From Lactiplantibacillus plantarum (GTDB taxonomy: Bacteria > Bacillota > Bacilli > Lactobacillales > Lactobacillaceae): a stretch of 64,000 nucleotides of DNA. The stretch is from positions 3,162,001-3,226,000 of the forward strand of contig NZ_CP039121.1 in NCBI RefSeq assembly GCF_014131735.1, read 5' to 3'. Under the pieces are notes generated by a model. It was given only the letters and a program-made list of their open reading frames with translations, was not told the origin of the DNA and searched no databases. Both the position numbers and the translations under genes were made by a program. This document shows positions 1 through 64,000 of this stretch, one piece after another (the first letter of the stretch is position 1; every line of letters begins with the position of its first letter).

Positions 1-715
1 CTAAAGTTGGCATCTGCAAATACTGTAATCGGTCGGTATACTCATAATCCGCCAACGTACCAGTCGGATTATATTCATTGGGACCCCACGCTACATTATA
101 AGCCGTGGTCCCCACCCGTTTTGATCGCCGTAGGAATTCAGGATCATCAGCAGTAATCGGGCCCGACGCATGTTGCGTCATAAAATGTTGATTAGCAGTC
201 AGGTAGGCAGCACCTGTGAAATCCTGTAACCGTTCTGCTGTCGCAATAGCCGACTGATCCGCTGGGGACATTAACCGAATCATCCGATGCTGTTCCTGAG
301 CCCACAGTCGGGCTGAAGACAAGGTACTGGCTAAAATCAAACTTTTAATCCCCTGTGGTCGATAGTCACAACCATAAATAATAGCTAGCATACCACCCCA
401 GGACTGCCCTAGTAAGTGAATCTCGGGTAAGTCTAAATACGTACGTAACGCCTGTAACTCTGCCACCCACGTTGCGGCTTGCCATAATTGATCGTCATCA
501 GGTATCGATGAACGCCCACAGCCTAATTGATCATACATGACGATTGGTCGTCCCGTTTGAACGGCCAGGTCATCAAATCCTTCAAAGTAATTATGCGTTG
601 ATCCTGGACCACCATGTAGCAAAACTAACGGTGTCTTATTTGATTGCCGATCCCCTACGATTCGATAATACGTCTGATAACCATTAAATGGCATGTATCC
701 TTCTTGCACGTCCAA
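1..715 (-). CDS. pepI: Proline iminopeptidase (S33 alpha/beta hydrolase), 3' end beyond the window
   Basis: The gene runs off the left edge, so only about the first 238 codons are present. It shows the oxyanion motif HGGPGS followed by THNYFE, the segment MYDQLGCGRS, and the nucleophile elbow GQSWGG, which together are diagnostic of the prolyl aminopeptidase family that releases N-terminal proline from peptides in the cytoplasm. The catalytic Asp and His would lie in the missing part. I chose the TTG at 715, giving MDVQEGYMPF, because an AAAGTGAG Shine-Dalgarno sits about eight bases upstream; a GTG at 727 is the alternative. PepR-type prolinases share the fold, so substrate range is an inference. 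Confidence 0.85.
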   Translation of the reverse strand, partial: MDVQEGYMPFNGYQTYYRIVGDRQSNKTPLVLLHGGPGSTHNYFEGFDDLAVQTGRPIVMYDQLGCGRSSIPDDDQLWQAATWVAELQALRTYLDLPEIHLLGQSWGGMLAIIYGCDYRPQGIKSLILASTLSSARLWAQEQHRMIRLMSPADQSAIATAERLQDFTGAAYLTANQHFMTQHASGPITADDPEFLRRSKRVGTTAYNVAWGPNEYNPTGTLADYEYTDRLQYLQMPTL

Positions 716-754
716 AATATCACTCACTTTCGTTACTAATTTTTTACTTGTTAC

Positions 755-775
755 GCGTTATGCGTTATGCGTTAT
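755..775. repeat. Three tandem copies of heptamer GCGTTAT
   Basis: Three exact head-to-tail copies of GCGTTAT lie just upstream of the peptidase gene, with a partial fourth unit on each side. They could be slippage-prone promoter DNA of that gene; no function is visible. Confidence 0.7.
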
Positions 776-843
776 GCTAGCCGCTATTTAGCATTAGCCT
801 TGATTAAAACGTGCCAAACAGATGGATTCCTGTTCGTCAGCAA

Positions 844-941
844 TGCGCGTCCGATTCCGACCTCCGGGGCTGGGTGACAATTGCTGGAACGTAAGCCGAC
901 GTCGATTAGAGCCCGTGCACAACCCGCCCAGTCTCAAATAC
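844..941 (+). repeat. Diverged dispersed repeat, copy A
   Basis: Read on the plus strand this copy shares TGCGCGTCC, CCGACCTCC, AATTGC-GGAACGT and a terminal TCTCAAATAC with the reverse complement of 1376-1465. Spacing between the shared blocks is nearly the same in both copies, so they are homologous and not chance matches. Confidence 0.65.
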
Positions 942-1375
942 GAGTCTTATTCTAAGCCGGAAGCAACCCACTTCCGACTAAGAATAATTTGGCTACTGAG
1001 CATTGTCACCCAGCTCCTCCAGTCGGTAAGCCGCTCGAATGGCTGATGAACAGCCACTTAACTTGGTACAATTGGTCGCTGACTATTTTGATGATGGAAC
1101 CTTAAAAGAAACGTTAGGGTTACATTAACCACTTTGTTGAGACGTTCGATTATTACTATGGCGATTCCGAAATAGTGAGCTATCACAATGTCATTTTCTA
1201 CCTGACAGCTGCTCGACAAAATTGCTGTTTATGAAGAACAATGATGAGTCCAACAAAAGTTAGGTCCCTTACTGTCTGCCATTCGAATACTGTCCCGACT
1301 GGAAGGCGTTTCTGACAATGCCCAGTGGTGAAATTTCACTTAGCAAGCGTCCTGTGCTTGGTTAGTGAAAGGCCA

Positions 1376-1465
1376 GTATTTGAGACGTGGGTTTTCGGCT
1401 CAAATCTGTGCCCACCACGTTCCGGCAATTGGCAGAAATGCCTGGAGGTCGGTGTAGGACGCGCA
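1376..1465 (-). repeat. Diverged dispersed repeat, copy B (inverted relative to copy A)
   Basis: The reverse complement carries the same ordered blocks as 844-941, at roughly 65-75 percent identity by eye. The two copies face each other about 430 bases apart. Confidence 0.65.
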
Positions 1466-1716
1466 CTCTAAGCAAGTTTACGCTAACTCGAACTGTTCCC
1501 AGCGAACCTAAGCTGGCTGCTTTTGAATTTAAAAAATGGCACGTTTTAATCATAATCGATGACAAATTAACTCGCACAATGCGTACTTATTCCATTCCAA
1601 TACTAATGTCCACCTGAAAAAGTGAAAAACTTAATTCCATTCTAATACAACTCAAATGACAATGGTGATGTAAGCGCTACAATAGAAGTGCAGAAATAAT
1701 CAGAAACGGGTGAATA

Positions 1717-1872
1717 ATGATGGTATTAAGTATTATTACAGTATTAGGAATGGGATTAATTGCAGCCACTGGTGTGCACTTTATCAATGGCGCACAAGCG
1801 ATGCACGCAGGAACGGTCGGCCATCATGTTGGTCAGATGCCGGCTAACCTTCACCAAATCGACTTACGTTAA
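1717..1872 (+). CDS. Small hypothetical membrane or secreted peptide, 51 aa
   Basis: The frame starts ATG-ATG and encodes MMVLSIITVLGMGLIAATGV, a single hydrophobic helix, followed by a polar tail with the His-rich stretch HAGTVGHHVGQMP and the end HQIDLR. It is followed directly by a good rho-independent terminator at 1899-1935, which supports it as an independent transcription unit. The upstream ACGGGTG is a weak ribosome binding site and TACAAT at 1678 could be the -10 box. I do not recognise the family. The hydrophobic segment could be a signal peptide with an Ala-Gln-Ala cleavage site or a membrane anchor. Confidence 0.55.
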   Translation: MMVLSIITVLGMGLIAATGVHFINGAQAMHAGTVGHHVGQMPANLHQIDLR

Positions 1873-1898
1873 TCTCTTAAAAATTCACGTTAATTTTT

Positions 1899-1935
1899 AG
1901 CATTGCCGCTGAAACACTGGGCAATGCTTTTTTTG
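1899..1935 (+). terminator. Rho-independent terminator
   Basis: AGCATTGCC and GGCAATGCT form a nine-base-pair stem followed by a run of Ts, right after the 51-residue gene. Confidence 0.8.
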
Positions 1936-1982
1936 TCGTTCCTTTAGCTGACCGTCCTTATCAGTTTGGTGCATTGAGCAGC

Positions 1983-2013
1983 TTGACAGTCAAGCGTATC
2001 ATTAACTTATATT
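1983..2013 (+). promoter_or_regulatory. Promoter of the MATE gene
   Basis: A perfect -35 box TTGACA at 1983-1988 is followed 18-19 bases later by TTATATT as a plausible -10 box, about 60 bases upstream of the MATE start. Confidence 0.55.
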
Positions 2014-2074
2014 ATCTTTCTGTTCGTCTAGTCACGCTTCGACCGACCGTTCAGAGAAGGAGTGACTTATTTTT

Positions 2075-3409
2075 ATGAATGATTTATTTGAGAAGGCCCC
2101 GATTCCCAAAGCGTATTTCCATTTAGCCTTTCCTGTGGTTCTTGGCATGGTTGCCAGCATGATTTATAACTTAGCAGATACATTTTTTGTTGCTCAAACT
2201 GGTAATGCTGATTTAGTTGCTGGTATTGCCCTCGGCAGTCCGCTATTTTCGTTTATGTTAGCAGTTGGTGATATTTTTGGCCTCGGTGGGAGTGCCGTTA
2301 TTTCAAGAGTCCTTGGCCGTCATGATTATCACCAAAGTGCACGTATCAGTAGCTTTTGTTTTTACATTGCGATCGCGCTTAGCTTAGTACTGACAGCCTT
2401 ATTATTACTATTCGAACAACCAATTTTAGGCTTGCTAGGTGCTACTGCAGCTACCCGTCCCTACATTGCGGACTTCTATCGTATATTGGTATTAGGATCA
2501 ACCTTTATCATCGTTTCACTGGTTCCCGGTAACATTATCCGAACGGAGGGCCTGGCACAACTTTCCATGATTGCGACCATCAGTGGGACGGTTCTGACCA
2601 TTATTCTCGATCCCTTATTCTTATTTGGCTTTCACTGGGGTGCTTCGGGCGTTGCTTTTGCCAACGTTTTGGGGTACGCGGTCAACACCAGTCTGTTAGT
2701 CTTTTTTATGCGCCGAGCCAAAACGCTTTCCTTAGCACCAAAGTTAGCCCATATCTCGCGACCGACCCTTAAAGCCGTTGTCGCAGTTGGAATCCCAGCC
2801 TCACTGACTAACCTAACCCAGAGTTTTGGCATGATGATCTTAAACAGCTACTTAGCCGCATACGGCGCCCAAGCCGTGGCGGCCATGGGAATCGTTCAAA
2901 AAGTTTACATGGTCGTTATGATGGTCATGGTCGGCTTTGCTTTTGGGGCCCAGCCTTTAGTTGGTTACACGTACGGTGCTAAAAATTGGCAAAGACTACG
3001 GGCAACGTTGCGCTTCGATTTAAAAGTCGAGGGTGGCTACGCAACCATTTGTGCGATTATTCTAATGATTTTTGCGCCTCAACTTATTAAACTATTTATG
3101 AATCAACCAGCCATTGTCACTATGGGTACACAGATGTTGCGAGCGATGTTGATTACGACACCATTAGTGGGTTTCATCCTCGTGTTCACGACCGTCTTTC
3201 AATCAGTCGGTGCGGGTTTGAGTGCCCTAGCCATGGCTCTTTCGCGGCAAGCAATCTTACTAGGTATCGCCATCGTTATTCTGGCACAGTTCTTTGGACT
3301 AACTGGTATTATTTGGGCTCAAGCGGTCGCTGATGTCTTAACGTGCTTACTTGGCTGGTTACTTTATCGGCACACCTTCAAAGATATTCAAGTGCCATCC
3401 TCAAATTAA
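2075..3409 (+). CDS. MATE family multidrug exporter
   Basis: The 444-residue product has about twelve hydrophobic segments and the two-bundle layout of MATE (MOP superfamily) cation-coupled drug exporters. The beginning reads LFEKAPIPKAYFHLAFPVVL and the segment MIYNLADTFFVAQTG is characteristic of the MepA/DinF side of the family. It would export organic cations or metabolites across the cytoplasmic membrane. An AGAAGGAG ribosome binding site lies upstream and the gene has its own promoter and a terminator shared with the convergent arsR gene. The substrate cannot be told from sequence. Confidence 0.88.
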   Translation: MNDLFEKAPIPKAYFHLAFPVVLGMVASMIYNLADTFFVAQTGNADLVAGIALGSPLFSFMLAVGDIFGLGGSAVISRVLGRHDYHQSARISSFCFYIAIALSLVLTALLLLFEQPILGLLGATAATRPYIADFYRILVLGSTFIIVSLVPGNIIRTEGLAQLSMIATISGTVLTIILDPLFLFGFHWGASGVAFANVLGYAVNTSLLVFFMRRAKTLSLAPKLAHISRPTLKAVVAVGIPASLTNLTQSFGMMILNSYLAAYGAQAVAAMGIVQKVYMVVMMVMVGFAFGAQPLVGYTYGAKNWQRLRATLRFDLKVEGGYATICAIILMIFAPQLIKLFMNQPAIVTMGTQMLRAMLITTPLVGFILVFTTVFQSVGAGLSALAMALSRQAILLGIAIVILAQFFGLTGIIWAQAVADVLTCLLGWLLYRHTFKDIQVPSSN

Positions 3410-3508
3410 TAATAACGATATCATGTCGTTAGCTCACTGATAATCATTAAATGGCGCCATCCATTTCAAGTACTGGTGATTCAGTGCGCTGAAATGCATA
3501 AGTGAACT

Positions 3509-3565
3509 AAAAGCTGGTACTTTTGGAATGAGAGGCGTCATTCCAAAAGTACCAGCTTTTTTCAC
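3509..3565. terminator. Bidirectional terminator between MATE and arsR-type gene
   Basis: Twenty-one-base arms at 3509-3529 and 3540-3560 are perfectly complementary, with A-runs on one side and T-runs on the other, so the hairpin can end transcription from both convergent genes. Confidence 0.9.
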
Positions 3566-3579
3566 TCTGATTCATTTTT

Positions 3580-3903
3580 TTATTCGTCTACAGACTGAGT
3601 ATGGGCTAAATCGGCTTCTAATGACGCAGTGAGTGCCTTCAATAGTTTTAGAGTCGCCGTCATGTTAGCGCGGTAATAACGTTCAGTACCTGTTTTGCTA
3701 ACCGCTAAAATGCCGGCATCCAGCATCAACTTCAAATGGTGCGATACGGCCGGCCGTGATAAGGCGATTTGCGCTGTAATTTGGTTAACCGTCATCTGAT
3801 CAGTCCGGCACAGCATCACCAAAATCCGTTGCCGATTTTCGTCTTGAAGAATTGTAAAAATCGGAACACCCTTCTTAAATATTGCCATCGTTCGTTCTGC
3901 CAA
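3580..3903 (-). CDS. ArsR family helix-turn-helix repressor
   Basis: The 107-residue protein is a winged helix-turn-helix regulator: AIFKKGVPIFTILQDENRQR leads into the recognition part ITAQIALSRPAVSHHLKLML and the wing GTERYYRAN. The metal-binding ELCVCDL motif of classic ArsR is absent, so it is a non-metal member that probably senses a small molecule or redox signal. Start choice rests on the Shine-Dalgarno GGAAAGGTG, which sits properly in front of the TTG at 3903; a longer frame from 3921 would place it inside the gene. It is divergent from the quinone oxidoreductase and an inverted repeat lies between them, so it probably controls that gene and itself. Confidence 0.85.
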   Translation of the reverse strand: MAERTMAIFKKGVPIFTILQDENRQRILVMLCRTDQMTVNQITAQIALSRPAVSHHLKLMLDAGILAVSKTGTERYYRANMTATLKLLKALTASLEADLAHTQSVDE

Positions 3904-3943
3904 AAAATCACACCTTTCCAATTACGGTTCGTATTCTTAAACC

Positions 3944-4011
3944 ATTTAACGCTTGCTAAAATTGAAAGTCAAGAATTAATCGTTGACTTTTTGTAAGTAA
4001 GCGACTAGAAT
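3944..4011. promoter_or_regulatory. Overlapping divergent promoters with a shared operator
   Basis: AAAGTCAA at 3965-3972 and TTGACTTT at 3983-3990 are an exact inverted repeat. Each arm contains the -35 box TTGACT of one promoter: rightwards TTGACT-17-TAGAAT (-10 at 4006-4011) for the oxidoreductase, leftwards TTGACT-17-TTAAAT (-10 at 3949-3944) for the ArsR gene. A repressor on the repeat would cover both -35 boxes at once. Confidence 0.75.
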
Positions 4012-4069
4012 CAACAGCATGGTTTGTTCAAGATGTTAAACATTTAAACCAATATGTTAGGAGTCCACT

Positions 4070-5074
4070 ATGAAAGCTGCCATTATTACTAAATACAAGC
4101 AAATAACCCCCATGGTGACAGAAGTCCCTGTTCCGACAATAGCTCCCACCGATGTTCTCGTCAAAATCGTTGCCGCCAGTGTCAACCCAATCGATTTGAA
4201 AACCAAAGATGGCGATCTAAGATTGTTACTACAATACACCATGCCACTAATTATGGGCAGTGACTTTGCCGGTGTAATTACTGCCGTTGGCGACCAAGTA
4301 CCGGGCTTTAAAGTTGGTGATGCTGTTTACGGTCGCGCACCCAAAGATCGAATTGGAACCTTTGCTGAATTTATCGCCATTGATCATCAAGCCATCGCAC
4401 TGAAACCAGCCAATCTCAATTTTGAAGAAGCCGCTGCAATTCCATTAGTAGGTTTAACCAGTTACCAAGCACTACACGATATAATGAACATCCAGCCGGG
4501 ACAGAAGGTTTTCATTCCCGGCGGTTCGGGTGGTATTGGGATTATTGCCATTCAACTGGCCAAATATCTCGGCGCTTACGTCGCAACCACTACCAGTGCG
4601 AAACATTTTGACCTCGTTCAATCACTAGGTGCTGATAAAATCATTGACTATCATCAGCAAGACTTTACTGATGTATTATCCCATTACGATGCCGTATTAG
4701 ATACTCGTGGCGGGCAATCCCTCGAGGCCGCTTTTCAGATTATCAAACCAGGCGGTCAGATTGTCAGCATTGCCGGACTGCCAAACGCGCGTTTTGGTAA
4801 GGATTACGGACTGCCAATATGGAAACAATGGTTATTGGGTCTAGCAACGCGGAAACTGAGTCAACTGGAACAACAAGCCCAAGCTACCTATTCGTTTCTG
4901 TTCATGCAACCTAGTGGCCAGCAACTTGTACGCCTGCGACAACTAATTGAACAGGACGTTATTAAGCCAGTTATTGATCGGATTATCCCCCTCACCGACA
5001 TCAACGACGCGTTAGAATACTCGCATTCCGGTCATGCTACCGGTAAAATCATTATCAGTATTCAACCTAATTAG
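4070..5074 (+). CDS. Zinc-less NADP-dependent quinone oxidoreductase / MDR family
   Basis: The 334-residue product is a medium-chain dehydrogenase/reductase. An N-terminal GroES-like fold (MGSDFAGVITAVGDQVPGFK) is followed by a Rossmann domain with the nucleotide motif IPGGSGGIGIIAIQLAK near residues 145-160 and no structural or catalytic zinc ligands. It should reduce quinones or enals with NADPH. The ribosome binding site is TAGGAG. It forms an apparent two-gene operon with the DJ-1-like gene 37 bases downstream, under the divergent ArsR repressor; a response to electrophilic stress is an inference. Confidence 0.87.
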   Translation: MKAAIITKYKQITPMVTEVPVPTIAPTDVLVKIVAASVNPIDLKTKDGDLRLLLQYTMPLIMGSDFAGVITAVGDQVPGFKVGDAVYGRAPKDRIGTFAEFIAIDHQAIALKPANLNFEEAAAIPLVGLTSYQALHDIMNIQPGQKVFIPGGSGGIGIIAIQLAKYLGAYVATTTSAKHFDLVQSLGADKIIDYHQQDFTDVLSHYDAVLDTRGGQSLEAAFQIIKPGGQIVSIAGLPNARFGKDYGLPIWKQWLLGLATRKLSQLEQQAQATYSFLFMQPSGQQLVRLRQLIEQDVIKPVIDRIIPLTDINDALEYSHSGHATGKIIISIQPN

Positions 5075-5111
5075 CTAACTTCAAATCAATCTTTTTAAGG
5101 AGTCATGATCA

Positions 5112-5786
5112 ATGAAAAAAGTTTTAATTGTCGAAACCAATATCACTCGTTACCAAGGAACTAATGAGCCGACTGGTCTTTGGTTAGGTGAAGCCGCTGA
5201 GTTCGTCGATGAAATGCAGCAAGCCCAAATTGCCGTTGACTATGTTAGTCCTAATGGTGGCTTCGTGCCCCTTGACCCGCGTAGTATGAAATATACCGAT
5301 GCCGCCACAATGGCCGTGTATGAAGATTCTGACTTCATTAATCGGGCCCTTAAGAACACGCTCAAGCCTAGTCAGGTCGATCCCGATGATTACACTGCTA
5401 TTTACTATACCGGGGGCCACGGTGTGATGTGGGACTTTCCGGACAACCCTGAGTTACAAGCCATCGCACTGGCCATTTATCAACATGGTGGATATGTGAC
5501 CTCCGTTTGTCACGGAATTGCTGGCCTCCTAAACATCAAAGACCAAACGGGCCAATACTTGATTGCTGGCAAAACCATTACGGGCTTTATCGCAACTGAA
5601 GAGCTGATTGCCGGCAAAAAACGGATCGTCCCGTTCCTTAACCGTGAACGAGCTACTGCTCACGGTGCTATCTTTAGTCAGCATCGATTTTATCGCGAAT
5701 ATGCAATTACTGACGGCCAATTGATCACTGGTCAAAATCCGTTCTCAGCACGCGCGGTCGCACGCCAATTGATTGCTAAACTATAA
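5112..5786 (+). CDS. DJ-1/PfpI (Hsp31-like) protein
   Basis: The 224-residue protein has the class I glutamine amidotransferase-like fold of the DJ-1/PfpI superfamily. The segment YYTGGHGVMWDFPDN precedes the nucleophile elbow VTSVCHGIAGLL, in which the Cys is the reactive residue, with His next to it. Members of this group act as glyoxalase III, protein deglycase or chaperone. The gene follows the quinone oxidoreductase with a TAAGGAG ribosome binding site, so both probably belong to one carbonyl/electrophile detoxification unit. Which activity applies is not clear from sequence. Confidence 0.85.
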   Translation: MKKVLIVETNITRYQGTNEPTGLWLGEAAEFVDEMQQAQIAVDYVSPNGGFVPLDPRSMKYTDAATMAVYEDSDFINRALKNTLKPSQVDPDDYTAIYYTGGHGVMWDFPDNPELQAIALAIYQHGGYVTSVCHGIAGLLNIKDQTGQYLIAGKTITGFIATEELIAGKKRIVPFLNRERATAHGAIFSQHRFYREYAITDGQLITGQNPFSARAVARQLIAKL

Positions 5787-5813
5787 AAAAACGAGCACAA
5801 GGCTCGTTTTTTT
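5785..5813. terminator. Bidirectional terminator
   Basis: AAAAAACGAGC and GCTCGTTTTTT form the stem; it starts at the stop codon of the DJ-1 gene and faces the end of the acetyltransferase gene. Confidence 0.88.
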
Positions 5814-5816
5814 GCG

Positions 5817-6308
5817 TTAATCTTCAAAAATCCGCTCATGCAAAACACCAAACGGCGCATGATCGACATAAATCTGACCAGTGTCGTGAAATCCATTACG
5901 TTGATAAAAACGCTGGGCCACAGCATTATTTGCCAGAACAAGTAGATAATTCTGTGGATAGACCGCCTTTAAGCGACGGTGGGCCTGGATTATTAATTGC
6001 TGACCAATGCCATGATGATGATAGTTCGGGTGAACATATAGCGAATACAGTTCGCCCCACCCCTCATAGTTCGCATGTCTGGCCGGACCAAATGTGCAAA
6101 CACCCACAACTTCACCATCAGCCGTCATTGCCAGCAACATATTTTGCCACCGCCGTTCCGGCCGCCAAGTTGCTGGCGTCAATTGCTGTAAATAACTTGC
6201 AGGCATCAAATCACGATATGCTGATTGCCAGGTCTCATAATATAACTGTCGAATTTTTCCAAAATCACTGTCTGCTTCAGCGCGGACGATCCGATAGGTT
6301 AGTGCCAT
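5817..6308 (-). CDS. GNAT family N-acetyltransferase
   Basis: The 163-residue protein fits the GCN5-related N-acetyltransferase fold. VVGVCTFGPA lies on beta 4, LYSLYVHPNYHHHGIGQQLI contains the acetyl-CoA pyrophosphate-binding Q/R-x-x-G-x-G/A loop, and VAQRFYQRNGF is the typical C-terminal motif. The substrate is unknown. I chose ATG 6308 because AAAGGTGG lies eight bases upstream; a GTG four codons earlier overlaps that Shine-Dalgarno. Confidence 0.85.
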   Translation of the reverse strand: MALTYRIVRAEADSDFGKIRQLYYETWQSAYRDLMPASYLQQLTPATWRPERRWQNMLLAMTADGEVVGVCTFGPARHANYEGWGELYSLYVHPNYHHHGIGQQLIIQAHRRLKAVYPQNYLLVLANNAVAQRFYQRNGFHDTGQIYVDHAPFGVLHERIFED

Positions 6309-6415
6309 CAGCCTGACCACCTTTCAATTCAAGTTGTCCCTAAGTGAGGCACATTTTATCATTTATATAAATAAGGTACCCACCAACTATTCATAAAGAG
6401 CATCAATTAGATGAA

Positions 6416-6431
6416 TGTTTCACGTGAAACA
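6416..6431. promoter_or_regulatory. parS: parS site 1 (ParB/Spo0J centromere palindrome)
   Basis: TGTTTCACGTGAAACA is a perfect 16-base palindrome that matches the bacterial parS consensus TGTTNCACGTGAAACA. It lies between genes. Confidence 0.9.
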
Positions 6432-6445
6432 AAAAACACAGTACA

Positions 6446-6475
6446 AAAATGAATCCAGTACAACATGTTCATTTT
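6446..6475 (-). terminator. Weak terminator-like hairpin after the EamA gene
   Basis: AAAATGAA and TTCATTTT form an eight-base-pair arm pair about 20 bases past the EamA stop codon. It is A/T-only apart from one pair, so it may be weak. Confidence 0.4.
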
Positions 6476-6495
6476 GAGTTTGGTATTGACCTGAA

Positions 6496-7389
6496 CTATG
6501 GCCGAACTCGTCGCATATTTAACACGTTTGGCAGAATTACGGCCGTAATAATAATGACCACGCCAACCATTTGCACCCAATCAATAGTTTCATCAAGCAG
6601 TACAAATGCAACAACAATCGAGGCTGGTAATTCTAAAGAAGAAAGGATTGGGCCAATGCCAAGCTCTAAGTACGGCATAAACAATGAATACATAACCAGT
6701 GGGAAAACCATTGAGAATAGTGCAATCAGTACTCCCCAGCCGACTGTTGCTGGCGTGGTGGGTGCCGTAACTAATTGCGGTGACCACACGATAGCAATGA
6801 GTATGAAAGCGCCCAAACACAGTAACCATGTTTTCGATAACGGGTCTAAGTTATTGCCTAAGCTAGCCGTAAACTGCATCGTGCAAGCATACGAGCATGC
6901 CGCTAAAAAACTTAATATCAAGCCCCACGGCGAGAGCGCCTGCGTAATTGGAAACAGACCAGCAGCTAAAATCGTGCCTATCAATACCAAAATAATGCTA
7001 ACCACTTGCAGTCGGGAGGGACGCCGATGATGAATCACTGCTCCTAGTAATGTTGATAACCAGACCGCCTGCATCAACATTACCGCGGCCACAGCAACTG
7101 GGATAAGCTTTAACGCCTGTATGTAAAAGGTGTTAGTAAATCCCGAAGCCGTTCCAGCCGAAATTACCAGTCCGATTTGCTTCCAATTCGTTTGCTGATT
7201 ACGCAAACGTGCACGGCGTAAAATTTGAATCACACCTAAAATCACAACCGCACTCAGAAAGGACCAGAATAGCAATGGGCCATTGACAACCCCCTGCCGA
7301 CGCGCAATTTTAAATAGTGACGCCGGAATTCCAAAACTAATGGCCCCTAAGCCAACGAACAGGGGCGCAATTTTCTTCACATTAATCAT
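6496..7389 (-). CDS. EamA/DMT superfamily permease
   Basis: About 297 residues with ten predicted membrane segments arranged as two EamA repeats: the first includes FGIPASLFKIARRQG and AVAAVMLMQAVWLSTLLGAV, the second ends SSLELPASIVVAFVLLDETI, which is the usual signature at the end of a DMT repeat. The family exports metabolites or amino acids. The start is either ATG 7389, which overlaps the stop of the upstream frame as ATGA, or GTG 7380, which has a better distance to GAGAGG. The arrangement suggests translation coupled to the upstream broken gene. Confidence 0.82.
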   Translation of the reverse strand: MINVKKIAPLFVGLGAISFGIPASLFKIARRQGVVNGPLLFWSFLSAVVILGVIQILRRARLRNQQTNWKQIGLVISAGTASGFTNTFYIQALKLIPVAVAAVMLMQAVWLSTLLGAVIHHRRPSRLQVVSIILVLIGTILAAGLFPITQALSPWGLILSFLAACSYACTMQFTASLGNNLDPLSKTWLLCLGAFILIAIVWSPQLVTAPTTPATVGWGVLIALFSMVFPLVMYSLFMPYLELGIGPILSSLELPASIVVAFVLLDETIDWVQMVGVVIIITAVILPNVLNMRRVRP

Positions 7390-8062
7390 CCTCTCGTTGA
7401 CAAGATATGTTGGAGCCGGGCACGATACCACCAGTCTGGCAAGCCCAGTGAGTAGCGCATCAGCATCTCACCAATAATTTGCACAATTGGGCGTCCCGGT
7501 TGTATTTGGCGTTCTAACAAGCTGTCATAAAAGTCCTCTGGGGCACTGACTAAGTGCCCGTTAAGATTGACCCGTAACGGCTCATTTTCTACCACGAGCG
7601 CTTGCCATTCATAACTATGAGCACGCTGTTCGTCCTCAGAAACGTCTTGTGCCAACTGTAAGTAATGCGCAATATCCGCTGGCAATACTTCCGATAAATC
7701 CGACAAAGTCTGTAAAGCTAGACCTGGCCGAGTTATCACTTGACTTAGCGGTACCATCACTTGTCTCAATTGCGCGTCTGTGTCTGCTAACTGCTGACAC
7801 AACCAGTCGAATCATCGGGCATGGTAGACCACCATACTCGTAGCACGCCCCCCTGCTCAACTTGAGACTTTAATATTACCAACGCTTGCTTGACAACCGT
7901 GGCATCGGTACTGTGTGACATGATAGCAAGCTGTGCTGGATCATCAGTTGTCAATCGAGTTAAATCACCGATTTGTAACGACAATGGCAAACTCAATACT
8001 GGCTGGTGCAACTCATGTTGCAAGGTTACCGCGAACGTCGAATTAAACGTCACATCCATCAT
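7386..8062 (-). pseudogene. Frameshifted DUF1835/DUF3658-like gene
   Basis: Two frames on the minus strand continue each other. The first (8062-7787) starts MMDVTFNSTFAVTLQHELHQ and runs to LRVWWSTMPDDS, then reads nonsense to a stop. The second frame takes over at the same place with DWLCQQLADTDAQLRQ and continues to 7386, ending WWYRARLQHILSTRG. One missing base near 7813 would restore a single protein of about 225 residues. The pattern W-x-x-x-x-P-D-D then D-x-L-C-x-Q-L and the C-terminal segment ENEPLRVNLNGHLVSAPEDF resemble DUF1835/DUF3658 proteins of unknown function. It is either a real frameshift mutation or a sequencing error. Confidence 0.7.
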
Positions 8063-8079
8063 CTGACTTTCCTCAATTT

Positions 8080-10098
8080 CTATTTTGATGGCGCCTTAAA
8101 ATGTGCCAATTCCGTATTCGAATAAACGTACGGGACGTGCGCCATCTCTGGCACTTGATTCCAAGCTACCGGATAACCCGCACCATGTGCGCAAAAGACC
8201 GAGTCCGGTGTATTTTCTAAATCTGCTGTGGGGACATATTTGGCCTTATCGACAACAGCCATCTCGTTATGACACGGCCGATAGCCATCCACGATACATT
8301 CCAATTGCCCCTGCCCATGCGTGTAAGCTCGAACCGTCTGTGAATAGTCCTGCATCGCTGCTACTGGCGCCGTTCCCGTAATTGTCGTCAAGTCAGTCCC
8401 GTCCGTGGCTACGCTTGTATTAGCGACTGGTGCGTCAAACTGACCATTCATCCGCTGAATATCAGTCATCGCCCGGCCAACTTGTTCCTGACCAACTTCT
8501 AGACGGAACCGATACCACGGCTCCAACAACTGACAATCACCACGTTGTTTTAACATCATCAAGCCTTGACGCAACGCGCGCCACGTCGCTTCACGAAAGT
8601 CACCACCAACCGAATGAACATTGCTAGCCCGACCACTAACCAGTGTTACCTTAACATCCGTTAGTGGTGCGCCAATCAGGACACCCGCTTGTGTTTTGGC
8701 TTGTAGGTTTGACACGACTTGGTGTTGCCAATTTCGGCCAAGCACTTCCAATGAACAATCGGTCGTAAATTGAAGCCCACTTCCCCGCGGTGCGGGCGTC
8801 AGCAACAAATGTACTTCCGCGTAGTGTCGTAACGGTTCAAAATGCCCAACACCTTCAACAGCTTGGGTAATCGTCTCTTGATACAAGATACTCCCCGTTC
8901 CAAACTTTACAGTCAGTTGAAAACGATCCTGCAAGATTTGTTGCAAAACTTCCAGTTGAATCGTTCCCATGACCTGTACTCGCAATTCCTGAAGTGGTTC
9001 TGACCAAGTCACGTGTAATTGTGGATCCTCATCTTCAAGTTGACGCAAGACTGCTAAGCAGGTGTGTAACTCCTCACGCTGAGGATCAAGTGCGTAAGTC
9101 AGTACGGGCTGCATGACGGGTTGTAGACTAGTTGCTGCCTGTCCCAATCCTTGCCCCGGCCGCGTTCCCGTTAGACCGGTAATGGCACCAACGGATCCTG
9201 CCGTCAGCGCGGACGTGGTCGCATACTTAGTCCCGTTGTAAACCCGTAACTGATTGACTTTTTGGTCATCATACACGATATCTTTAGGTCGTAAGGTGCC
9301 ACCGGTCATCCGAATCCAAGTAAGCCGTTCACCTTGATCATCATGCGTAATCTTGAACACCCGCGCGCCAAATTCAGGACGCGTTAATTGTGGCGTCGTC
9401 CAATAATCAAGACCAGCCATTAGCGCATCAACCCCGTCCAGCTTAAGTGCCGCGCCAAAATAACACGGAAAAACTTCCCGCCGTTGAATCATCTGCCGAA
9501 TCGTGGCATCACTTAACGTCCCTGTTTCTAAGTAATCCGTTAACACTTCGTCATTTTGCATCGCAATATCTTCAACTGCCGCAGTCGGTATGACTGGCCG
9601 ATCTTCCAACGTGTCCCCGGCTCCCGGCGTGTTAAACGCCACACAACCAGGCGATAATGTCTGTTGAATTTGTTGTATCAATTGGTCGCTATCCGTCCCC
9701 GGCGCATCCATCTTATTTACAAACAGAATGGTAGGAACGTCATAACGGGCTAATAATCGCCATAACGTCCGCGTGTACCCCTGCACACCATCAGTCGCTG
9801 AAACGACTAAAATTGCGACGTCCAAAACCGACAGTACTTGTTCAGTCTGGGTCGCAAAATCGACGTGGCCCGGGGTATCCAAGAGTGTTAAATTAATGTC
9901 TTTATATTGTAAATTAGCTTGGTGTGAAAAAATCGTAATACCACGCTGTTTTTCAAGCACATCCGTATCTAAAAAAGCATCGCCATTATCGACGCGCCCT
10001 AATTGCCGTAGCGCGCCAGACCGGTATAGTAATGCTTCTGACAGCGTCGTTTTACCGGCATCGACGTGGGCAATAATTCCCGCTACAATCCGTTTCAT
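8080..10098 (-). CDS. TetM/EF-G-like ribosomal protection GTPase
   Basis: The 672-residue protein has the full EF-G-like layout: G1 HVDAGKTT near residue 11, switch II DTPGHVDF near 75, G4 NKMD near 129, then domains II-V. The length (639-670 for TetM/O/W) and the start MKRIVAGIIAHVDAGKTTLS place it among tetracycline ribosomal protection proteins rather than translocating EF-G (about 690-700). Its base composition and codon use match its neighbours and no transposon or leader peptide is visible, so I infer a chromosomal paralogue of uncertain substrate and not a recently acquired tet gene. The ribosome binding site is AAGGGAG. The frameshifted gene and the permease follow it closely on the same strand. 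Confidence 0.85.
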   Translation of the reverse strand: MKRIVAGIIAHVDAGKTTLSEALLYRSGALRQLGRVDNGDAFLDTDVLEKQRGITIFSHQANLQYKDINLTLLDTPGHVDFATQTEQVLSVLDVAILVVSATDGVQGYTRTLWRLLARYDVPTILFVNKMDAPGTDSDQLIQQIQQTLSPGCVAFNTPGAGDTLEDRPVIPTAAVEDIAMQNDEVLTDYLETGTLSDATIRQMIQRREVFPCYFGAALKLDGVDALMAGLDYWTTPQLTRPEFGARVFKITHDDQGERLTWIRMTGGTLRPKDIVYDDQKVNQLRVYNGTKYATTSALTAGSVGAITGLTGTRPGQGLGQAATSLQPVMQPVLTYALDPQREELHTCLAVLRQLEDEDPQLHVTWSEPLQELRVQVMGTIQLEVLQQILQDRFQLTVKFGTGSILYQETITQAVEGVGHFEPLRHYAEVHLLLTPAPRGSGLQFTTDCSLEVLGRNWQHQVVSNLQAKTQAGVLIGAPLTDVKVTLVSGRASNVHSVGGDFREATWRALRQGLMMLKQRGDCQLLEPWYRFRLEVGQEQVGRAMTDIQRMNGQFDAPVANTSVATDGTDLTTITGTAPVAAMQDYSQTVRAYTHGQGQLECIVDGYRPCHNEMAVVDKAKYVPTADLENTPDSVFCAHGAGYPVAWNQVPEMAHVPYVYSNTELAHFKAPSK

Positions 10099-10306
10099 AT
10101 TGGGCTCCCTTCACGATTAGTGAATCACTGCTTCCAGTATACCGGTTCTCAGCACTGAACGGCTAGTAAAGGTCTGCCACTAACGTTAAATATGCATGAA
10201 TTTTGGCGTGTTTTAGTCCAATGTTAATCACCAAAATCAGGCTAGTTACTTTCCATAGTTGCGATCACTTTAAAGTAGTGGTGACCCATTTCCCGTGCAG
10301 TATCGC

Positions 10307-10346
10307 AAAAAAGGTATCCGTAGCCTACAACTACCGATACCTTAAA
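10307..10346 (-). terminator. Terminator of the azoreductase-like gene
   Basis: AAGGTATCCGTAG and CTACCGATACCTT pair with one mismatch, with an A-run on the plus strand (T-run in the transcript), 17 bases past the stop codon. Confidence 0.75.
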
Positions 10347-10359
10347 ATCATTTTCAGAC

Positions 10360-11007
10360 TTAATCATAAAAACGCTCAAAAGCTGCCTTCAGGTCCATTT
10401 TAGCTTGCTTTAATGCCTGTGATACCGCCACCCCGTTCGTTTGCAGTCCTTGTGCACGGACAATCTCAAACCGATCAAACCCCATAATTTCAGTAAACAT
10501 CTTGTCAAGATACAGCCGAGAAAATTCCATGGGTGTATAACGGTCATTACGAGTATAGATTGACCCACTGGCCTGCAGTAACATGACACGATAATTATCG
10601 GTCATCAAACCCACTGATCCATTTTCGGTATAACGAAAAGTCTCCCTGGCAACTAAGATATTATCGATATAGTCCTTTAACCGTGCCGGCACGTTGAAAT
10701 TATGCAACGGCATCGCAATCACAATCCGATGATGAGCTTTAAACTGTTGTAGGAGTTGCTGCTTGATTGCAAACAGGCGTTGTTCCTCAATCGATAAATT
10801 TACATGTTGCGCTTGCTTTTCCCAGATTCCCAGCAATTCAGGTACCGTTGCTTGGGGAATCACCGTATCATACAAATTGATCACATCCACAGTATCATTA
10901 GGAAAGCGAGTCTGAAAAAGTTGCAAAAAAGCTTGTTCTAGTTGAACTGAGTAGTGCGCCGCATTACGAAAATCGGGATGTGCATTAACAATCAAAGTCT
11001 TAGTCAT
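10360..11007 (-). CDS. FMN-dependent NAD(P)H azoreductase-like flavoprotein
   Basis: The 215-residue protein has a flavodoxin-like fold of the AzoR/Flavodoxin_2 family. The beginning KTLIVNAHPDFRNAAHYS forms the FMN phosphate loop, PLHNFNVPARLKDYID corresponds to the conserved PMYNFNIPAQLKAYID of AzoR, and TFRYTENG is the family segment lining the flavin. It should reduce quinones or azo compounds by two electrons. It is divergent from a WYL-type regulator that may control it. Confidence 0.87.
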   Translation of the reverse strand: MTKTLIVNAHPDFRNAAHYSVQLEQAFLQLFQTRFPNDTVDVINLYDTVIPQATVPELLGIWEKQAQHVNLSIEEQRLFAIKQQLLQQFKAHHRIVIAMPLHNFNVPARLKDYIDNILVARETFRYTENGSVGLMTDNYRVMLLQASGSIYTRNDRYTPMEFSRLYLDKMFTEIMGFDRFEIVRAQGLQTNGVAVSQALKQAKMDLKAAFERFYD

Positions 11008-11038
11008 TTAAATATCTCCTTAATTAATAATCTATTTA

Positions 11039-11067
11039 TTGGTTGTTTTTGACAACAGTTATATACT
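11039..11067 (+). promoter_or_regulatory. Putative promoter of the WYL regulator with dyad
   Basis: TTGGTT-17-TATACT fits a promoter reading right. The overlapping GTTGT-TTTTG-ACAAC dyad could be an operator shared with the divergent azoreductase-like gene. Confidence 0.45.
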
Positions 11068-11124
11068 ACAGTCGAAAGGTGCCAATCCATGTCACCATTA
11101 AAATCATTTTTAGGAGTTATTTAT

Positions 11125-12045
11125 ATGAACCGCTCTGAACGTCTTAATCAAGAATTGATCTTTCTCAGTTACCGACAAGAATTCCACATCAAAGAACTCA
11201 TGCAAGAATTCAATATCTCCAAACGGACCGCCTTGCGCGACGTTAACTCGTTAGAACAACTTGGTTTGTCCATTTACGTTGAACCGGGACGTTACGGTGG
11301 CTACCAAATCATGCAACAACAACTATGGGTACCCATCTTATTAAACAGCCAGGAAATTAATGCGCTCTTTTTTGCGCTCAAAGCACTCAGTTTATTGTCG
11401 GCGACCCCCTTTGAAAAGTCCTACCATACAATTTACAAAAAACTCATGGCAACACTATCTTTAAGCAACCAGCGCCAGGTCGCCAAATTGCAACGTGTGG
11501 TTAACTACTACTCAATTCCTAACTTGGATGCCCCAACCCATTTAAGTGATTTATTAACGGCTATCCTTGATGAAAATGTTGTCCAGTTAACGATGACTAC
11601 TGTGACAGCTGGGTTTCAGATTTTTGATTTATTATATCGGCATGGCATTTGGTTTTTCAGTGGCGTCAATCTCGATAACAATGCTTGGGGCATCTATCGC
11701 TGTGATACGATCAAAGCATTTCAAACCAGTGAGCAACCAGCTCGGTATACTTGGAAACAGCTCGCGCAACGGCAACGGTCCTACGATCACCATCATCACA
11801 ATATACGTTATAAATGTGCACTAACACCTCTAGGCCGTGAACATGTACAAAAGAATAATTATCCTAATATGCACTTAACACATCAGAACGACCAAGATTA
11901 TCTCATTGGTGGTTATAATCAAGATGAATTAGCCTATATGGTCGACTATTTACTGGGACTTGGCCGCAACGTTAGAATTATTTATCCGGAAGCGTTAAAA
12001 ACTGCCTATCTGCAAGAACTGCAGCAAATTCAAGATTTCTATTAA
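11125..12045 (+). CDS. HTH/WYL domain transcriptional regulator (YafY-like)
   Basis: The 306-residue protein starts with a winged helix-turn-helix (FHIKELMQEFNISKRTALRD, residues about 20-40) followed by the wing GLSIYVEPGRYGGYQI, and then a long C-terminal ligand-sensing region of WYL type. TTTTAGGAG sits correctly in front of ATG 11125; the frame is open for twelve more codons upstream but has no such signal there. It probably regulates the divergent azoreductase-like gene. The ligand is unknown. Confidence 0.8.
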   Translation: MNRSERLNQELIFLSYRQEFHIKELMQEFNISKRTALRDVNSLEQLGLSIYVEPGRYGGYQIMQQQLWVPILLNSQEINALFFALKALSLLSATPFEKSYHTIYKKLMATLSLSNQRQVAKLQRVVNYYSIPNLDAPTHLSDLLTAILDENVVQLTMTTVTAGFQIFDLLYRHGIWFFSGVNLDNNAWGIYRCDTIKAFQTSEQPARYTWKQLAQRQRSYDHHHHNIRYKCALTPLGREHVQKNNYPNMHLTHQNDQDYLIGGYNQDELAYMVDYLLGLGRNVRIIYPEALKTAYLQELQQIQDFY

Positions 12046-12062
12046 CGTTTGGTTTTCTGAAC

Positions 12063-12102
12063 AAAAATGTCGGTAGCCCCGTCAAGGACTACCGACATTT
12101 TT
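12063..12102. terminator. Bidirectional terminator
   Basis: AAAAATGTCGGTAG and CTACCGACATTTTT form a perfect 14-base-pair stem between two convergent genes. Confidence 0.88.
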
Positions 12103-12132
12103 ACTAACCTGATTATTCTCTTCTTAACTGCT

Positions 12133-12801
12133 TTATTCAGCCGTAATATAATTCAAAATTGCATTCAGAACTTGTTGATTCTCTCGTGGTACCGGCGTTT
12201 GTAAAATTTCTGCTGCTGTTTGGTTTAGGACCGACCCCGCAATATACCGATAATCATTGACGACCATCTCACGAACATTGTCCGCAGCCGGCTCAAAGTG
12301 AAATTGTAACCCCACTACCCGATGCTTCCATACGAAACCCTGATTGGTCACACGATCACTAGAGAACAACAGCGTTGCTTCGGCTGGAACGGTGAACATC
12401 TCCTCGTGCCAATGCAAGACCGACAGTTTTGCTGGAATCCCCGGAATCACGGGACTCTGTCGGTAAATCGGTGCCCAACCTACTTCCTTAGCTGGCGCCT
12501 TAGTGACTGGGTATCCTAAGGTCTTCGCAATTTGTTGCGCGCCGTAACACGCACCAAACATTGGGATATCGCGGTCCAATAATTGTTGAATCAAGTCTCG
12601 TTCCTGCTTGATCCATGGCAGCGTATCGTTGGGACTCATCGGTCCGCCGAGGATAACAAGCATCTCCGTCTCATCCGCCGTTGGGAGAACACCGAATTGA
12701 TACGGGTGATAGACATACATGGTATGACCATGGGCATGCGCCCAATCAGCAATCATTCCAGGGCCCTCATTGGGGGTATGTTGCAACACATTAATTCGCA
12801 T
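12133..12801 (-). CDS. Class I glutamine amidotransferase-like protein
   Basis: The 222-residue product has the triad of class I amidotransferases: Cys in FGACYGAQQIA, and His/Glu in GLQFHFEPA. The segment VLHWHEEMF is typical of stand-alone GMP-synthase-like members. It is not fused to a synthetase domain, so the acceptor is unknown; gamma-glutamyl hydrolase-like activity is possible. ATG 12801 has GGAAAGGA upstream, while the frame extends 19 codons further without a ribosome binding site. Confidence 0.82.
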   Translation of the reverse strand: MRINVLQHTPNEGPGMIADWAHAHGHTMYVYHPYQFGVLPTADETEMLVILGGPMSPNDTLPWIKQERDLIQQLLDRDIPMFGACYGAQQIAKTLGYPVTKAPAKEVGWAPIYRQSPVIPGIPAKLSVLHWHEEMFTVPAEATLLFSSDRVTNQGFVWKHRVVGLQFHFEPAADNVREMVVNDYRYIAGSVLNQTAAEILQTPVPRENQQVLNAILNYITAE

Positions 12802-12944
12802 GATTAGTCCTTTCCACAACGGCAATGTTTGGTCTGGGTATCGCCTGCAATTACCCAAGATAGAGTCATTATACCACGCTAATTACTTGAGCCATGGGCG
12901 CTTATGTTAAACTTAAAACCGATCATAATTTAGAGGTGATAATA

Positions 12945-13394
12945 ATGGACGTCCAATCTTTTTTCGAACAAGCTAAAACGACGCTCAAATTGACACAAAG
13001 TACCCCATTACAAAGTGCTTATCAGTTTGGCAGCGATCCTGATAAACTTGCACAGCTCGTACTAACTGGCACAAAAACGGCTACCACCAGCGCTTATGAC
13101 CTATACGAAACTGATGAACCACTGCCAAAAGTGGGCGCTTATGACGTCATCTTAGATGCTCATAATCAGCCTGTCTGTGTGACCCGGACCGATCAAGTCA
13201 TGATTACGCCTTACTTGGACATCGATGCAACCCACGCTTACTTAGAAGGTGAAGGCGATCGTACTTATGCCTATTGGCGCCGTGTTCATGATGCCTTCTT
13301 CAAGCAGGAGTACCAAAGCGAGCATCAGCGCTTTGATCCCCATACTGCACAAATGGTTCTGGAACGCTTCCACGTCGTTTATCCCGTTCACTAA
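12945..13394 (+). CDS. ASCH domain protein
   Basis: The 149-residue protein carries an ASCH (PUA-like) fold: LVLTGTKTATTSAYDLY at about residues 41-57, then VGAYDVILDAHNQPVCVTRT. The family binds RNA or hydrolyses N4-acetylcytidine in some members, but no activity can be assigned here. The start at 12945 is supported by AGAGGTGAT; an upstream in-frame ATG at 12894 lacks a signal. Confidence 0.82.
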   Translation: MDVQSFFEQAKTTLKLTQSTPLQSAYQFGSDPDKLAQLVLTGTKTATTSAYDLYETDEPLPKVGAYDVILDAHNQPVCVTRTDQVMITPYLDIDATHAYLEGEGDRTYAYWRRVHDAFFKQEYQSEHQRFDPHTAQMVLERFHVVYPVH

Positions 13395-13476
13395 AAATAG
13401 CGTTCCAATCAGCACTGGTGAATTCGCTTCCATTAGTGGTATATTGGAATAGAACTTTCATTAGGGGGAACGACAC

Positions 13477-14913
13477 ATGCATACTATCGAACAACTCAAT
13501 GACGGGCGCGCGGTCTATCTAAATGGTCACCGCGTCAATGTCGCCGATGTGCCCATTTTTCGTAAAACTTTAGCACTCAATAATCAGTACTATGACCTGC
13601 AACACAACCATCCCGAAGTACATACTTATCAGGAAAATGGTCACCGCTACGATATTGCTTTCAAAGTGCCACGCACCGTCGCTGATTTACAACAAAAGCA
13701 CCGTGCTTATCAAGAAATTGCGCAAAGTAACAGCGGCATGTTAGGCCGCACACCGGATTTTCTTAATACTGGGATGGCCGTCTTAGCAGAACGCGCTGCC
13801 TTCCTCGGGCAAAATCAATATACTGATTTTGCAGCTAATGCCCGCAATTACGCTAAGGAGGTCAAAGCTAACGATATCTTCATTAGCCATGCGCTTCAAA
13901 ACCCACAACTCAACCGTCAAAAAGCCATCAATGCCATTCCGTCTGGATACGCGGGTGTTCATACCATTGAACGTAATCAAGATGGAATCTTCGTTTCTGG
14001 TGCCAAAATGGTCAATACGATGGCCCCAATTGCTGATGACCTCCTGATTTTTAATCCGCCGGAACTGTTGTTAGAAAACGGCGATAGTAGTTATGCTGTC
14101 GCCTTTGCTACGCCACTCAATAATCCGGGCGTCAAGATCATTTGTCGCAAATTATTAGATCATCCCACCGCTTCCATTACGGATTACCCACTCAGCAACG
14201 CCCTTGATGAGATTGACGCCTACATTGTCTTTGATCACGCCTTTATTCCGTGGTCAAAAGTATTTGTTGAAAATAATGTTGAAATGAGTAATCGTTTCTT
14301 CATCGATTCAGGCATGTTTAGCCACACTTCCCATCAAGATGAGGTTCGAGGTATTACTAAGCTTGAGTTAGCAACCAGTTTAGCGCTTCGGATTGCTCAT
14401 ATCTTAGGATTAGATGGTTTCTTAGGTGTCCAAGAAAAACTCGGTCGGTTAACCGCTAATCTGGAACTCATCAAGGGTACCATCACCCGTTCAGAAGACA
14501 ACGGTCATCTGGACGAATTCGGTATCTATACGCCCAGTCTCCAAGCTTTGCAAGCGGTTCGCTCGACCCTTCCCGAATACTATGACGAGGCCTTGCGCGT
14601 GACTCAACACTTAGCGGCCGGTTCCATGGTTGGCGTGCCAAGTTTTGCGGAATTTGACGGCGATAATGCGACAATCCTCAACCAGGCACTCACGACGGAC
14701 CGAGCCACCGCTAAAACCCGCACGCGCTTGTTGAACTTAGCCTTCGATTTAACAAGTTCTGGCTTTGGTCAGCGCCAATTGATGTACGAATACTATCATG
14801 GTGGTGATCCAATGCGTATTCGTGCCCAACATTATCAACGCGCCGATTTACAGGCTGGCAATCAGATGATTGACCGACTATTGTCAGCGGACAACGCAAA
14901 CACCCATGAATAA
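13477..14913 (+). CDS. 4-hydroxyphenylacetate 3-hydroxylase (HpaB) family flavin monooxygenase
   Basis: The 478-residue protein matches the two-component FADH2-dependent hydroxylase large subunit (acyl-CoA dehydrogenase fold). The start MHTIEQLNDGRAVYLNGHRV, the segment GMLGRTPDFLNT and the C-terminal FDLTSSGFGQRQLMYEYYHG are typical of HpaB-type enzymes that hydroxylate phenolic compounds or act as vinylacetyl-CoA isomerases. No reductase partner (HpaC) is next to it; the flavin reductases elsewhere in the window could supply FADH2, which is only a guess. TTAGGGGG is the ribosome binding site and a strong terminator follows. Confidence 0.82.
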   Translation: MHTIEQLNDGRAVYLNGHRVNVADVPIFRKTLALNNQYYDLQHNHPEVHTYQENGHRYDIAFKVPRTVADLQQKHRAYQEIAQSNSGMLGRTPDFLNTGMAVLAERAAFLGQNQYTDFAANARNYAKEVKANDIFISHALQNPQLNRQKAINAIPSGYAGVHTIERNQDGIFVSGAKMVNTMAPIADDLLIFNPPELLLENGDSSYAVAFATPLNNPGVKIICRKLLDHPTASITDYPLSNALDEIDAYIVFDHAFIPWSKVFVENNVEMSNRFFIDSGMFSHTSHQDEVRGITKLELATSLALRIAHILGLDGFLGVQEKLGRLTANLELIKGTITRSEDNGHLDEFGIYTPSLQALQAVRSTLPEYYDEALRVTQHLAAGSMVGVPSFAEFDGDNATILNQALTTDRATAKTRTRLLNLAFDLTSSGFGQRQLMYEYYHGGDPMRIRAQHYQRADLQAGNQMIDRLLSADNANTHE

Positions 14914-14915
14914 GT

Positions 14916-14966
14916 AATCACACCAATACCCAGGTTAGTCCTTAAGTGAGTATTGGTGTGATTTTT
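14916..14966 (+). terminator. Rho-independent terminator
   Basis: AATCACACCAATAC and GTATTGGTGTGATT pair perfectly over 14 bases and are followed by Ts. Confidence 0.88.
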
Positions 14967-14985
14967 TGCGCCTTTATATTATTGA

Positions 14986-15732
14986 CTATTTAGTCAAATA
15001 TAATTCGCGTAACTGTTGACATTCCGCTGAGGTCAGCCCTAGACCCGTCTGCAAGTAATTTGAAAATGTGTCGTACCGGGCTTTGATGACTTCAAAGTAA
15101 TGGCTCAGGTAATCAGCGTCTACTAATAATGCCTGGTTCACGGCCCGTTGTTGCTCATCAGATAATTGCGACGCCATCGTCGCCAAGATTTGTTGATTAG
15201 CAGCCGCACGTGCTTGATTTGTGAGCAGATAGTCAGCCATGATTTGCTCGTCACTAATACCCAAAATTTTTAGAAATAAGGCGGCCCCGACGCCGGTGCG
15301 ATCCTTACCGGCAAAACAATGGAACAGTAGTGGCTGATCTGGAACCAGTAGTAGCTGTATAAATTGACAATAACTTTGACGGGCAGTAGGATCTAACACT
15401 AGCTGTTCATATAACTGAACCATGCGGTCATGGACCGCCCCCGTACTACTAATCATCGATTGTAAACTTGCGTCGTTCGTCATGACTTGTGCTAGCACAT
15501 CCAGCACGTGATACTGGACGTGTGGCCATGTCGCATCTGGAAATTGATGACGCTCATCAGCACTACGCATGTCCACGATTCGCGTAATGCCAAGCGTGGT
15601 TGCTAGATACTGCGTCTGTGCCGGTGTTAATTGATCCAATTGTCCTGACCGGTAAATTAAACCATCTTTGATTACTTGCTGATTTTTATTGCGATAACCA
15701 CCTAGTGACCGTAAATTAGTAATCCCTTCCAT
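14986..15732 (-). CDS. Tyrosine/serine phosphatase (Y_phosphatase3 family)
   Basis: The 248-residue protein has the P-loop LFHCFAGKDRTGVGAAL, that is the CX5R signature HCFAGKDRTG, and the family start GITNLRSLGGYRN. Such enzymes dephosphorylate phosphotyrosine, phosphoserine or phosphoinositides; some are secreted in pathogens but no signal peptide is present here. ATG 15732 lies seven bases after GGGGG; a TTG two codons upstream is the alternative. Confidence 0.86.
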   Translation of the reverse strand: MEGITNLRSLGGYRNKNQQVIKDGLIYRSGQLDQLTPAQTQYLATTLGITRIVDMRSADERHQFPDATWPHVQYHVLDVLAQVMTNDASLQSMISSTGAVHDRMVQLYEQLVLDPTARQSYCQFIQLLLVPDQPLLFHCFAGKDRTGVGAALFLKILGISDEQIMADYLLTNQARAAANQQILATMASQLSDEQQRAVNQALLVDADYLSHYFEVIKARYDTFSNYLQTGLGLTSAECQQLRELYLTK

Positions 15733-15804
15733 GACCAAGCCCCCAGCTAGATTGATAACTTAATTGTAAACTGTCACCGTTAAATTTTCAGTCAAAGGCC
15801 ATTT

Positions 15805-15858
15805 AAAAAGTCATTTAGTCACCAGACCTAACTGATCTGGTGACTAAATGACTTTTTA
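15805..15858 (-). terminator. Strong terminator of the ThrE gene
   Basis: A 22-base-pair perfect stem (15805-15826 with 15836-15857) with A/T flanks lies just past the end of the exporter gene. Confidence 0.88.
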
Positions 15859-15880
15859 ACCGCTAACTTGATAGACTCAA

Positions 15881-17224
15881 TTAATCAAAGTGTCGCCATT
15901 CGTGATCCAACAACGCACGCGCTACAAATAGCCCGAGCGGTAAAAACATGATGATTAACACGGCCTTCGTCAGCCATAGTGAACCGACACCAATTTGATT
16001 ATTGCCAATACTATAAATTGCACGATAAATATATAATCCCGGAACCATAATTACGATTGAAGGTACCGTCAATGAAATCCGGGGATAGCCGTTATAACGA
16101 TTAACCACCGATGCGATCAAGCCGGCAACGAGCGCCCCACAAAAGGCGGCCGCGGCCGGTGGCATTGCTGTCAAGTCAACTAGTTCAAGGCGCAATGTAT
16201 TCGCAATGGCCCCAATAAATCCCGCGGTAATGGCCATTTTTTGCGAGCTATTAAACATTATTGAGAACCCGTAAACACCGCAAAAACTAGCTGGTAATCG
16301 TAATAAAAGTACCGCTAACGGTGAAAGTCCTAGCGGTAAGAAATCAGCTGGCTTGAAGCTCACCAGTGTCGCGACTAGCCAGCCGACGAGAGTTGCAATC
16401 AGGGTAACCATAATCGCGTAAGCTAAGCGCTCCAGTCCTGAGCGCATATCCAACTTAGAGATATCCAACATACTCGTAATGAACGGAAAACCCGGAATCA
16501 CGAATAACATGGCACCAATATACCCCGCCTCATGCTGGGCAAGAATTTGGAAATTATATTCAAAAATCTTAAAACTAACCATATAAGCCAAACACGCTAC
16601 CGCAACGCTGACCGCAATCCCGGCAACCGTCGTCATCGACCGTTTACCCATCAGCGCCCGAACATAGTTACCAAGACCCGCGCCCAAAAAGGAACAAATC
16701 ATCTCGGGAATACCCCCACCAAGTAAGAAGATAAATCCACTACAGGCTAAGCCAGCTGCCAACCCAAGAACCAGTGGCGAATACTGTTTAGGACGCGTCT
16801 GAACTTCATCAATTGCTGCATGCACTTGTGCCACCGTTAACCGTGCATATTTCGCATCAAAGTCTTTGACAAACTGTTCAAGAATATTTAGTTTATCCGT
16901 ATTTACACCAGTATTTGGTATCGATAATACTTGCGTATAACTACGTTCATGATGAAAACACGTGTACTGAATCGAAATCAACCCGATATCTGCCGAGCAC
17001 GTTAAATTCAGGCTGCGAGCAATCTTATTCATCGCATCACGAACCCGCCACGCTCCCGTCCCACACGACAACATTAAAATGCCAACTCGACCAACAATTG
17101 ATGTTCGCTCTTGTAAGCTAGCATGCTTAGCGGGAACATCTTCATTACGGATAAAGTCCTTCCATGGAATTGTCATATGATGTCGTTGTGATAGCGGCAT
17201 CACCGACTTACGCTCTTTATTCAT
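15881..17224 (-). CDS. Threonine/serine exporter, ThrE family (fused two-domain form)
   Basis: The 447-residue protein starts with a cytoplasmic segment (GRVGILMLSCGTGAWRVRDA) typical of the DUF1212/ThrE N-terminal half, followed from about residue 160 by ten hydrophobic segments that cover both the ThrE and the ThrE_2 (DUF3815-like) membrane parts. Fused forms are about this long. It would export threonine or serine. The ribosome binding site is GGAGGAAG. A parS site lies in its upstream region at 17328-17343. Confidence 0.83.
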   Translation of the reverse strand: MNKERKSVMPLSQRHHMTIPWKDFIRNEDVPAKHASLQERTSIVGRVGILMLSCGTGAWRVRDAMNKIARSLNLTCSADIGLISIQYTCFHHERSYTQVLSIPNTGVNTDKLNILEQFVKDFDAKYARLTVAQVHAAIDEVQTRPKQYSPLVLGLAAGLACSGFIFLLGGGIPEMICSFLGAGLGNYVRALMGKRSMTTVAGIAVSVAVACLAYMVSFKIFEYNFQILAQHEAGYIGAMLFVIPGFPFITSMLDISKLDMRSGLERLAYAIMVTLIATLVGWLVATLVSFKPADFLPLGLSPLAVLLLRLPASFCGVYGFSIMFNSSQKMAITAGFIGAIANTLRLELVDLTAMPPAAAAFCGALVAGLIASVVNRYNGYPRISLTVPSIVIMVPGLYIYRAIYSIGNNQIGVGSLWLTKAVLIIMFLPLGLFVARALLDHEWRHFD

Positions 17225-17327
17225 TTCTTCCTCCGTCTTAGATCGTTCATTATGTTAGTAGCTTTCCCCCTTATTTTAGGCTACTAACATCATTTATGAT
17301 AGCGATTTTGTCATTTTAAAAGCATAA

Positions 17328-17343
17328 TGTTTCACGTGAAACA
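17328..17343. promoter_or_regulatory. parS: parS site 2 (ParB/Spo0J centromere palindrome)
   Basis: TGTTTCACGTGAAACA again, with the palindrome continuing for three more bases on each side (17325-17346). It lies between the divergent exporter and amidase genes. Confidence 0.92.
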
Positions 17344-17497
17344 TTAGCCTCATGATGAGTTTCCCCAGCTTGTTAATTGAACTACCCCCTCAAAAGTAAA
17401 CTTGATTACCATTCGTTAATTTAAGCGTCACAATTTTCGCCGCTATCCGCAATCATATGATAAGTTACCGATATCATCTAATAAAGGAGCGATTTGT

Positions 17498-18514
17498 ATG
17501 TGCACTAGTCTAACTTATACAAATAGTCATGGAGGCCACTTCTTAGCTCGTACAATGGATTTTAACGTTGACTTTGAGACCCGTATTATGTTCATGCCTC
17601 GACATTACCGCGTGACGGGTGACCTTGGTGATTTCACCACGACTTATGGCTTTATTGGCGCGGGTCGCCAACTGAACCATGAAATTTTCACGGACGGCGT
17701 TAACGAATGTGGTGTCAGCATCGCAGCACTCTACTTTCCGAATCATGCAATTTACCAGCCTCACAGTAACCAAGACAAAATCGATCTCGCACCCCACGAT
17801 TTCGTCGCCTGGGTACTCGGAAAAATCACTAGTGTTGCTGACCTACGTGAGCGCGTCAAAGACGTTCAATTGATTAGTAGCACGGCAGAATTAATTAACG
17901 AAATTCCACCACTTCACTTTATCATTAGTGACCAAACCGGTGAAACCGCCGTCTTGGAACCAACTAGTGGCGAGCTTCGCCTGATTAATAACCCAGTCGG
18001 CGTCCTGACCAATTCACCGAACCTCAAATGGCAGCTACAAAACTTAAGTAAGTATGGCACCCTGACTAACACCGAGCGGCCACTAAATAAATTCATTAAC
18101 TACCAACCTGGTTCACAGGGACCTGGTACGGGCGCATTAGGTCTACCTGGTGACTATACTTCGATGTCTCGCTTTGCACGGACCGTCTTCTTGAAACACT
18201 ATGCGCTAGTGCCAGCGACAACAACAGATACAGTCAACTTACTTCAACACATCTTGAATGCTGTGACTATTCCCAAGGGCGCCAAAGTAGCCGCCAACGG
18301 CCAAGCAACCTATACTGAGTACCGTAGCTACATGGACTTGAATCATCAAACGTACGCACTAGATCTGTACGAAAATCCGGGAGTGATTCAGCAAGTTAAC
18401 TTAACGGATCATTTATTAGAAAAACAGACCGTTCCGTTAGAATACGTCCTTAGTCGCACCCCACACGTCCAGTTACTAACTCCCGATGTTGCCACCTTGC
18501 CAGCGGCCCATTAA
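17498..18514 (+). CDS. bsh2: Linear amide C-N hydrolase, choloylglycine/penicillin-V acylase family (Bsh2-like)
   Basis: The 338-residue Ntn-hydrolase starts MCTSLTY so that Cys2 becomes the N-terminal nucleophile after Met removal. The other active-site positions are present: Arg18 and Asp21 in LARTMDF, Asn82 in YFPNH, Asn172 in LTNSPN and Arg228 in RFARTVF. The family hydrolyses conjugated bile salts, N-acyl homoserine lactones or penicillin V. L. plantarum has one true bile salt hydrolase (bsh1) and three paralogues; position near pgmB and the origin suggests bsh2, which is recalled, not searched. The ribosome binding site is AAAGGAG. Confidence 0.85.
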   Translation: MCTSLTYTNSHGGHFLARTMDFNVDFETRIMFMPRHYRVTGDLGDFTTTYGFIGAGRQLNHEIFTDGVNECGVSIAALYFPNHAIYQPHSNQDKIDLAPHDFVAWVLGKITSVADLRERVKDVQLISSTAELINEIPPLHFIISDQTGETAVLEPTSGELRLINNPVGVLTNSPNLKWQLQNLSKYGTLTNTERPLNKFINYQPGSQGPGTGALGLPGDYTSMSRFARTVFLKHYALVPATTTDTVNLLQHILNAVTIPKGAKVAANGQATYTEYRSYMDLNHQTYALDLYENPGVIQQVNLTDHLLEKQTVPLEYVLSRTPHVQLLTPDVATLPAAH

Positions 18515-18539
18515 GACTTTCAGAAAAGCAGTAACTCAA

Positions 18540-18585
18540 AAAAGCTTGCATCACAAATCTAGTTGACTTTGTGAAGTAAGCTTTT
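18540..18585. terminator. Bidirectional terminator
   Basis: AAAAGCTTGCATCACAAA and TTTGTGAAGTAAGCTTTT pair with two mismatches between two convergent genes. Confidence 0.8.
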
Positions 18586-18599
18586 CGTATTATTTAAAC

Positions 18600-19271
18600 T
18601 TAGGCTAACGCGGCTTTTAGATTAGCTAAGGTTAATTCGCTCGTTGAAGTGAAGTTAACATCCGCACCCGTCAAAATGGCAGGATCACCAATCCCAATCG
18701 ACGTTTCACCAGCACCATTAATTGACTGAATACCGACCTTAGCATCTTCAACGCCCGCACATTCTTCAGGCTTCAAGCCAAGCACTTCCGCGCCACGTGC
18801 GAAGATCTCTGGATCTGGCTTACCGTGTTTCAAGGTTGCGGGATCCACCCGGGCTTCAAAGTAATGCGCCAAGCCTAACTGTTCCAGAACCAATGGTGAA
18901 TTCTTAGAAGCTGAGGCCAAGGATAAACGATACCCATGCTTGGCGAGATCGGCTAAGAAGTCTTCGATACCAGGTAAAATTGCAGTTTTATCCATTCCCT
19001 TCAACAGGTTCAGATAATTAGTATTTTTCTTGGCTGCGTAAGCCACTTTTTCAGCTTCCGTATAGTCGTTTTCCTTACCACCCGTTTTTAAGATTAAGTT
19101 CAACGAGTCCATTCGACTAACACCCTTTAAATTATCGGCAAGTTCTTCACTCCAGGCAACGCCCAACTCGTCAGCTAATTGATGCCAAGCTTGTGAGTGA
19201 TAAACGGACGTATCCGCAATCACGCCATCTAAATCAAATACAAACCCTTTAATATCTGCAAATTTACTCAT
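18600..19271 (-). CDS. pgmB: Beta-phosphoglucomutase (copy 1)
   Basis: The 223-residue HAD-superfamily protein has the DxD nucleophile pair D13/D15 in FVFDLDGVIADT, the cap domain with the conserved GVSRMDSLNLIL segment, the Ser/Lys motif LSLASASKNS and GVEDAKVGIQSI. It converts beta-glucose 1-phosphate to glucose 6-phosphate. GAGGAGG stands eight bases before ATG 19271; the frame extends 27 codons upstream without support. It is close to the second copy at 49597 and has a LacI-type operator and a cre-like site in its promoter, so it is probably induced by a maltose-like or trehalose-like sugar and repressed by glucose. Confidence 0.92.
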   Translation of the reverse strand: MSKFADIKGFVFDLDGVIADTSVYHSQAWHQLADELGVAWSEELADNLKGVSRMDSLNLILKTGGKENDYTEAEKVAYAAKKNTNYLNLLKGMDKTAILPGIEDFLADLAKHGYRLSLASASKNSPLVLEQLGLAHYFEARVDPATLKHGKPDPEIFARGAEVLGLKPEECAGVEDAKVGIQSINGAGETSIGIGDPAILTGADVNFTSTSELTLANLKAALA

Positions 19272-19404
19272 TAATGGTTCCTCCTCGTTAATTACCAGCA
19301 CAATTGATTGCTGGGTACCGGACAACTGCGCAATCATCAATAGATGCGCCAAGAGTGACGGCTACCCGTCTTGTTTTGAAGCACACCGTTAATGTTCACT
19401 TAAC

Positions 19405-19443
19405 ATTATAAAACGCTTTCAGTTTCAATGCAACCGGTTGCAT
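19405..19443 (-). promoter_or_regulatory. pgmB promoter with LacI-family operator and cre-like site
   Basis: On the minus strand TTGCAT (19433-19428), a 17-base spacer and TATAAT (19410-19405) form a near-consensus promoter. ATGCAACCGGTTGCAT (19428-19443) is a perfect palindrome of LacI/GalR type over the -35 box. TGAAAGCGTTTTAT (19421-19408) fits the CcpA cre consensus at 12 of 14 positions and lies in the spacer. Confidence 0.8.
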
Positions 19444-19600
19444 AACAATTTTAATGACGACTGTTGCTAATCACATGCCTGCCCGCCGATCAAATCGCAA
19501 TGGCGGCCCCATTATTGCCGTCCATCCTGAATTTACGGATTTACTAATAATGACTGATCCAACCATTTTTCCACAAACGGTTGCACGCTTTTATGCCCAC

Positions 19601-21136
19601 TTAATCTTGGGTCGGAATTGGAATATCCGGTCGATACTGGTACTGATGCTGGGTTAAAAATTGCCGTAATTTAAAACTAGCAGCCAATTTAAAGCACGTT
19701 TCCGCATCCCGTAAATCGCATCCGGTCAGTGTTGTGATATGGTGCAGTCGATTACGCAGTGTATTTGGATGAACGTATAATTGCTTAGCCGTGCGGGTCA
19801 AATTACAAGTCGCCCGTAAGTAGACATCTAATGTTGGTACCAGTTCTGTATGGTTTTGCTGATCATAGGCTAACAACAAACGTAGGGCTGGATTAATAAA
19901 GAACGGTAAGATCTCAAGATGATTAACTCGTGCCAACGCAAGATTATAGAATTGGTCTTCACAAAAAATCACCCGACCACGGCCAGTCTTCAGTTGCGCC
20001 GTTCGTTCACAAACTGTATACGCGGCAAAGGTATCTTCCGGATTAACGTAGTGCTGAGACACGATCAAGCGGCAATCCGCTTGCTTCGTAATTTGCTGCA
20101 ACGTTAGTTTAAATTGATTCTGATTATATGCGACCAGACTAATTGGGATCAGTGCCACACATTGTTGCTGATAAGTCGAAACCAACACTTGTTTGAATCG
20201 TGGCATCATCAAGTACTGTAGTCGCTGCTGTAAAATCATCGGTGCTTGATCAGCTAGTGGTTCGCAGCGGATTAACACCATGGCTGTCGGTAATTGCACG
20301 TGTTGTTCAGCAAACTGATCAGCAAACGTTCCCCCTTGATGTTCCGTCAATAATAAGTTTAATAACCGGTCCCGTTGCGATTCAGCTGTTGGCATAATCT
20401 GATTTTTAACTAACGAGCCAGCGATAACCTGACCAATCGAATTGATCAGTAGTGCTTGTCGATCATTCAGTGGTTTATTGAGTGCTGGCATCACCAAATA
20501 ACCGATCGGCTCGGTGCCATTTGCTAACGGCGTAATTAGCATGGGCCCCGCCGACAACTGATCTTCCGCCACATAGACTTGCGTTAAAAAATCCGGCGTA
20601 TCCGGTGCAAATCCGTGGTCTAACAGCCAGCGTCCGACTCGATTCGTCTCAACTGCAGCGTGAATACTAGTCCCATTGAGTTGCGTCGTATGCGACCGTG
20701 TCAGAATCTCCCCGTTCAGATCAATAATCGCCAGCGGATTCTCTAATAAGTGTACTGCTTGGGCCAGTGTGGTATCAAAATCCGCCGTGATTGCTTGGAT
20801 AGCGAGCTGATTGATGGCTGCTTGAATTTGAACATCGTGGTGTAAGCACTGACCAAGCGTCATTAATAATTTCAATAACTGATTTTGTGCCGCAATGATC
20901 GTAGTCAGACCGGTTCCCAGATTTACTAGTCCGACCGACTGACGATGGCCGTGCCAACTATAAGCAAGTTGAACTAGCTGACCCGAGTCGGGGGACAAAT
21001 ATAACCGGTGGCTTGCTAACACTTCCGTCGGATCAACAAATTGGACGTGAGTAACTTCGGGATTATGTGTAAATGTTGGATCGACAGTCACCTCAAACGT
21101 TGTGGCTAACTGCCGCAATAACGGCTTTAATTGCAT
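19601..21136 (-). CDS. PucR/CdaR-type helix-turn-helix regulator
   Basis: About 511 residues. The C-terminal 60 residues (VYLRATCNLTRTAKQLYVHP, then NTLRNRLHHITTLTGCDLRD) are the PucR/HTH_30 DNA-binding domain; the long N-terminal part is a sensory region with a PucR-like layout, and QAVHLLENPLAIIDLNGEIL reads like a sensor-domain start. The family activates purine, sugar-diacid or similar catabolic genes. AAGGAGG lies ten bases before ATG 21136; TTG 21142 is the alternative. Its target is not obvious; it could act on the SDR operon upstream or on pgmB downstream. Confidence 0.78.
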   Translation of the reverse strand: MQLKPLLRQLATTFEVTVDPTFTHNPEVTHVQFVDPTEVLASHRLYLSPDSGQLVQLAYSWHGHRQSVGLVNLGTGLTTIIAAQNQLLKLLMTLGQCLHHDVQIQAAINQLAIQAITADFDTTLAQAVHLLENPLAIIDLNGEILTRSHTTQLNGTSIHAAVETNRVGRWLLDHGFAPDTPDFLTQVYVAEDQLSAGPMLITPLANGTEPIGYLVMPALNKPLNDRQALLINSIGQVIAGSLVKNQIMPTAESQRDRLLNLLLTEHQGGTFADQFAEQHVQLPTAMVLIRCEPLADQAPMILQQRLQYLMMPRFKQVLVSTYQQQCVALIPISLVAYNQNQFKLTLQQITKQADCRLIVSQHYVNPEDTFAAYTVCERTAQLKTGRGRVIFCEDQFYNLALARVNHLEILPFFINPALRLLLAYDQQNHTELVPTLDVYLRATCNLTRTAKQLYVHPNTLRNRLHHITTLTGCDLRDAETCFKLAASFKLRQFLTQHQYQYRPDIPIPTQD

Positions 21137-21183
21137 ACTCAAGTAACCTCCTTATTCACGCTTGTCGCCTTCATCATAAATAA

Positions 21184-21197
21184 TGTAAGCGCTTTTG
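21184..21197 (+). promoter_or_regulatory. Possible cre site upstream of the PucR-type gene
   Basis: TGTAAGCGCTTTTG matches the CcpA consensus at 12 of 14 positions, about 45 bases upstream of the regulator start. Weak without experimental support. Confidence 0.35.
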
Positions 21198-21269
21198 TAA
21201 AGAGGCCTACTGACAACCCACCACCCCACTCGAAAGGCCCTCAGCTTTCTTAGGCCCGTATTCGGACAA

Positions 21270-21294
21270 AAAAGAGCGGGAATCCCGCTCTTTT
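21270..21294 (-). terminator. Terminator of the SDR operon
   Basis: AAAAGAGCGGGA and TCCCGCTCTTTT form a perfect 12-base-pair stem just past the nitroreductase stop. Confidence 0.88.
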
Positions 21295-21304
21295 CATAAA
21301 CCTA

Positions 21305-21958
21305 TTAGGCTAAGAAATCAGTCTGTGTTTTGGCATCGTACCGAGTCGTATGGAGCGGTTCTTGCGCTGCTTTCCCGATTGCGATCCCCATTACTGGCAC
21401 GTATCGTTTAGGATCAAGACCCAGCGTCGGAATCATCTTTTCAAAGTCAATTCCGGAGAACGCATTGGCATCATACCCATGAGCCCGTGCCACTAGCAGC
21501 AACTGCATCCCGACAACGGAACAATCAATCGTCGCATCGAATTTCAAGAAATCTGGTGTGGCATTTTCATATAATGGTAAGAAGGTTCCCAGAATCTGAT
21601 CCAAGCGTTCCTTCGTAATATTCCCATCCTCATAAACTTTGTTCCAGACATCGCGATAAACATAATGCGACTGGGTGTCACCGGCAATAAAGACGATGGC
21701 CGATGCACTGTCGACCTGTGGGTAGTTGAATTTCATCACGGCTTGTTTGAACTTAGCCTTTGCCTCGGGGGTATCCACGACGACAAAGTGCCATGACTGT
21801 AAATTACATGCCGATGGCGCGGTGGCTGCTTCCGCAATCATCTTTTGTAACTCATCACGTCCAATTTTAACGTTCGGGTCAAACTGCCGAACTGAATGGC
21901 GGTTAAACATCACGTCTGCTAAATCATTGTTCACCAAATTTTTCACTGCTTCTGACAT
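21305..21958 (-). CDS. Nitroreductase family protein
   Basis: The 217-residue protein has the nitroreductase signature: NRHSVRQFDPNVKI near residue 19 for FMN phosphate contact, then ATAPSACNLQSWHFVVV. It should be an FMN-dependent NAD(P)H oxidoreductase acting on quinones, nitro compounds or enones. It is the third gene of an operon with an SDR and an acetoacetate decarboxylase-like protein, which suggests a shared substrate rather than general stress. The start has a CGAGGAAT ribosome binding site. Confidence 0.87.
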   Translation of the reverse strand: MSEAVKNLVNNDLADVMFNRHSVRQFDPNVKIGRDELQKMIAEAATAPSACNLQSWHFVVVDTPEAKAKFKQAVMKFNYPQVDSASAIVFIAGDTQSHYVYRDVWNKVYEDGNITKERLDQILGTFLPLYENATPDFLKFDATIDCSVVGMQLLLVARAHGYDANAFSGIDFEKMIPTLGLDPKRYVPVMGIAIGKAAQEPLHTTRYDAKTQTDFLA

Positions 21959-21985
21959 CAGCTATTCCTCGCTTTCGTAATCGGC

Positions 21986-22831
21986 CTAAATAATGTAAGT
22001 CGCTGCCTTGGGATTGAAGAAACTCCGGTCATACCGACCCGTTAAGAGCTTTGGCATTGTTGTCGCAGCATCAACTTCGTCCAACTTCAGTGTGTTGAAC
22101 ATAACTGACGTGTCGAAGTGGAACCAAGCGGCACCGAGTGGCTTCAAGACCTTCAATTCGCCAAATGGATCATCATCGGTTGACTCCAACTGAATACTTA
22201 GGTTCCCAGGTTCAACTTGATCAGCTAAGGACCGTAATTGAGTCGCAACTAATTGGACATTACTGAAATGGTTCGTCCCATCTTCATGTTGATCAATGTC
22301 ATATTTATAGAAGAAACTATTCATTTCGGCTTCCTTACCTAACGCGAGCTGCCCCGCAAATTGTTTCATAATTGACGGATCATTCAGTTCACCGGCCGTC
22401 CACGAAACGTTCAGTAATGTCTTGCCATGGCGTTCGACCGTGGCTGTCGCACTGTTGTCATTCCGGCGCAATTCGATGTCATCCGCTAATTTCTTAGGAA
22501 TCCCAGCACCTTCCCGACCTGCAATCACACCACTCTCCGCCCCGGGACCGTGGAGTAAGAGGTTAATCGGGTAAGCGCCCATCATTTTATCCTTGTAGCT
22601 AACTAACGCAAATAGGCTTTCTTCAAGGTATGGGGCACTAAAAGTCGGTTTTCCCATATGAACGACATAACCGCAAACCACCGGTGCCATTAATTTTAAT
22701 GGTGCTGGAATTAAAGCCTTAAGCACCGCTTCGTCAGTGGCATAAGCAAACCCAATACCTTCCTGGTCATTCATGCTTGGTGCTGTCAAAAAGTTCTTAA
22801 CATCCTGATCACTTGCAATAAAACTTGCCAT
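21986..22831 (-). CDS. Acetoacetate decarboxylase family protein
   Basis: The 281-residue protein belongs to the ADC superfamily. The Schiff-base lysine region GREGAGIPKKLADDIELR (Lys113 or Lys114) corresponds to the GREVFGFPKK motif, and LRSLADQVEPGNLSIQLES lies near the end of the fold. Family members are decarboxylases, but many ADC-like proteins are aldolase-dehydratases, so the reaction is open. AAAGGAG precedes ATG 22831. It is the middle gene of the SDR-ADC-nitroreductase operon. Confidence 0.82.
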   Translation of the reverse strand: MASFIASDQDVKNFLTAPSMNDQEGIGFAYATDEAVLKALIPAPLKLMAPVVCGYVVHMGKPTFSAPYLEESLFALVSYKDKMMGAYPINLLLHGPGAESGVIAGREGAGIPKKLADDIELRRNDNSATATVERHGKTLLNVSWTAGELNDPSIMKQFAGQLALGKEAEMNSFFYKYDIDQHEDGTNHFSNVQLVATQLRSLADQVEPGNLSIQLESTDDDPFGELKVLKPLGAAWFHFDTSVMFNTLKLDEVDAATTMPKLLTGRYDRSFFNPKAATYII

Positions 22832-22862
22832 GGTAAAACACTCCTTTGTTTGCGTGATTAGC

Positions 22863-23723
22863 TTACATGATACCGTCCATGATGTGCACGTCTGGTGCGC
22901 CATCCGTCACGATCCGTTTAACTCGGTCTTCAATCAGTGGATTATATTCTGGATGGGTCAAAATGTAGAAACGGTTATCCTCTAAGGCTTTAAAGACGGT
23001 ATCGGCAATCGTATCAATTGGTTTCCCGTTGGTAATGACATACTTCGCAAATTGTTGTCCCTTTAAGTACGCTTCACTTTGATAATACGGGTCCGTTGGG
23101 TCGCTGTATTGCGCTGGCCGGTGATTTTCAGTGTGATAGAGATCCGTCTGAACAAAGCCAGGGCACATCACGTGCATGTCGATATCAATATTAGCCCGTT
23201 GTAAGTCATAGGCGGTCGCTTCAGTCATCCCAACAGAAGCGAACTTGCTAGCATGATAAGAAGGCATTCCGGGCGTATCAACTAAGCCGGCAATCGAAGC
23301 CACGTTAAGAATATCCGCATGGGTCTTCTGTTGAATCATAATTGGGATAACGCGCTTCATCGCATAAACTTGACTCATTAAGTTGATATGCATGATCCAT
23401 TCCCAATCACGAGTCGGCAATTCCCAAATTCGGCCAGGTAGCGCGATCCCGGCATTATTAATCAGTAGGTCGATCCGCCCAAACTTTTCCATGGCCTGCT
23501 CAACCGCATCGTCGACACTAGCTTCCTTTGTAACGTCAGCGGTAACCATCAACACCTCGGCACCCTTGTCGAGAATATGTTGGTACGTTTTCTTCAAAGC
23601 TGGTTCGTCGATATCAACAATCGTGAGCTTCATACCCCGATCCGCGGCGCCTTCAGCAATAACTTGACCAAATCCGTGGGCCGCACCCGTGATAAACATA
23701 ACTTTATCTTTAAAATCTTTCAT
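22863..23723 (-). CDS. Short-chain dehydrogenase/reductase
   Basis: The 286-residue classical SDR shows the cofactor motif TGAAHGFG (12-19), Asp37 preferring NAD(H), NNAG (89-92), and the catalytic Ser143-Tyr156-x3-Lys160 in VASIAG and YHASK. It oxidises or reduces an unknown hydroxy/keto substrate. GAGGAGGACG is the ribosome binding site. It leads a three-gene operon whose enzyme types (dehydrogenase, ADC-like, flavin reductase) could form a short catabolic or detoxifying pathway. Confidence 0.87.
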   Translation of the reverse strand: MKDFKDKVMFITGAAHGFGQVIAEGAADRGMKLTIVDIDEPALKKTYQHILDKGAEVLMVTADVTKEASVDDAVEQAMEKFGRIDLLINNAGIALPGRIWELPTRDWEWIMHINLMSQVYAMKRVIPIMIQQKTHADILNVASIAGLVDTPGMPSYHASKFASVGMTEATAYDLQRANIDIDMHVMCPGFVQTDLYHTENHRPAQYSDPTDPYYQSEAYLKGQQFAKYVITNGKPIDTIADTVFKALEDNRFYILTHPEYNPLIEDRVKRIVTDGAPDVHIMDGIM

Positions 23724-24042
23724 GATGTTTTGCGTCCTCCTCGATGAAATTGTGATTTTATTAACTTATCAGTAAACATTAACCTGATGACCGGTCATTT
23801 ATCTTGACTACGCTTTCATATTAACCCACTAAATTTGTTTGAGTAATGGATAAAAGTACTAGTCTTACGACGATTAAACTGTAGCTTTTATACATGTGTG
23901 TTGGTTCACAATTATAACTAACTAAAGTGTGGTTCCAACTTTAATTAGCTAATAAAAACGCATGCCAGCCCTTCTTAGCTTACATGCGCATCATTATAAT
24001 TGGATTTATTTTCTTAATACTGCAACCGTTCATTGTGCACGG
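23724..24042. other. Gene-free stretch with operon promoter region and one terminator
   Basis: The part near 23724-23940 should hold the SDR operon promoter, but I cannot point to clear boxes. A terminator-like hairpin lies at 23959-23988. Confidence 0.5.
23953..23990 (-). terminator. Terminator of the ArsC-like gene
   Basis: CGCATG (23959-23964) and CATGCG (23983-23988) flank a loop, with an A-run on the plus strand that becomes Ts in the minus-strand transcript. Confidence 0.6.
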
Positions 24043-24468
24043 CTACGTTGCCGAAACATTCAAGGTCCGTGCCAGATCAATCACTCGTGCTTTGATCTGA
24101 TCTCGGACCTGTCGAAATACTAGCAATTGGTCACTAACACTGCCAGTCGTGCGAGCCGGATCAGGCAATGGCCAGTGTAGCCTGGTCACCGTTGCCGGAG
24201 TGACGGGGCAGCGATCCCGTGCATCACCACACAACGTCACCACGACTGCACACTGATTAAGATAGGTCAGGTCGATTAATTTAGAAACCTGGTCACTGAT
24301 ATCAATACCCACCTCGCTCATTACTTGAACAGCTAGTGGGTTCAGGCCATGTGTCTCCACCCCAGCACTAGCAACTTGCCAGTTTGGTCCCAATAATTGC
24401 TGTGCAAAGCCTTCTGCCATCTGACTGCGACAGGCATTGCCCGTACATAAAAAATATATTTTTGGCAT
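24043..24468 (-). CDS. arsC: Thioredoxin-coupled arsenate reductase / low-Mr phosphatase-like
   Basis: The 141-residue protein has the P-loop CTGNACRS (Cys8, Arg14) and the redox pair Cys80 and Cys87 in [13 protein letters not shown], the three cysteines used by ArsC of the Bacillus/Staphylococcus type. It should reduce arsenate with thioredoxin. No arsB/arsR partner is adjacent, so it stands alone with its own terminator. Confidence 0.85.
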
Positions 24469-24600
24469 TTCGCCGTCCTCCTAAATTACTGACGATAACG
24501 ACACTAATCGCGTATCATCACCAATATTATGCCCGCAAGAATCCCGCTTGCTCCGCTAATAACCATTAAGATACAACATCGTCATGCGCGTAACCGCGAT

Positions 24601-24627
24601 AGATTGCTGTGACTATTCCAGCAATCG
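24601..24627. other. Short hairpin in a gene-free stretch
   Basis: GATTGCTG and CAGCAATC form an eight-base-pair stem about 60 bases upstream of the flavodoxin promoter. It may end readthrough or be coincidental. Confidence 0.35.
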
Positions 24628-24669
24628 AATAAGCTAGCCTTAACCCTCAAGAATGCGCTCACTATATTT

Positions 24670-24698
24670 TTGTAATCGATTTCAAAACGATTTATACT
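24670..24698 (+). promoter_or_regulatory. Flavodoxin promoter
   Basis: TTGTAA, a 17-base spacer and TATACT; an AATCG/CGATT dyad lies within the spacer. Confidence 0.65.
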
Positions 24699-24803
24699 AG
24701 AATTGATATTACAATATTATTCTAAACTTATAACCAGTCCCCCTGAGCAGTTACTCATCGCGAGAACGGTCTTATTTCAACTAATTTATCGGAGGTCTTT
24801 TCC

Positions 24804-25229
24804 ATGACAGTAGCAATTCGTTATCAAACTCGCAATGGCAATACACAAGCATTTGCCGAACAAATCGCTAGCGTGGCAGGTGTTCCAGCACAATCCATCG
24901 ATACACCTGTCGAACAAGCTGACACACTCTTTTTTGGCGGCGGTACTTATTTTATGAAACCCGACAAAACCGCATCTGCTTTTATGAAGAACCTTGATCC
25001 GACTAAGATCAAACAAATCGCCCTATTCACAACTTCTGGCGGACCAGAAATGGTTTCAGACAAAGCCCTGACAAAGATTGCCACCGAAAAGGGCATTCCC
25101 GTCATCGGCCACTTCCACCAAGTCATGGGTGGCAAAGGAATGAAAATCATCGGCAGTACTGGCGGCAAGCTCAAAGATGAGCAGATTGAACTCGTTAAGG
25201 AATTCGCTCAAAAAATGTTAGCTCAATAA
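24804..25229 (+). CDS. Flavodoxin
   Basis: The 141-residue single-domain protein has the flavodoxin fold: TRNGNTQAFAEQIA as FMN phosphate loop and TLFFGGGTYFMKPD and LFTTSGGPEM as the flavin-contact loops. It carries electrons for reductases or radical enzymes. The ribosome binding site is TCGGAGG and a strong terminator follows, so the gene is monocistronic. Confidence 0.85.
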   Translation: MTVAIRYQTRNGNTQAFAEQIASVAGVPAQSIDTPVEQADTLFFGGGTYFMKPDKTASAFMKNLDPTKIKQIALFTTSGGPEMVSDKALTKIATEKGIPVIGHFHQVMGGKGMKIIGSTGGKLKDEQIELVKEFAQKMLAQ

Positions 25230-25239
25230 TGATTTGACG

Positions 25240-25280
25240 GCGCTCGCGTTGACTGAAAAAGTCAATGCGAGCGCTATTTT
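25240..25280 (+). terminator. Rho-independent terminator
   Basis: GCGCTCGCGTTGACT and AGTCAATGCGAGCGC pair with one mismatch and are followed by TATTTTT. Confidence 0.85.
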
Positions 25281-25298
25281 TGGATTAGTGCTGAAGAC

Positions 25299-26186
25299 CT
25301 AATTAGCCCGTCTAATTTGACGTAGGACGTCAATGCACCGCTGCTGATTAGCGTTAGGCAAAAAGGACTTCCGCACCGCCAGTTGCATGTAACAGTGTAA
25401 TTGCTCTTGGGCAGCTAGTGGAATCCCTACAACCTGATCACTTAGCACTACGGAATCTGCAATGACCACCCCAACACCAACGTTTTGAGCAACTAGACCT
25501 TCGACTAACGCGTTGGTAGCTGCCTCGTAGACGATTTTAGGCTGTATGTGGCCGCGCTGACAATATTGTTCTAATGCTAACCGTGGTAATGCGTGTTTAG
25601 GACGAGCGATGATAGGCACTCCTTGTAAGTCAGTTGCTCGAATCGTTTTTAAGTGACTTAATGGACTATTGACATTGGCCAAGACCTGCATCTGATGTTC
25701 CTCTAAGATGCTCACCCGTAAATCCGTGGCACGTTCTGGGACCAAAGTTGAAAAAACCGCTGCGTCTAACTTGCCTTGCCGCAAGTCAACTAACAATTGT
25801 TCTGAATCAGCAACGGTCGTTGTGACCTGGTCTAATAAATCAACTGAGATAAATTTTTTTATCACCCGGGGAAGCCAAATACCACCCGCAACATTGGAAA
25901 ATCCGAGCCGAACTTGCTGCTCATTAGCGTGATGAACTTCCAGTGCCATCTGCGCAACGTCTTTTAAGAGTTGCTTAGACTTAATATACAAGGTCCGCCC
26001 CGCTGCCGTCGTTACTAGTTGGGCCCGATGGTTGGCCTGCGTTAGTAATACTGCTTGGTATTCTTCTTCCAATCGTCGTAAAGCTGCAGAAATAGCCGGT
26101 TGTGTGACGTGAAACTTGGTCGCCGTGGCCGTGTAATTTCCCGTTTCAACTAATGAACAGAAGTACTTTAAATCGCGTTCATTCAC
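25299..26186 (-). CDS. LysR family transcriptional regulator
   Basis: The 295-residue protein has an N-terminal HTH (ETGNYTATATKFHVTQPAIS and AALRRLEEEYQAVLL) and a C-terminal periplasmic-binding-like effector domain. GTG 26186 is chosen because GGGGG lies seven bases upstream. It sits downstream of the anion transporter on the same strand and close to the flavoprotein reductase, so it is the likely regulator of both divergent units. Confidence 0.85.
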   Translation of the reverse strand: MNERDLKYFCSLVETGNYTATATKFHVTQPAISAALRRLEEEYQAVLLTQANHRAQLVTTAAGRTLYIKSKQLLKDVAQMALEVHHANEQQVRLGFSNVAGGIWLPRVIKKFISVDLLDQVTTTVADSEQLLVDLRQGKLDAAVFSTLVPERATDLRVSILEEHQMQVLANVNSPLSHLKTIRATDLQGVPIIARPKHALPRLALEQYCQRGHIQPKIVYEAATNALVEGLVAQNVGVGVVIADSVVLSDQVVGIPLAAQEQLHCYMQLAVRKSFLPNANQQRCIDVLRQIRRAN

Positions 26187-26295
26187 GTCAACGCCCCCAT
26201 TCAATCTATTTAATACCTAATTTTAACACGAAAGATGCGGCAAATCGTGGTCAGGATCAATCACGACTTACCGCATCTATATTGCTCAGTTAGTC

Positions 26296-27711
26296 TTACC
26301 AAAAGCCTAATAACTTGGTCCACAGCAAGCCCCCACCTAACCAGATGACGTTAAAAATAACCCCAATAATTGCACTCAATCGCCACCACTCCGCACTAGT
26401 CACATAGCCTGTACTTGACAATAATGCCGCGGGCCCGGCCGAGTACGGCGTCGTTGACAAGTTGATTGAACCAGCAAATGCCAATAGTAACGCCGCTAAA
26501 ACATGGGGAACACCGGCACCAATGGCGATGGATAAAAAGCCAGCATATAACGCCGAAATCTGTGTTGAAACACTCGGAAACATGTAATGTAAGTAAAAAT
26601 AAGCTAAAAACAGGATAATGAGCACGCTAATCCAGTTCATACCATTCAGTAAATGACCTAACGTTTTGGAAAACCATGGGAAAAAGCCTAGTGTCATTAG
26701 CTTCTTAGACATCATCATGATGATCGATAACCAGACTAAAATATTCCAAGCAAAATGTTCATTGAGCAAATCGTTAGTCGTTAACACGCCCGTAATCAGC
26801 AAAATAACAACTGCAATAAAACTTACTTCGGTCGCATCGATGCCAATTTTAGTCCCGATCAACCATAAAACAATCGCTAAAATAAAGGTAATTGACATAA
26901 TTTTTTCACTAGCTGTCATTTTTCCAAGTGCGGCCAAACGCGTCGTTGCCCAGCGGTGCGCGTCTGGCGTTTGTTTCACCTCAGGGGGATAGACTTTATA
27001 TAGTACCCATGGAATAATTAGTAGCGATAAAATACCTGGGACACAAGCAGCCATAAACCATTGCATCCAAGTTACCGTGATTCCCTGCATCTTAGCTAAA
27101 CCAATAGCCACCATGTTGCCAGCTAAACCGGTCAAAAACAAGCCTGATGTAATATTATTAACTTCATATTCATTAAAAACTAGAAATGAGCCTAATTTTC
27201 GCTGTGTGCCCTGTTTCGGATCAGATCCCATTTCACGAGAAAGATTATCAATAATGGGATACATAATCCCGTTGACCCGCGCATTATTGCTAGGAATACC
27301 AATCGCCAATACGGCATCAACAAAGGATAAGGCGTATGCTAAGCTCAGCGTGCGCTTGCCAAATAAACTGACAAACAGATAGGCGATCCGCTTGCCAAGT
27401 CCTGATTTAATAAAACCAGCAGCCATGAACATGCACATGGCAACCATCCACGCCGTCGAATTACCAAAACCAGTAGCGACTTCGTCCATCGTAAAAACAC
27501 CCGTTAACGTCGCAACAACAATCCCAATCAGCGTGACGGCCATCATCGGTAATGGCTTGGTAATACAAGCAATAATCGTTGCCACAAAAATTGCAAATAA
27601 GTGCCACGCCATAATACTAATTGCTACTGGTCGTAGTGGCGTAACTAGCCATAACCCAATTCCAAAAATTAGCGGTAACAGAAAGCCCTTCCATTTTATT
27701 TCACTCAACAT
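26296..27711 (-). CDS. Anion/dicarboxylate transporter, DASS (SLC13/CitT-like) family
   Basis: About 471 residues with a dozen hydrophobic segments. The first DASS half includes VDAVLAIGIPSNNARVNG, with the SNN signature for substrate and cation binding, and the second includes AFAGSINLSTTPYSAGPAAL, with the matching SNT-like element as LSTTPYSAG. It would exchange or import di- or tricarboxylates such as fumarate, malate or succinate. AGGAGGAA is placed for ATG 27711. The divergent flavoprotein reductase suggests that the imported dicarboxylate or enoate is the electron acceptor. Confidence 0.87.
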   Translation of the reverse strand: MLSEIKWKGFLLPLIFGIGLWLVTPLRPVAISIMAWHLFAIFVATIIACITKPLPMMAVTLIGIVVATLTGVFTMDEVATGFGNSTAWMVAMCMFMAAGFIKSGLGKRIAYLFVSLFGKRTLSLAYALSFVDAVLAIGIPSNNARVNGIMYPIIDNLSREMGSDPKQGTQRKLGSFLVFNEYEVNNITSGLFLTGLAGNMVAIGLAKMQGITVTWMQWFMAACVPGILSLLIIPWVLYKVYPPEVKQTPDAHRWATTRLAALGKMTASEKIMSITFILAIVLWLIGTKIGIDATEVSFIAVVILLITGVLTTNDLLNEHFAWNILVWLSIIMMMSKKLMTLGFFPWFSKTLGHLLNGMNWISVLIILFLAYFYLHYMFPSVSTQISALYAGFLSIAIGAGVPHVLAALLLAFAGSINLSTTPYSAGPAALLSSTGYVTSAEWWRLSAIIGVIFNVIWLGGGLLWTKLLGFW

Positions 27712-28176
27712 CTGCACTTCCTCCTAATCTTCATATAATTGTTAAGATTTTCACATATCTTGCCATTAACGGTTGTTTGCCGTTTTTCAATATCACCATA
27801 ACTTAATTTATAAGTCTGTCAATTTAAATTTAGTTGTAGTTGCTTGAGGTGTCGCAATAAAACCCGTTATATACAGCCTACAGGGACCTGTTTGCGATTA
27901 AAAATACCTGAAATTATCATAGCGACTAGTGCCTTTTATCGGACACTTTTATAAATAGAATTTATAAAAAGCTAAAATAAAGTTTGCCACTTGCTTAATT
28001 CTCACTAAAGTTTCGACAACCCGTCAAATTAATCACAGCTTGTTATCCTTGTCACAATAGCATTCTGTTGGCTTCGTTAAAATTAACGGTTGTTTTTTCT
28101 AGGTAACTATTTATATTGAAAGCGTAAACAATCCGTGTACTTATCCAACTAAAAAACTAATAAAGGAATGTTAATT
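27712..28176. promoter_or_regulatory. Divergent control region of transporter and reductase
   Basis: This AT-rich stretch of 465 bases holds no gene. TTTTATAAAT (27947-27956) and ATTTATAAAA (27960-27969) form a ten-base perfect dyad with a three-base gap that fits a LysR-type or similar regulator site. TGAAAGCGTAAACA (28117-28130) matches the CcpA cre consensus at 13 of 14 positions just upstream of the reductase gene. Confidence 0.65.
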
Positions 28177-30546
28177 ATGAAATATATTGCCTTGATTGGT
28201 ACGGCGGCACAACAGTCTTACAACCGTGAATTATTACAATTTATGAAGCATCATTTTAGTCAACGGGCTACCATTGACGTTAATGAAATTACAGGGATTC
28301 CCCTTTTTAATGAACCAACTCAAAATCATATCCCGGCGACCGTTCAAGCCTTAAATGATAAAATTAGCCAGGCCGATGGGGTGATCATCGGGGTACCCGA
28401 ATACGATCATGCCATTCCGGCCGCACTCAAGAACGTTATTGAATGGCTTTCTTACCAGCTCCACCCCTTTGCTAATAAACCGGTCATGTTAGTTGGTACT
28501 TCCCTTGGCGTACAGGGGACGTGCCGTGCTCAAGGTGACTTACGCAATATTCTCAATGCGCCCGGAGTTGATGCTCAGGTACTCCCTGGCAATGAATACA
28601 TGTTAAGCTACGCTGCTAAAGCCTTTGATCAGAATGGTCAAATGACCGATGCCCCTTCTATCAAGTTCTTGGAACGGTGCTTCGATAACTTTGAAAAATA
28701 CGTTAAGGCACTCAACGGCACGCCCGCGCTCAATGTGAACTGGCACGGTAACTACGACGTTATCGTTTTAGGCTTTGGTGGTGCCGGTGCTTCAGCGGCT
28801 CGTTTTGCTGCTGATAATGGTGCCCACGTACTAGTAGTTGATGCGGCACCATTTGGCCGTGAAGGTGGCAACACCCGCTACTCCGCCCAACACGTCGTTA
28901 CGGGTGAAAGCTTAGATAAACTAACCGCTTATTATCAAGCACTGGGCGCGCCATTCAGTACCCCTACTAAGACACTCAACGCCTATTTAAGCGGTATGAG
29001 TAAAATTCCAGCATATTTTGAAAAATATCTGGGGATTAAAGCCGTTAGTTGGAAACATGATATTAAACCCGGTGATGCCGTTGCCATCAAGAAAACCATG
29101 GCGGAATACCCAGAACTAGCCGGAAGTGATACGATTGACTTTGCCCTCGTTCACAAACGTGATAAAGACGCTGCATTATGGAAACTACTCCGGCAAAAAG
29201 TCCTTGAACGAGCTGACAATATTGACGTTTGGTTGGACTCACGGGCACAACATTTGATCCAAGATCCTAATACTAAAGTGATCCAAGGGGTCCAAATCAA
29301 ACGGGGCGAACGACTGCTTAATATCCATGCCAATAATGGCGTCGTTTTAGCTATGGGTGGTTTTGAAAACAATCCTGAGTTAAAGCAAACCTACTTGCAC
29401 AGTGATAATCTGACACCACTTGGGACGCTCTATAACCGCGGTGATGGTATCAAAATGGCTCAAGAAGTTGATGCCAAAATGTGGCACATGACCAATTATG
29501 AATCTCACGGTATCTTACCTGGAATCACCTTCAAAGAAGACGCCAATGAACGGGGCCGTCAAATTGAACACTGGCCTTTATTAAAGAACGGTAGTATTTT
29601 CGTTATCGCTGATGATGGGACACGCTACTTCCAAGAAGACGCTAAGCACCGTCACGGACACGTTTACACACATGGCTCTTGGCTAATCCCAATGAATAAT
29701 CAGCACCCCTACTTAATTTTTGATCAAACCCAGTACGATGCCTTCAAACAAGAAGAAAGTCAGGCTGGTCAGTTACCGTATCCGAAATTCATGACCAAAC
29801 TCGTTTCCGCGCCAACGATTGCACAATTGGCCGCCAAATTGGGAGTTCCTGCTAATAATCTACAACAGACGGTAACTGACTTTAATCACTACACAGAAGT
29901 GGGACGTGATTTTGAATTTGATCGTGATCCGCAAACGATGCGTCAACTGGACGATGGCCCTTACTATGCCATTGCTACGACCAATGACGTCCTCAACACG
30001 CAAGGGGGGCCACAACGCAATGAAAATGCCCAAATTCTCAACGTCAATGACGAACCTATTCCACACTTGTTCGGCGCTGGTGAATTAGGCGGTATCGTTG
30101 CAAACTGCTATCAAGGTGGTGGTAATTTAGCCGAATGTTTGATCTTTGGTAAGTTAGCCGGTGAAAACGCTGCTCGTCCAAAGGTAGATAGTGAATCTGT
30201 CACCGCCAACGAAGCCAACGGAATTAATGACCTTGTTGATGGCGAAACAGCATCTAATGTTAAACTGGCCGCTGATCAATATCTCGGCAGTTCTAATGCC
30301 GGGCTAGGTGGCAAAGTTATTGTGCGTGTGACTTACAACGACCATAAAATTCAAGCAGTCGATGTTATTCAACACCATGAAAGTGAAGATGTTGGTTTAA
30401 CCGCTATCGATCAAATTCCACAAGAAATTGTGGCAGCCAACTCCACTAGCGTTGACGCCGTTTCAGGTGCCTCTGCATCTAGCCGAGCTATTAAAGAAGC
30501 GGTCCAAAATGCGCTGAAACAAGTCAAAGATTCAGTCACGAATTAA
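28177..30546 (+). CDS. Three-domain flavoprotein reductase (FMN-reductase / FAD_binding_2 / FMN_bind)
   Basis: The 789-residue protein combines an N-terminal NADPH-dependent FMN reductase domain (about 1-175; VIIGVPEYDHAIPAALKN), a fumarate-reductase-type FAD domain (about 190-690; VIVLGFGGAGASAARFAADN, ending LFGAGELGGIVANCYQGGGN) and a C-terminal FMN_bind domain (about 710-789) with VDAVSGASASS, matching the ApbE flavinylation motif D-x-x-S-G-A-T/S at Ser766. Cytoplasmic NADH:fumarate, acrylate and cinnamate reductases have comparable domain sets. It probably reduces the double bond of fumarate or a related enoate for redox balance. AAAGGA favours ATG 28177 over 28168. No apbE gene is visible here. 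Confidence 0.88.
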   Translation: MKYIALIGTAAQQSYNRELLQFMKHHFSQRATIDVNEITGIPLFNEPTQNHIPATVQALNDKISQADGVIIGVPEYDHAIPAALKNVIEWLSYQLHPFANKPVMLVGTSLGVQGTCRAQGDLRNILNAPGVDAQVLPGNEYMLSYAAKAFDQNGQMTDAPSIKFLERCFDNFEKYVKALNGTPALNVNWHGNYDVIVLGFGGAGASAARFAADNGAHVLVVDAAPFGREGGNTRYSAQHVVTGESLDKLTAYYQALGAPFSTPTKTLNAYLSGMSKIPAYFEKYLGIKAVSWKHDIKPGDAVAIKKTMAEYPELAGSDTIDFALVHKRDKDAALWKLLRQKVLERADNIDVWLDSRAQHLIQDPNTKVIQGVQIKRGERLLNIHANNGVVLAMGGFENNPELKQTYLHSDNLTPLGTLYNRGDGIKMAQEVDAKMWHMTNYESHGILPGITFKEDANERGRQIEHWPLLKNGSIFVIADDGTRYFQEDAKHRHGHVYTHGSWLIPMNNQHPYLIFDQTQYDAFKQEESQAGQLPYPKFMTKLVSAPTIAQLAAKLGVPANNLQQTVTDFNHYTEVGRDFEFDRDPQTMRQLDDGPYYAIATTNDVLNTQGGPQRNENAQILNVNDEPIPHLFGAGELGGIVANCYQGGGNLAECLIFGKLAGENAARPKVDSESVTANEANGINDLVDGETASNVKLAADQYLGSSNAGLGGKVIVRVTYNDHKIQAVDVIQHHESEDVGLTAIDQIPQEIVAANSTSVDAVSGASASSRAIKEAVQNALKQVKDSVTN

Positions 30547-30575
30547 GCACAATTCAAAGCGAATATGTATTTGAG

Positions 30576-30610
30576 AACATCACGTAACTCACGAGTTGCG
30601 TGATGTTTTA
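30576..30610 (+). terminator. Terminator of the flavoprotein gene
   Basis: AACATCACG and CGTGATGTTTT, extended by an imperfect inner stem, lie about 30 bases after the stop codon. Confidence 0.75.
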
Positions 30611-30625
30611 GTGTCCCGTGGCGAA

Positions 30626-30641
30626 AGTTTCACGTGAAACA
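30626..30641. promoter_or_regulatory. parS: parS site 3 (one base off)
   Basis: AGTTTCACGTGAAACA contains the complete 14-base palindromic core GTTTCACGTGAAAC and differs from the other two sites only in its first base. Confidence 0.85.
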
Positions 30642-30712
30642 TTTTAGGACTTACGGTATTTGATTTCCAAATATAAGTTATGCAAGGTGCCTATCAAAAC
30701 AGACACCATCTA

Positions 30713-30741
30713 TTGCCAAAATCAACAACATCCGTTATACT
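30713..30741 (+). promoter_or_regulatory. Promoter of the FusB-like unit
   Basis: TTGCCA, a 17-base spacer and TATACT. Transcription should begin near 30748, giving a leader of about 145 bases before the FusB-like start. Confidence 0.8.
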
Positions 30742-30786
30742 GTTTATCGCTGTGGCTATAATCGGCCACAAATAAGGAGATGATTA

Positions 30787-30831
30787 ATGATGATGGCATC
30801 ATTATCTGTACGCAAAAGTGCTGCTCGTTAG
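30787..30831 (+). CDS. Leader peptide of the FusB-like gene, 14 aa
   Basis: A perfectly placed AAGGAG (30774-30779) and a seven-base spacer precede ATG-ATG-ATG, which opens the frame MMMASLSVRKSAAR and ends with TAG. The frame closes right before a set of mutually exclusive stems (see regulatory entry at 30814-30885). Length, position and strong translation signal fit a leader peptide of an antibiotic-type translational attenuator. The basic end RKSAAR is where a stalled ribosome would sit. Confidence 0.7.
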   Translation: MMMASLSVRKSAAR

Positions 30832-30885
30832 CGACACTTTTCGACAGAACCTTTCAGAGAAGTGTCTGGTTTGAATCTGAAAGGA
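30814..30885 (+). promoter_or_regulatory. Translational attenuator before the FusB-like gene
   Basis: Four segments can pair in two exclusive ways. OFF: AAAAGTG (30814-30820, inside the leader frame) with CACTTTT (30835-30841), and CCTTTCAGA (30850-30858) with TCTGAAAGG (30876-30884), which hides the Shine-Dalgarno AAAGGA of the main gene. ON: GACACTTTTC (30833-30842) with GAGAAGTGTC (30857-30866), ten pairs with one G-U, which breaks both OFF stems. A ribosome stalled near the end of the leader peptide covers the first segment and so favours ON. This is the logic of ermC-like attenuators. Confidence 0.7.
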
Positions 30886-30893
30886 ATTATATT

Positions 30894-31541
30894 ATGCAAC
30901 CGACAATTACCACCTATCAATACAGTTATATTACTCAGCAAGTCAATCAGTTAATTAGCGCCGAGCTCGCCGTAAACGATCTTCAAATTAGAGCCGTCGT
31001 ACGGGCACAAGCTATCGAGCGGATTACACCACTGCTTCCTAGTGACGATCCAATCACCGCTAATTTCTTGTCCCATTTGCAAACGGACCGGCTAACCCGT
31101 GCCAAGGCCCCTCAACTACTAGAAACGCTAATTCCGCTAATTATTCCGTTTCCATCCTTGACGACAAAGCAACTAAGCAAGTTGTTTCGCAAGGTCAAAA
31201 AGTTGAAGCAGCCTGTATGGTCACAATTAGCATTACACGAATTGACTTACCTAGGTTGGAATGATGGTGGTAACCAGAAAAAGTATTTAGTAATCCCGGA
31301 TCATGATCGTCTCATTGGTATCCAGGGAGATCTAGCACCACAAACAGTCAAGGGCGTCTGTGCCATTTGCCAAACAATTGGCAACGTCGCACTCTTTATG
31401 TCGACAACCAAGTCATCTGGTCTCGGACCTTACACGCGTAACGGCAATTACATTTGTCGTGACAGTAATCAGTGTAATCGACAATTGACCGACCCGCAGG
31501 CTTTAGCTGACTTTTTAGCAGTTGTCCGTCCAAAACGATAA
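30894..31541 (+). CDS. FusB/FusC-type EF-G-binding protein with treble-clef zinc domain
   Basis: The 215-residue protein has the two-part layout of FusB: an N-terminal helical bundle and a C-terminal zinc-binding domain with VCAICQTIGNVALFM, followed by GLGPYTRNGNYICRDSNQCN; the cysteines form the C-x2-C...C-x5-C set. FusB-type proteins bind EF-G and free ribosomes stalled by fusidic acid. AAAGGA is correctly spaced for ATG 30894 and is also the element hidden by the attenuator. The open frame continues 38 codons upstream, but that part overlaps the leader and has no start signal. The substrate could be an intrinsic EF-G rescue role and not drug resistance. Confidence 0.85.
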   Translation: MQPTITTYQYSYITQQVNQLISAELAVNDLQIRAVVRAQAIERITPLLPSDDPITANFLSHLQTDRLTRAKAPQLLETLIPLIIPFPSLTTKQLSKLFRKVKKLKQPVWSQLALHELTYLGWNDGGNQKKYLVIPDHDRLIGIQGDLAPQTVKGVCAICQTIGNVALFMSTTKSSGLGPYTRNGNYICRDSNQCNRQLTDPQALADFLAVVRPKR

Positions 31542-31555
31542 TTAAATAAAAATCA

Positions 31556-31597
31556 GGGCCACCAAGAACAGCTGCAACTGTCGTTCTTGGTGGCCCC
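31556..31597. terminator. Bidirectional terminator
   Basis: GGGCCACCAAGAAC (31556-31569) and GTTCTTGGTGGCCC (31583-31596) pair perfectly between convergent genes. Confidence 0.88.
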
Positions 31598-31607
31598 TTC
31601 ATTAATC

Positions 31608-31976
31608 TTATTCGGTGACACTAATACAATAAGCGCGTGTTGGCGAATCACTAACTTCAATTCGCAACAGTTGCGCCCCGTTGTCTCGCAATGTCTTATC
31701 AATCTTGGTAAACAAATACTCCGTGACATTTTCCACAGTTGGATTAACGGTTTTAAATTCAGGTAAGTCGTTCAAAAATTTACCTGACAATTCATCCAAC
31801 GCTTGATGCAAATTTTTTTCAATATCATAAAAAGCAACCATCGCATCAACCGTGTGCAATTCACAAACAATTTCCCACGTGTGCGTGTGCTTTTTTCCGG
31901 AGCCAGTTGCCCACCGCACCGCATGGCTAGCGTTGACATAGGACTTAATTTTGTACGTTCGTTGTTTAGTCGTCAT
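31608..31976 (-). CDS. 6-pyruvoyl-tetrahydropterin synthase / QueD-like paralogue
   Basis: The 122-residue protein has the T-fold of PTPS/QueD: His18 in YVNASHAVRW and the pair His33/His35 in KKHTHTWEIV would bind zinc as usual. The catalytic Cys expected a few residues before the H-x-H motif in QueD and PTPS (C-x3-HGH) is missing, replaced by GSGKK. A QueD function for queuosine is therefore uncertain; it may be an unstudied paralogue. No other queuosine gene is adjacent. Confidence 0.75.
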   Translation of the reverse strand: MTTKQRTYKIKSYVNASHAVRWATGSGKKHTHTWEIVCELHTVDAMVAFYDIEKNLHQALDELSGKFLNDLPEFKTVNPTVENVTEYLFTKIDKTLRDNGAQLLRIEVSDSPTRAYCISVTE

Positions 31977-32090
31977 TGCCCAGCCTCCCCTATCAGGTTC
32001 AAGTTACCCTCCATCTTAGATGAAACGGTGTCAGTTGGCAATAGTGTCTGCTGGTAAACAGCTGGTTTCTGCTGCAAAAGTGAGTCTAAA

Positions 32091-32741
32091 TTAGTTGATG
32101 ATGTGCAAGACTTGCGGCGTAGCAACTCGGTCAGTTCGAAATTGATTTAACGGTTTTTCAGGTTTCTCATAGCCTAAAGCAATCCCCATCGCCACTACTT
32201 TATCTGCAGGCATCCCGAGTGCGTTTCGTACAATGGCCGGATATTTAACCAGTTCATAAGATGGTACTGACTGTACTCCGCGAGCAGTTGCGGCTAACAT
32301 TAACGTCTGCGAAAAAGCGCCTAAATCATAGATTGACCAACTATTAGGGTTAGCGTCGAGCACGAGATAGGCAATCGCCGGTGCGCGATAAAGATTAGCA
32401 CGACTATCCCAATAAGTGGTCGGGTCTGAGTCGATCACGGGCCGAAAAGTTCCGACCCAGTGCCCCATATTTTGGCTAGAAAACGCCGAAAAATCACCCC
32501 GGTGTACTTTGGCGAGATCAGCGTCTTCCGTAATCCCTTGCTCAGCGGCAGTAGCATAGTGTTGCTTAATATTAGTTAGTGCGTGCCCCGTTGCAATATA
32601 GACTTGCCATGGTTGTGAATTACCCCACGAGGGGGTTTGCTGAGCATCTGTAACAATCGTTGTTAATAACTGTGGCTCAATAGGGTCGTCTTTAAAAGCC
32701 CGGACTGAATGCCGGGTGTGAATCGCTTTAATTGTTTCCAT
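32091..32741 (-). CDS. Nitroreductase family protein
   Basis: The 216-residue protein opens with the nitroreductase pattern AIHTRHSVRAFKDDPIEP, then PSWGNSQPWQVYIATG, and ends with the usual GIALGYEKPEKPLNQFRT loop. It should be FMN-bound and reduce nitro compounds or quinones with NAD(P)H. It resembles the BluB-unrelated NfnB-type enzymes and differs from the nitroreductase at 21305, which belongs to an operon. ATAGGAG precedes the start. Confidence 0.87.
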   Translation of the reverse strand: METIKAIHTRHSVRAFKDDPIEPQLLTTIVTDAQQTPSWGNSQPWQVYIATGHALTNIKQHYATAAEQGITEDADLAKVHRGDFSAFSSQNMGHWVGTFRPVIDSDPTTYWDSRANLYRAPAIAYLVLDANPNSWSIYDLGAFSQTLMLAATARGVQSVPSYELVKYPAIVRNALGMPADKVVAMGIALGYEKPEKPLNQFRTDRVATPQVLHIIN

Positions 32742-32869
32742 GAATTTTTAGCTCCTATATTTTAAATAGTGATGAACAAAGAGAATAAATATCATTATAA
32801 AAGATAGAACTATCTTTTTCAAGTGAGAAAGCTTGGCTAGCTAAGCGCATCGTCATAAACCAGTAAACT

Positions 32870-32918
32870 AAAAACGTGGTAATACCGAGCCATTCATGCT
32901 CAGTATTACCACGTTTTT
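32870..32918 (-). terminator. Terminator after the UDG-like gene
   Basis: AAAAACGTGGTAATAC and GTATTACCACGTTTTT form a perfect 16-base-pair stem, with a small inner GAGC/GCTC stem, about 70 bases downstream of the UDG-like stop. Confidence 0.88.
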
Positions 32919-32990
32919 AACCAAATCAGGCCCTTAAAAGTTACAGTCAACAAGCTATGAACACTGGCCTTAACAAGGCTGTCGTAGACC

Positions 32991-33623
32991 TTATTTTAAT
33001 GCAATCTGTACCCTTCGTTGAAGCTCTGGCACCACGGTCGCTTGGAACCATGGATTCTTCTTTTGCCAGCCATAATTTAGGGGCGATGGATGCACTAATG
33101 GGAAATAATCAGGCAAGTAATCCTGATAATTTTGAACCGTTGCAGTCAACGTCTTTTGCCGTGAACGTCCTAAATAAGCCTTAATTGCATATTGGCCCAC
33201 AAGTAACGTCAGTTGAACGTTAGGCATCATTGCTAGCAGCGGTTCATGCCATTTATCCATGAAGCCCTTGCGCGGTGGCAAGTCACCGCTTTTGCCCTTA
33301 CCAGGATAGTAGAAATCTAGTGGCATAACTGCAATGCGGTCACTTTGATAGAATTGCTCCCGCGTCACGCCCATCCAATCCCGAAGTCGGTCCCCGCTCG
33401 CATCATTGAAATACGTCTTGGTATTTTGGGCAATACGTCCCGGTGCCTGACTAATCACTAAAATAGTGGCTGTCGGTAACACATGAAATAATGGGTCCCA
33501 CCCCTTCGCCGTATATTCAGCGTTATCGGGATCAGCCTTGATAGCTTCAGTAATTTCTTTGATTGTTGTGATATAGATGCACCTGCGATTCGTTTTTAGT
33601 TTTAGTGACGATACTTTTCCCAT
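32991..33623 (-). CDS. Uracil-DNA glycosylase family protein
   Basis: The core of about 190 residues shows the family motifs ILVISQAPGRIAQ (near the water-activating loop), YFNDASGDRLRDWMGV and the C-terminal FPLVHPSPLNYG, which corresponds to the HPSPLS loop that inserts in DNA. It resembles the small single-domain members that process uracil or mismatched bases. The start is uncertain: the only in-frame ATG (33623) has no ribosome binding site, while AGGTG lies seven bases before the codon ATC at 33572, after which the sequence reads TTIKEITEAIKADP. An ATC start, or a mutated ATG, is possible. Confidence 0.8.
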   Translation of the reverse strand: MGKVSSLKLKTNRRCIYITTIKEITEAIKADPDNAEYTAKGWDPLFHVLPTATILVISQAPGRIAQNTKTYFNDASGDRLRDWMGVTREQFYQSDRIAVMPLDFYYPGKGKSGDLPPRKGFMDKWHEPLLAMMPNVQLTLLVGQYAIKAYLGRSRQKTLTATVQNYQDYLPDYFPLVHPSPLNYGWQKKNPWFQATVVPELQRRVQIALK

Positions 33624-33830
33624 GCCTGTTTGATTAAGCTCAGAATATATTCAATCTGAGTATCATCTTTTATAATTACTTCATAATCTCCAATGACCAG
33701 TGCTACTTTGTCTTATTCAATTTATAAAAATCCATATTAATGTTCATACTTATACTAGTATTTTACATCAATTAGTCATAGACACGAAGAAAAGTCCTAA
33801 CCATGTTATTGCCCTAGATTAAACACGACT
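33624..33830. other. AT-rich intergenic stretch
   Basis: No gene is seen. CTCAGA and TCTGAG at 33639-33660 form a short dyad, possibly part of the UDG-like promoter. Confidence 0.4.
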
Positions 33831-35261
33831 TCATAGTCCCAACATTCGCTTCAGCAGCTTTTCATTACGTTTATTATGGATCGGTACCATTAAGCGCGTG
33901 GTATATTTTGCCAAAACACCTTGCTTATACACAGATTTTTGATTACTAAACGTCTCAAAGCCTGTCTTACCGCCTTTATAGCGTCCCATTCCAGAATAAC
34001 CCACACCACCGAAACCCATTGAATGCGAACCCGCATGCAAGGATAACTCATTAATATCTACTCCGCCAGATGATGTCTGCGAAATAATTTGATTCAAATG
34101 CCTTGAACTCCTACCAAATAAGTACATGGCTAACGGCTTTTCATGAGAGTTAATAAAAGCGATGGCTTCATCAAGTGAATCATACGTAAAGATCGATAAA
34201 ATAGGTCCAAAAATTTCATTTCTGGCAATCTGTAAATCTCGATCAGGATTAATCGCCAACGTTAATGGAATTAGCCGTCTTTTCACGTCCGGAACCAATT
34301 CATTATTTGGATTAATCGTTATCAGCCTAGTTCCCCGTTGCCGAGCTTCAGTAAGCATTCCCAAAATCCGATCGTAAGAACGATCGTTGATAATGGCAGA
34401 ATATTCAGAATTATTAATGTAAGTTGGAAATGCTTGCGCAAGTTGTGCAGTGATTAAGCGCACGTATTCATCCAACTGGTCAGTGGGAAGTAACACATAA
34501 TCGGTGTCCAAACAAATCTGACCACTATTACCAGAACGACTACGCGCAATCTTGGCAGCTGTCATTTGCTTGTTAGCATCTGGTAAAACAACGGCTGGAT
34601 TTTTACCACCCAGTTCTAAAACAACCGGTGTTAAATTAGGAGCCGCCGCCGATAATACCTTCTTACCAGTTTCAGAGCCACCTGTAAAAACTAGTTTGTC
34701 CCAATCCAGTGCTGAAAACTGAGCCGCAATATCAGCTTCTCCTGTCACTACTGCAAAGTTCTTTTCATTTAAATACTGTTGTGACAATTTCTGGACCAGT
34801 GCCGCTGTCTTAGGGGTATACTCAGAGATCTTTACCATCACTCGATTCCCCGCTGCAATCGCTTCTACCGCTGGATCTAGCGCAAGATCGATTGGTGCAT
34901 TAAACGGCGACATGATACCAACTACACCTAATGGTTCATTATAAACATACTGTTTAGTTCCAGTTAATGCCATCAAACCCGACCGTTGCTTAGCTGGTAG
35001 TATCCATTTACGAAGATGCTTCTTAATATATGCAATCGTCGCTAGTGGTCCGGTTAAATCAGCACTTACAATTTGTAGCGGATCACGCTGCCCAAAATCT
35101 GCTTGAAGTGCCGTGATTAATTCTGAAATATTATCCCGAATCAATGCCTCAATCTGATTTAAAACAGTCACACGCTCTTCATAGGTCATTGGTTGCGCAC
35201 GGTCATACTGTGTCTTTTGCAAGTTAAAAATTTGGTGCATCTCATTAATTGTAGTCATCAT
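33831..35261 (-). CDS. Aldehyde dehydrogenase (coniferyl-aldehyde type)
   Basis: The 476-residue enzyme has the ALDH signatures: NAD loop VFTGGSETGKKVL, general-base region VVLELGGKNPAVV, and the nucleophilic Cys in SGNSGQICLDTDYVLL. The short N-terminus and the C-terminal extension RLMVPIHNKRNEKLLKRML fit the class that oxidises aromatic or long-chain aldehydes, often membrane-attached through the tail. The gene directly follows a tetR gene and shares its operator type. AAGGAG precedes the ATG-ATG start at 35261. Confidence 0.88.
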   Translation of the reverse strand: MMTTINEMHQIFNLQKTQYDRAQPMTYEERVTVLNQIEALIRDNISELITALQADFGQRDPLQIVSADLTGPLATIAYIKKHLRKWILPAKQRSGLMALTGTKQYVYNEPLGVVGIMSPFNAPIDLALDPAVEAIAAGNRVMVKISEYTPKTAALVQKLSQQYLNEKNFAVVTGEADIAAQFSALDWDKLVFTGGSETGKKVLSAAAPNLTPVVLELGGKNPAVVLPDANKQMTAAKIARSRSGNSGQICLDTDYVLLPTDQLDEYVRLITAQLAQAFPTYINNSEYSAIINDRSYDRILGMLTEARQRGTRLITINPNNELVPDVKRRLIPLTLAINPDRDLQIARNEIFGPILSIFTYDSLDEAIAFINSHEKPLAMYLFGRSSRHLNQIISQTSSGGVDINELSLHAGSHSMGFGGVGYSGMGRYKGGKTGFETFSNQKSVYKQGVLAKYTTRLMVPIHNKRNEKLLKRMLGL

Positions 35262-35272
35262 AGCTCTCCTTT

Positions 35273-35292
35273 TTAATCGAACAATCGTTTAA
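35273..35292. promoter_or_regulatory. TetR operator 2 (ALDH gene)
   Basis: TTAATCGA-ACAA-TCGTTTAA is a near-perfect dyad (7 of 8 pairs) next to the ALDH ribosome binding site and shares both half-sites with operator 1. Confidence 0.7.
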
Positions 35293-35324
35293 TTATAGAC
35301 AAAAAAATATCATGTTCTGATATT

Positions 35325-35900
35325 TTATTTTTTCAATAGTGCATTCATACACATCACAACCACTTGATCGATCATAATTGTCTTATTATCAATTTGACGT
35401 GTTTTTAAGGCTTTAACAAACAAAACAATTGGTGCGTAAACAAAACCTAAAATAACTGCCGGTGAAGAAATGACAAATTCAGGTGTATGTTTGACTGCTT
35501 CAAAAAGTTGCTCGAAACCTTGATAGGATTCCTCCTTTTTGATTTTTAAGCTATCAAGAATGGGCGAATTATTGAATTGTTCAATAATCATTAATGCTTC
35601 GTAATATTGCATGCCGAAATCGTATAACGCATACATAAACTGTTGGACAAACTTAACTGAGTTATTGGGTTTGGTATTGATATTTTGACTTAAAAATGCT
35701 GCTAACTGTCGCTTTTTAGCAAGGTAGACCTGCTTTAGAAGATCCTCTTTATCTGAAAAATAAACGTAAATAGTTGACGAAGAAATACCACTCGCTTTGG
35801 CAATTTTGGACATCGAAACATCCGCAATTCCCTCTTTTAGAATAATACGACTTACTTCATCGATAATACTCTTCTCTTTGTCTAAATCTTTTTCCCGCAT
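35325..35900 (-). CDS. TetR family repressor
   Basis: The 191-residue protein has an N-terminal TetR HTH: IADVSMSKIAKASGISSSTI then YVYFSDKEDLLKQVYLAKK, and an effector domain of ordinary size. AGAGGG lies properly before ATG 35900; a GTG three codons earlier is too close. Operators upstream of itself and upstream of the ALDH gene carry the same half-site, so it controls both. The inducer is probably an aldehyde or a membrane-active compound, by inference from the neighbour. Confidence 0.86.
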   Translation of the reverse strand: MREKDLDKEKSIIDEVSRIILKEGIADVSMSKIAKASGISSSTIYVYFSDKEDLLKQVYLAKKRQLAAFLSQNINTKPNNSVKFVQQFMYALYDFGMQYYEALMIIEQFNNSPILDSLKIKKEESYQGFEQLFEAVKHTPEFVISSPAVILGFVYAPIVLFVKALKTRQIDNKTIMIDQVVVMCMNALLKK

Positions 35901-35915
35901 ATTTGGCACCCTCTT

Positions 35916-35939
35916 TTAATCGATTGAACGTTCGATTAA
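35916..35939. promoter_or_regulatory. TetR operator 1 (tetR gene)
   Basis: TTAATCGA-N8-TCGATTAA is a perfect eight-base dyad upstream of the repressor gene. Compared with operator 2 the centre is four bases longer. Confidence 0.75.
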
Positions 35940-36152
35940 TAATATAAAACTATCCCTAATAAATGTCAATTAAAATTATTAGAAATTTTATGGATGTGGC
36001 ACCTGTACGCAAAAAATCACTAGCTATATATACCTGAGAATCTACAATCAGCATCTTGAGGATTGGGTATACTCAAAAACGGCAAGCCTTTTTGAGGAGC
36101 ACCTGCCGCTTACTTTGCTATTATCAATCAATTGAGTATAGTGATAACCAGG

Positions 36153-36331
36153 CTATTTCAATCTAGCCTTAATATCAGCATCTGAAAAATCATTGCTACC
36201 GTCCTTTTTTATTTCGCCATTATTTAATGGTAATTGCATATCTATATACTGCTTACACTTTAGTAAGGTAACTGTAATTCTTTGCAGCCTTATCTAAACT
36301 GTTATAAATACGACCATCAAAAACAGATTAG
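36153..36331 (-). pseudogene. Remnant of a decayed gene
   Basis: One minus-strand frame reads FDGRIYNSLDKAAKNYSYLTK and then stops; the adjacent frame continues CKQYIDMQLPLNNGEIKKDG and SNDFSDADIKARLK to a TAG at 36155. Joined, they look like the C-terminus of one protein after a single-base change. A stop lies directly before the first part, so only a fragment of about 55 codons remains. I do not recognise the parent family. Confidence 0.45.
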
Positions 36332-36382
36332 AATTCCTATTCACCTAATAAATCCGTAACTATTGAAAAACAAATTTTAGCA

Positions 36383-36862
36383 TCACTTATGGTACGGACT
36401 TCCCACATTAATCATAAACGCCCGATAAACCTGCTCCGACAGCACTAACCGCATTAATTGGTGAGGTAACGTGAAACGCCCAAACGAAATCTGAGTATCC
36501 GCGCGCTTCAGCACTTCCGGTGATAATCCCAGCGAACCACCGATTACGAAATCAATATCACTGTGACCATACGTCGTTAGTTTATCAATTTCCGCCGCAA
36601 ATTCTTCACTCGAGCGTTCTTTGCCCAAAATTGCTAGCGCGTATACGTAATCGCGATCCTTGATCTTTTCTAGGATCCGTTGGCCCTCTTTGGCCTTCAC
36701 ATTTTCCATCTCTGCGTTACTTAATGACTCTGGAGCCTTTTCATCTGGCACTTCAACAATCTGGAATTTTGCAAATTTACTCATTCTTTTCGCATATTCC
36801 GCAATCCCCTGTTTGAAGTATTTCTCTTTTAATTTCCCGACACAGATAATTTTGATGTTCAT
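36383..36862 (-). CDS. rlmH: 23S rRNA pseudouridine-1915 N3-methyltransferase
   Basis: The 159-residue SPOUT methyltransferase is full length for RlmH. It starts [20 protein letters not shown], has the trefoil-knot SAM segment [10 protein letters not shown] and the conserved [16 protein letters not shown] end. It methylates N3 of pseudouridine in helix 69 of 23S rRNA. It ends the walR-to-rlmH order but is separated from htrA by a 550-base region with DnaA boxes. The 3' end of rlmH is the usual SCC integration site in staphylococci; no direct repeat is evident here. Confidence 0.97.
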
Positions 36863-37416
36863 AATTGACCGCCTTTACACAAGTTATTAACATAGTTATC
36901 CACAGGTGCATAACTCAATAATCAATATATTGTGTTGAACACCAGTTCGCCACAATATTTATTTAGCCTCGTTTTGTCAAGACCTTTCCGACTTATCCAC
37001 AGTTTTGCACAGCAACACTTGTTCGTGGATTCCGGTTACAAATCCTATTATATCAAGAACCGAGGCCTATTAAAATAACTTTTTAAAATTAAATCCACAG
37101 GCCAGTCCGGCGCCTGTGGATAACTTTTAAACAAGCTTCAACCCCGTGGTTCCGGCTGTTCATAAATTTCGACTAACGCGACTAAAATTTATCACCAAAG
37201 TTGTCCACACTTTTGCACACCATCAAATTCGACAATAAATGCTTTCTGCTATTTCAACCAGTTTGTTCGGCTTTTGTCGCAACCATTGCCAGCTTTCGCA
37301 AATTTAGTCGATTATTGAAAATCGATTCTTCGTTTTTTCATAATTTCGGCTACTAACCTAAAAAAACGCCCCCGACTGCTTTATCCAGTCAGGGACGTTT
37401 ATGAAATTCTCATTTA
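36863..37416. promoter_or_regulatory. DnaA-box cluster between rlmH and htrA
   Basis: There is no gene. Exact TTATCCACA occurs at 36896-36904 and 36993-37001, and its reverse TGTGGATAA at 37115-37123. One-mismatch boxes are GGTGCATAA at 36905-36913 (reverse), TTTTGCACA at 37003-37011, TTGTCCACA at 37201-37209 and TTTTGCACA at 37211-37219. The pair TTATCCACA-G-TTTTGCACA is mirrored by TTGTCCACA-C-TTTTGCACA, two boxes with one base between them. The strand mix and density are typical of a DnaA-binding locus. Confidence 0.75.
37361..37400 (-). terminator. htrA terminator
   Basis: An imperfect stem, AAACG-CCC-CGACTG with CAGTC-GGG-CGTTT, follows the htrA stop and has A-runs on the plus strand. 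Confidence 0.75.
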
Positions 37417-38679
37417 TTAGTTACTTTGTTTAGTTAACGTTTTGGTAGTTTCCGTCAACTTCATGTTGGCTGTCTTGAGTTTTCCGTTATGGTAGTATTT
37501 CACCGTCACGGTATCATTAACCGAATGGGCATACAGGGCACTCCGTAACGTGGCTAAGCTGGTCACTTTCTTGCCACCTAGCTCCGTAATCACATCGTAC
37601 TTCGTTAACCCAGCAGCTTTAGCCGGTGAACCTGAGTACGTCTTCATGATGACGACACCCTTCGTCACACTGGTTGGTAACTTAAGAACAGACTTCTGAT
37701 CACTAGAAGAAATATTGGATAGGTCATAGGTTGCAACCCCTAAAGCCGGCCGAACGACTTCACCCTTTTGAACCAATTCATTGATGATCTTCACAACTTC
37801 ATTACTTGGAATTGCAAAGCCCATCCCTTCGACACTAGTCCCAGAATTATCTGAGGCCAACTTCATCGAGTTGATCCCGATAACTTGTCCAGCAATGTTG
37901 AACAACGGACCACCAGAGTTTCCAGAGTTAATTGCCGTATCTGTTTGGATAACCGTCGCGTACCCCGTCGTTTGACCAGATGTATTCGTCGTCGCCACGG
38001 TCCGCTTCTTCGCTGAAATGATTCCTTGCGTCAAGGTCGTTGCGTAATTAGAGCCCATCGGTGACCCAATGGCTAAGGCCGTTTCACCAACCTTGATATT
38101 ATCTGAGTTACCAAAGCTAGCCGTCTTCGTTACTTTAGAAGAATTGATTTTCAGAACGGCCAAGTCAGTCACAGAATCGGTTCCGACAATTTTAGCTGAC
38201 AACTTAGTCCCATCACTCATAATCACTCGAATGGCACTTGAACCACTCACCACGTGATTATTCGTTACAATATAAGCCGCGTCACCGCTCTTCTTATAGA
38301 TCAACCCAGAACCTTCACTGTACTCTTCCAGCTTACTAGAGCTAGAATCTGAACTGGATGAACTATCACTGCCAGACGAGTCATCGCCACCCAAAATACC
38401 ACTCCAACTGCTTGAAGAGCTCTTCTTTTGGAGATTAATGACCGATACAACGGCCGCCTTGTTATTTTCAAACACCTTGGTCGCCTGTGAACTGACATTG
38501 ACCTTAACGTTCGTCGTTGACGTTGACCCCGATTTATTAGAACCAGTTGGTACACTGGTCGATGACGTTGCGATGTTATTGTTTTGGAAATAATTAATAC
38601 CGCCGTAAGCAACACCACCACCGATTAAACCAGCTACTAGTGCGGTTACTGCGACTTTGATTAATGATTTATTAGCCAT
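37417..38679 (-). CDS. htrA: HtrA-like surface serine protease with PDZ domain
   Basis: The 420-residue protein has an N-terminal membrane anchor (residues about 7-30), a Ser/Thr-rich linker (85-117), and a trypsin-like domain with His142 in TNNHVVSG, Asp172 in DSVTDLAVL and Ser255 in NSGNSGGPLF. A PDZ domain follows at about 320-410 with GSPAKAAGLTKYDVITELGG. It degrades misfolded proteins outside the membrane. It belongs to the WalRK neighbourhood. Its Shine-Dalgarno GGGAGGG is 21 bases from the start, but a 14-base UUCG hairpin lies in between, which brings the effective distance to seven. Confidence 0.95.
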   Translation of the reverse strand: MANKSLIKVAVTALVAGLIGGGVAYGGINYFQNNNIATSSTSVPTGSNKSGSTSTTNVKVNVSSQATKVFENNKAAVVSVINLQKKSSSSSWSGILGGDDSSGSDSSSSSDSSSSKLEEYSEGSGLIYKKSGDAAYIVTNNHVVSGSSAIRVIMSDGTKLSAKIVGTDSVTDLAVLKINSSKVTKTASFGNSDNIKVGETALAIGSPMGSNYATTLTQGIISAKKRTVATTNTSGQTTGYATVIQTDTAINSGNSGGPLFNIAGQVIGINSMKLASDNSGTSVEGMGFAIPSNEVVKIINELVQKGEVVRPALGVATYDLSNISSSDQKSVLKLPTSVTKGVVIMKTYSGSPAKAAGLTKYDVITELGGKKVTSLATLRSALYAHSVNDTVTVKYYHNGKLKTANMKLTETTKTLTKQSN

Positions 38680-38684
38680 AATTG

Positions 38685-38707
38685 CGCGTCGAAACGCGAT
38701 CCCTCCC
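38685..38707 (-). promoter_or_regulatory. Hairpin-spaced ribosome binding site of htrA
   Basis: On the minus strand GGGAGGG (38707-38701) is followed by AT and the stem CGCGT-TTCG-ACGCG (38698-38685) with a UUCG tetraloop, then CAATT before ATG at 38679. Without the hairpin the spacing would be too long for initiation. Confidence 0.65.
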
Positions 38708-38789
38708 TACTAATGCTTATTTTAAGTTTATTTTAGCGAAAAAGTGTGATTTTTTTATGACTGAAGCGTTGTGAAACATTAAAGCTAAC

Positions 38790-39605
38790 CTATAACGTGA
38801 TTAACTTAGTCGCTTGTTCTGGCTCCGTATCGTACAATTGAAAATCATGCTCAACACCAAAATCTCGTTCCGTCATCATGGAAGCAACCGTTAAATGCGC
38901 CAAGGACTTCAAGTTATTATCCTGACTACGATGCCCTAAGTAAATCCGCTTGGTATGCCGGCCAATCACATCCATCAAGGCGTTCGCACCATCTTCATTC
39001 GATAAATGGCCCTCATCACCAATAATTCGCTGCTTTAATGGCCATGGATACCGACCCATCCGCAACATTTCTAAGTCATGATTACATTCAAATAAATAGC
39101 CGTCAGCGTCTTTGATTACACCTTCAACGTGCTCTGAAACGTAGCCCGTATCCGTAATGATGACAAACGATTTTCCGGCATGATGTAGCTCATAAAATTG
39201 TGGCTCGGCCGCATCATGTGACACACTAAATGATTCCACGTCGAGATCACCTAGTCCAAGCGTCGTGTTCGGGTCAAAGACATGACATAATTCGGCAGGA
39301 ACGTTGCCGATTTTATGCGCCATTGCGTCCCAGGTCCCCTGATTAGCATAAACATCCATACCATACTTCCGCGCTAAAATCCCCGCAGAATGGCAGTGAT
39401 CAGTGTGTTCATGGCTAATAAATAAACTATCGACTTCATTAATATCACGATCGATCGACGCCATTAAATTAGCAATTTTTTTGCCACTTAGCCCCGCATC
39501 AACCAATACTTTGTGCTCTGGCGTTTCGATGTACGTCACGTTACCCGTACTACCCGATGCCAGAATGCTTACTTTCATATCATCCGTTGCTAATTTTAAT
39601 ACCAT
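38790..39605 (-). CDS. walJ: MBL-fold metallohydrolase WalJ/YycJ
   Basis: The 271-residue protein is a metallo-beta-lactamase fold enzyme: ILASGSTGNVTYIETPEHKV opens the fold, FISHEHTDHCHSAGILARKY holds the H-x-H-x-D-H metal site, and YLFECNHDLEMLRMGRYP and IYLGHRSQDNN give the later ligands. In related bacteria WalJ is a double-strand exonuclease linked to DNA repair, encoded in the walRK operon. The start could be ATG 39605 (AGGAAGAG eight bases upstream) or the later ATG 39578 at MKVSILASG. Confidence 0.92.
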   Translation of the reverse strand: MVLKLATDDMKVSILASGSTGNVTYIETPEHKVLVDAGLSGKKIANLMASIDRDINEVDSLFISHEHTDHCHSAGILARKYGMDVYANQGTWDAMAHKIGNVPAELCHVFDPNTTLGLGDLDVESFSVSHDAAEPQFYELHHAGKSFVIITDTGYVSEHVEGVIKDADGYLFECNHDLEMLRMGRYPWPLKQRIIGDEGHLSNEDGANALMDVIGRHTKRIYLGHRSQDNNLKSLAHLTVASMMTERDFGVEHDFQLYDTEPEQATKLITL

Positions 39606-39966
39606 TATTTAGGCTCTTCCTATCTCTGAAATCCATTACTATCTTCATATGATACACGCTTTTAGCGGGGTTGAAAAGCAAGCCACCTGCAAGTGCTCAA
39701 ACTTAACGTCCACGACTATCGCCATCACGCGGTTAGTCTAGTTTACTGTCGTGTATGCGCGCACTAGTTTACCGACCATTATAAACTCACACGAAACCGC
39801 GAACATCAACGCTGAGCAATCCACGCTACGTCCATGGCACCTCAACATTGGCGTATCAAAACTAGTCAAAAATCTAGTCACCAAAAAACGGGCCTGTTAA
39901 GAAAAACACCCTTCTTCACAGCACCCGTTATTCGACAACGACACCTAGTCGTTAAATTGGTTTTCA
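39606..39966. other. Gene-free stretch between walJ and yycI with a terminator
   Basis: The only strong element is the hairpin at 39883-39930. The break means walJ-htrA need their own promoter, which I cannot place with certainty; the plus-strand frames here are short and unsupported. Confidence 0.5.
39883..39930 (-). terminator. Terminator after yycI
   Basis: AACGGG and CCCGTT flank an inner CTGT-AGAA / TTCT-ACAG stem, with an A-run on the plus strand that becomes Ts downstream of yycI. Confidence 0.75.
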
Positions 39967-40821
39967 CTAATCAATTGCATTCCACATCATTCCGACCGTC
40001 GCATCTAAACTACTCGTATCACTAGCCGTACTACCGTTCTTCATTGAAGAACCAGTAAAGGCATTGATACGGTGCAGTGTAACGTTAGAACTATTCTTAC
40101 CCCGGACCGCAAAGATCCACGTTGGGACGTAAACACTACTATCCTTCAATTTCAATAACCGAGAATACCCAAGCTTTGCCCAAACGACCCGGGAGCTACT
40201 TGCCACCTGATTATATTGATACAACGCAACCAGGGCCTTTTTTTCACTGATCGTAACAGCCTTTTCGCGTAAAGTTTTGACGTGATTGACGTACGTCTGA
40301 GTATAACTTGTCAGCTGCTTGTTTTTATTAACAAATAGGTGGACTTGCCCAGCGCCAGTCATGATCTCGCCATCCGCAACCTTTTGAACAAAAACGTAAT
40401 CGCCGTTAGACGACAAATCCGCATCATAGACGTACTCGGTTCCATGGATTACATTGGTCCGCTGACTCATAAACGTCGTCAAGTCCGCTTTAGGATTGCG
40501 GGTATCGATAGTGGTGGTTGCCCGTAGTGTGCTCACGAGCTTACCGCCACTTTGCACCCGGGCTGTCTGTTCAGTTAACTGACTCAACAATTGTTTGAGA
40601 CCACTCTCGTTACTGCCCGCAATATAGTAACCCGTCCCTTCGCTCGTGTCCGGGTTTTTAAAGCTAATATTATCTGCGCGCATTTCACGAATTATCGTGG
40701 TCGCCGTATCACCAGTCGTTTGTGTCGACTTAGAGCTCGTTTGCACGAACATAAAACCCAAGAAGATATCTAGAACAACAAATGCTAGTAGGAAAATCCA
40801 CTCAATTCTCCGAAAATTCAT
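39967..40821 (-). CDS. yycI: WalRK-associated membrane protein YycI
   Basis: The 284-residue protein starts MNFRRIEWIFLLAFVVLDIF, a single membrane anchor typical of YycI, then an extracytoplasmic two-domain part. YycI and YycH bind WalK and modulate its activity. GGAGGTGG precedes ATG 40821, eleven bases downstream of the yycH stop. The frame is open 16 codons further, with no start signal. Sequence outside the anchor is poorly conserved, so the call rests on context as well. Confidence 0.92.
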   Translation of the reverse strand: MNFRRIEWIFLLAFVVLDIFLGFMFVQTSSKSTQTTGDTATTIIREMRADNISFKNPDTSEGTGYYIAGSNESGLKQLLSQLTEQTARVQSGGKLVSTLRATTTIDTRNPKADLTTFMSQRTNVIHGTEYVYDADLSSNGDYVFVQKVADGEIMTGAGQVHLFVNKNKQLTSYTQTYVNHVKTLREKAVTISEKKALVALYQYNQVASSSRVVWAKLGYSRLLKLKDSSVYVPTWIFAVRGKNSSNVTLHRINAFTGSSMKNGSTASDTSSLDATVGMMWNAID

Positions 40822-40832
40822 GCGGCCACCTC

Positions 40833-42158
40833 CTAAGATCCACTTAACATCGACGTATATGTCCGCCAAGTGCCATTATAGTAGACATAATACGTCGGCG
40901 TCAGGTCGATCACGAGTTTGGACGACTTGTTCTGTGACCATTCGTAGCCAAGTTCAATACTGCCAATTTTACTGTCTTTATAACCAGCGGCCTTCAGACG
41001 TTTTAACACACTTGTCGAACTCGGTAAGGTCACCGCTTGCTTCTGACCAGTAGTTGGTACTGGCACCTGCAAACTGTACAGTGAGAAGTAGTAACGGTCT
41101 AACCCGTTAGAAGTGAGCTGAATCCGGACATCGCCATTTTCGGTCTGATTAAAGATCGGGAACCCTTCAACATAGCTCCGGTAAATGACACTATTACTCG
41201 TTGCATCAAAACCGTAGTAGCGGATATTATCCATTGGGACACCGAGACTAGTTAACAAATTGAAGCTCTTCTTTAGCTGATTAGTCAGTGATAGGTTCCG
41301 CGTGGTTCCTGAATCACTATAATCTTCGAAATACACTGTTCCTAGCTTAGAATCCACCGTCATGCGCTTGTAACTACCCGTTGTATACTCCTGCTTACCA
41401 CTGCGATTATGCACTGAAACGGTCGAATTACCATCCGCATCTAGTAATCGGTTGGCAATCTCACTCGCAGCCGCTTTACTCATCAAGTAGCTATAATGTT
41501 GCATCGTAACTTGCTTTGGATAATCAATATACGTTGTATTATCCTCATAGGTCATCTTGACAGCAATCCGTTTGACCTTGTCGACTGCCAAAACTTTTTT
41601 CAACGACGACAGAGATTTTTTCTTCAACCGAACACTATAAATCTCATGATGGTCATCATTCAAAAAGTAGATGTGATTCGTATCATTGATTGGAATCACG
41701 ATCCGACTAAATTCCGAGGAGCGAAAATTACTGAGATGTTGCTTGAAGACCGTATTAAACATACTGACAGTAATACTGTCAGGAAAGTTCAATACGTACG
41801 AATCAGTTCCATTTAAGAGCGCACGGTAGCTTTTTGCCGACGTAATGCGAACTTTAGAGATACTCCGCGCATCCCATTTGCGTAACTGCTCACTAAATTG
41901 ACTGACTAAGCTGACATTTTTATTAATCAGCAGGGATTGGCCACCCTGACTGTTAGTGTGAATTAATTGTGTCGGTAAATAAATATCATCGATTGTCCGA
42001 GTTGTCAACGAAGAGTTCGATGACGTCGTACTAACCTTGCTTTCATGCTCATAGCGTGACGGATTCAACCAGATATACATGGATAAAACCACGCTCAATA
42101 AGATCAGAATCGTCAATAAAATGGGTAAGATAAAGCGTCTAAGCTTGTGAGTCGTCAT
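40833..42158 (-). CDS. yycH: WalRK-associated membrane protein YycH
   Basis: The 441-residue protein has an N-terminal anchor (FILPILLTILILLSVVLSMY), a large extracytoplasmic region of YycH type (Ser/Thr-rich, with the conserved YLMSKAAAS-like helix), and no catalytic motifs. Its start ATG 42158 has GAGGAGG upstream and overlaps the end of walK by 20 bases, so it is translationally coupled. It restrains WalK. An upstream-extended frame reads 63 further codons inside walK and is not used. Confidence 0.92.
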   Translation of the reverse strand: MTTHKLRRFILPILLTILILLSVVLSMYIWLNPSRYEHESKVSTTSSNSSLTTRTIDDIYLPTQLIHTNSQGGQSLLINKNVSLVSQFSEQLRKWDARSISKVRITSAKSYRALLNGTDSYVLNFPDSITVSMFNTVFKQHLSNFRSSEFSRIVIPINDTNHIYFLNDDHHEIYSVRLKKKSLSSLKKVLAVDKVKRIAVKMTYEDNTTYIDYPKQVTMQHYSYLMSKAAASEIANRLLDADGNSTVSVHNRSGKQEYTTGSYKRMTVDSKLGTVYFEDYSDSGTTRNLSLTNQLKKSFNLLTSLGVPMDNIRYYGFDATSNSVIYRSYVEGFPIFNQTENGDVRIQLTSNGLDRYYFSLYSLQVPVPTTGQKQAVTLPSSTSVLKRLKAAGYKDSKIGSIELGYEWSQNKSSKLVIDLTPTYYVYYNGTWRTYTSMLSGS

Positions 42159-44013
42159 CCCAAAGGTCCTCCTCCTCATAAGGTTCGTATGGCAAGGAGA
42201 TATAGAACGTAGACCCCTTACCTTCAACACTATCAACCCAAATACGACCGCCGAGCATCTGAACAACTTCTTTTGAAATTGCCAAACCGAGGCCCGTCCC
42301 ACCTTGGGCCCGTGACCGCGCCTTGTCGACTCGGAAGAATCGGTCAAAGACGTGTCCTAAGTCGGCCCGTGGGATACCCAAGCCCTGATCACTAATACTA
42401 ATGATCACTTGGTTATGCGTCTCTAACAGCCGACAAGTCACGACACCGCCATCAGGTGAATACTTGATCGCATTATTCATAATGTTATCCAATACTTGAG
42501 TGAATTTATCGGTATCAATTTCAACCCACAGATCACGCTTGGTAAACTCGCGCTTAATAGTGTAATACTTAGCTGGATTATCATCCTTCTTTAAGATCAT
42601 ATCAAACCGATCAAGCACGTAATTGAACATCTCATTAATATTGACCAATTCCATATCGACCCGGGTGGTCCCTGAGTCCATCCGTGATAGACTTAAGAGT
42701 TCATTGATCATTCGAATCATACGATCGGTTTCTTCTTGAGTGACCTTCAAAAATCCTGGGGCCACTTCAGGATCCTTCCACGCACCATCACTCAGTGCTT
42801 CAATATAACTCCGCAAACTAGTCAGTGGTGTCCGTAATTCATGAGACACGTTCGAAACAAATTGTTTCCGGTCATTATCAATCTTTTGTTGTTCCGTGAC
42901 ATCGTGGAGCACACAGACTAACCCACTAATAAACCCAGACTCCCGTTGAATTAACGAGAAGTAGGCATTCAAGATTAGGTCACGCTCGTTCGAAGAAAAA
43001 TCAAGCATCAATTCATCTTGATTTTCAATCAAATCACGCAATGAATAATCATCACGGATTTTTAAAATATCTAAAATCGAGTTACCGATTGCCTTTTCGG
43101 CCGTAACGTCCATAAAGTCCGAGGCTGTTTCATTGATGATGGTAATATTACCCCGGCGATCCGTGGCAATCACGCCATCACTCATGTGTGAGAGCACACT
43201 ATCCAACCGGCGTCGCTCAGCTTCTGTCGACTCTTGCGATTCTTCCACTCGAATCGACAAGTTATTAATGGCTTTAGCCAACTGGCCCAACTCATCATCG
43301 CTATAAACTCGGACTTGCCCCGCATAATCACCACGGGCAATTCGTTGCGTCTGCTGCTTCATTTCTTCGATTGGACGAGTTATTGCCCGGGCAATAATGA
43401 TTGCAATTCCCAGTCCCAAGACCATCGCAGCAAGTGACGCAATCACAAAGATTCCCATAATGTTGTTAATCGTACTGTAGACAGACTTCATATTTGCCCG
43501 TACATACAGTACCCCAACTAACTGACTGCTATTACCCGCTGAATTGGAGCTATATAGCGGCACGATTGAAACGTAGTAGCGTCCATTATTCTGAGTGTCA
43601 TAGGTACTTTTAGTGTAAGTTCGATTATTATAGATTGCATTCTTGACGTTTCGATCGGTCGTTTTTTGTCCAACTACTGACTGATCATTAACATCACTCG
43701 TCCCACGAATTGTTCCTTTGCTGTCAACAACTTGGATTTCATCAACATTCGTATTGTTGTAGTTCGACAAAATCGTCTTGATTTGGCCGTTGGCCTTGCG
43801 CGTACTGCTGACGGTCAATTGTTCGGACAACGAATTATCAATATAAGTTGGAATTTGCACCGACTGTTTAAAATCCTGGATGTTCTTTGATTCCAACTGT
43901 TTCACAAAGATTGCACCCACGATTTCCAACGTAATCAATAATAGAAGGGCAAACACGAGCGCAATTTTGAAATTAATTGTTTTAAAAAAATTTTTCCGTT
44001 TAAATCTCAACAC
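42139..44013 (-). CDS. walK: Cell-wall two-component sensor kinase WalK
   Basis: The 624-residue kinase has transmembrane helices at about 15-37 and 185-208, an extracytoplasmic PAS/Cache-type domain between them, HAMP (about 209-260), a cytoplasmic PAS (265-375), HisKA with His391 in SNVSHELRTPLTS, and an HATPase domain with NAIKYSPDGG (N box), DQGLGIP (G1) and GTGLGLAI (G2). It senses cell-wall status and phosphorylates WalR. It starts 13 bases after walR. The gene contains an 18-base palindrome at 43380-43397 discussed in the findings. Confidence 0.97.
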   Translation of the reverse strand: MLRFKRKNFFKTINFKIALVFALLLLITLEIVGAIFVKQLESKNIQDFKQSVQIPTYIDNSLSEQLTVSSTRKANGQIKTILSNYNNTNVDEIQVVDSKGTIRGTSDVNDQSVVGQKTTDRNVKNAIYNNRTYTKSTYDTQNNGRYYVSIVPLYSSNSAGNSSQLVGVLYVRANMKSVYSTINNIMGIFVIASLAAMVLGLGIAIIIARAITRPIEEMKQQTQRIARGDYAGQVRVYSDDELGQLAKAINNLSIRVEESQESTEAERRRLDSVLSHMSDGVIATDRRGNITIINETASDFMDVTAEKAIGNSILDILKIRDDYSLRDLIENQDELMLDFSSNERDLILNAYFSLIQRESGFISGLVCVLHDVTEQQKIDNDRKQFVSNVSHELRTPLTSLRSYIEALSDGAWKDPEVAPGFLKVTQEETDRMIRMINELLSLSRMDSGTTRVDMELVNINEMFNYVLDRFDMILKKDDNPAKYYTIKREFTKRDLWVEIDTDKFTQVLDNIMNNAIKYSPDGGVVTCRLLETHNQVIISISDQGLGIPRADLGHVFDRFFRVDKARSRAQGGTGLGLAISKEVVQMLGGRIWVDSVEGKGSTFYISLPYEPYEEEDLWDDDSQA

Positions 44014-44026
44014 GGTTTAGCAACCT

Positions 44027-44734
44027 CTACTCATTTTCAGGATTGCGGAGATAGTAACCCACGCCCCGCCGCGTCACCAGCCATTTTGGATGACTCGGGT
44101 TATCTTCAACTTTTTCACGTAACCGCCGCACGGTCACATCAACTGTCCGGACATCACCAAAGTAATCATAGCCCCAGACCGTCTGCAACAAGTGTTCCCG
44201 CGTCATGACTTGGCCGATATGTTGGGCTAAGTAATGTAACAGTTCAAATTCACGGTGCGTTAATTCGATGTTTTCACCGCGTTTGGAAACCATATAAGCT
44301 TCTGGATGAATCACCAGATCGCCAATTTCAATGTCTGAATTTTCTTCAACTTCAGCTGGTTGAGCACTTGGTGCACCTTGCCGCCGTAGATTTGCTTTGA
44401 CTCGAGCCACGAGTTCCCGGTTTGAGAACGGTTTGGTCACATAGTCGTCCGCGCCCAGTTCCAAGCCCAACACCTTGTCTAATTCAGAGTCCTTTGCCGT
44501 TACCATGATAATTGGCATATCATAGTTCTTCCGTACTTGTCGAGCAACTTCCAAGCCATCCATCTTAGGCAACATCAAATCTAACAAAATCAAATCAGGG
44601 TGGACTTCATCCACTTTTTGTAAGGCTTCCTCTCCGTCAGCTGCAACGTGAACTTCATAGCCTTCTTTGGTCAGATTAAATTTCATGATATCAGAGATGG
44701 GCTTTTCATCATCAACTACTAAGATTTTTTTCAT
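44027..44734 (-). CDS. walR: Cell-wall response regulator WalR
   Basis: The 235-residue OmpR-type regulator has a receiver domain with Asp8/Asp9, phosphoacceptor Asp52 in LILLDLMLP, Thr in MVTAKD and Lys in YVTKPF, and a winged-helix domain ending [20 protein letters not shown]. It controls autolysins and wall metabolism and is normally essential. AAGGAGG precedes the start. First gene of the walR-walK-yycH-yycI operon. Confidence 0.98.
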
Positions 44735-44917
44735 AACGATTCTTCCTCCTTAGGGGAAAACAGGTTTACATTTCAATTTTTAGGGTGATTCGCGATATAT
44801 TACGAGAAAACAGGTCCTTTCTCGTGTCAGGGTTGGTTGAAACTAAATTCAACACTGGTTTTAGTATATCACAAATGTAGTTGGCTTTCTTTGATTGCTA
44901 ATCCGCGTGGCCGTAGT

Positions 44918-44931
44918 ATTTCCCGGGAAAT
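44918..44931. promoter_or_regulatory. Noc-binding sequence (NBS)
   Basis: ATTTCCCGGGAAAT is a perfect 14-base palindrome identical to the published B. subtilis Noc-binding sequence, between walR and the tRNA gene. Confidence 0.85.
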
Positions 44932-45011
44932 CATTTGCCAGTTCAAGCAATCGTTTTCACCAATTAATTACTCAAAAAATCACTTTTTTTGAAAAAACTT
45001 TCGAAATAGTG

Positions 45012-45040
45012 TTGTCAGAACTCAAAATTCATGATATTAT
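45012..45040 (+). promoter_or_regulatory. Promoter of tRNA-Lys
   Basis: TTGTCA, 17 bases, TATTAT; transcription would start about ten bases before the tRNA. Confidence 0.7.
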
Positions 45041-45057
45041 ATTTTTTGTTGAGTTAT

Positions 45058-45130
45058 GGGCAGTTAGCTCAGCTGGCAGAGCAACGGACTCTTAATCCGT
45101 GGGTCCAGGGTTCGATCCCCTGACTGCCCA
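45058..45130 (+). tRNA. tRNA-Lys (anticodon CTT)
   Basis: A 73-base cloverleaf: acceptor stem GGGCAGT with ACTGCCC, D-arm TAGCTCAGCTGGCAGAG, anticodon loop CTCTTAA with anticodon CTT, T-arm GGTTCGATCC. The discriminator base is A and the CCA end is not encoded. A terminator follows at 45146-45190. Confidence 0.95.
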
Positions 45131-45145
45131 TCATATAACCACACT

Positions 45146-45192
45146 AATCAGTTTTCACGCCGTGATAATCCACCGTGAAAGCTGATTTTTTT
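45146..45192 (+). terminator. Terminator after tRNA-Lys
   Basis: AATCAGTTTTCACG and CGTGAAAGCTGATT pair with one mismatch and are followed by TTTTTTT. Confidence 0.85.
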
Positions 45193-45201
45193 ATTCCTAC
45201 A

Positions 45202-45255
45202 AAAAAGCCTCAGGAAGCACAACGCAAAGTGCGTGTGACGTCCCTGAGGCTTTTT
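45202..45255. terminator. Bidirectional terminator
   Basis: AAAAAGCCTCAGG and CCTGAGGCTTTTT are perfectly complementary, with an inner GCAC/GTGC stem. It serves the minus-strand small gene downstream. Confidence 0.85.
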
Positions 45256-45307
45256 CTAACGATCTAATGTTTACCATCAGCGTAGCTAAGTAACTCAATT
45301 GCTAGGG

Positions 45308-45532
45308 TTATTCTTGATCAATATGGAAATAACCTTCAGGAGCTGCACTCGGCTGTGCTTGATGCCAATGTTGGCTACTACTTCCATATTTAGTTGGTTG
45401 TGGATCCGGTCCCATTGCAACAAAGCGCCGGCCCAATGCGTCCATAAAAATAACGACCCGCTGATATTCACGCGCAGGTGCAACTAACGTACAATTCTCA
45501 TGCTTAATGCCGTAAACATCTACAAAATCCAT
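45308..45532 (-). CDS. Hypothetical protein, 74 aa
   Basis: The frame begins MDFVDVYGIKHENCTLVAPA and continues REYQRVVIFMDALGRRFVAM, then a polar tail ending GYFHIDQE. The regular hydrophobic pattern of the first half, the terminator downstream and the lack of an overlapping gene support it as real. The ribosome binding site is poor and GTG 45541 is an alternative start. I do not recognise the family. It lies between tRNA-Lys and a cold-shock gene, on the same strand as the latter. Confidence 0.55.
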   Translation of the reverse strand: MDFVDVYGIKHENCTLVAPAREYQRVVIFMDALGRRFVAMGPDPQPTKYGSSSQHWHQAQPSAAPEGYFHIDQE

Positions 45533-45580
45533 TCCGACCACTTAGCTTTCTTGTTTAGCTGACAACCCGTCACTTCAAAT

Positions 45581-45615
45581 AAAAACCGAACCAGTTAATG
45601 ATAATGGTTCGGCCC
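45581..45615 (-). terminator. Terminator of the cold-shock gene
   Basis: CCGAACCA and TGGTTCGG pair perfectly, with an A-run on the plus strand. Confidence 0.8.
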
Positions 45616-45623
45616 AACAGTTA

Positions 45624-45824
45624 CTATTGTGGTTGAACGTTCGTTGCTTGGGGGCCACGATCGCCCTGTTCTTCATCATAAGTTACTTTTTGACCTTCAT
45701 CTAAGGTTTTAAAGCCATCAGTTTGAATCGCTGAAAAATGAACAAAGACATCGGTACCGTCTTCACCCGTAATAAAACCAAACCCTTTATCCGCATTGAA
45801 CCATTTTACTGTACCATTCTTCAT
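45624..45824 (-). CDS. cspA: Cold-shock protein
   Basis: The 66-residue protein is a complete cold-shock domain: [20 protein letters not shown] contains RNP1 (KGFGFI) and DVFVHFSAI contains RNP2. It binds single-stranded RNA or DNA and melts mRNA structure. GAGAGGA lies twelve bases before ATG 45824; the frame is open 22 codons upstream, but this long leader is typical of csp mRNA and not part of the protein. Which csp paralogue it is cannot be told. Confidence 0.95.
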
Positions 45825-46021
45825 TATTAGATAAGTCCTCTCAGAACTGACTGCAGTAACAACATCGTTAACCTTGGGAGCGCCAATCAATCATAACGTT
45901 CCACGCGTTAAGTGGCTTAAGTATATCACATCCCTAGTTTTTAATCGCTGAAAACGGTGTGCATAACGTATGACTTTCCCCCATGATTCCTGCATACTGA
46001 GGTGTAAAGGGGTGACTAAGT

Positions 46022-46471
46022 ATGCAACACACGACTCGTCAGGCAGCCCTACATATGATCCAAACCGCCCCCGTCTTCACGTTAGCAACTGTTGATGCGG
46101 ACGGCTTTCCGACCATGGTAGCGCTCAGTCCCTTACCTATCAAACGGAGCCTAGAAGAACTTTACTTCTATACTAGTCGTCAAACTTCAACAACGCAGAA
46201 CATTCAAAACTGGCGTCAAGCGAGTTTATTCTATTACCAACTGTCAGACTATGCGTCAATTATGCTTCGGGGAAAACTCTCATTAGTCGGTACCAACGTT
46301 TTTGAACAAGATTGGCGGGCTGAACTAACGGACTTTCAGCAGCAACTAAATTACAAAGACCCCGTCATTCTCAGGTTTCAGACAAGTTCAATCAAGATTC
46401 GCCAGATGATGACGATCGACCATCTCGAACTCGTTGATCAGCCCACTGACGGCCCCGCTCACTTAGATTAG
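46022..46471 (+). CDS. Pyridoxamine 5'-phosphate oxidase-related (general stress) protein
   Basis: The 149-residue protein has a split-barrel FMN-binding fold: FTLATVDADGFPTMVALSPL as the first strands, LYFYTSRQTSTTQNIQNW for phosphate contact, and ASIMLRGKLSLVG. This matches general stress protein 26-like members. It may bind FMN or F420-like cofactors; substrate unknown. AAAGGGGTGA precedes ATG. Confidence 0.78.
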   Translation: MQHTTRQAALHMIQTAPVFTLATVDADGFPTMVALSPLPIKRSLEELYFYTSRQTSTTQNIQNWRQASLFYYQLSDYASIMLRGKLSLVGTNVFEQDWRAELTDFQQQLNYKDPVILRFQTSSIKIRQMMTIDHLELVDQPTDGPAHLD

Positions 46472-46505
46472 CCGTTACAAATTAGGCCTTCTCAGAAAGA
46501 CACAA

Positions 46506-46556
46506 CCGAAGCGCCACGACTAGATTCTACGCAAATTCTAGTTGTGGCGCTTCGTG
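46506..46556 (+). terminator. Hairpin after the stress protein gene
   Basis: CGAAGCGCCACGACTAGA and TCTAGTTGTGGCGCTTCG pair almost perfectly, but no T-run follows, so termination is weaker than the stem suggests. Confidence 0.6.
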
Positions 46557-46621
46557 CTTTGGTCACCCAACAACTAGCATGGCTCGAAGCGTGATATCAC
46601 TTTCAAACCAGTTATTAATGC

Positions 46622-46650
46622 AAGCACGTCCGACTATTCCGGACGTGCTT
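46622..46650. other. Second strong hairpin in a gene-free stretch
   Basis: AAGCACGTCCG and CGGACGTGCTT form 11 perfect pairs with a seven-base loop. The stretch 46472-46858 has no convincing gene; the plus-strand frame at 46579 overlaps this hairpin and has no start signal. Confidence 0.6.
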
Positions 46651-46858
46651 CAAAGACCAAGTATCATCAGCACAAGCCAGAACACTTTGTTCATTCACCT
46701 TCGAAAACAACGCCACTTTCAACCTCGTCAGCCCCTACTTTCATCACCAATATTTGCGAGTCTTGTAAAAAGAGACTAGGCTGTAGTTATGGTTAATATT
46801 TTTATATTTAGGATTACTTATTGCAATTTTTAATGACCGAACTAAGGAGTGTGGACTT

Positions 46859-49579
46859 ATGAAACTTATTAGATTGCGAATTGAAAATGACGCGATGGAT
46901 ATCGCTTATCATCCAGTATCGGGGCAAGCCGCAACGGCCCATTACCTGATTGCCTATAATTCTGACCAAACAATTGGTGAAAATCTAGAGAACATCAAGG
47001 TTCGCTTAGCCGGACTTCAATTCGATGCTGCTATTCTTGAAAACGGACTGTCCTATCCATTCTCAGACACAATCGTCGGTGTCAACTATGATCGCATTGA
47101 TGTCGGGCTAGCTTTGACTAATTTGCTTAATATCCCAGTCGTTAGCCAAGCTGCCGTTGATCAACTTGGACTAGTAGCCGCAGTTAAAGCTAAAAGTGCC
47201 TATTTAAAATGGCATTTGGATTACTACGGCCAATACCACGGTGTCCGTAATAATGGTCAAGAAGCCATGTTGACCATTGGTAACGGTTATTTTGGTCTAC
47301 GGGGCGCCTTTTTGGAAAGTCACGCCGACAAGGACAATTATCCTGGGACATACGTTGCCGGGGTCTATGATCAAACCACCACGACTGTTCATGACCACCA
47401 AGTGAAGAATGAAGATTTAGTCAATTTACCGAACGCTCAGTTCATGACTTTCGGTATTGATCATCAGACTCCCTTTACACTCAACGAACATGATTTACAA
47501 GATGCTTATCGGAGCCTTGATTTGAAAACGGGACTCTTGACGACCACTAAATTGATTCAGCTCGCTTCCGGACATCAACTCAGAATCCGGTCGCAGAAAG
47601 TCGCCAACATGCGTGATTGGCACCGTTACAGCATTCGTTACCAAGTCACCCCACTCAACTTTGCGGGTAGTCTACAAATCTATACCGAAATCGACGGTAG
47701 CGTCGTGAATAGCAACGTTAGCCGCTATAACGTCTTCGATCAGCATCATCTGAAGACTATGGGCATCGAAACGGCTGCTAATACCGTCTACCTTTCTGGT
47801 CAGACCAAATCATCACATATCAATTACACGATTGGGGCCAAACTAACTAGCCCAGACGTTCCTGCAATTGAGAACTTTAATAGCACGCAACAACCTCAGG
47901 GCGTTCAGCAAACCGTTTCACTGGCGGTAGAAGCTGGTAAAACGTATACCTTCGATAAGAACGTCGTCATTGCAACTAGTAATGACCATAGTGATCCCCA
48001 GTTGACCCACGTCCAAGCCGAGCTCGACCAGTCCAGTTTTGACAATACGGTAACCACTAGCAAGGACTATTGGGAAGCGACTTGGCGCGCCACAGATATT
48101 AAGATCCGTGGCGATATTACAAGCCAACGCTTACTGCGCGTCAATATTTACCACAGTTTCGTTTCCGCTGCCGCAATTGAAAGCGGCCAATTAGACGCTT
48201 CCGTTGGTGCTCGGGGGCTCCACGGAGAAGCTTACCGGGGACACGTCTTTTGGGACGAAATGTTCATTTTACCATTCTACACGTTGCACCGACCGGAACT
48301 AGCCAAACAACTCTTAGCTTATCGTTACCGGCGACTACCAATGGCGCGTAAAAATGCCGAAGCAGAAGGCTATGCGGGAGCCATGTACCCCTGGCAATCA
48401 GCATCCAAGGGTGATGAACAATCTCAATTCACTCACTTAAATCCCATTACTAAAACCTGGGATCCAGATAATAGCCGGCTCCAGCGACACGTCTCGTTAG
48501 ATATTGCCTACAACGTCTGGTTTTACTACCACGTTACTCAGGACCGTGATTTCTTAACTCATTATGGTATGGAAATGTTGCTATCGATCGCAGCCTTTTG
48601 GATCAGTAAAGCAGATTATGACCAAGCTAATGGCCGTTATAACATTAGTGGGGTCATGGGACCAGATGAATTCCATGAAAACTATCCAAACAGCACGACC
48701 GCTGGATTGAAGAATAACGCCTATACCAATATCATGGTTGCGTGGCTCTTTGACACGATTACCACGCTTCGGGCGCAGATGCCCCAAGCTGCTTTTCAAG
48801 CGGCAGCTCAGGCCGCACAATTTGACTCAACGGCTGAGCAAGCGTTAACGACGATCAGTCATCAATTAACACTTGAAATCAACCGTCGGGGAATCATTGC
48901 TCAATTTGAGGGGTACTTCAACCTACCGACGCTTGACTTTCAAGCTTACCGGCAAAAGTACGGTGACATCGCCCGGATGGACCGGATCTTGAAAGCAGAG
49001 TCTAAGACACCCGATGCTTACCAAGTGGCCAAACAAGCAGACGCCTTGATGGCCTTTTATAACTTCGATGTCACAACTGTTCAGAAGATTATTGAAAAAA
49101 TGGGATATCAACTTCCTAAAGAGTATCTGACCCATAACATTCAATACTATTTAGCGCGCACAACGCATGGTTCCACTCTCTCGCGGATCGTTTACGCCGT
49201 TTTGAATCAGCTTGACGATAATGACGATGACGCCTGGAAGCTTTTCTCAGAGGCCCTCGCATCCGACTATTACGACATTCAAGGTGGGACGACCGCTGAA
49301 GGGATTCACCTCGGCGTCATGTGTGCGACCTTAAACCTGACGACACGGAACTTTGGCGGGGTCAATCCACTAGGTGCCCACTTACAGGTGAGCCCACGGC
49401 TACCTGAACACTGGCAAACATTGAAATTCAAGCATCTCTTTCGGGGTGTTCACTATGTTTTCGTTATCGATCATCAACGGGTAACCGTCACTGCGGACCA
49501 ACCCAGCACGATTATGATTGGAAAACAGCATTGCCAATTACAAGCTAAGAAACCACTTTCCGTCACTTATACCGATTAA
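46859..49579 (+). CDS. map: Maltose phosphorylase (GH65) with N-terminal extension
   Basis: The 906-residue protein contains a complete GH65 enzyme from about residue 117: WHLDYYGQYHGVRNNGQEAM, the (alpha/alpha)6 barrel with the acid Glu604 in MGPDEFHENYPNSTT, and the phosphate region HGSTLSRIVYAVLNQ and GTTAEGIHLGVM. It splits maltose with phosphate into glucose and beta-glucose 1-phosphate. The extra N-terminus of about 117 residues (LENIKVRLAGLQFDAAILEN onwards) resembles a vestigial ROK kinase half. TAAGGAG precedes the start. The pgmB gene lies 17 bases downstream and uses the product. Confidence 0.93.
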   Translation: MKLIRLRIENDAMDIAYHPVSGQAATAHYLIAYNSDQTIGENLENIKVRLAGLQFDAAILENGLSYPFSDTIVGVNYDRIDVGLALTNLLNIPVVSQAAVDQLGLVAAVKAKSAYLKWHLDYYGQYHGVRNNGQEAMLTIGNGYFGLRGAFLESHADKDNYPGTYVAGVYDQTTTTVHDHQVKNEDLVNLPNAQFMTFGIDHQTPFTLNEHDLQDAYRSLDLKTGLLTTTKLIQLASGHQLRIRSQKVANMRDWHRYSIRYQVTPLNFAGSLQIYTEIDGSVVNSNVSRYNVFDQHHLKTMGIETAANTVYLSGQTKSSHINYTIGAKLTSPDVPAIENFNSTQQPQGVQQTVSLAVEAGKTYTFDKNVVIATSNDHSDPQLTHVQAELDQSSFDNTVTTSKDYWEATWRATDIKIRGDITSQRLLRVNIYHSFVSAAAIESGQLDASVGARGLHGEAYRGHVFWDEMFILPFYTLHRPELAKQLLAYRYRRLPMARKNAEAEGYAGAMYPWQSASKGDEQSQFTHLNPITKTWDPDNSRLQRHVSLDIAYNVWFYYHVTQDRDFLTHYGMEMLLSIAAFWISKADYDQANGRYNISGVMGPDEFHENYPNSTTAGLKNNAYTNIMVAWLFDTITTLRAQMPQAAFQAAAQAAQFDSTAEQALTTISHQLTLEINRRGIIAQFEGYFNLPTLDFQAYRQKYGDIARMDRILKAESKTPDAYQVAKQADALMAFYNFDVTTVQKIIEKMGYQLPKEYLTHNIQYYLARTTHGSTLSRIVYAVLNQLDDNDDDAWKLFSEALASDYYDIQGGTTAEGIHLGVMCATLNLTTRNFGGVNPLGAHLQVSPRLPEHWQTLKFKHLFRGVHYVFVIDHQRVTVTADQPSTIMIGKQHCQLQAKKPLSVTYTD

Positions 49580-49596
49580 TCTAGGAGGCAATCAAC

Positions 49597-50268
49597 ATGG
49601 TTAAATTTGCAGCAATCAAGGGGTTTGTCTTTGACCTCGATGGCGTTATCACGGACACATCTACTTTTCATAGCCAAGCTTGGCACCAGATCGCCGATAA
49701 AGTCGGGGTCAGTTGGAATGATCAATTAGCTGACGCGCTCAAAGGTATCAGTCGGATGGATTCACTCAACCTCATTCTAGCTCAAGGGCACCGAGAAAAT
49801 GACTTCACACCGGCCCAAAAACAAGCGCTAGCTACGGAAAAGAACACCAATTATTTGCAGCTCGTTAACCAAATGACCCCAGCCAACATTCTACCAGGCA
49901 TCACCGCCTTTTTGACTGAATTAACAACGGCTGGCTACGCATTGTCACTCGCTTCAGCATCAAAAAATGCTCCGCTTGTGCTACGTAAACTCGGTCTTAG
50001 TGACTACTTTACGAAGGCCGTCGACCCCGCTAGTCTCAAACACGGTAAACCTGATCCCGAGATTTTTCGGCGCGGTGCTGAGATTTTAGGCCTTAATCCA
50101 GCTGACTGTATTGGTGTCGAGGACGCGGCGGCTGGCGTACAATCGATCAAAGGCGCTGGCGAAACTGCCATCGGTATTGGTGACCCGACCGTTTTAGCGG
50201 CGGCAGATATCAATTTTACCGATACGACTCAGCTCACACTCGCCAATATTAAGGCACAACTAAACTAA
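49597..50268 (+). CDS. pgmB: Beta-phosphoglucomutase (copy 2)
   Basis: The 223-residue HAD enzyme has D13/D15 in FVFDLDGVITDT, GISRMDSLNLIL in the cap, LSLASASKNAPL and GVEDAAAGVQSI. It turns beta-glucose 1-phosphate from maltose phosphorylase into glucose 6-phosphate. TAGGAGG lies in the short gap after map, so the two genes are one operon. It is nearly the same length as and clearly homologous to copy 1 at 18600. Confidence 0.95.
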   Translation: MVKFAAIKGFVFDLDGVITDTSTFHSQAWHQIADKVGVSWNDQLADALKGISRMDSLNLILAQGHRENDFTPAQKQALATEKNTNYLQLVNQMTPANILPGITAFLTELTTAGYALSLASASKNAPLVLRKLGLSDYFTKAVDPASLKHGKPDPEIFRRGAEILGLNPADCIGVEDAAAGVQSIKGAGETAIGIGDPTVLAAADINFTDTTQLTLANIKAQLN

Positions 50269-50290
50269 CGTATTTCCATTAAACTCATCA

Positions 50291-50347
50291 CAAAACAAAC
50301 CGGATTTGGCGACCACGTCATGGTTACCAAATCCGGTTTGTTTTGTT
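50291..50347 (+). terminator. Terminator of map-pgmB
   Basis: A 19-base perfect stem (50291-50309 with 50327-50345) followed by TTTAA; A-rich on the other side, so it may work in both directions. Confidence 0.88.
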
Positions 50348-50419
50348 TAAGCCAGTCGCTAATCTCACCAGTTGGACTGCTCACTGGAAGCTTATAATTA
50401 TCAGACTAGCTGTCAATTC

Positions 50420-51187
50420 TCAAATCAAATCAAAATGTTGCAATCCTTGGGCAATCCCGCCGTGCATGTTGTCAGCGGTCACGTACCGCGCGAGTTGTTT
50501 GACCTGCGGATGACCATTGCCCATTGCAATCGGTGTCTGGATCATTCGGAACATCTCAATATCATTTAATTGATCACCAAACGCATAGGTCGGTACCTTA
50601 GTTAAATGCGCCTTGGTTAAGATATCCTGAATTCCAACCGCCTTGGAGACGCCCCATTGCATAGTGTCCAGCGCACGCGGATTATTACGAACAAAATGTA
50701 GTCGGCCTCGATATCGCTGCCGATATTGCGCCGCATTCAACGGATCAAACGTCAGTAAGAAATTAATATGTTGATGTTCATAAAAGTGCGGTGCGACCCG
50801 GGCCGTCTGTCTGAGTGCCCGATAATTACTGGTTGTCAATGCATCACGATGGCTTAACGCAAAACCGGCGTTATTATAATAAGCTAGCGCATTCTGTTGG
50901 CGATTGGCAAAATGAGTAATATCGGTCAAAAGCTCCTTATCCAGTTCGTGCGCACTCAAAAACTGCCCTTGATACGCGACGTAACTCCCATTCGCACTGA
51001 CGATTGAATCGATCCCCGTCGTTGTCATCACATCTTGAACTTCGAATACATTGCGACCCGTGGCAATGACGGGTAGGACGTGGTTAGCTCGTAATTGCTG
51101 GATTGCCCGCACACTGCTGGCCGCAACCGTCTTATCGTCCTGCATTAACGTTCCATCCAAATCAAAAAACACTACTGCTTGATACAA
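50420..51187 (-). CDS. Cof-type HAD phosphatase
   Basis: The 255-residue protein belongs to the IIB subfamily: FFDLDGTLMQDDKTV (nucleophile), VIATGRN, the conserved Lys in WGVSKAVGI and FGDQLNDIEMF for magnesium. Such enzymes dephosphorylate sugar or nucleotide phosphates. A TTG start at 51187 is supported by AGGGGGT. Confidence 0.86.
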   Translation of the reverse strand: MYQAVVFFDLDGTLMQDDKTVAASSVRAIQQLRANHVLPVIATGRNVFEVQDVMTTTGIDSIVSANGSYVAYQGQFLSAHELDKELLTDITHFANRQQNALAYYNNAGFALSHRDALTTSNYRALRQTARVAPHFYEHQHINFLLTFDPLNAAQYRQRYRGRLHFVRNNPRALDTMQWGVSKAVGIQDILTKAHLTKVPTYAFGDQLNDIEMFRMIQTPIAMGNGHPQVKQLARYVTADNMHGGIAQGLQHFDLI

Positions 51188-51306
51188 CCAATTACCCCCT
51201 AATTAATCAGTCACTGGCCAATAACCAGCGCCACCAATACACTAATTACCTTCGTGATGACGTCTATTTAAAACCATCCGAAAAGGTGCTTTAGTGTTTA
51301 CCTTTA

Positions 51307-51349
51307 TTATAAGCACCTCGTCTGAACAACGCAGACATTCTGCTTATAA
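51307..51349. other. Two-part hairpin upstream of the HAD gene
   Basis: TTATAAGCA with TGCTTATAA, and inside GTCTG with CAGAC. No gene lies in 51188-51519. It may be a leader structure or operator; no T-run follows. Confidence 0.45.
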
Positions 51350-51354
51350 GCGCA

Positions 51355-51388
51355 CAAAAATGCGTGGCCAATCAAGGAAAGCCACGCA
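51355..51388 (-). terminator. Terminator of the glycogen operon
   Basis: TGCGTGGC (51361-51368) and GCCACGCA (51381-51388), preceded by an A-run that becomes Ts on the minus strand, about 130 bases past the amylase stop. Confidence 0.85.
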
Positions 51389-51519
51389 CTAATGTGCCTA
51401 CGTCTCATTAAGGATCGATGAGTACTTCGTAATACATAATCAATAGCGGGGTGCTATTAAAAAGTACAATTATACTATACGGCTGAACCGTACTAACAAT
51501 CATCAAGTTCCTGTAAAAT

Positions 51520-53337
51520 TTAGGTAAAGTTTTCAATAAGGCGCAACTGTTCACCACCCAGCGTCTGCGTCACAAGGCAGCGTTGAATCGCTTGTGCTAA
51601 TTTTATGGGCACACCACTCAACTTTAAATCGTGACTCGTCATGGTTCGCGGCTCAGTAGTCACATTGACAATCACCATCACGGTCTGATCAGCCTGCCAA
51701 TAAAGGTAGCCAATGCCATAATCTGCCAAGTAAAACGGCACAAAGTGGGCTGTGTTTAACCACGGGTGCCGTTGACGCCAATTCGCCCAGTCAGCGACAA
51801 ACTGAACTTGCGCCTGATCTGCGTCCTGCCACGGATAAAACGCACGGTTATCAGGGTCTTTCCCCCCCATCATCAACGCCTCATCACCGTAATACAGGCA
51901 CGGTACACCTGGAAGCGTCAAGAGTAGTTGGACGGCCAAACGTAGGCGTTGGCGATCTTCGGCTAACATAGTCAGGATTCTGGGCGTATCATGGCTACCG
52001 ATGTTATTGAAGTTAAAGCGAAACGTCGTAGCGGGATAATTTTCCTTGAGGGTCATTAGTTCACGCCACCATTCGGCCGGTGTTAGCGTGCCGTTTAAAA
52101 CGTGAATAATCAAGCGGCGGAGCGGATAATTCATGACAGCCTGTAAGCCGCCGCCCTCTAAGTAGTGCCGGCGCATCCCATACGCTAATTTATGAGAGGC
52201 ATCCTCCCAAACTTCACCGATCAAAACCTTATCCGGATAACGGTCAAGGGTCCGTCGAATTTCAGCAATGAAATCGTCTGGCAACTCATCCGCGACATCT
52301 AGGCGCCAGCCATCCACACCGCGTTGCGTCCAATAATCAATGACCGAATCGGGTTTACCAAAGATAAAATCGCGGTATGTTGGATCGTCTTTATCAACTG
52401 TCGGCAGATCACGGATGCCCCACCAGCTATCGTAATCGTGGGGATAATGAATGAATGTGAACCACGGGTAGTACGGACTCGTGGTCGACTGAGTTGCCCC
52501 AACCGTCGGGTAATGGCCCGCCTGATTGAAATACTTAGAATCCACACCAACATGGTTAAAAACACCGTCTAAGATCAGTCGCATACCGGCCCGGTGTACG
52601 GCCGCGACCAGGTTATCAAAGTCCGTCAAATCGCCGACGACCGGATCAATCTTCAGATAGTCACCCGTATCATACCGATGATTACTGCTGGCCTCAAAGA
52701 TCGGCGTCAGATAAATAATTGTCACACCGAGTCGCTGTAAATATGGAATCTTAGCACTAATACCGCGCAAATTACCACCGTAAAAATCCCAGCGTAAAAT
52801 CGCCCGGTGTTCATCACGCACGTATAGTGGGCGATCCGTTAGTTGACCATAAATAAAGCTATTTGGCTTGGGCGCATTAACGTGGCCATCCGCGTTGCCA
52901 TTATTGAAGCGGTCAACAAAGATCTGATAAGCAACCCCTTCACGATACCATTGTGGCAATGTTTCTACTGCTTTCAAGATTGTCAATTGATACATTTGAA
53001 CATGCTCGCGCAAGACGTATTGAACGCCCGGGCCACCATAACCACCATCAACGCAACCATAATAAGCGGTCATGGTCGCCGTTTCAATCCGAAAATAGTA
53101 GAAGTACAGGCCAACCTGGGTCGGTATAAACGTGGCCGTATACATTGTGGGACTGATTGGATGTAACGGTAAGGCCTGTTCATCATCCCACTGACCATCA
53201 TGAGCCACGCATAAATCAATCTGCTTAACCGGCGTTACTGTCTGAACACTGATTGTGAATTGAACGGGTGTCTGGCGGGTCACGGCACCAAAGGGCGTCT
53301 TATACGTGGGTAAAAATGAGTTATACGTTACCTGCAT
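51520..53337 (-). CDS. GH13 glycosidase (neopullulanase / maltogenic amylase-like)
   Basis: The 605-residue enzyme has an N-terminal beta domain (about 1-125, ending with the linker QMYQLTILKAVETLP), then the GH13 barrel with the four motifs: LDGVFNHVG, GWRLDVADE (nucleophile Asp), IGEVWED (acid Glu) and NIGSHDTPR (transition-state Asp). It would cut alpha-1,4 or alpha-1,6 bonds of glycogen or maltodextrins. No signal peptide is visible, so it is cytoplasmic. It ends the glycogen operon; AAAGGAAGG lies before the start. Confidence 0.9.
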   Translation of the reverse strand: MQVTYNSFLPTYKTPFGAVTRQTPVQFTISVQTVTPVKQIDLCVAHDGQWDDEQALPLHPISPTMYTATFIPTQVGLYFYYFRIETATMTAYYGCVDGGYGGPGVQYVLREHVQMYQLTILKAVETLPQWYREGVAYQIFVDRFNNGNADGHVNAPKPNSFIYGQLTDRPLYVRDEHRAILRWDFYGGNLRGISAKIPYLQRLGVTIIYLTPIFEASSNHRYDTGDYLKIDPVVGDLTDFDNLVAAVHRAGMRLILDGVFNHVGVDSKYFNQAGHYPTVGATQSTTSPYYPWFTFIHYPHDYDSWWGIRDLPTVDKDDPTYRDFIFGKPDSVIDYWTQRGVDGWRLDVADELPDDFIAEIRRTLDRYPDKVLIGEVWEDASHKLAYGMRRHYLEGGGLQAVMNYPLRRLIIHVLNGTLTPAEWWRELMTLKENYPATTFRFNFNNIGSHDTPRILTMLAEDRQRLRLAVQLLLTLPGVPCLYYGDEALMMGGKDPDNRAFYPWQDADQAQVQFVADWANWRQRHPWLNTAHFVPFYLADYGIGYLYWQADQTVMVIVNVTTEPRTMTSHDLKLSGVPIKLAQAIQRCLVTQTLGGEQLRLIENFT

Positions 53338-53354
53338 CCGTCACCCTTCCTTTC

Positions 53355-55757
53355 TTAATTCAGTCGTTCGTGGGGCACTTGCCAAATATCGTCAGCATAC
53401 CGCGCCACTGCTAAGTCCGCGGCAAAGTGTCCCGAAGCGGCAATATTGGCTAACGAGCGTTGTTGCCAAGTGGGTTGATTTTGAAAATCACGACTGATCT
53501 GCTGTTGTTGGGTGACATAAGCCCGGTAATCGGCTAAGACAAAGAATTCATCATTATACCGCAGTAATGAATCATAGATTTCCCGACCAACCGTTGGAAT
53601 TCCCGGAATCGTGCCATCAATCAAACTATCTAAGAGCCGTTTTAATTCAGGATCAGCATCGTAAAAGTCAGCGGCGTGATAGTTGCCGCGATGGTAATAG
53701 TCGTACACTTCATTGACCTTAAGCCCAAACGGATATTCATTTTCAGCACCCGCCGCTTGCATAATGTCGATATTCGCGCCGTCATACGTTGCCAATGATA
53801 ATGCACCGTTGGCCATCAGTTTCATGTTACTAGTCCCCGACGCTTCTTTGGAGGCCGTTGAAATCTGCTCGCTAACGTCGGCGGCGGGAATGATCAGTTC
53901 GGCAATGGAGACCCCGTAGTTCGGAATAAAGACGATCTTTAACCGATCACCAATCGCCGGGTCCTGATTCACCATGTCAGCGACGACATTAATGAGTTTG
54001 ATAATCGCCTTGGCATAGTGATAACTAGGAGCCGCCTTGGCACCGAAAATGTGTACTCGCGGCACGACTGGCTGTTGCGGATGATCCTTAATGGCAAAAT
54101 ACTCGCGCAAGATTTCAAAGACGTGTAGGAGTTGCCGCTTATAAGCATGCAACCGTTTGATTTGAACATCGTAAATCGCGTCGGTGCGAATCTTGATCCC
54201 CATAGTACGCTGAACGTACGCGGCTAAAGCTTGCTTGTTAGTCAGTTTAACTTGACCTAACTGGTACAAAAAGTGGTCATCTTGTTGATACGGCAGTAGC
54301 GTCTGTAATAAATCTGGTTGCCGCCGCCAGTCCGAACCAATCGTCTGATCAATCAATTGCGCTAGTGGTTGGTTCGCCAATTGAACCCACCGCCGGGTTG
54401 CAATGCCATTCGTCTTATTATTAAACCGCTCCGGATAAACTTGATACAGGCCCCGTAACACATCCGTTTTCAGTAATTCCGTATGCAGTGGCGCGACACC
54501 GTTCACACTGTGACTCCCAATCACAGCTAGGTAGGCCATCCGTACTTGTCCGTTGCCTAAAGGCGCCGTCTGATCAACGAGCGCTTTGCCAAAAATCGGC
54601 GTTTGTTGTTCCCGGTAGCGCCGGTCGATTTCCGCAATAATCTGATAAATCCGAGGTAGCAGGTTTTTAAACATATCGATTGGCCAAGTCTCGAGGGCCT
54701 CTTGTAAAATCGTATGGTTCGTGTAACTCATGACTTGCGTCGTTAACGTCCACGCAACTTCCCATGAACAGTGATGTTCATCCATTAATAGCCGCATCAT
54801 CTCAGGGATCACCAGCGTCGGGTGCGTATCGTTAATGTGAATCGCGACCTTTTTGCCTAACAATTTGATGCCATGGTGCGTCGCACAAAAATCACGCACG
54901 ATACTTTGAACACCCGCAGAAGAGAAAAAGTATTCTTGGCGTAAACGCAGTTGTTGCCCGGCCGAGTTAGAATCGTCAGGATACAAGACCTTGGTAATCT
55001 CACTGATTCGATCACGCTGATCCTGCGAAGAATAGGTCGCACTGGGTGGTAACTCCGCGGACCACAAACGCAAGGTGTTCGTAATATCGTTGTGATACCC
55101 GACGATACCAACGTCGTAAGGAACCGCTAGCACGTCTTCCGTATTTTCAGATTGCGGTTGTAAACTACCATCCGCTTGCGGTTGTAACCACACATTGCCG
55201 CCGAACTGGACAATGCAGCTCTTGTTATCGCGCCGGGTCTCCCACACGTTGCCATGATGGAGCCAATCATCGGGTAATTCTACTTGATAGCCATCCATGA
55301 AAACTTGTTTGAACAAGCCGTAACGATAGCGGATGCCGTTACCGTTGCCGGCAATTTTCAAACTAGCCATCGCGTCCATATAACAGGCTGCCAACCGACC
55401 TAATCCTCCGTTACCAAGCGCCGGATCAGGTTCAGCCTGACTGATTGTCTCAAAGTCTAAGCCTAATTCCGTTAGCCCTTTTTTTACCGTCGTCAATAAG
55501 TTGAGATTCAACAAATTAGAAGCGAGTAAGCGTCCCGGCAAGAACTCGATGGAAAAATAATAGACTTGTTTCTGATGATGATCGCGGTAAAATTTAGCTG
55601 TTCGTGTCCAACTCTGACTGTTATAGCGCCGAACTAGCTGTCCCAGTGCAATAAATTGCCCAATCGTCGAGGTGTCACTCAGCGATGTTGAATACAAGGT
55701 CTCAATTTCACTTAGAAAGTCCTTTTTAAATTGCGCACACGTTAATTTCAAATTCAC
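53355..55757 (-). CDS. glgP: Glycogen phosphorylase
   Basis: The 800-residue enzyme is a GT35 phosphorylase: EPDPALGNGGLGRLAACYMD, IHINDTHPTLVIPEMMRLLM and the PLP-lysine motif EASGTSNMKLMANGALSLAT. It releases glucose 1-phosphate from glycogen ends. The gene starts 13 bases after glgA and ends 17 bases before the amylase gene, so synthesis and breakdown enzymes are made from one mRNA. Confidence 0.97.
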   Translation of the reverse strand: MNLKLTCAQFKKDFLSEIETLYSTSLSDTSTIGQFIALGQLVRRYNSQSWTRTAKFYRDHHQKQVYYFSIEFLPGRLLASNLLNLNLLTTVKKGLTELGLDFETISQAEPDPALGNGGLGRLAACYMDAMASLKIAGNGNGIRYRYGLFKQVFMDGYQVELPDDWLHHGNVWETRRDNKSCIVQFGGNVWLQPQADGSLQPQSENTEDVLAVPYDVGIVGYHNDITNTLRLWSAELPPSATYSSQDQRDRISEITKVLYPDDSNSAGQQLRLRQEYFFSSAGVQSIVRDFCATHHGIKLLGKKVAIHINDTHPTLVIPEMMRLLMDEHHCSWEVAWTLTTQVMSYTNHTILQEALETWPIDMFKNLLPRIYQIIAEIDRRYREQQTPIFGKALVDQTAPLGNGQVRMAYLAVIGSHSVNGVAPLHTELLKTDVLRGLYQVYPERFNNKTNGIATRRWVQLANQPLAQLIDQTIGSDWRRQPDLLQTLLPYQQDDHFLYQLGQVKLTNKQALAAYVQRTMGIKIRTDAIYDVQIKRLHAYKRQLLHVFEILREYFAIKDHPQQPVVPRVHIFGAKAAPSYHYAKAIIKLINVVADMVNQDPAIGDRLKIVFIPNYGVSIAELIIPAADVSEQISTASKEASGTSNMKLMANGALSLATYDGANIDIMQAAGAENEYPFGLKVNEVYDYYHRGNYHAADFYDADPELKRLLDSLIDGTIPGIPTVGREIYDSLLRYNDEFFVLADYRAYVTQQQQISRDFQNQPTWQQRSLANIAASGHFAADLAVARYADDIWQVPHERLN

Positions 55758-55770
55758 ACCCCCATCAAAC

Positions 55771-57210
55771 CTAACGCATTAGCTTCTGATAAGTCGCACG
55801 GTACTGCTGTGCAGAATGTTCCCAGCCAAAATCACAAGTCATTGCTTGGTGCTGCAGCTGCCGCCAAACCAGTGGATGCTGCCGATATAAGGTCACGGCT
55901 AGAACCATAATTTTACGTAGAACCGCTGGCTGGTAGTCGTCAAAGCTAAAGCCGGTTCCCTGATCGGTATAGCGATTGTACGGAATGACCGTGTCCCGCA
56001 ACCCACCGACCGCGTGCACGATCGGTAACGTCCCGTAATGCATCGCCATCATCTGCGACAAGCCACACGGTTCAAAGGCAGAAGGCATAAGAAAGATATC
56101 ACTGGCCGCATAGATTTGCTGAGCTAGCTGCGTATCAAATTGAATCGCGGCGACCACCTTTTGCGGATACGCCGACTGATAGGTGCGTAACGCGCGTTCC
56201 AATGCTGGGTCACCCGTTCCCAAAACAATGAGTTGCACATCTTGTTGCTGCAAGAATGGATTCAATGCATCCAGCAAGAGGTCGATACCCTTTTGCTTCG
56301 TTAACCGAGAAACGACTGCCAATACCGGCACGTTTTTGACAGGCAACCCTAATCGGCGCTGTAAAGCACGTTTATTCTGACGTTTAGGTTTCAAATTCTT
56401 AGCCGAATAATTCGCCGTTAGTGCCAGGTCGGTTGCGGGATCGTATAATTGCATATCAATGCCATTAAGAATCCCACTCAGTTTGTACCGATTGGCCCGC
56501 AGTACCCCGTCGAGACGTTCCCCAAAAGCTGGTGTTTGAATCTCTTGTGCGTAGGTCGGTGACACCGTATTAACGGCATCTGCAAAGTTAATACCGCCCT
56601 TCAGCCAGTTCACTTGATCGTAAAACGCCACGCCGGCTTCGGTGTAAGTCTCAGTTCCGATTCGAAAGAGACTATCCAAAATAATCGGATCGTAGACACC
56701 TTGAAACTGTAAGTTATGAATCGTCAGCACCGTTTTAATATCACGATACGCTTCGATCCAATAGTACTTTTCAGCTAGCAAGACAGGAATAAACGCCGTA
56801 TGCCAATCATTGAGTTGTAAAATATCAGGGATATAATCGATCTGCTCCATCATTTCACAAACCGCCATCTGAAAGAAGGCAAAGCGTGCACCATCATCCC
56901 AATAACCATATAATCCTTCACGACCAAAATAATCTAAATTATCAATTAGATAATACTGAACGTGCGCGACTGTCAGAGTTTTAATACCGCAATACATCGC
57001 ATGTTCACCCACTTGAACAGTAAAATGCGTCACTGGCACTAACTGCTGCTGATATTCGGTCGGCATCTGGTGAGGGTAATACGGAATCACTACACGCGTC
57101 TCGATTCCTTCCGCTTGCAAGGCGCGCGGTAACGCCATACTAACATCGCCTAAGCCACCAGTCTTATAAAAAGGGGCCGCTTCTGCCGCCGCGAATAATA
57201 CCCTAGTCAT
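55771..57210 (-). CDS. glgA: Glycogen synthase
   Basis: The 479-residue GT5 enzyme has the ADP-glucose motif KTGGLGDV near residue 17, LTIHNLQFQGVYD, and PSAFEPCGLSQMMAMHYGTL with the conserved Glu. It extends alpha-1,4-glucan from ADP-glucose. Its start overlaps the end of glgD by eight bases, so translation is coupled. Confidence 0.97.
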   Translation of the reverse strand: MTRVLFAAAEAAPFYKTGGLGDVSMALPRALQAEGIETRVVIPYYPHQMPTEYQQQLVPVTHFTVQVGEHAMYCGIKTLTVAHVQYYLIDNLDYFGREGLYGYWDDGARFAFFQMAVCEMMEQIDYIPDILQLNDWHTAFIPVLLAEKYYWIEAYRDIKTVLTIHNLQFQGVYDPIILDSLFRIGTETYTEAGVAFYDQVNWLKGGINFADAVNTVSPTYAQEIQTPAFGERLDGVLRANRYKLSGILNGIDMQLYDPATDLALTANYSAKNLKPKRQNKRALQRRLGLPVKNVPVLAVVSRLTKQKGIDLLLDALNPFLQQQDVQLIVLGTGDPALERALRTYQSAYPQKVVAAIQFDTQLAQQIYAASDIFLMPSAFEPCGLSQMMAMHYGTLPIVHAVGGLRDTVIPYNRYTDQGTGFSFDDYQPAVLRKIMVLAVTLYRQHPLVWRQLQHQAMTCDFGWEHSAQQYRATYQKLMR

Positions 57211-58375
57211 GCACAGCCACCTCCGCTTGTTGAAAGACGTGCTGCCCTTTGCTGATGACTAACGGTGTCGTTGAAGTTCCTTTAAGCACTAGGTTGGGCC
57301 CGATTACGGCGTCTTTATCGATAATGACGTTTTCTAACTTACAACCGGCACCGATCCGGGCCCCCTGCATAATGATGGCATTTTTAACTTGGCTATCACG
57401 ATTAATCAGTACATCCCGAAAGATGACGGAGTGGTCAAGTTGCCCTTCAATATAGCCCCCAGTACCACATAAACTATCACGACACTGTGAACCAGTCGCA
57501 AAGAACGTCGGGATTTCATTTTTGACCTTGGTGTAAATACGGCGCGAACTGTAGAATAACGCTCGGAAATTAGCTTCATCCAAAACGGCCATATTGGCCG
57601 CAAAGTAGCTGTTGATATCATGAATATTCGCCTGAAAGCCCGTATATTCAAAAGCATTAGCGTTATGTTGGATGACTGCTTGCCGCATCAATTCCTCTAG
57701 GCTGATCATGTCACCCCGTTGATTGGCCGACTGCAATAATTCGATTAAATCGACCGTACTCATCAAGTAAATAGCCATGCTCTTGGCAACTTGTTTCGTC
57801 TTCGGGCTAATCTTGGCCTTGCTCATCGGAACGACCGCCGTTGCTTCTCCCTTAGCAGTCAATTGTAAGATTGTATTTTCGGGAATCAAACTAGCTGGAT
57901 CAACGCGCTTATAAACCGCCGTCACGGGACTGTTACGTTCCTCGTGATACCGTAGTAGCGCCTTTAAATCAATATTACCAACATTGCGAGTACTCATCAC
58001 TACCGAGTACTCACTCTGGCTGCATTTCAGAAACTGAATCGAATTATCATAGTAATGGTGCAGTAATGCGGCCTTCTTTTCTGGCGCCACTAATTTCAAG
58101 TCATTGTATGGGGACAAGAATAGGCCGCCGCGAATTGTGTTCAGGCTCCAGTCACGCCCGCTACGCAAATGGTCAGCCACGGAACGCCCTGACCGCGGGA
58201 CCGTCACCATCACATTTTGAATCCCCGCATTGATGACACTCGATAATTGAAAATCAACCAACCGATAACGACCACCAAAGGGTAACATTCCAACTGGCCG
58301 AACTGCAGTCAATGGTTGTAACGCGTCACTTGGTTCCAGTAAATTAATAATGGCACTCACTTGTTCACGTCTCAT
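57203..58375 (-). CDS. glgD: Glucose-1-phosphate adenylyltransferase subunit GlgD
   Basis: The 390-residue protein is the non-catalytic or regulatory partner of GlgC. It keeps the nucleotidyltransferase fold ([20 protein letters not shown]) and the left-handed beta helix, but the GGGxGTRL motif at the N-terminus is degraded to [16 protein letters not shown], as in other GlgD. Its start overlaps glgC by four bases (ATGA). Confidence 0.95.
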
Positions 58376-59511
58376 GGTTGTTCCACCCCCATCGTTTCGT
58401 GATACCCAACAACTGCAATCTTATCAGTCGTACCAATAATCTGGGCATCATCACCAATCACTGCATCTTCGCCAATCAATGCGTGGTCAATCACCACATT
58501 TTTTCCAATCGTTGCACCGGGCATAATCATACTGTCAACCACGCGACTACCCATCCCAACTGACACGCGTTGCGATAAGATTGAATGATCAATTTCGCCC
58601 GCAACGTAACAACTATCAACGACCATGGCATTATTGACCTGGCTCGTTTCCGTCAAAAACATCGGTGGTAGCACCTCTGCTTTAGAGTAAATCCGCCAGT
58701 AACGATCGCCGATATTTAACCGGTTATGGGGCGATAGGAATTCCATATTGGCTTGCCACAGACTCTTAATCGTTCCAACATCTCGCCAGTAACCCTTAAA
58801 AGCATAAGCGTAAACGGATTCATTATTGGCTAAGTATGATGGAATGACATTTTTACCAAAGTCTTCAAGTGACTTATCGGTAGCATAACTCTTAACTAAG
58901 TAATCCCGCAAAGTCGGCCAATTGAAGATATAAATACCCATCGAGGCTTTATCACTCTTAGGATGTTCCGGTTTTTCCTCAAACTCAATGATTCGATCCG
59001 TCGCATCCGTATTCATCATGCCAAAGCGTTTGGCTTCTTCGTTAGTCACGTGGATCACCCCAACGGTCAACGAAGCCTTCTTCTCCTGATGATATTTCAG
59101 CATAGCGTCATAATCCATCTTATAAATATGATCGCCAGATAAGACGAGCAGGTACTTGGGGTCTTGTTGATCAATATATTCGATATTTTGATAAATGGCG
59201 TGCGCCGTCCCTTGAAAGAACTTCTCACCTTCACTAGACGAGTATGGTTGTAAAACCGTCACCCCACCATTTAAGCTATCAAAGCCCCAGCTCGCACCGC
59301 TACCAATATGTGCATTCAGTTCTAGGGGTTGATATTGCGTGATAACCCCAACAGTATTCACACCCGAGTTAGCACAGTTGCTGAGTGTAAAATCAATAAT
59401 TCGGTAACGACCGCCGAATGGCACGGCGGGCTTAGCCGTATCCTTTGTCAACTTACCAAGCCGGGTGCCCTGACCGCCCGCTAAAATAATCCCTAACATT
59501 TCATCTTGCAT
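58372..59511 (-). CDS. glgC: Glucose-1-phosphate adenylyltransferase
   Basis: The 379-residue enzyme has the catalytic loop [20 protein letters not shown] at the N-terminus, then [19 protein letters not shown] with the metal Asp, [16 protein letters not shown], and a C-terminal beta helix. It makes ADP-glucose, the committed step. It overlaps the end of glgB by eleven bases. Confidence 0.97.
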
Positions 59512-61405
59512 GCTTAACTCCCCCTATCACTTTAACTGGTCGAATCAACAATGCACCCATCGCCGGCAAGGTCACGGTAAAACTAGCTGGTTGCCCCCGA
59601 TACGGCTTATCGACCGCCGTAAACGTTGTTTCTAGCTTTGTCCACGTGCCGCCAAAAGCCTGCGCTTCAGTATTGAGTAACAACTCATAACGGCCACGAT
59701 ACGGTACGCCAATCCGGTAATCTTGACGTTCAACAGGAACAAAATTGAAAGCAGCGACCACAAAACTGTATTTTCGTTTGGCCTGCCGGATAAACCCCAT
59801 GGTCGAACTGTCAGGATCATCGGTATGTGTATAAATAATCCCCGCAGGATCATGGTCTTGTTCCCACAACGGCCGATTGTGCCGATAGACCGCGTTCAGT
59901 TGCGTTGTGAACTGTTGCATCCGATGGTTGAGATCATCCTTTAAGTCGACCCATTCCAACGCACTCCAGTCCCGCCACTCTAGAAACTGCCCCCACTCTG
60001 AACCCATAAAATTCAGTTGTTTTCCTGGAAAGGCAGCCATATAAGTTAGCATCGTCCGCAAATTTGCAAACTGATTATAGCGGTCCCCCGGCATTTTATG
60101 CATTAATGATTTCTTGCCGTGCACGACTTCATCATGTGAAAACGGTAGAATAAACCGTTCATCGAACATGTACACGAATGCAAATGTCAGTAGATTAAAG
60201 TGATCGTGCCGATATAACGGATCCATCATAAAGAAATCCAGGGTATCGTGCATCCACCCCATGTTCCACTTATAGTTAAATCCCAATCCGCCATTGGCCA
60301 CCGAACCCGTAACCTGCGGATAGGCGGACGACTCTTCCGCAATCATCAAGATATCGGGATGGTGGGTTAAGACCGTGGTGTTCAACTTTTGTAAAAAGGC
60401 GATGCCTTCTAAATTACGATTATCCCCATACTGATTAACCTGCCCTTCGCGCCCTTCATCATAGTCGCAATACAACATGTTAGAGACAGCATCCACTCGC
60501 AAGCCATCTAGATGACACTGGTCGAGCCAATATTCGGCGCTTGAAATCAGAAAACTCTGAACCTGTGTTTTACCGAGATCAAAATTCCACGCCCCCCAAC
60601 GACGGTTATTCGCGCGCTCAGGATCAGCGTATTCAAATGTCGGCGTACCATCATACTGGTACAACGCATCATAATTGCGAATAAAGTGACCCGGTACCCA
60701 ATCAACGAATACCCCGATATTCGCTTGGTGACACTGGTCAACAAAGCTGAGAAAACTGTCACGCTTGCCAAAACGACTGGTTGGCGCAAAATACCCTAAT
60801 TGCTGATAACCCCAAGACGCATCTAATAAATGTTCCATCACGGGCATTAATTCAATGTGGGTATAGCCCCGTTGTTTTACATAGGGAATCAGTTCAGCGG
60901 CTAATTCCGCATAAGTGTAGTAGCTACCATCAAGATGACGGCGCCACGAACCTAAGTGCACCTCATAAATGTTAATTGGCCGATTGGCAGCGCGCGACTT
61001 CTTCCGGCGAGCTAGCCACAAACTATCGTGCCAACGCATCGTCATCGGCTCAACAACTACGGCCGCATCCCCCGGTTTTCGTTCGAACTGTTGTGCAAAC
61101 GGGTCAATCTTTAGTTGCACTTGGCCAGTTGGTGTTGTGATCTGAAACTTGTATAACTGACCCGCATGAACGTTCGGAACTTGTCCTTGCCAAATCCCAG
61201 TCGCCCCTAATAACTTTAGTGCGCTTGGTTGCCAGTCATTAAAATCGCCAACAACCCCGACCGCCTTAGCATGCGGCGCCCAGACGCGAAATACCGCCCG
61301 ACCAGATGCGGCCAAATGACAGCCTAAGTAATCCTGACTATTAAATCCTGCGCCGGTATTAAATAAGTAACTTGCATCATTCATTTCCGTAGTTTGTTTA
61401 ACCAA
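59501..61405 (-). CDS. glgB: 1,4-alpha-glucan branching enzyme
   Basis: The 634-residue GH13 enzyme has an N-terminal CBM48 domain (about 20-110), then barrel motifs [19 protein letters not shown] (nucleophile Asp), MIAEESS (acid Glu) and [13 protein letters not shown]. It introduces alpha-1,6 branches in glycogen. The start at TTG 61405 is placed by AGGGGGTG; ATG 61384 is the alternative. First gene of glgB-C-D-A-P-amylase. A TATAAT lies about 50 bases upstream on the minus strand, but no good -35 box is seen. Confidence 0.96.
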
Positions 61406-61654
61406 AGCATCACACCCCCTATGTGATTAACTGAGCAGTTTATAAAATTAATCTTATTATAAGAAGGTGACAGGGTGTTTGCCTATCCTTGATAAGGTCG
61501 CCTTACTTAGTGGTCAAACAGGGCACAAACCCCTAAAAGATAACGATTATTATGACTGGTCACCCAGAACACTGCAAACTGATTCAGGACAACTATTCAC
61601 AGTTAAGCCCGTGGTTATCCGTTTTATTGCGCCGTTTGCCAAAACATCAAAAAA
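61406..61654. other. Gene-free stretch between glgB and oppA
   Basis: No gene is supported. It contains the glgB promoter region and, on the right, the oppA terminator. A plus-strand frame of 73 codons runs through the terminator and is not real. CTATTCACA near 61593 is a single DnaA-like motif, probably chance. Confidence 0.5.
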
Positions 61655-61682
61655 AGCCCGAAAAAACGCGTTTTTTCGGGCT
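61655..61682 (-). terminator. oppA terminator, perfect 28-base palindrome
   Basis: AGCCCGAAAAAACG is followed directly by its exact reverse complement, with an A-run on the plus strand (T-run in the oppA transcript). Confidence 0.85.
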
Positions 61683-61735
61683 AGTTGATTTATTCAATTA
61701 CATTTCTATCAAATTAATAATATTTATCTGACTGA

Positions 61736-63352
61736 TTACTTCCAGTAGGCATAGCGATAAAGGGCGTCTCGCAACAATGTGAAGTGAACCCCACCAACCT
61801 TGTTACTGATCAAGTGAGCAGCAGCAGTTTGATAAATCGGTGTGACCCCCTGTTGCTGAGCGACTAGCTTAGCCGCTTGCTGCATCGTCTGATATCGGGC
61901 CTTAGTTGACTGCTTATCGGCCGTAATCGTTGAGATTAATTGCTCATATTTCGCATTGTTAAACTTCCCAAAGTTGACAGAATTAGTTATCGAAGCCTTA
62001 TTCAAGAAATCAACTGGATCTTGGAAATCACTCGACCACGACAACGTGGCAAAGTCAAAATCACCCTTGCTTAAAGTTGAAATCTCATTTGTCAGTGGTA
62101 CTGACTTGACATTGACCGTGACACCACTAAGATTTTTCTCAATTGCAGCTTGAATATATTCTGCCACCGACTTATTAATATCATTATCGTTCGTCAATAA
62201 TTGCAGTGTTAACTTTTGCTTTCCTAAGCTCGCCTGAGCCTTCTGCCAATACTGTTTAGCCTTTGCTGGACTGTATGGATACAAATTTCCGGTATCCGTA
62301 TTAAAATCTTTCCCTGTTGTCGGGTTCTTGGTATTGCCAGCAGGAACTAATGACGTCGCCGCTACTGAGCCGTCTTTGAGAACGTTCTTAACCAATGACT
62401 GGCGATTCAAAGCGTAACTCACAGCACGCCGCAAGTCAGTATTCTGCAATGCTGAGCGCTTCTGGTTCCACAACATGAAGTAGAGTTGATTTAACTTCGT
62501 AACCTTCATCTGACTTTTTAGTGACCCTTGCTCAGCTGCCGATACTTGGGTGCCCGTAATCTGGGTGACTTGGACCTCATTGCTTTGGAAGAGGTTCTCG
62601 GCCGTACTGTTATTTTTGACCGTCTGCACCTTAATATTCTTGATTCGGACCTGTTTACGGTCATAATAATACGGGTTCTTCACATATTTCCACGTGTCAT
62701 TCGTCCCATTCCAACTCTTCAAGACATAGGGACCATTAGAGAGCGTTCGCTGTGCCGATGTCCCATACTTATTCCCGTATTTCTCAGTAAATTGTTTGTT
62801 TAACGGATAGATCTCTGTGGCTAGCCGATAATTAAAATACGGCACGCGCTGTTGCAATGTAATTTGTAACTTATACTTACCCAACGCTTTAACGCCTAAG
62901 GTCTTCACCGCCTTCTTACCAGCCGTGATTGCCGTTGCATTCTTGATTTCAGCAACGTGTCCGACTTCCTGTGACTTGGTATTCGGATCGACCTGGCGTT
63001 GCACGGAATAAACAAAGTCAGCGGCCGTGACCTTTTTTCCATTCGACCACTTGGCATTGTGCCGCAAATTAAAGGTATAAGTCTTCCCATTATTAGTCGG
63101 TTTGACGACTTTCTTGGCAATTGCCGGCACGACTTTCCCCTTTTGATTAGTTGTGTACAAGCCTTCCATAAACTGAGCAATAGCGGCCTGACTAGCGATA
63201 TCGTCGGCCTTATTAGGATCAGCGGTCGCAATCGACTGGGTCGCCGTTACGTTCAACGTCTTCTGCTGACTACTCTGCTGGCTACCGCAGCCAGTTAACA
63301 CTAATCCTAGGGCTACAATAGCAATACTGCTGATCCATATTCTTTTTTTCAT
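61736..63352 (-). CDS. oppA: Peptide ABC transporter substrate-binding lipoprotein
   Basis: The 538-residue SBP_bac_5 protein starts with a lipoprotein signal MKKRIWISSIAIVALGLVLT and lipobox LTGC, and has the family features FNLRHNAKWSNGKKVTAADF and LSNGPYVLKSW. It would capture oligopeptides outside the membrane. No permease or ATPase gene is adjacent, so it must share a transporter encoded elsewhere. AGGAG lies nine bases before ATG. A cysteine-rich leader ORF lies upstream. Confidence 0.92.
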   Translation of the reverse strand: MKKRIWISSIAIVALGLVLTGCGSQQSSQQKTLNVTATQSIATADPNKADDIASQAAIAQFMEGLYTTNQKGKVVPAIAKKVVKPTNNGKTYTFNLRHNAKWSNGKKVTAADFVYSVQRQVDPNTKSQEVGHVAEIKNATAITAGKKAVKTLGVKALGKYKLQITLQQRVPYFNYRLATEIYPLNKQFTEKYGNKYGTSAQRTLSNGPYVLKSWNGTNDTWKYVKNPYYYDRKQVRIKNIKVQTVKNNSTAENLFQSNEVQVTQITGTQVSAAEQGSLKSQMKVTKLNQLYFMLWNQKRSALQNTDLRRAVSYALNRQSLVKNVLKDGSVAATSLVPAGNTKNPTTGKDFNTDTGNLYPYSPAKAKQYWQKAQASLGKQKLTLQLLTNDNDINKSVAEYIQAAIEKNLSGVTVNVKSVPLTNEISTLSKGDFDFATLSWSSDFQDPVDFLNKASITNSVNFGKFNNAKYEQLISTITADKQSTKARYQTMQQAAKLVAQQQGVTPIYQTAAAHLISNKVGGVHFTLLRDALYRYAYWK

Positions 63353-63385
63353 GAATGATGACTCCTAACTTAACGATGATGTCGG

Positions 63386-63517
63386 TTACTGGCAACGATA
63401 CTTCGATTGGCGCCGACAACAACACATCAACGGTAAGCCTCCGTTATCCGTGGTAAACCGGTAATTACTGGTTTTCACGACTACAATAACGTTTTGCAAT
63501 CCTGCGTTCATCATCAT
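63386..63517 (-). CDS. Cysteine-rich leader peptide upstream of oppA, 43 aa
   Basis: An AAGGGGAGG ribosome binding site (63530-63522) precedes ATG-ATG-ATG at 63517/63514. The product starts MMMNAGLQNVIVVVKTSNYR, continues FTTDNGGLPLM, then three consecutive Cys codons (63424-63416), RRQSKYR, Cys and Gln, and stops at 63386, 33 bases before oppA. The three TGT codons form one arm of a stem: TGTCGG (63418-63413) pairs with CCGACA (63385-63380), and the latter lies just after the leader stop. The arrangement suggests cysteine-responsive control of oppA translation or transcription. I do not know a named family. Confidence 0.7.
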   Translation of the reverse strand: MMMNAGLQNVIVVVKTSNYRFTTDNGGLPLMCCCRRQSKYRCQ

Positions 63518-63552
63518 GATTCCTCCCCTTAGATTAAAAACTAATTAAGATA

Positions 63553-63581
63553 AGATTAGCTTTTAAGTTTACATCTGTCAA
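63553..63581 (-). promoter_or_regulatory. oppA operon promoter
   Basis: On the minus strand TTGACA (63581-63576), 17 bases, TAATCT (63558-63553). The mRNA would start near 63545 and carry both the leader ORF and oppA. Confidence 0.8.
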
Positions 63582-63812
63582 CTAAAAGTTTCGCTCAGCA
63601 TTCTAAGTCACCATGGTATTATGCCTTCACTATTCAGGCCGAAACTAGCTTGCGCTTTTGAACCAAACGTATGGTACGCGAGCTTAAAACTAGACCGGCT
63701 ATGGTGGGTTATTAAATCAAGAAGTCAAAAATCGGATAAACACTTGTCCCCCCAATCGGCAATAAAAAAATCGCTATTAGCCGATATACTGACTAATAAC
63801 GATACTTGCCCA

Positions 63813-64000
63813 TCAATGGCGAATCTGACCATTGCCATCAATGACGTATTTATAAGATGTTAATTCCGCTAATCCCATCGGACCGCGAGCATGTAACTTC
63901 TGCGTTGAGATCCCGATTTCAGCGCCAAATCCAAATTCAAAGCCATCCGTAAACCGGGTGGAAGCATTGATATAAACACACGCTGCGTTGACCCGTTGCT
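63813..64000 (-). CDS. proA: Glutamate-5-semialdehyde dehydrogenase (gamma-glutamyl phosphate reductase), 3' end only
   Basis: The final 62 codons of a gene that continues past the right edge. They read [54 protein letters not shown], which is the conserved C-terminal part of ProA. The enzyme makes glutamate semialdehyde for proline synthesis. The TGA is at 63815-63813. Confidence 0.93.

Follow-up and report, generated by a model that had tools for sequence, protein, structure and literature searches.

O'Neill and Chopra are said to have described in 2006 (Mol. Microbiol.) the translational attenuator of fusB on the staphylococcal plasmid pUB101. In the accessible parts of three publications, translational attenuation of this gene is linked to fusidic acid (PMC12008383, PMC12493156, PMC3352095), and induction of FusB is attributed to fusidic-acid-stalled ribosomes on the leader (PMC12008383, PMC12493156). 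Leader control of staphylococcal fusB, which the earlier note on this DNA had cited as background, is therefore in print. A 2025 review states, in the portion available, that the regulation of FusB homologues is unknown (PMC12493156). Here we analyzed the leader of a FusB-type gene in a 64,000-nucleotide stretch of the Lactiplantibacillus plantarum contig NZ_CP039121.1 (the window). This leader is very probably an ermC-like translational attenuator, a prediction made in silico. Its support comes from base pairing, from scanning ribosome positions with ermC as a control, and from shuffled sequences, from conservation at 13/13 loci of the genus, and from complementarity of the arms across 27 leader types.

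The gene encodes a predicted EF-G-binding N domain and a C-terminal treble-clef zinc finger (Pfam PF07299, 4.7e-25, and PF16571, 7.2e-9), and the protein aligns over nearly its full length to the solved chains of FusC (2yb5, 2.9e-36) and FusB (4adn, 4.4e-36). Four zinc-type cysteines (C156, C159, C188, and C194) were invariant in an alignment of 12 proteins. The NCBIfam exception models for FusB, FusC, FusD, and FusF all scored below their cut-offs, with fusF at 159 bits against 435 and the other three lower. Because the scores lie so far below these cut-offs, the product is a relative and not one of the named resistance proteins. An L. plantarum homologue is listed in PMC3352095 among nine sequences that either have evidence linking them to fusidic acid resistance or come from inherently resistant species. 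Gene callers that take the leftmost start would produce a 253-aa protein (30780-31541) that spans the leader. Leftmost-start annotation was also seen on the Enterococcus raffinosus plasmid pCX012922 (our locus L116), which is annotated from 382 and for which we place the start at 544.

The elements upstream of the gene are listed in Table 1. The promoter claimed in the earlier note is present, and its -35 TTG and TATACT were identical across 13/13 genus loci. By itself the promoter match says little, because 1.2 kb holds seven promoter-like sites against a shuffle mean of 2.3. The leader Shine-Dalgarno and reading frame were also as described, and the AGGAG part was invariant or at least 90% kept in the group A alignment (A1; group A being the window's type). 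The proposed leader length of 14 residues is probably one too many. Only 4/32 group A copies have an ATG at the position of the first one (30787), and most of the rest have ACG there, which makes the ATG at 30790 the likelier start and gives 13 residues.

Table 1 Features of the predicted attenuator and its gene, in window coordinates.
Feature	Position	Strand	Remark
Sigma-70-type promoter TTGCCA-17-TATACT	30713..30741	+	10/12 consensus match
Hairpin near mRNA 5' end, UGUGGCU-AUAAUC-GGCCACA, directly 5' of leader Shine-Dalgarno	30751..30770	+	
Leader Shine-Dalgarno AAGGAG	30774..30779	+	
Start-codon hairpin ("helix 0"), AAUGAUG-AUGG-CAUCAUU, over leader ATG	30786..30803	+	
Leader ORF MMASLSVRKSAAR, 13 residues, stop TAG	30790..30831	+	Start at 30787 adds one M
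Arm 1, leader codons K-S, 5' arm of OFF1	30814..30820	+	
Arm 2, right after leader stop; partner is arm 1 (OFF1) or 30857-30866 (ON)	30833..30842	+	
Arm 3a, anti-Shine-Dalgarno arm, OFF2	30850..30858	+	
Arm 3b, partner of arm 2 in ON fold	30857..30866	+	
Arm 4, contains FusB-gene Shine-Dalgarno GAAAGG (30879-30884)	30876..30884	+	
FusB-type EF-G-binding protein gene, 215 aa	30894..31541	+	Pfam and structure matches

The four complementary segments pair as the earlier note had proposed. Arm 1 pairs with 30835-30841 (OFF1, 7/7 pairs), arm 3a with arm 4 (OFF2, 9/9 pairs), and arm 2 with arm 3b (ON, 10/10 pairs, one of them G-U). The claim that the two folds are exclusive stands in full for OFF1, since the ON helix consumes all seven bases of 30835-30841. 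It stands only in part for OFF2, which shares just two bases with ON (30857-30858) and is excluded mainly by helix crossing; for this reason nested folding leaves room for a pseudoknot. The seven anti-Shine-Dalgarno pairs outside the overlap have a duplex energy of -7.1 kcal/mol and could, by this estimate, survive beside ON as a pseudoknot. The usual pseudoknot penalty is about 9 kcal/mol, and the estimate leaves about -2 kcal/mol for these seven pairs. A search of 30540-31600 against Rfam 15 gave no family match up to an E value of 5.

Folded without constraints, 30748-30930 took the OFF fold as its minimum free energy structure (z -2.86), and 3/200 shuffles were as stable. In the ribosome-position scan, everything up to the leading edge of the ribosome was hidden and the cost of opening the FusB-gene Shine-Dalgarno was computed from nested folds only. 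This cost was 5.6 kcal/mol with the whole leader present, 1.7-2.0 kcal/mol with the edge at 30816-30834, and 4.6-5.8 kcal/mol with the edge at 30837-30849, where the ribosome has reached the final codons or the leader stop. Because the cost falls and then returns, only a stall in the body of the leader is predicted to open the gene. None of 60 dinucleotide shuffles matched this OFF-ON-OFF contrast in the window copy. As a control for the method, the pE194 ermC leader gave 3.7, then 0.6-1.2 (codons 9-16), then 3.9 kcal/mol. The known stall codon in ermC is codon 9, which is the first codon of its computed inducing range.

The edge positions that open the gene correspond to P-site codons L, S, V, R, K, and S, and a codon-wise scan places the inducing range at S4 to A11 (codons 4-11, or 8/13 leader codons). 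A stall near RKSAAR had been proposed as the trigger; its R, K, S, and first A fall inside this range, and stalling on either of the final two codons does not open the gene. The leader ORF was present in 32/32 group A copies, with 12, 13, or 15 codons and a TAG or TAA stop. Among the 13-codon leaders Arg is replaced by Gln or Lys, Lys by Met, and the last residue is C, S, or R. Nine of the 25 possible single-step synonymous codon changes were seen, as were 16 of the 83 non-synonymous ones, a ratio equal to that of the first codons of the FusB-type gene. A stall independent of position fits such a wide inducing range and so loosely kept a peptide better than does a drug that requires one exact nascent peptide. 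A motif, [AVISGN][ST][LYSC][LIFSV][VIKRAS], occurred in 13/31 leader types, compared to 1.5 on average over 5000 shuffles, with the pattern picked after the leaders had been viewed. We do not claim it as a stall peptide for that reason, and the start-codon hairpin may explain the first residues.

From these results we propose the following mechanism, of which the switching steps are computed. In free mRNA, arm 3a would hide the FusB-gene Shine-Dalgarno (OFF). Stalling of a ribosome midway along the leader would cover arm 1 and leave arm 2 free, and the freed arm 2 would pair with arm 3b (ON), opening the Shine-Dalgarno. At the leader stop a ribosome would cover arm 2 itself, so that normal leader translation would leave the gene OFF. 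The natural inducer would be an EF-G-blocked ribosome, caught either by fusidic acid, the inducer of pUB101 fusB, or by another translocation block, and the product would free EF-G and thereby close a feedback loop. In several relatives the free mRNA is scarcely OFF at equilibrium, with opening costs of 0.1 (L026), 1.1 (L022 and L044), and 1.2 kcal/mol (L005); kinetic folding or terminating ribosomes may keep these closed.

The FusB-type gene was present in 13/21 genomes of the genus Lactiplantibacillus, and the element was kept at 13/13 of these loci. Across the family, 55/397 sampled genomes had a gene match, and the upstream region was read at 52 loci (of the other three matches, two fell under the cut-off and one was a fragment). 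A leader-like ORF was found at 48/52 Lactobacillaceae loci, comprising 32 of group A, nine of group B, four of group C, two reaching the gene, and L060; no leader was seen at the remaining four (L049, L061, L064, and L065). Judged by the named loci, group A consists of Lactiplantibacillus, Levilactobacillus, and Secundilactobacillus oryzae. Group B leaders begin M[IV]RxVS and have arms unlike those of group A. A group A covariance model matched 22/301 family genomes, once each and always directly before a FusB-type gene; because all 22 matches are copies used to build the model, this search adds only the absence of other copies. In the class, 158/398 genomes had a gene match. Among the 49 class loci inspected, one of them without an assigned start, leaders of the same kind were found in Enterococcus-like and Staphylococcus-like loci and none in the Bacillus-like loci L066-L075.

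A different conserved element lies upstream of the Bacillales FusB-type genes at L080, L084, L091, L092, and L100. It has an ORF of about 30 codons in L080, L084, L091, and L092, with arms like CATGCAAAG / CTTTGCATG and GGCGAT / ATCGCC. The scan showed no opening of the Shine-Dalgarno at L080, L084, L094, or L100 and a narrow one at L091 (0.5 kcal/mol at codon 10, 7.7 kcal/mol at the end), and the elements of L080, L084, L091, and L100 had no Rfam match at the gathering score. Near the FusB-type gene of L084 there is a BsrG-type RNA (2841-3092, minus strand); RNAs of this type are part of a type I toxin-antitoxin pair. On a Priestia megaterium plasmid (L118, 1-1182), the FusB-type gene lies directly downstream of a co-directional macrolide-family glycosyltransferase gene, and no leader was seen. 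The Listeria monocytogenes "plasmid" record NZ_CP030101.1 (L119) has 2,899,513 bases and is almost certainly a mislabelled chromosome.

Shuffled controls were also applied beyond the window. Eleven leaders were each compared to 60 of their own dinucleotide shuffles. The native late rise was never reached in ten of them and was reached by one shuffle in L051; with a stricter measure, no shuffle matched the native value in ten leaders and 2/60 did in L042. We then counted loci with a rise of at least 2 kcal/mol. Such a rise was found in 51/71 named loci compared to 25/426 shuffles and, outside group A, in 22/39 loci compared to 17/234 shuffles. By group it was seen in 29/32 of group A and 9/9 of group B. 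These 71 were scanned first out of 80 named loci; L163 and L189 were scanned later and also passed (4.3 and 2.1 kcal/mol), and L179, L183, L199, L201, L202, L203, and L207 were left unscanned. A rise of this size was lacking in 20/71 named loci, namely three of group A, three Weissella, both Mammaliicoccus, one Tetragenococcus, and eleven Enterococcus. Since 17 loci outside group A fail, either the design is common yet not universal, or a scan of nested folds misses some cases. Group C (L053, L054, and L058, with the Weissella loci L176, L177, and L181) gave no pass. L048 has a rise of 2.7 kcal/mol, yet opening its Shine-Dalgarno never costs less than 5.6 kcal/mol, and the scan hardly applies to L059 and L063 because their leader-like ORF reaches or overlaps the gene start. 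Weissella L176, L177, and L181, together with L053 and L054, share a well-conserved leader (MPVFGS[LF]SV...) without a computed switch; their arms may lie elsewhere, or regulation may be of another kind.

Within group A (32 copies, 30 distinct), 98.6% of cells were paired for OFF1, 99.7% for ON, and 99.6% for OFF2, and most invariant columns fell in the arms. There were no compensatory pairs in any of the three helices. The copies are too alike, so that group A shows conservation alone, and evidence was sought in other lineages. Group B has two double-changed pairs in OFF1 and two in ON; 14 and 35 of 500 shuffles, respectively, did as well. In L046 of this group, one position of arms 1, 2, and 3 carries matching changes together (columns 42, 70, and 99).

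An alignment-free swap test compared the pairing of each region with its own partner to its pairing with the partners of other types, using 27 leader types and 5000 permutations. The types came from lactobacilli, enterococci, Listeria, and staphylococci, including pUB101 fusB, and types that fail the scan were kept in. Own pairing was stronger for OFF1 (leader with arm 2, -10.2 against -6.1 kcal/mol when swapped), ON (arm 2 with arm 3, -13.8 against -7.3), and OFF2 (arm 3 with Shine-Dalgarno, -8.0 against -6.5), with 0/5000 permutations in each case. Pairings unused by the model gave no signal (leader with arm 3, 1099/5000; arm 2 with Shine-Dalgarno, 1670/5000). Own pairing exceeded the median swap in 20 (OFF1), 26 (ON), and 19 (OFF2) of the 27 types. 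Tallies over loci and types in this analysis are not fully independent, because the two locus sets overlap in species and some of the 27 types are related. Arm pairing is thus retained despite sequence change, both across lineages and in group B. The covariation looked for in related species therefore appeared as lineage-specific complementarity among the 27 types and not as compensatory change inside group A.

Two further hairpins accompany the switch. The 5' hairpin was predicted in 31/32 group A copies at -3.1 to -12.8 kcal/mol with varying sequence, and its swap test gave 0/5000 (18 copies). The start-codon hairpin had 91.8% of cells paired and two pairs changed on both sides. It also forms over unrelated leaders (mean z -1.65 for 31 types, 21 of them at or below -1), and its swap test gave 0/5000 compared to 4533/5000 for a control region (27 types). 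The two hairpins probably adjust how long the mRNA lasts and how often the leader is initiated, and the one over the start codon may underlie the recurrent Ala/Val/Ser/Ile-Ser/Thr pair near the start of unrelated leaders.

Several other readings of the region were weighed. The leader could be a general sensor of translation stress, responding to a wide set of ribosome inhibitors or to slow elongation of any kind and not specially to fusidic acid. We hold this at a little below an even chance: the broad inducing range and the weak constraint on the peptide agree with it, as does the precedent of toiL in E. coli (the available portion of PMC12121999), but the group A model finds no copy elsewhere in the 301 family genomes. 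A switch found only before the gene for an EF-G-binding protein suggests that the signal is linked to EF-G. An amino acid shortage, which the Arg, Lys, and Ser codons within the inducing range might report, is an improbable signal, given that the leader has no single-residue run, that Arg, Lys, and the last residue vary among the 13-codon leaders, and that other lineages have different residues at those positions.

Three readings in which the leader would not control translation were also considered. The stable nine-pair OFF2 stem just upstream of the gene might act as a transcription terminator, but no U run follows it (AAUUAUAUUAUG), a terminator scan finds none there, and arm 4 is the Shine-Dalgarno itself, so we consider a transcription attenuator very unlikely. 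We think it just as unlikely that the gene is constitutive and its leader structured by chance; the low equilibrium OFF energies of some relatives would fit, whereas the shuffle and swap-test results and the concentration of invariant group A columns in the arms speak against it. Least probable of all is a 253-aa protein begun at ATG 30780, with the "leader" as coding sequence. Although that frame is open through 31541, AAGGAG abuts the ATG with no gap, and the alignments to the solved FusB and FusC chains begin at residue 3-5. Within group A the spacing between leader stop and gene start ranges over 60-69 in steps of single bases, and relatives therefore do not retain the fused frame.

Around the predicted attenuator, a long perfect hairpin (31556-31596, GGGCCACCAAGAAC ... 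GTTCTTGGTGGCCC) separates the FusB-type gene from the convergent next gene and, from its sequence, is probably a two-way terminator. That next gene (31608-31976) encodes a 6-pyruvoyl-tetrahydropterin-synthase-related protein (TIGR03112, 126.5 bits, over the cut-off) and adjoins genes for a nitroreductase and a uracil-DNA-glycosylase-family protein. At 28168-30546 is a 792-aa fusion of NADPH-dependent FMN reductase, FAD-binding (flavocytochrome-c-like), and FMN-binding domains.

The attenuator reading gives a testable answer on how the FusB-type gene is regulated in lactobacilli and, by extension, on many such genes in enterococci, Listeria, and staphylococci. If it is true, low-level fusidic acid tolerance can be inducible and would then be missed by uninduced tests, and the leader would offer a natural sensor for jammed EF-G. 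More tentatively, and with odds we would put at roughly one in three, the leaders of Lactobacillales, Listeria, and staphylococci may descend from a shared old five-helix stall sensor whose arms were repeatedly rewritten while the logic was kept, with a ribosome jammed at EF-G for whatever cause as its signal, EF-G rescue as its job, and fusidic acid resistance as a by-product. The start-codon hairpin would be a second layer of such a sensor, and we have seen no description of a layer of this kind.

Compared to known systems, the window's element is most like pUB101 fusB, which has a leader ORF, a stem hiding the Shine-Dalgarno before a FusB-type gene, a start-codon hairpin, and the same OFF-ON-OFF scan (rise 4.6 kcal/mol). 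The leader peptide of pUB101 (MLKDITYLKLLDLEYKMLCS) and its arm sequences differ from those of the window, and its gene is acquired and plasmid-borne while that of the window is chromosomal. With pE194 ermC the element shares the four-arm logic and the scan profile; it differs in the gene controlled and in that helix crossing is the main reason why ON and OFF2 are mutually exclusive. ermC requires a macrolide-dependent stall at codon 9. The toiL uORF of E. coli topAI is alike in that stalls at many positions expose a hidden ribosome-binding site, but it has another gene, another architecture, and an involvement of Rho, according to the part of PMC12121999 available. A leader peptide gene has likewise been recognized before fusB in the aj1-LP-fusB islands, which are acquired resistance islands of staphylococci (PMC12561750, in the portion available). 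Among the matches listed in a search of mainly open-access literature, no such leaders were described upstream of FusB-type genes in lactobacilli, enterococci, or Listeria. Attenuation of the fusB type is thus the known part; the new part is a well-supported lactobacillus member, with a breadth of the design across families of which we have seen no description.
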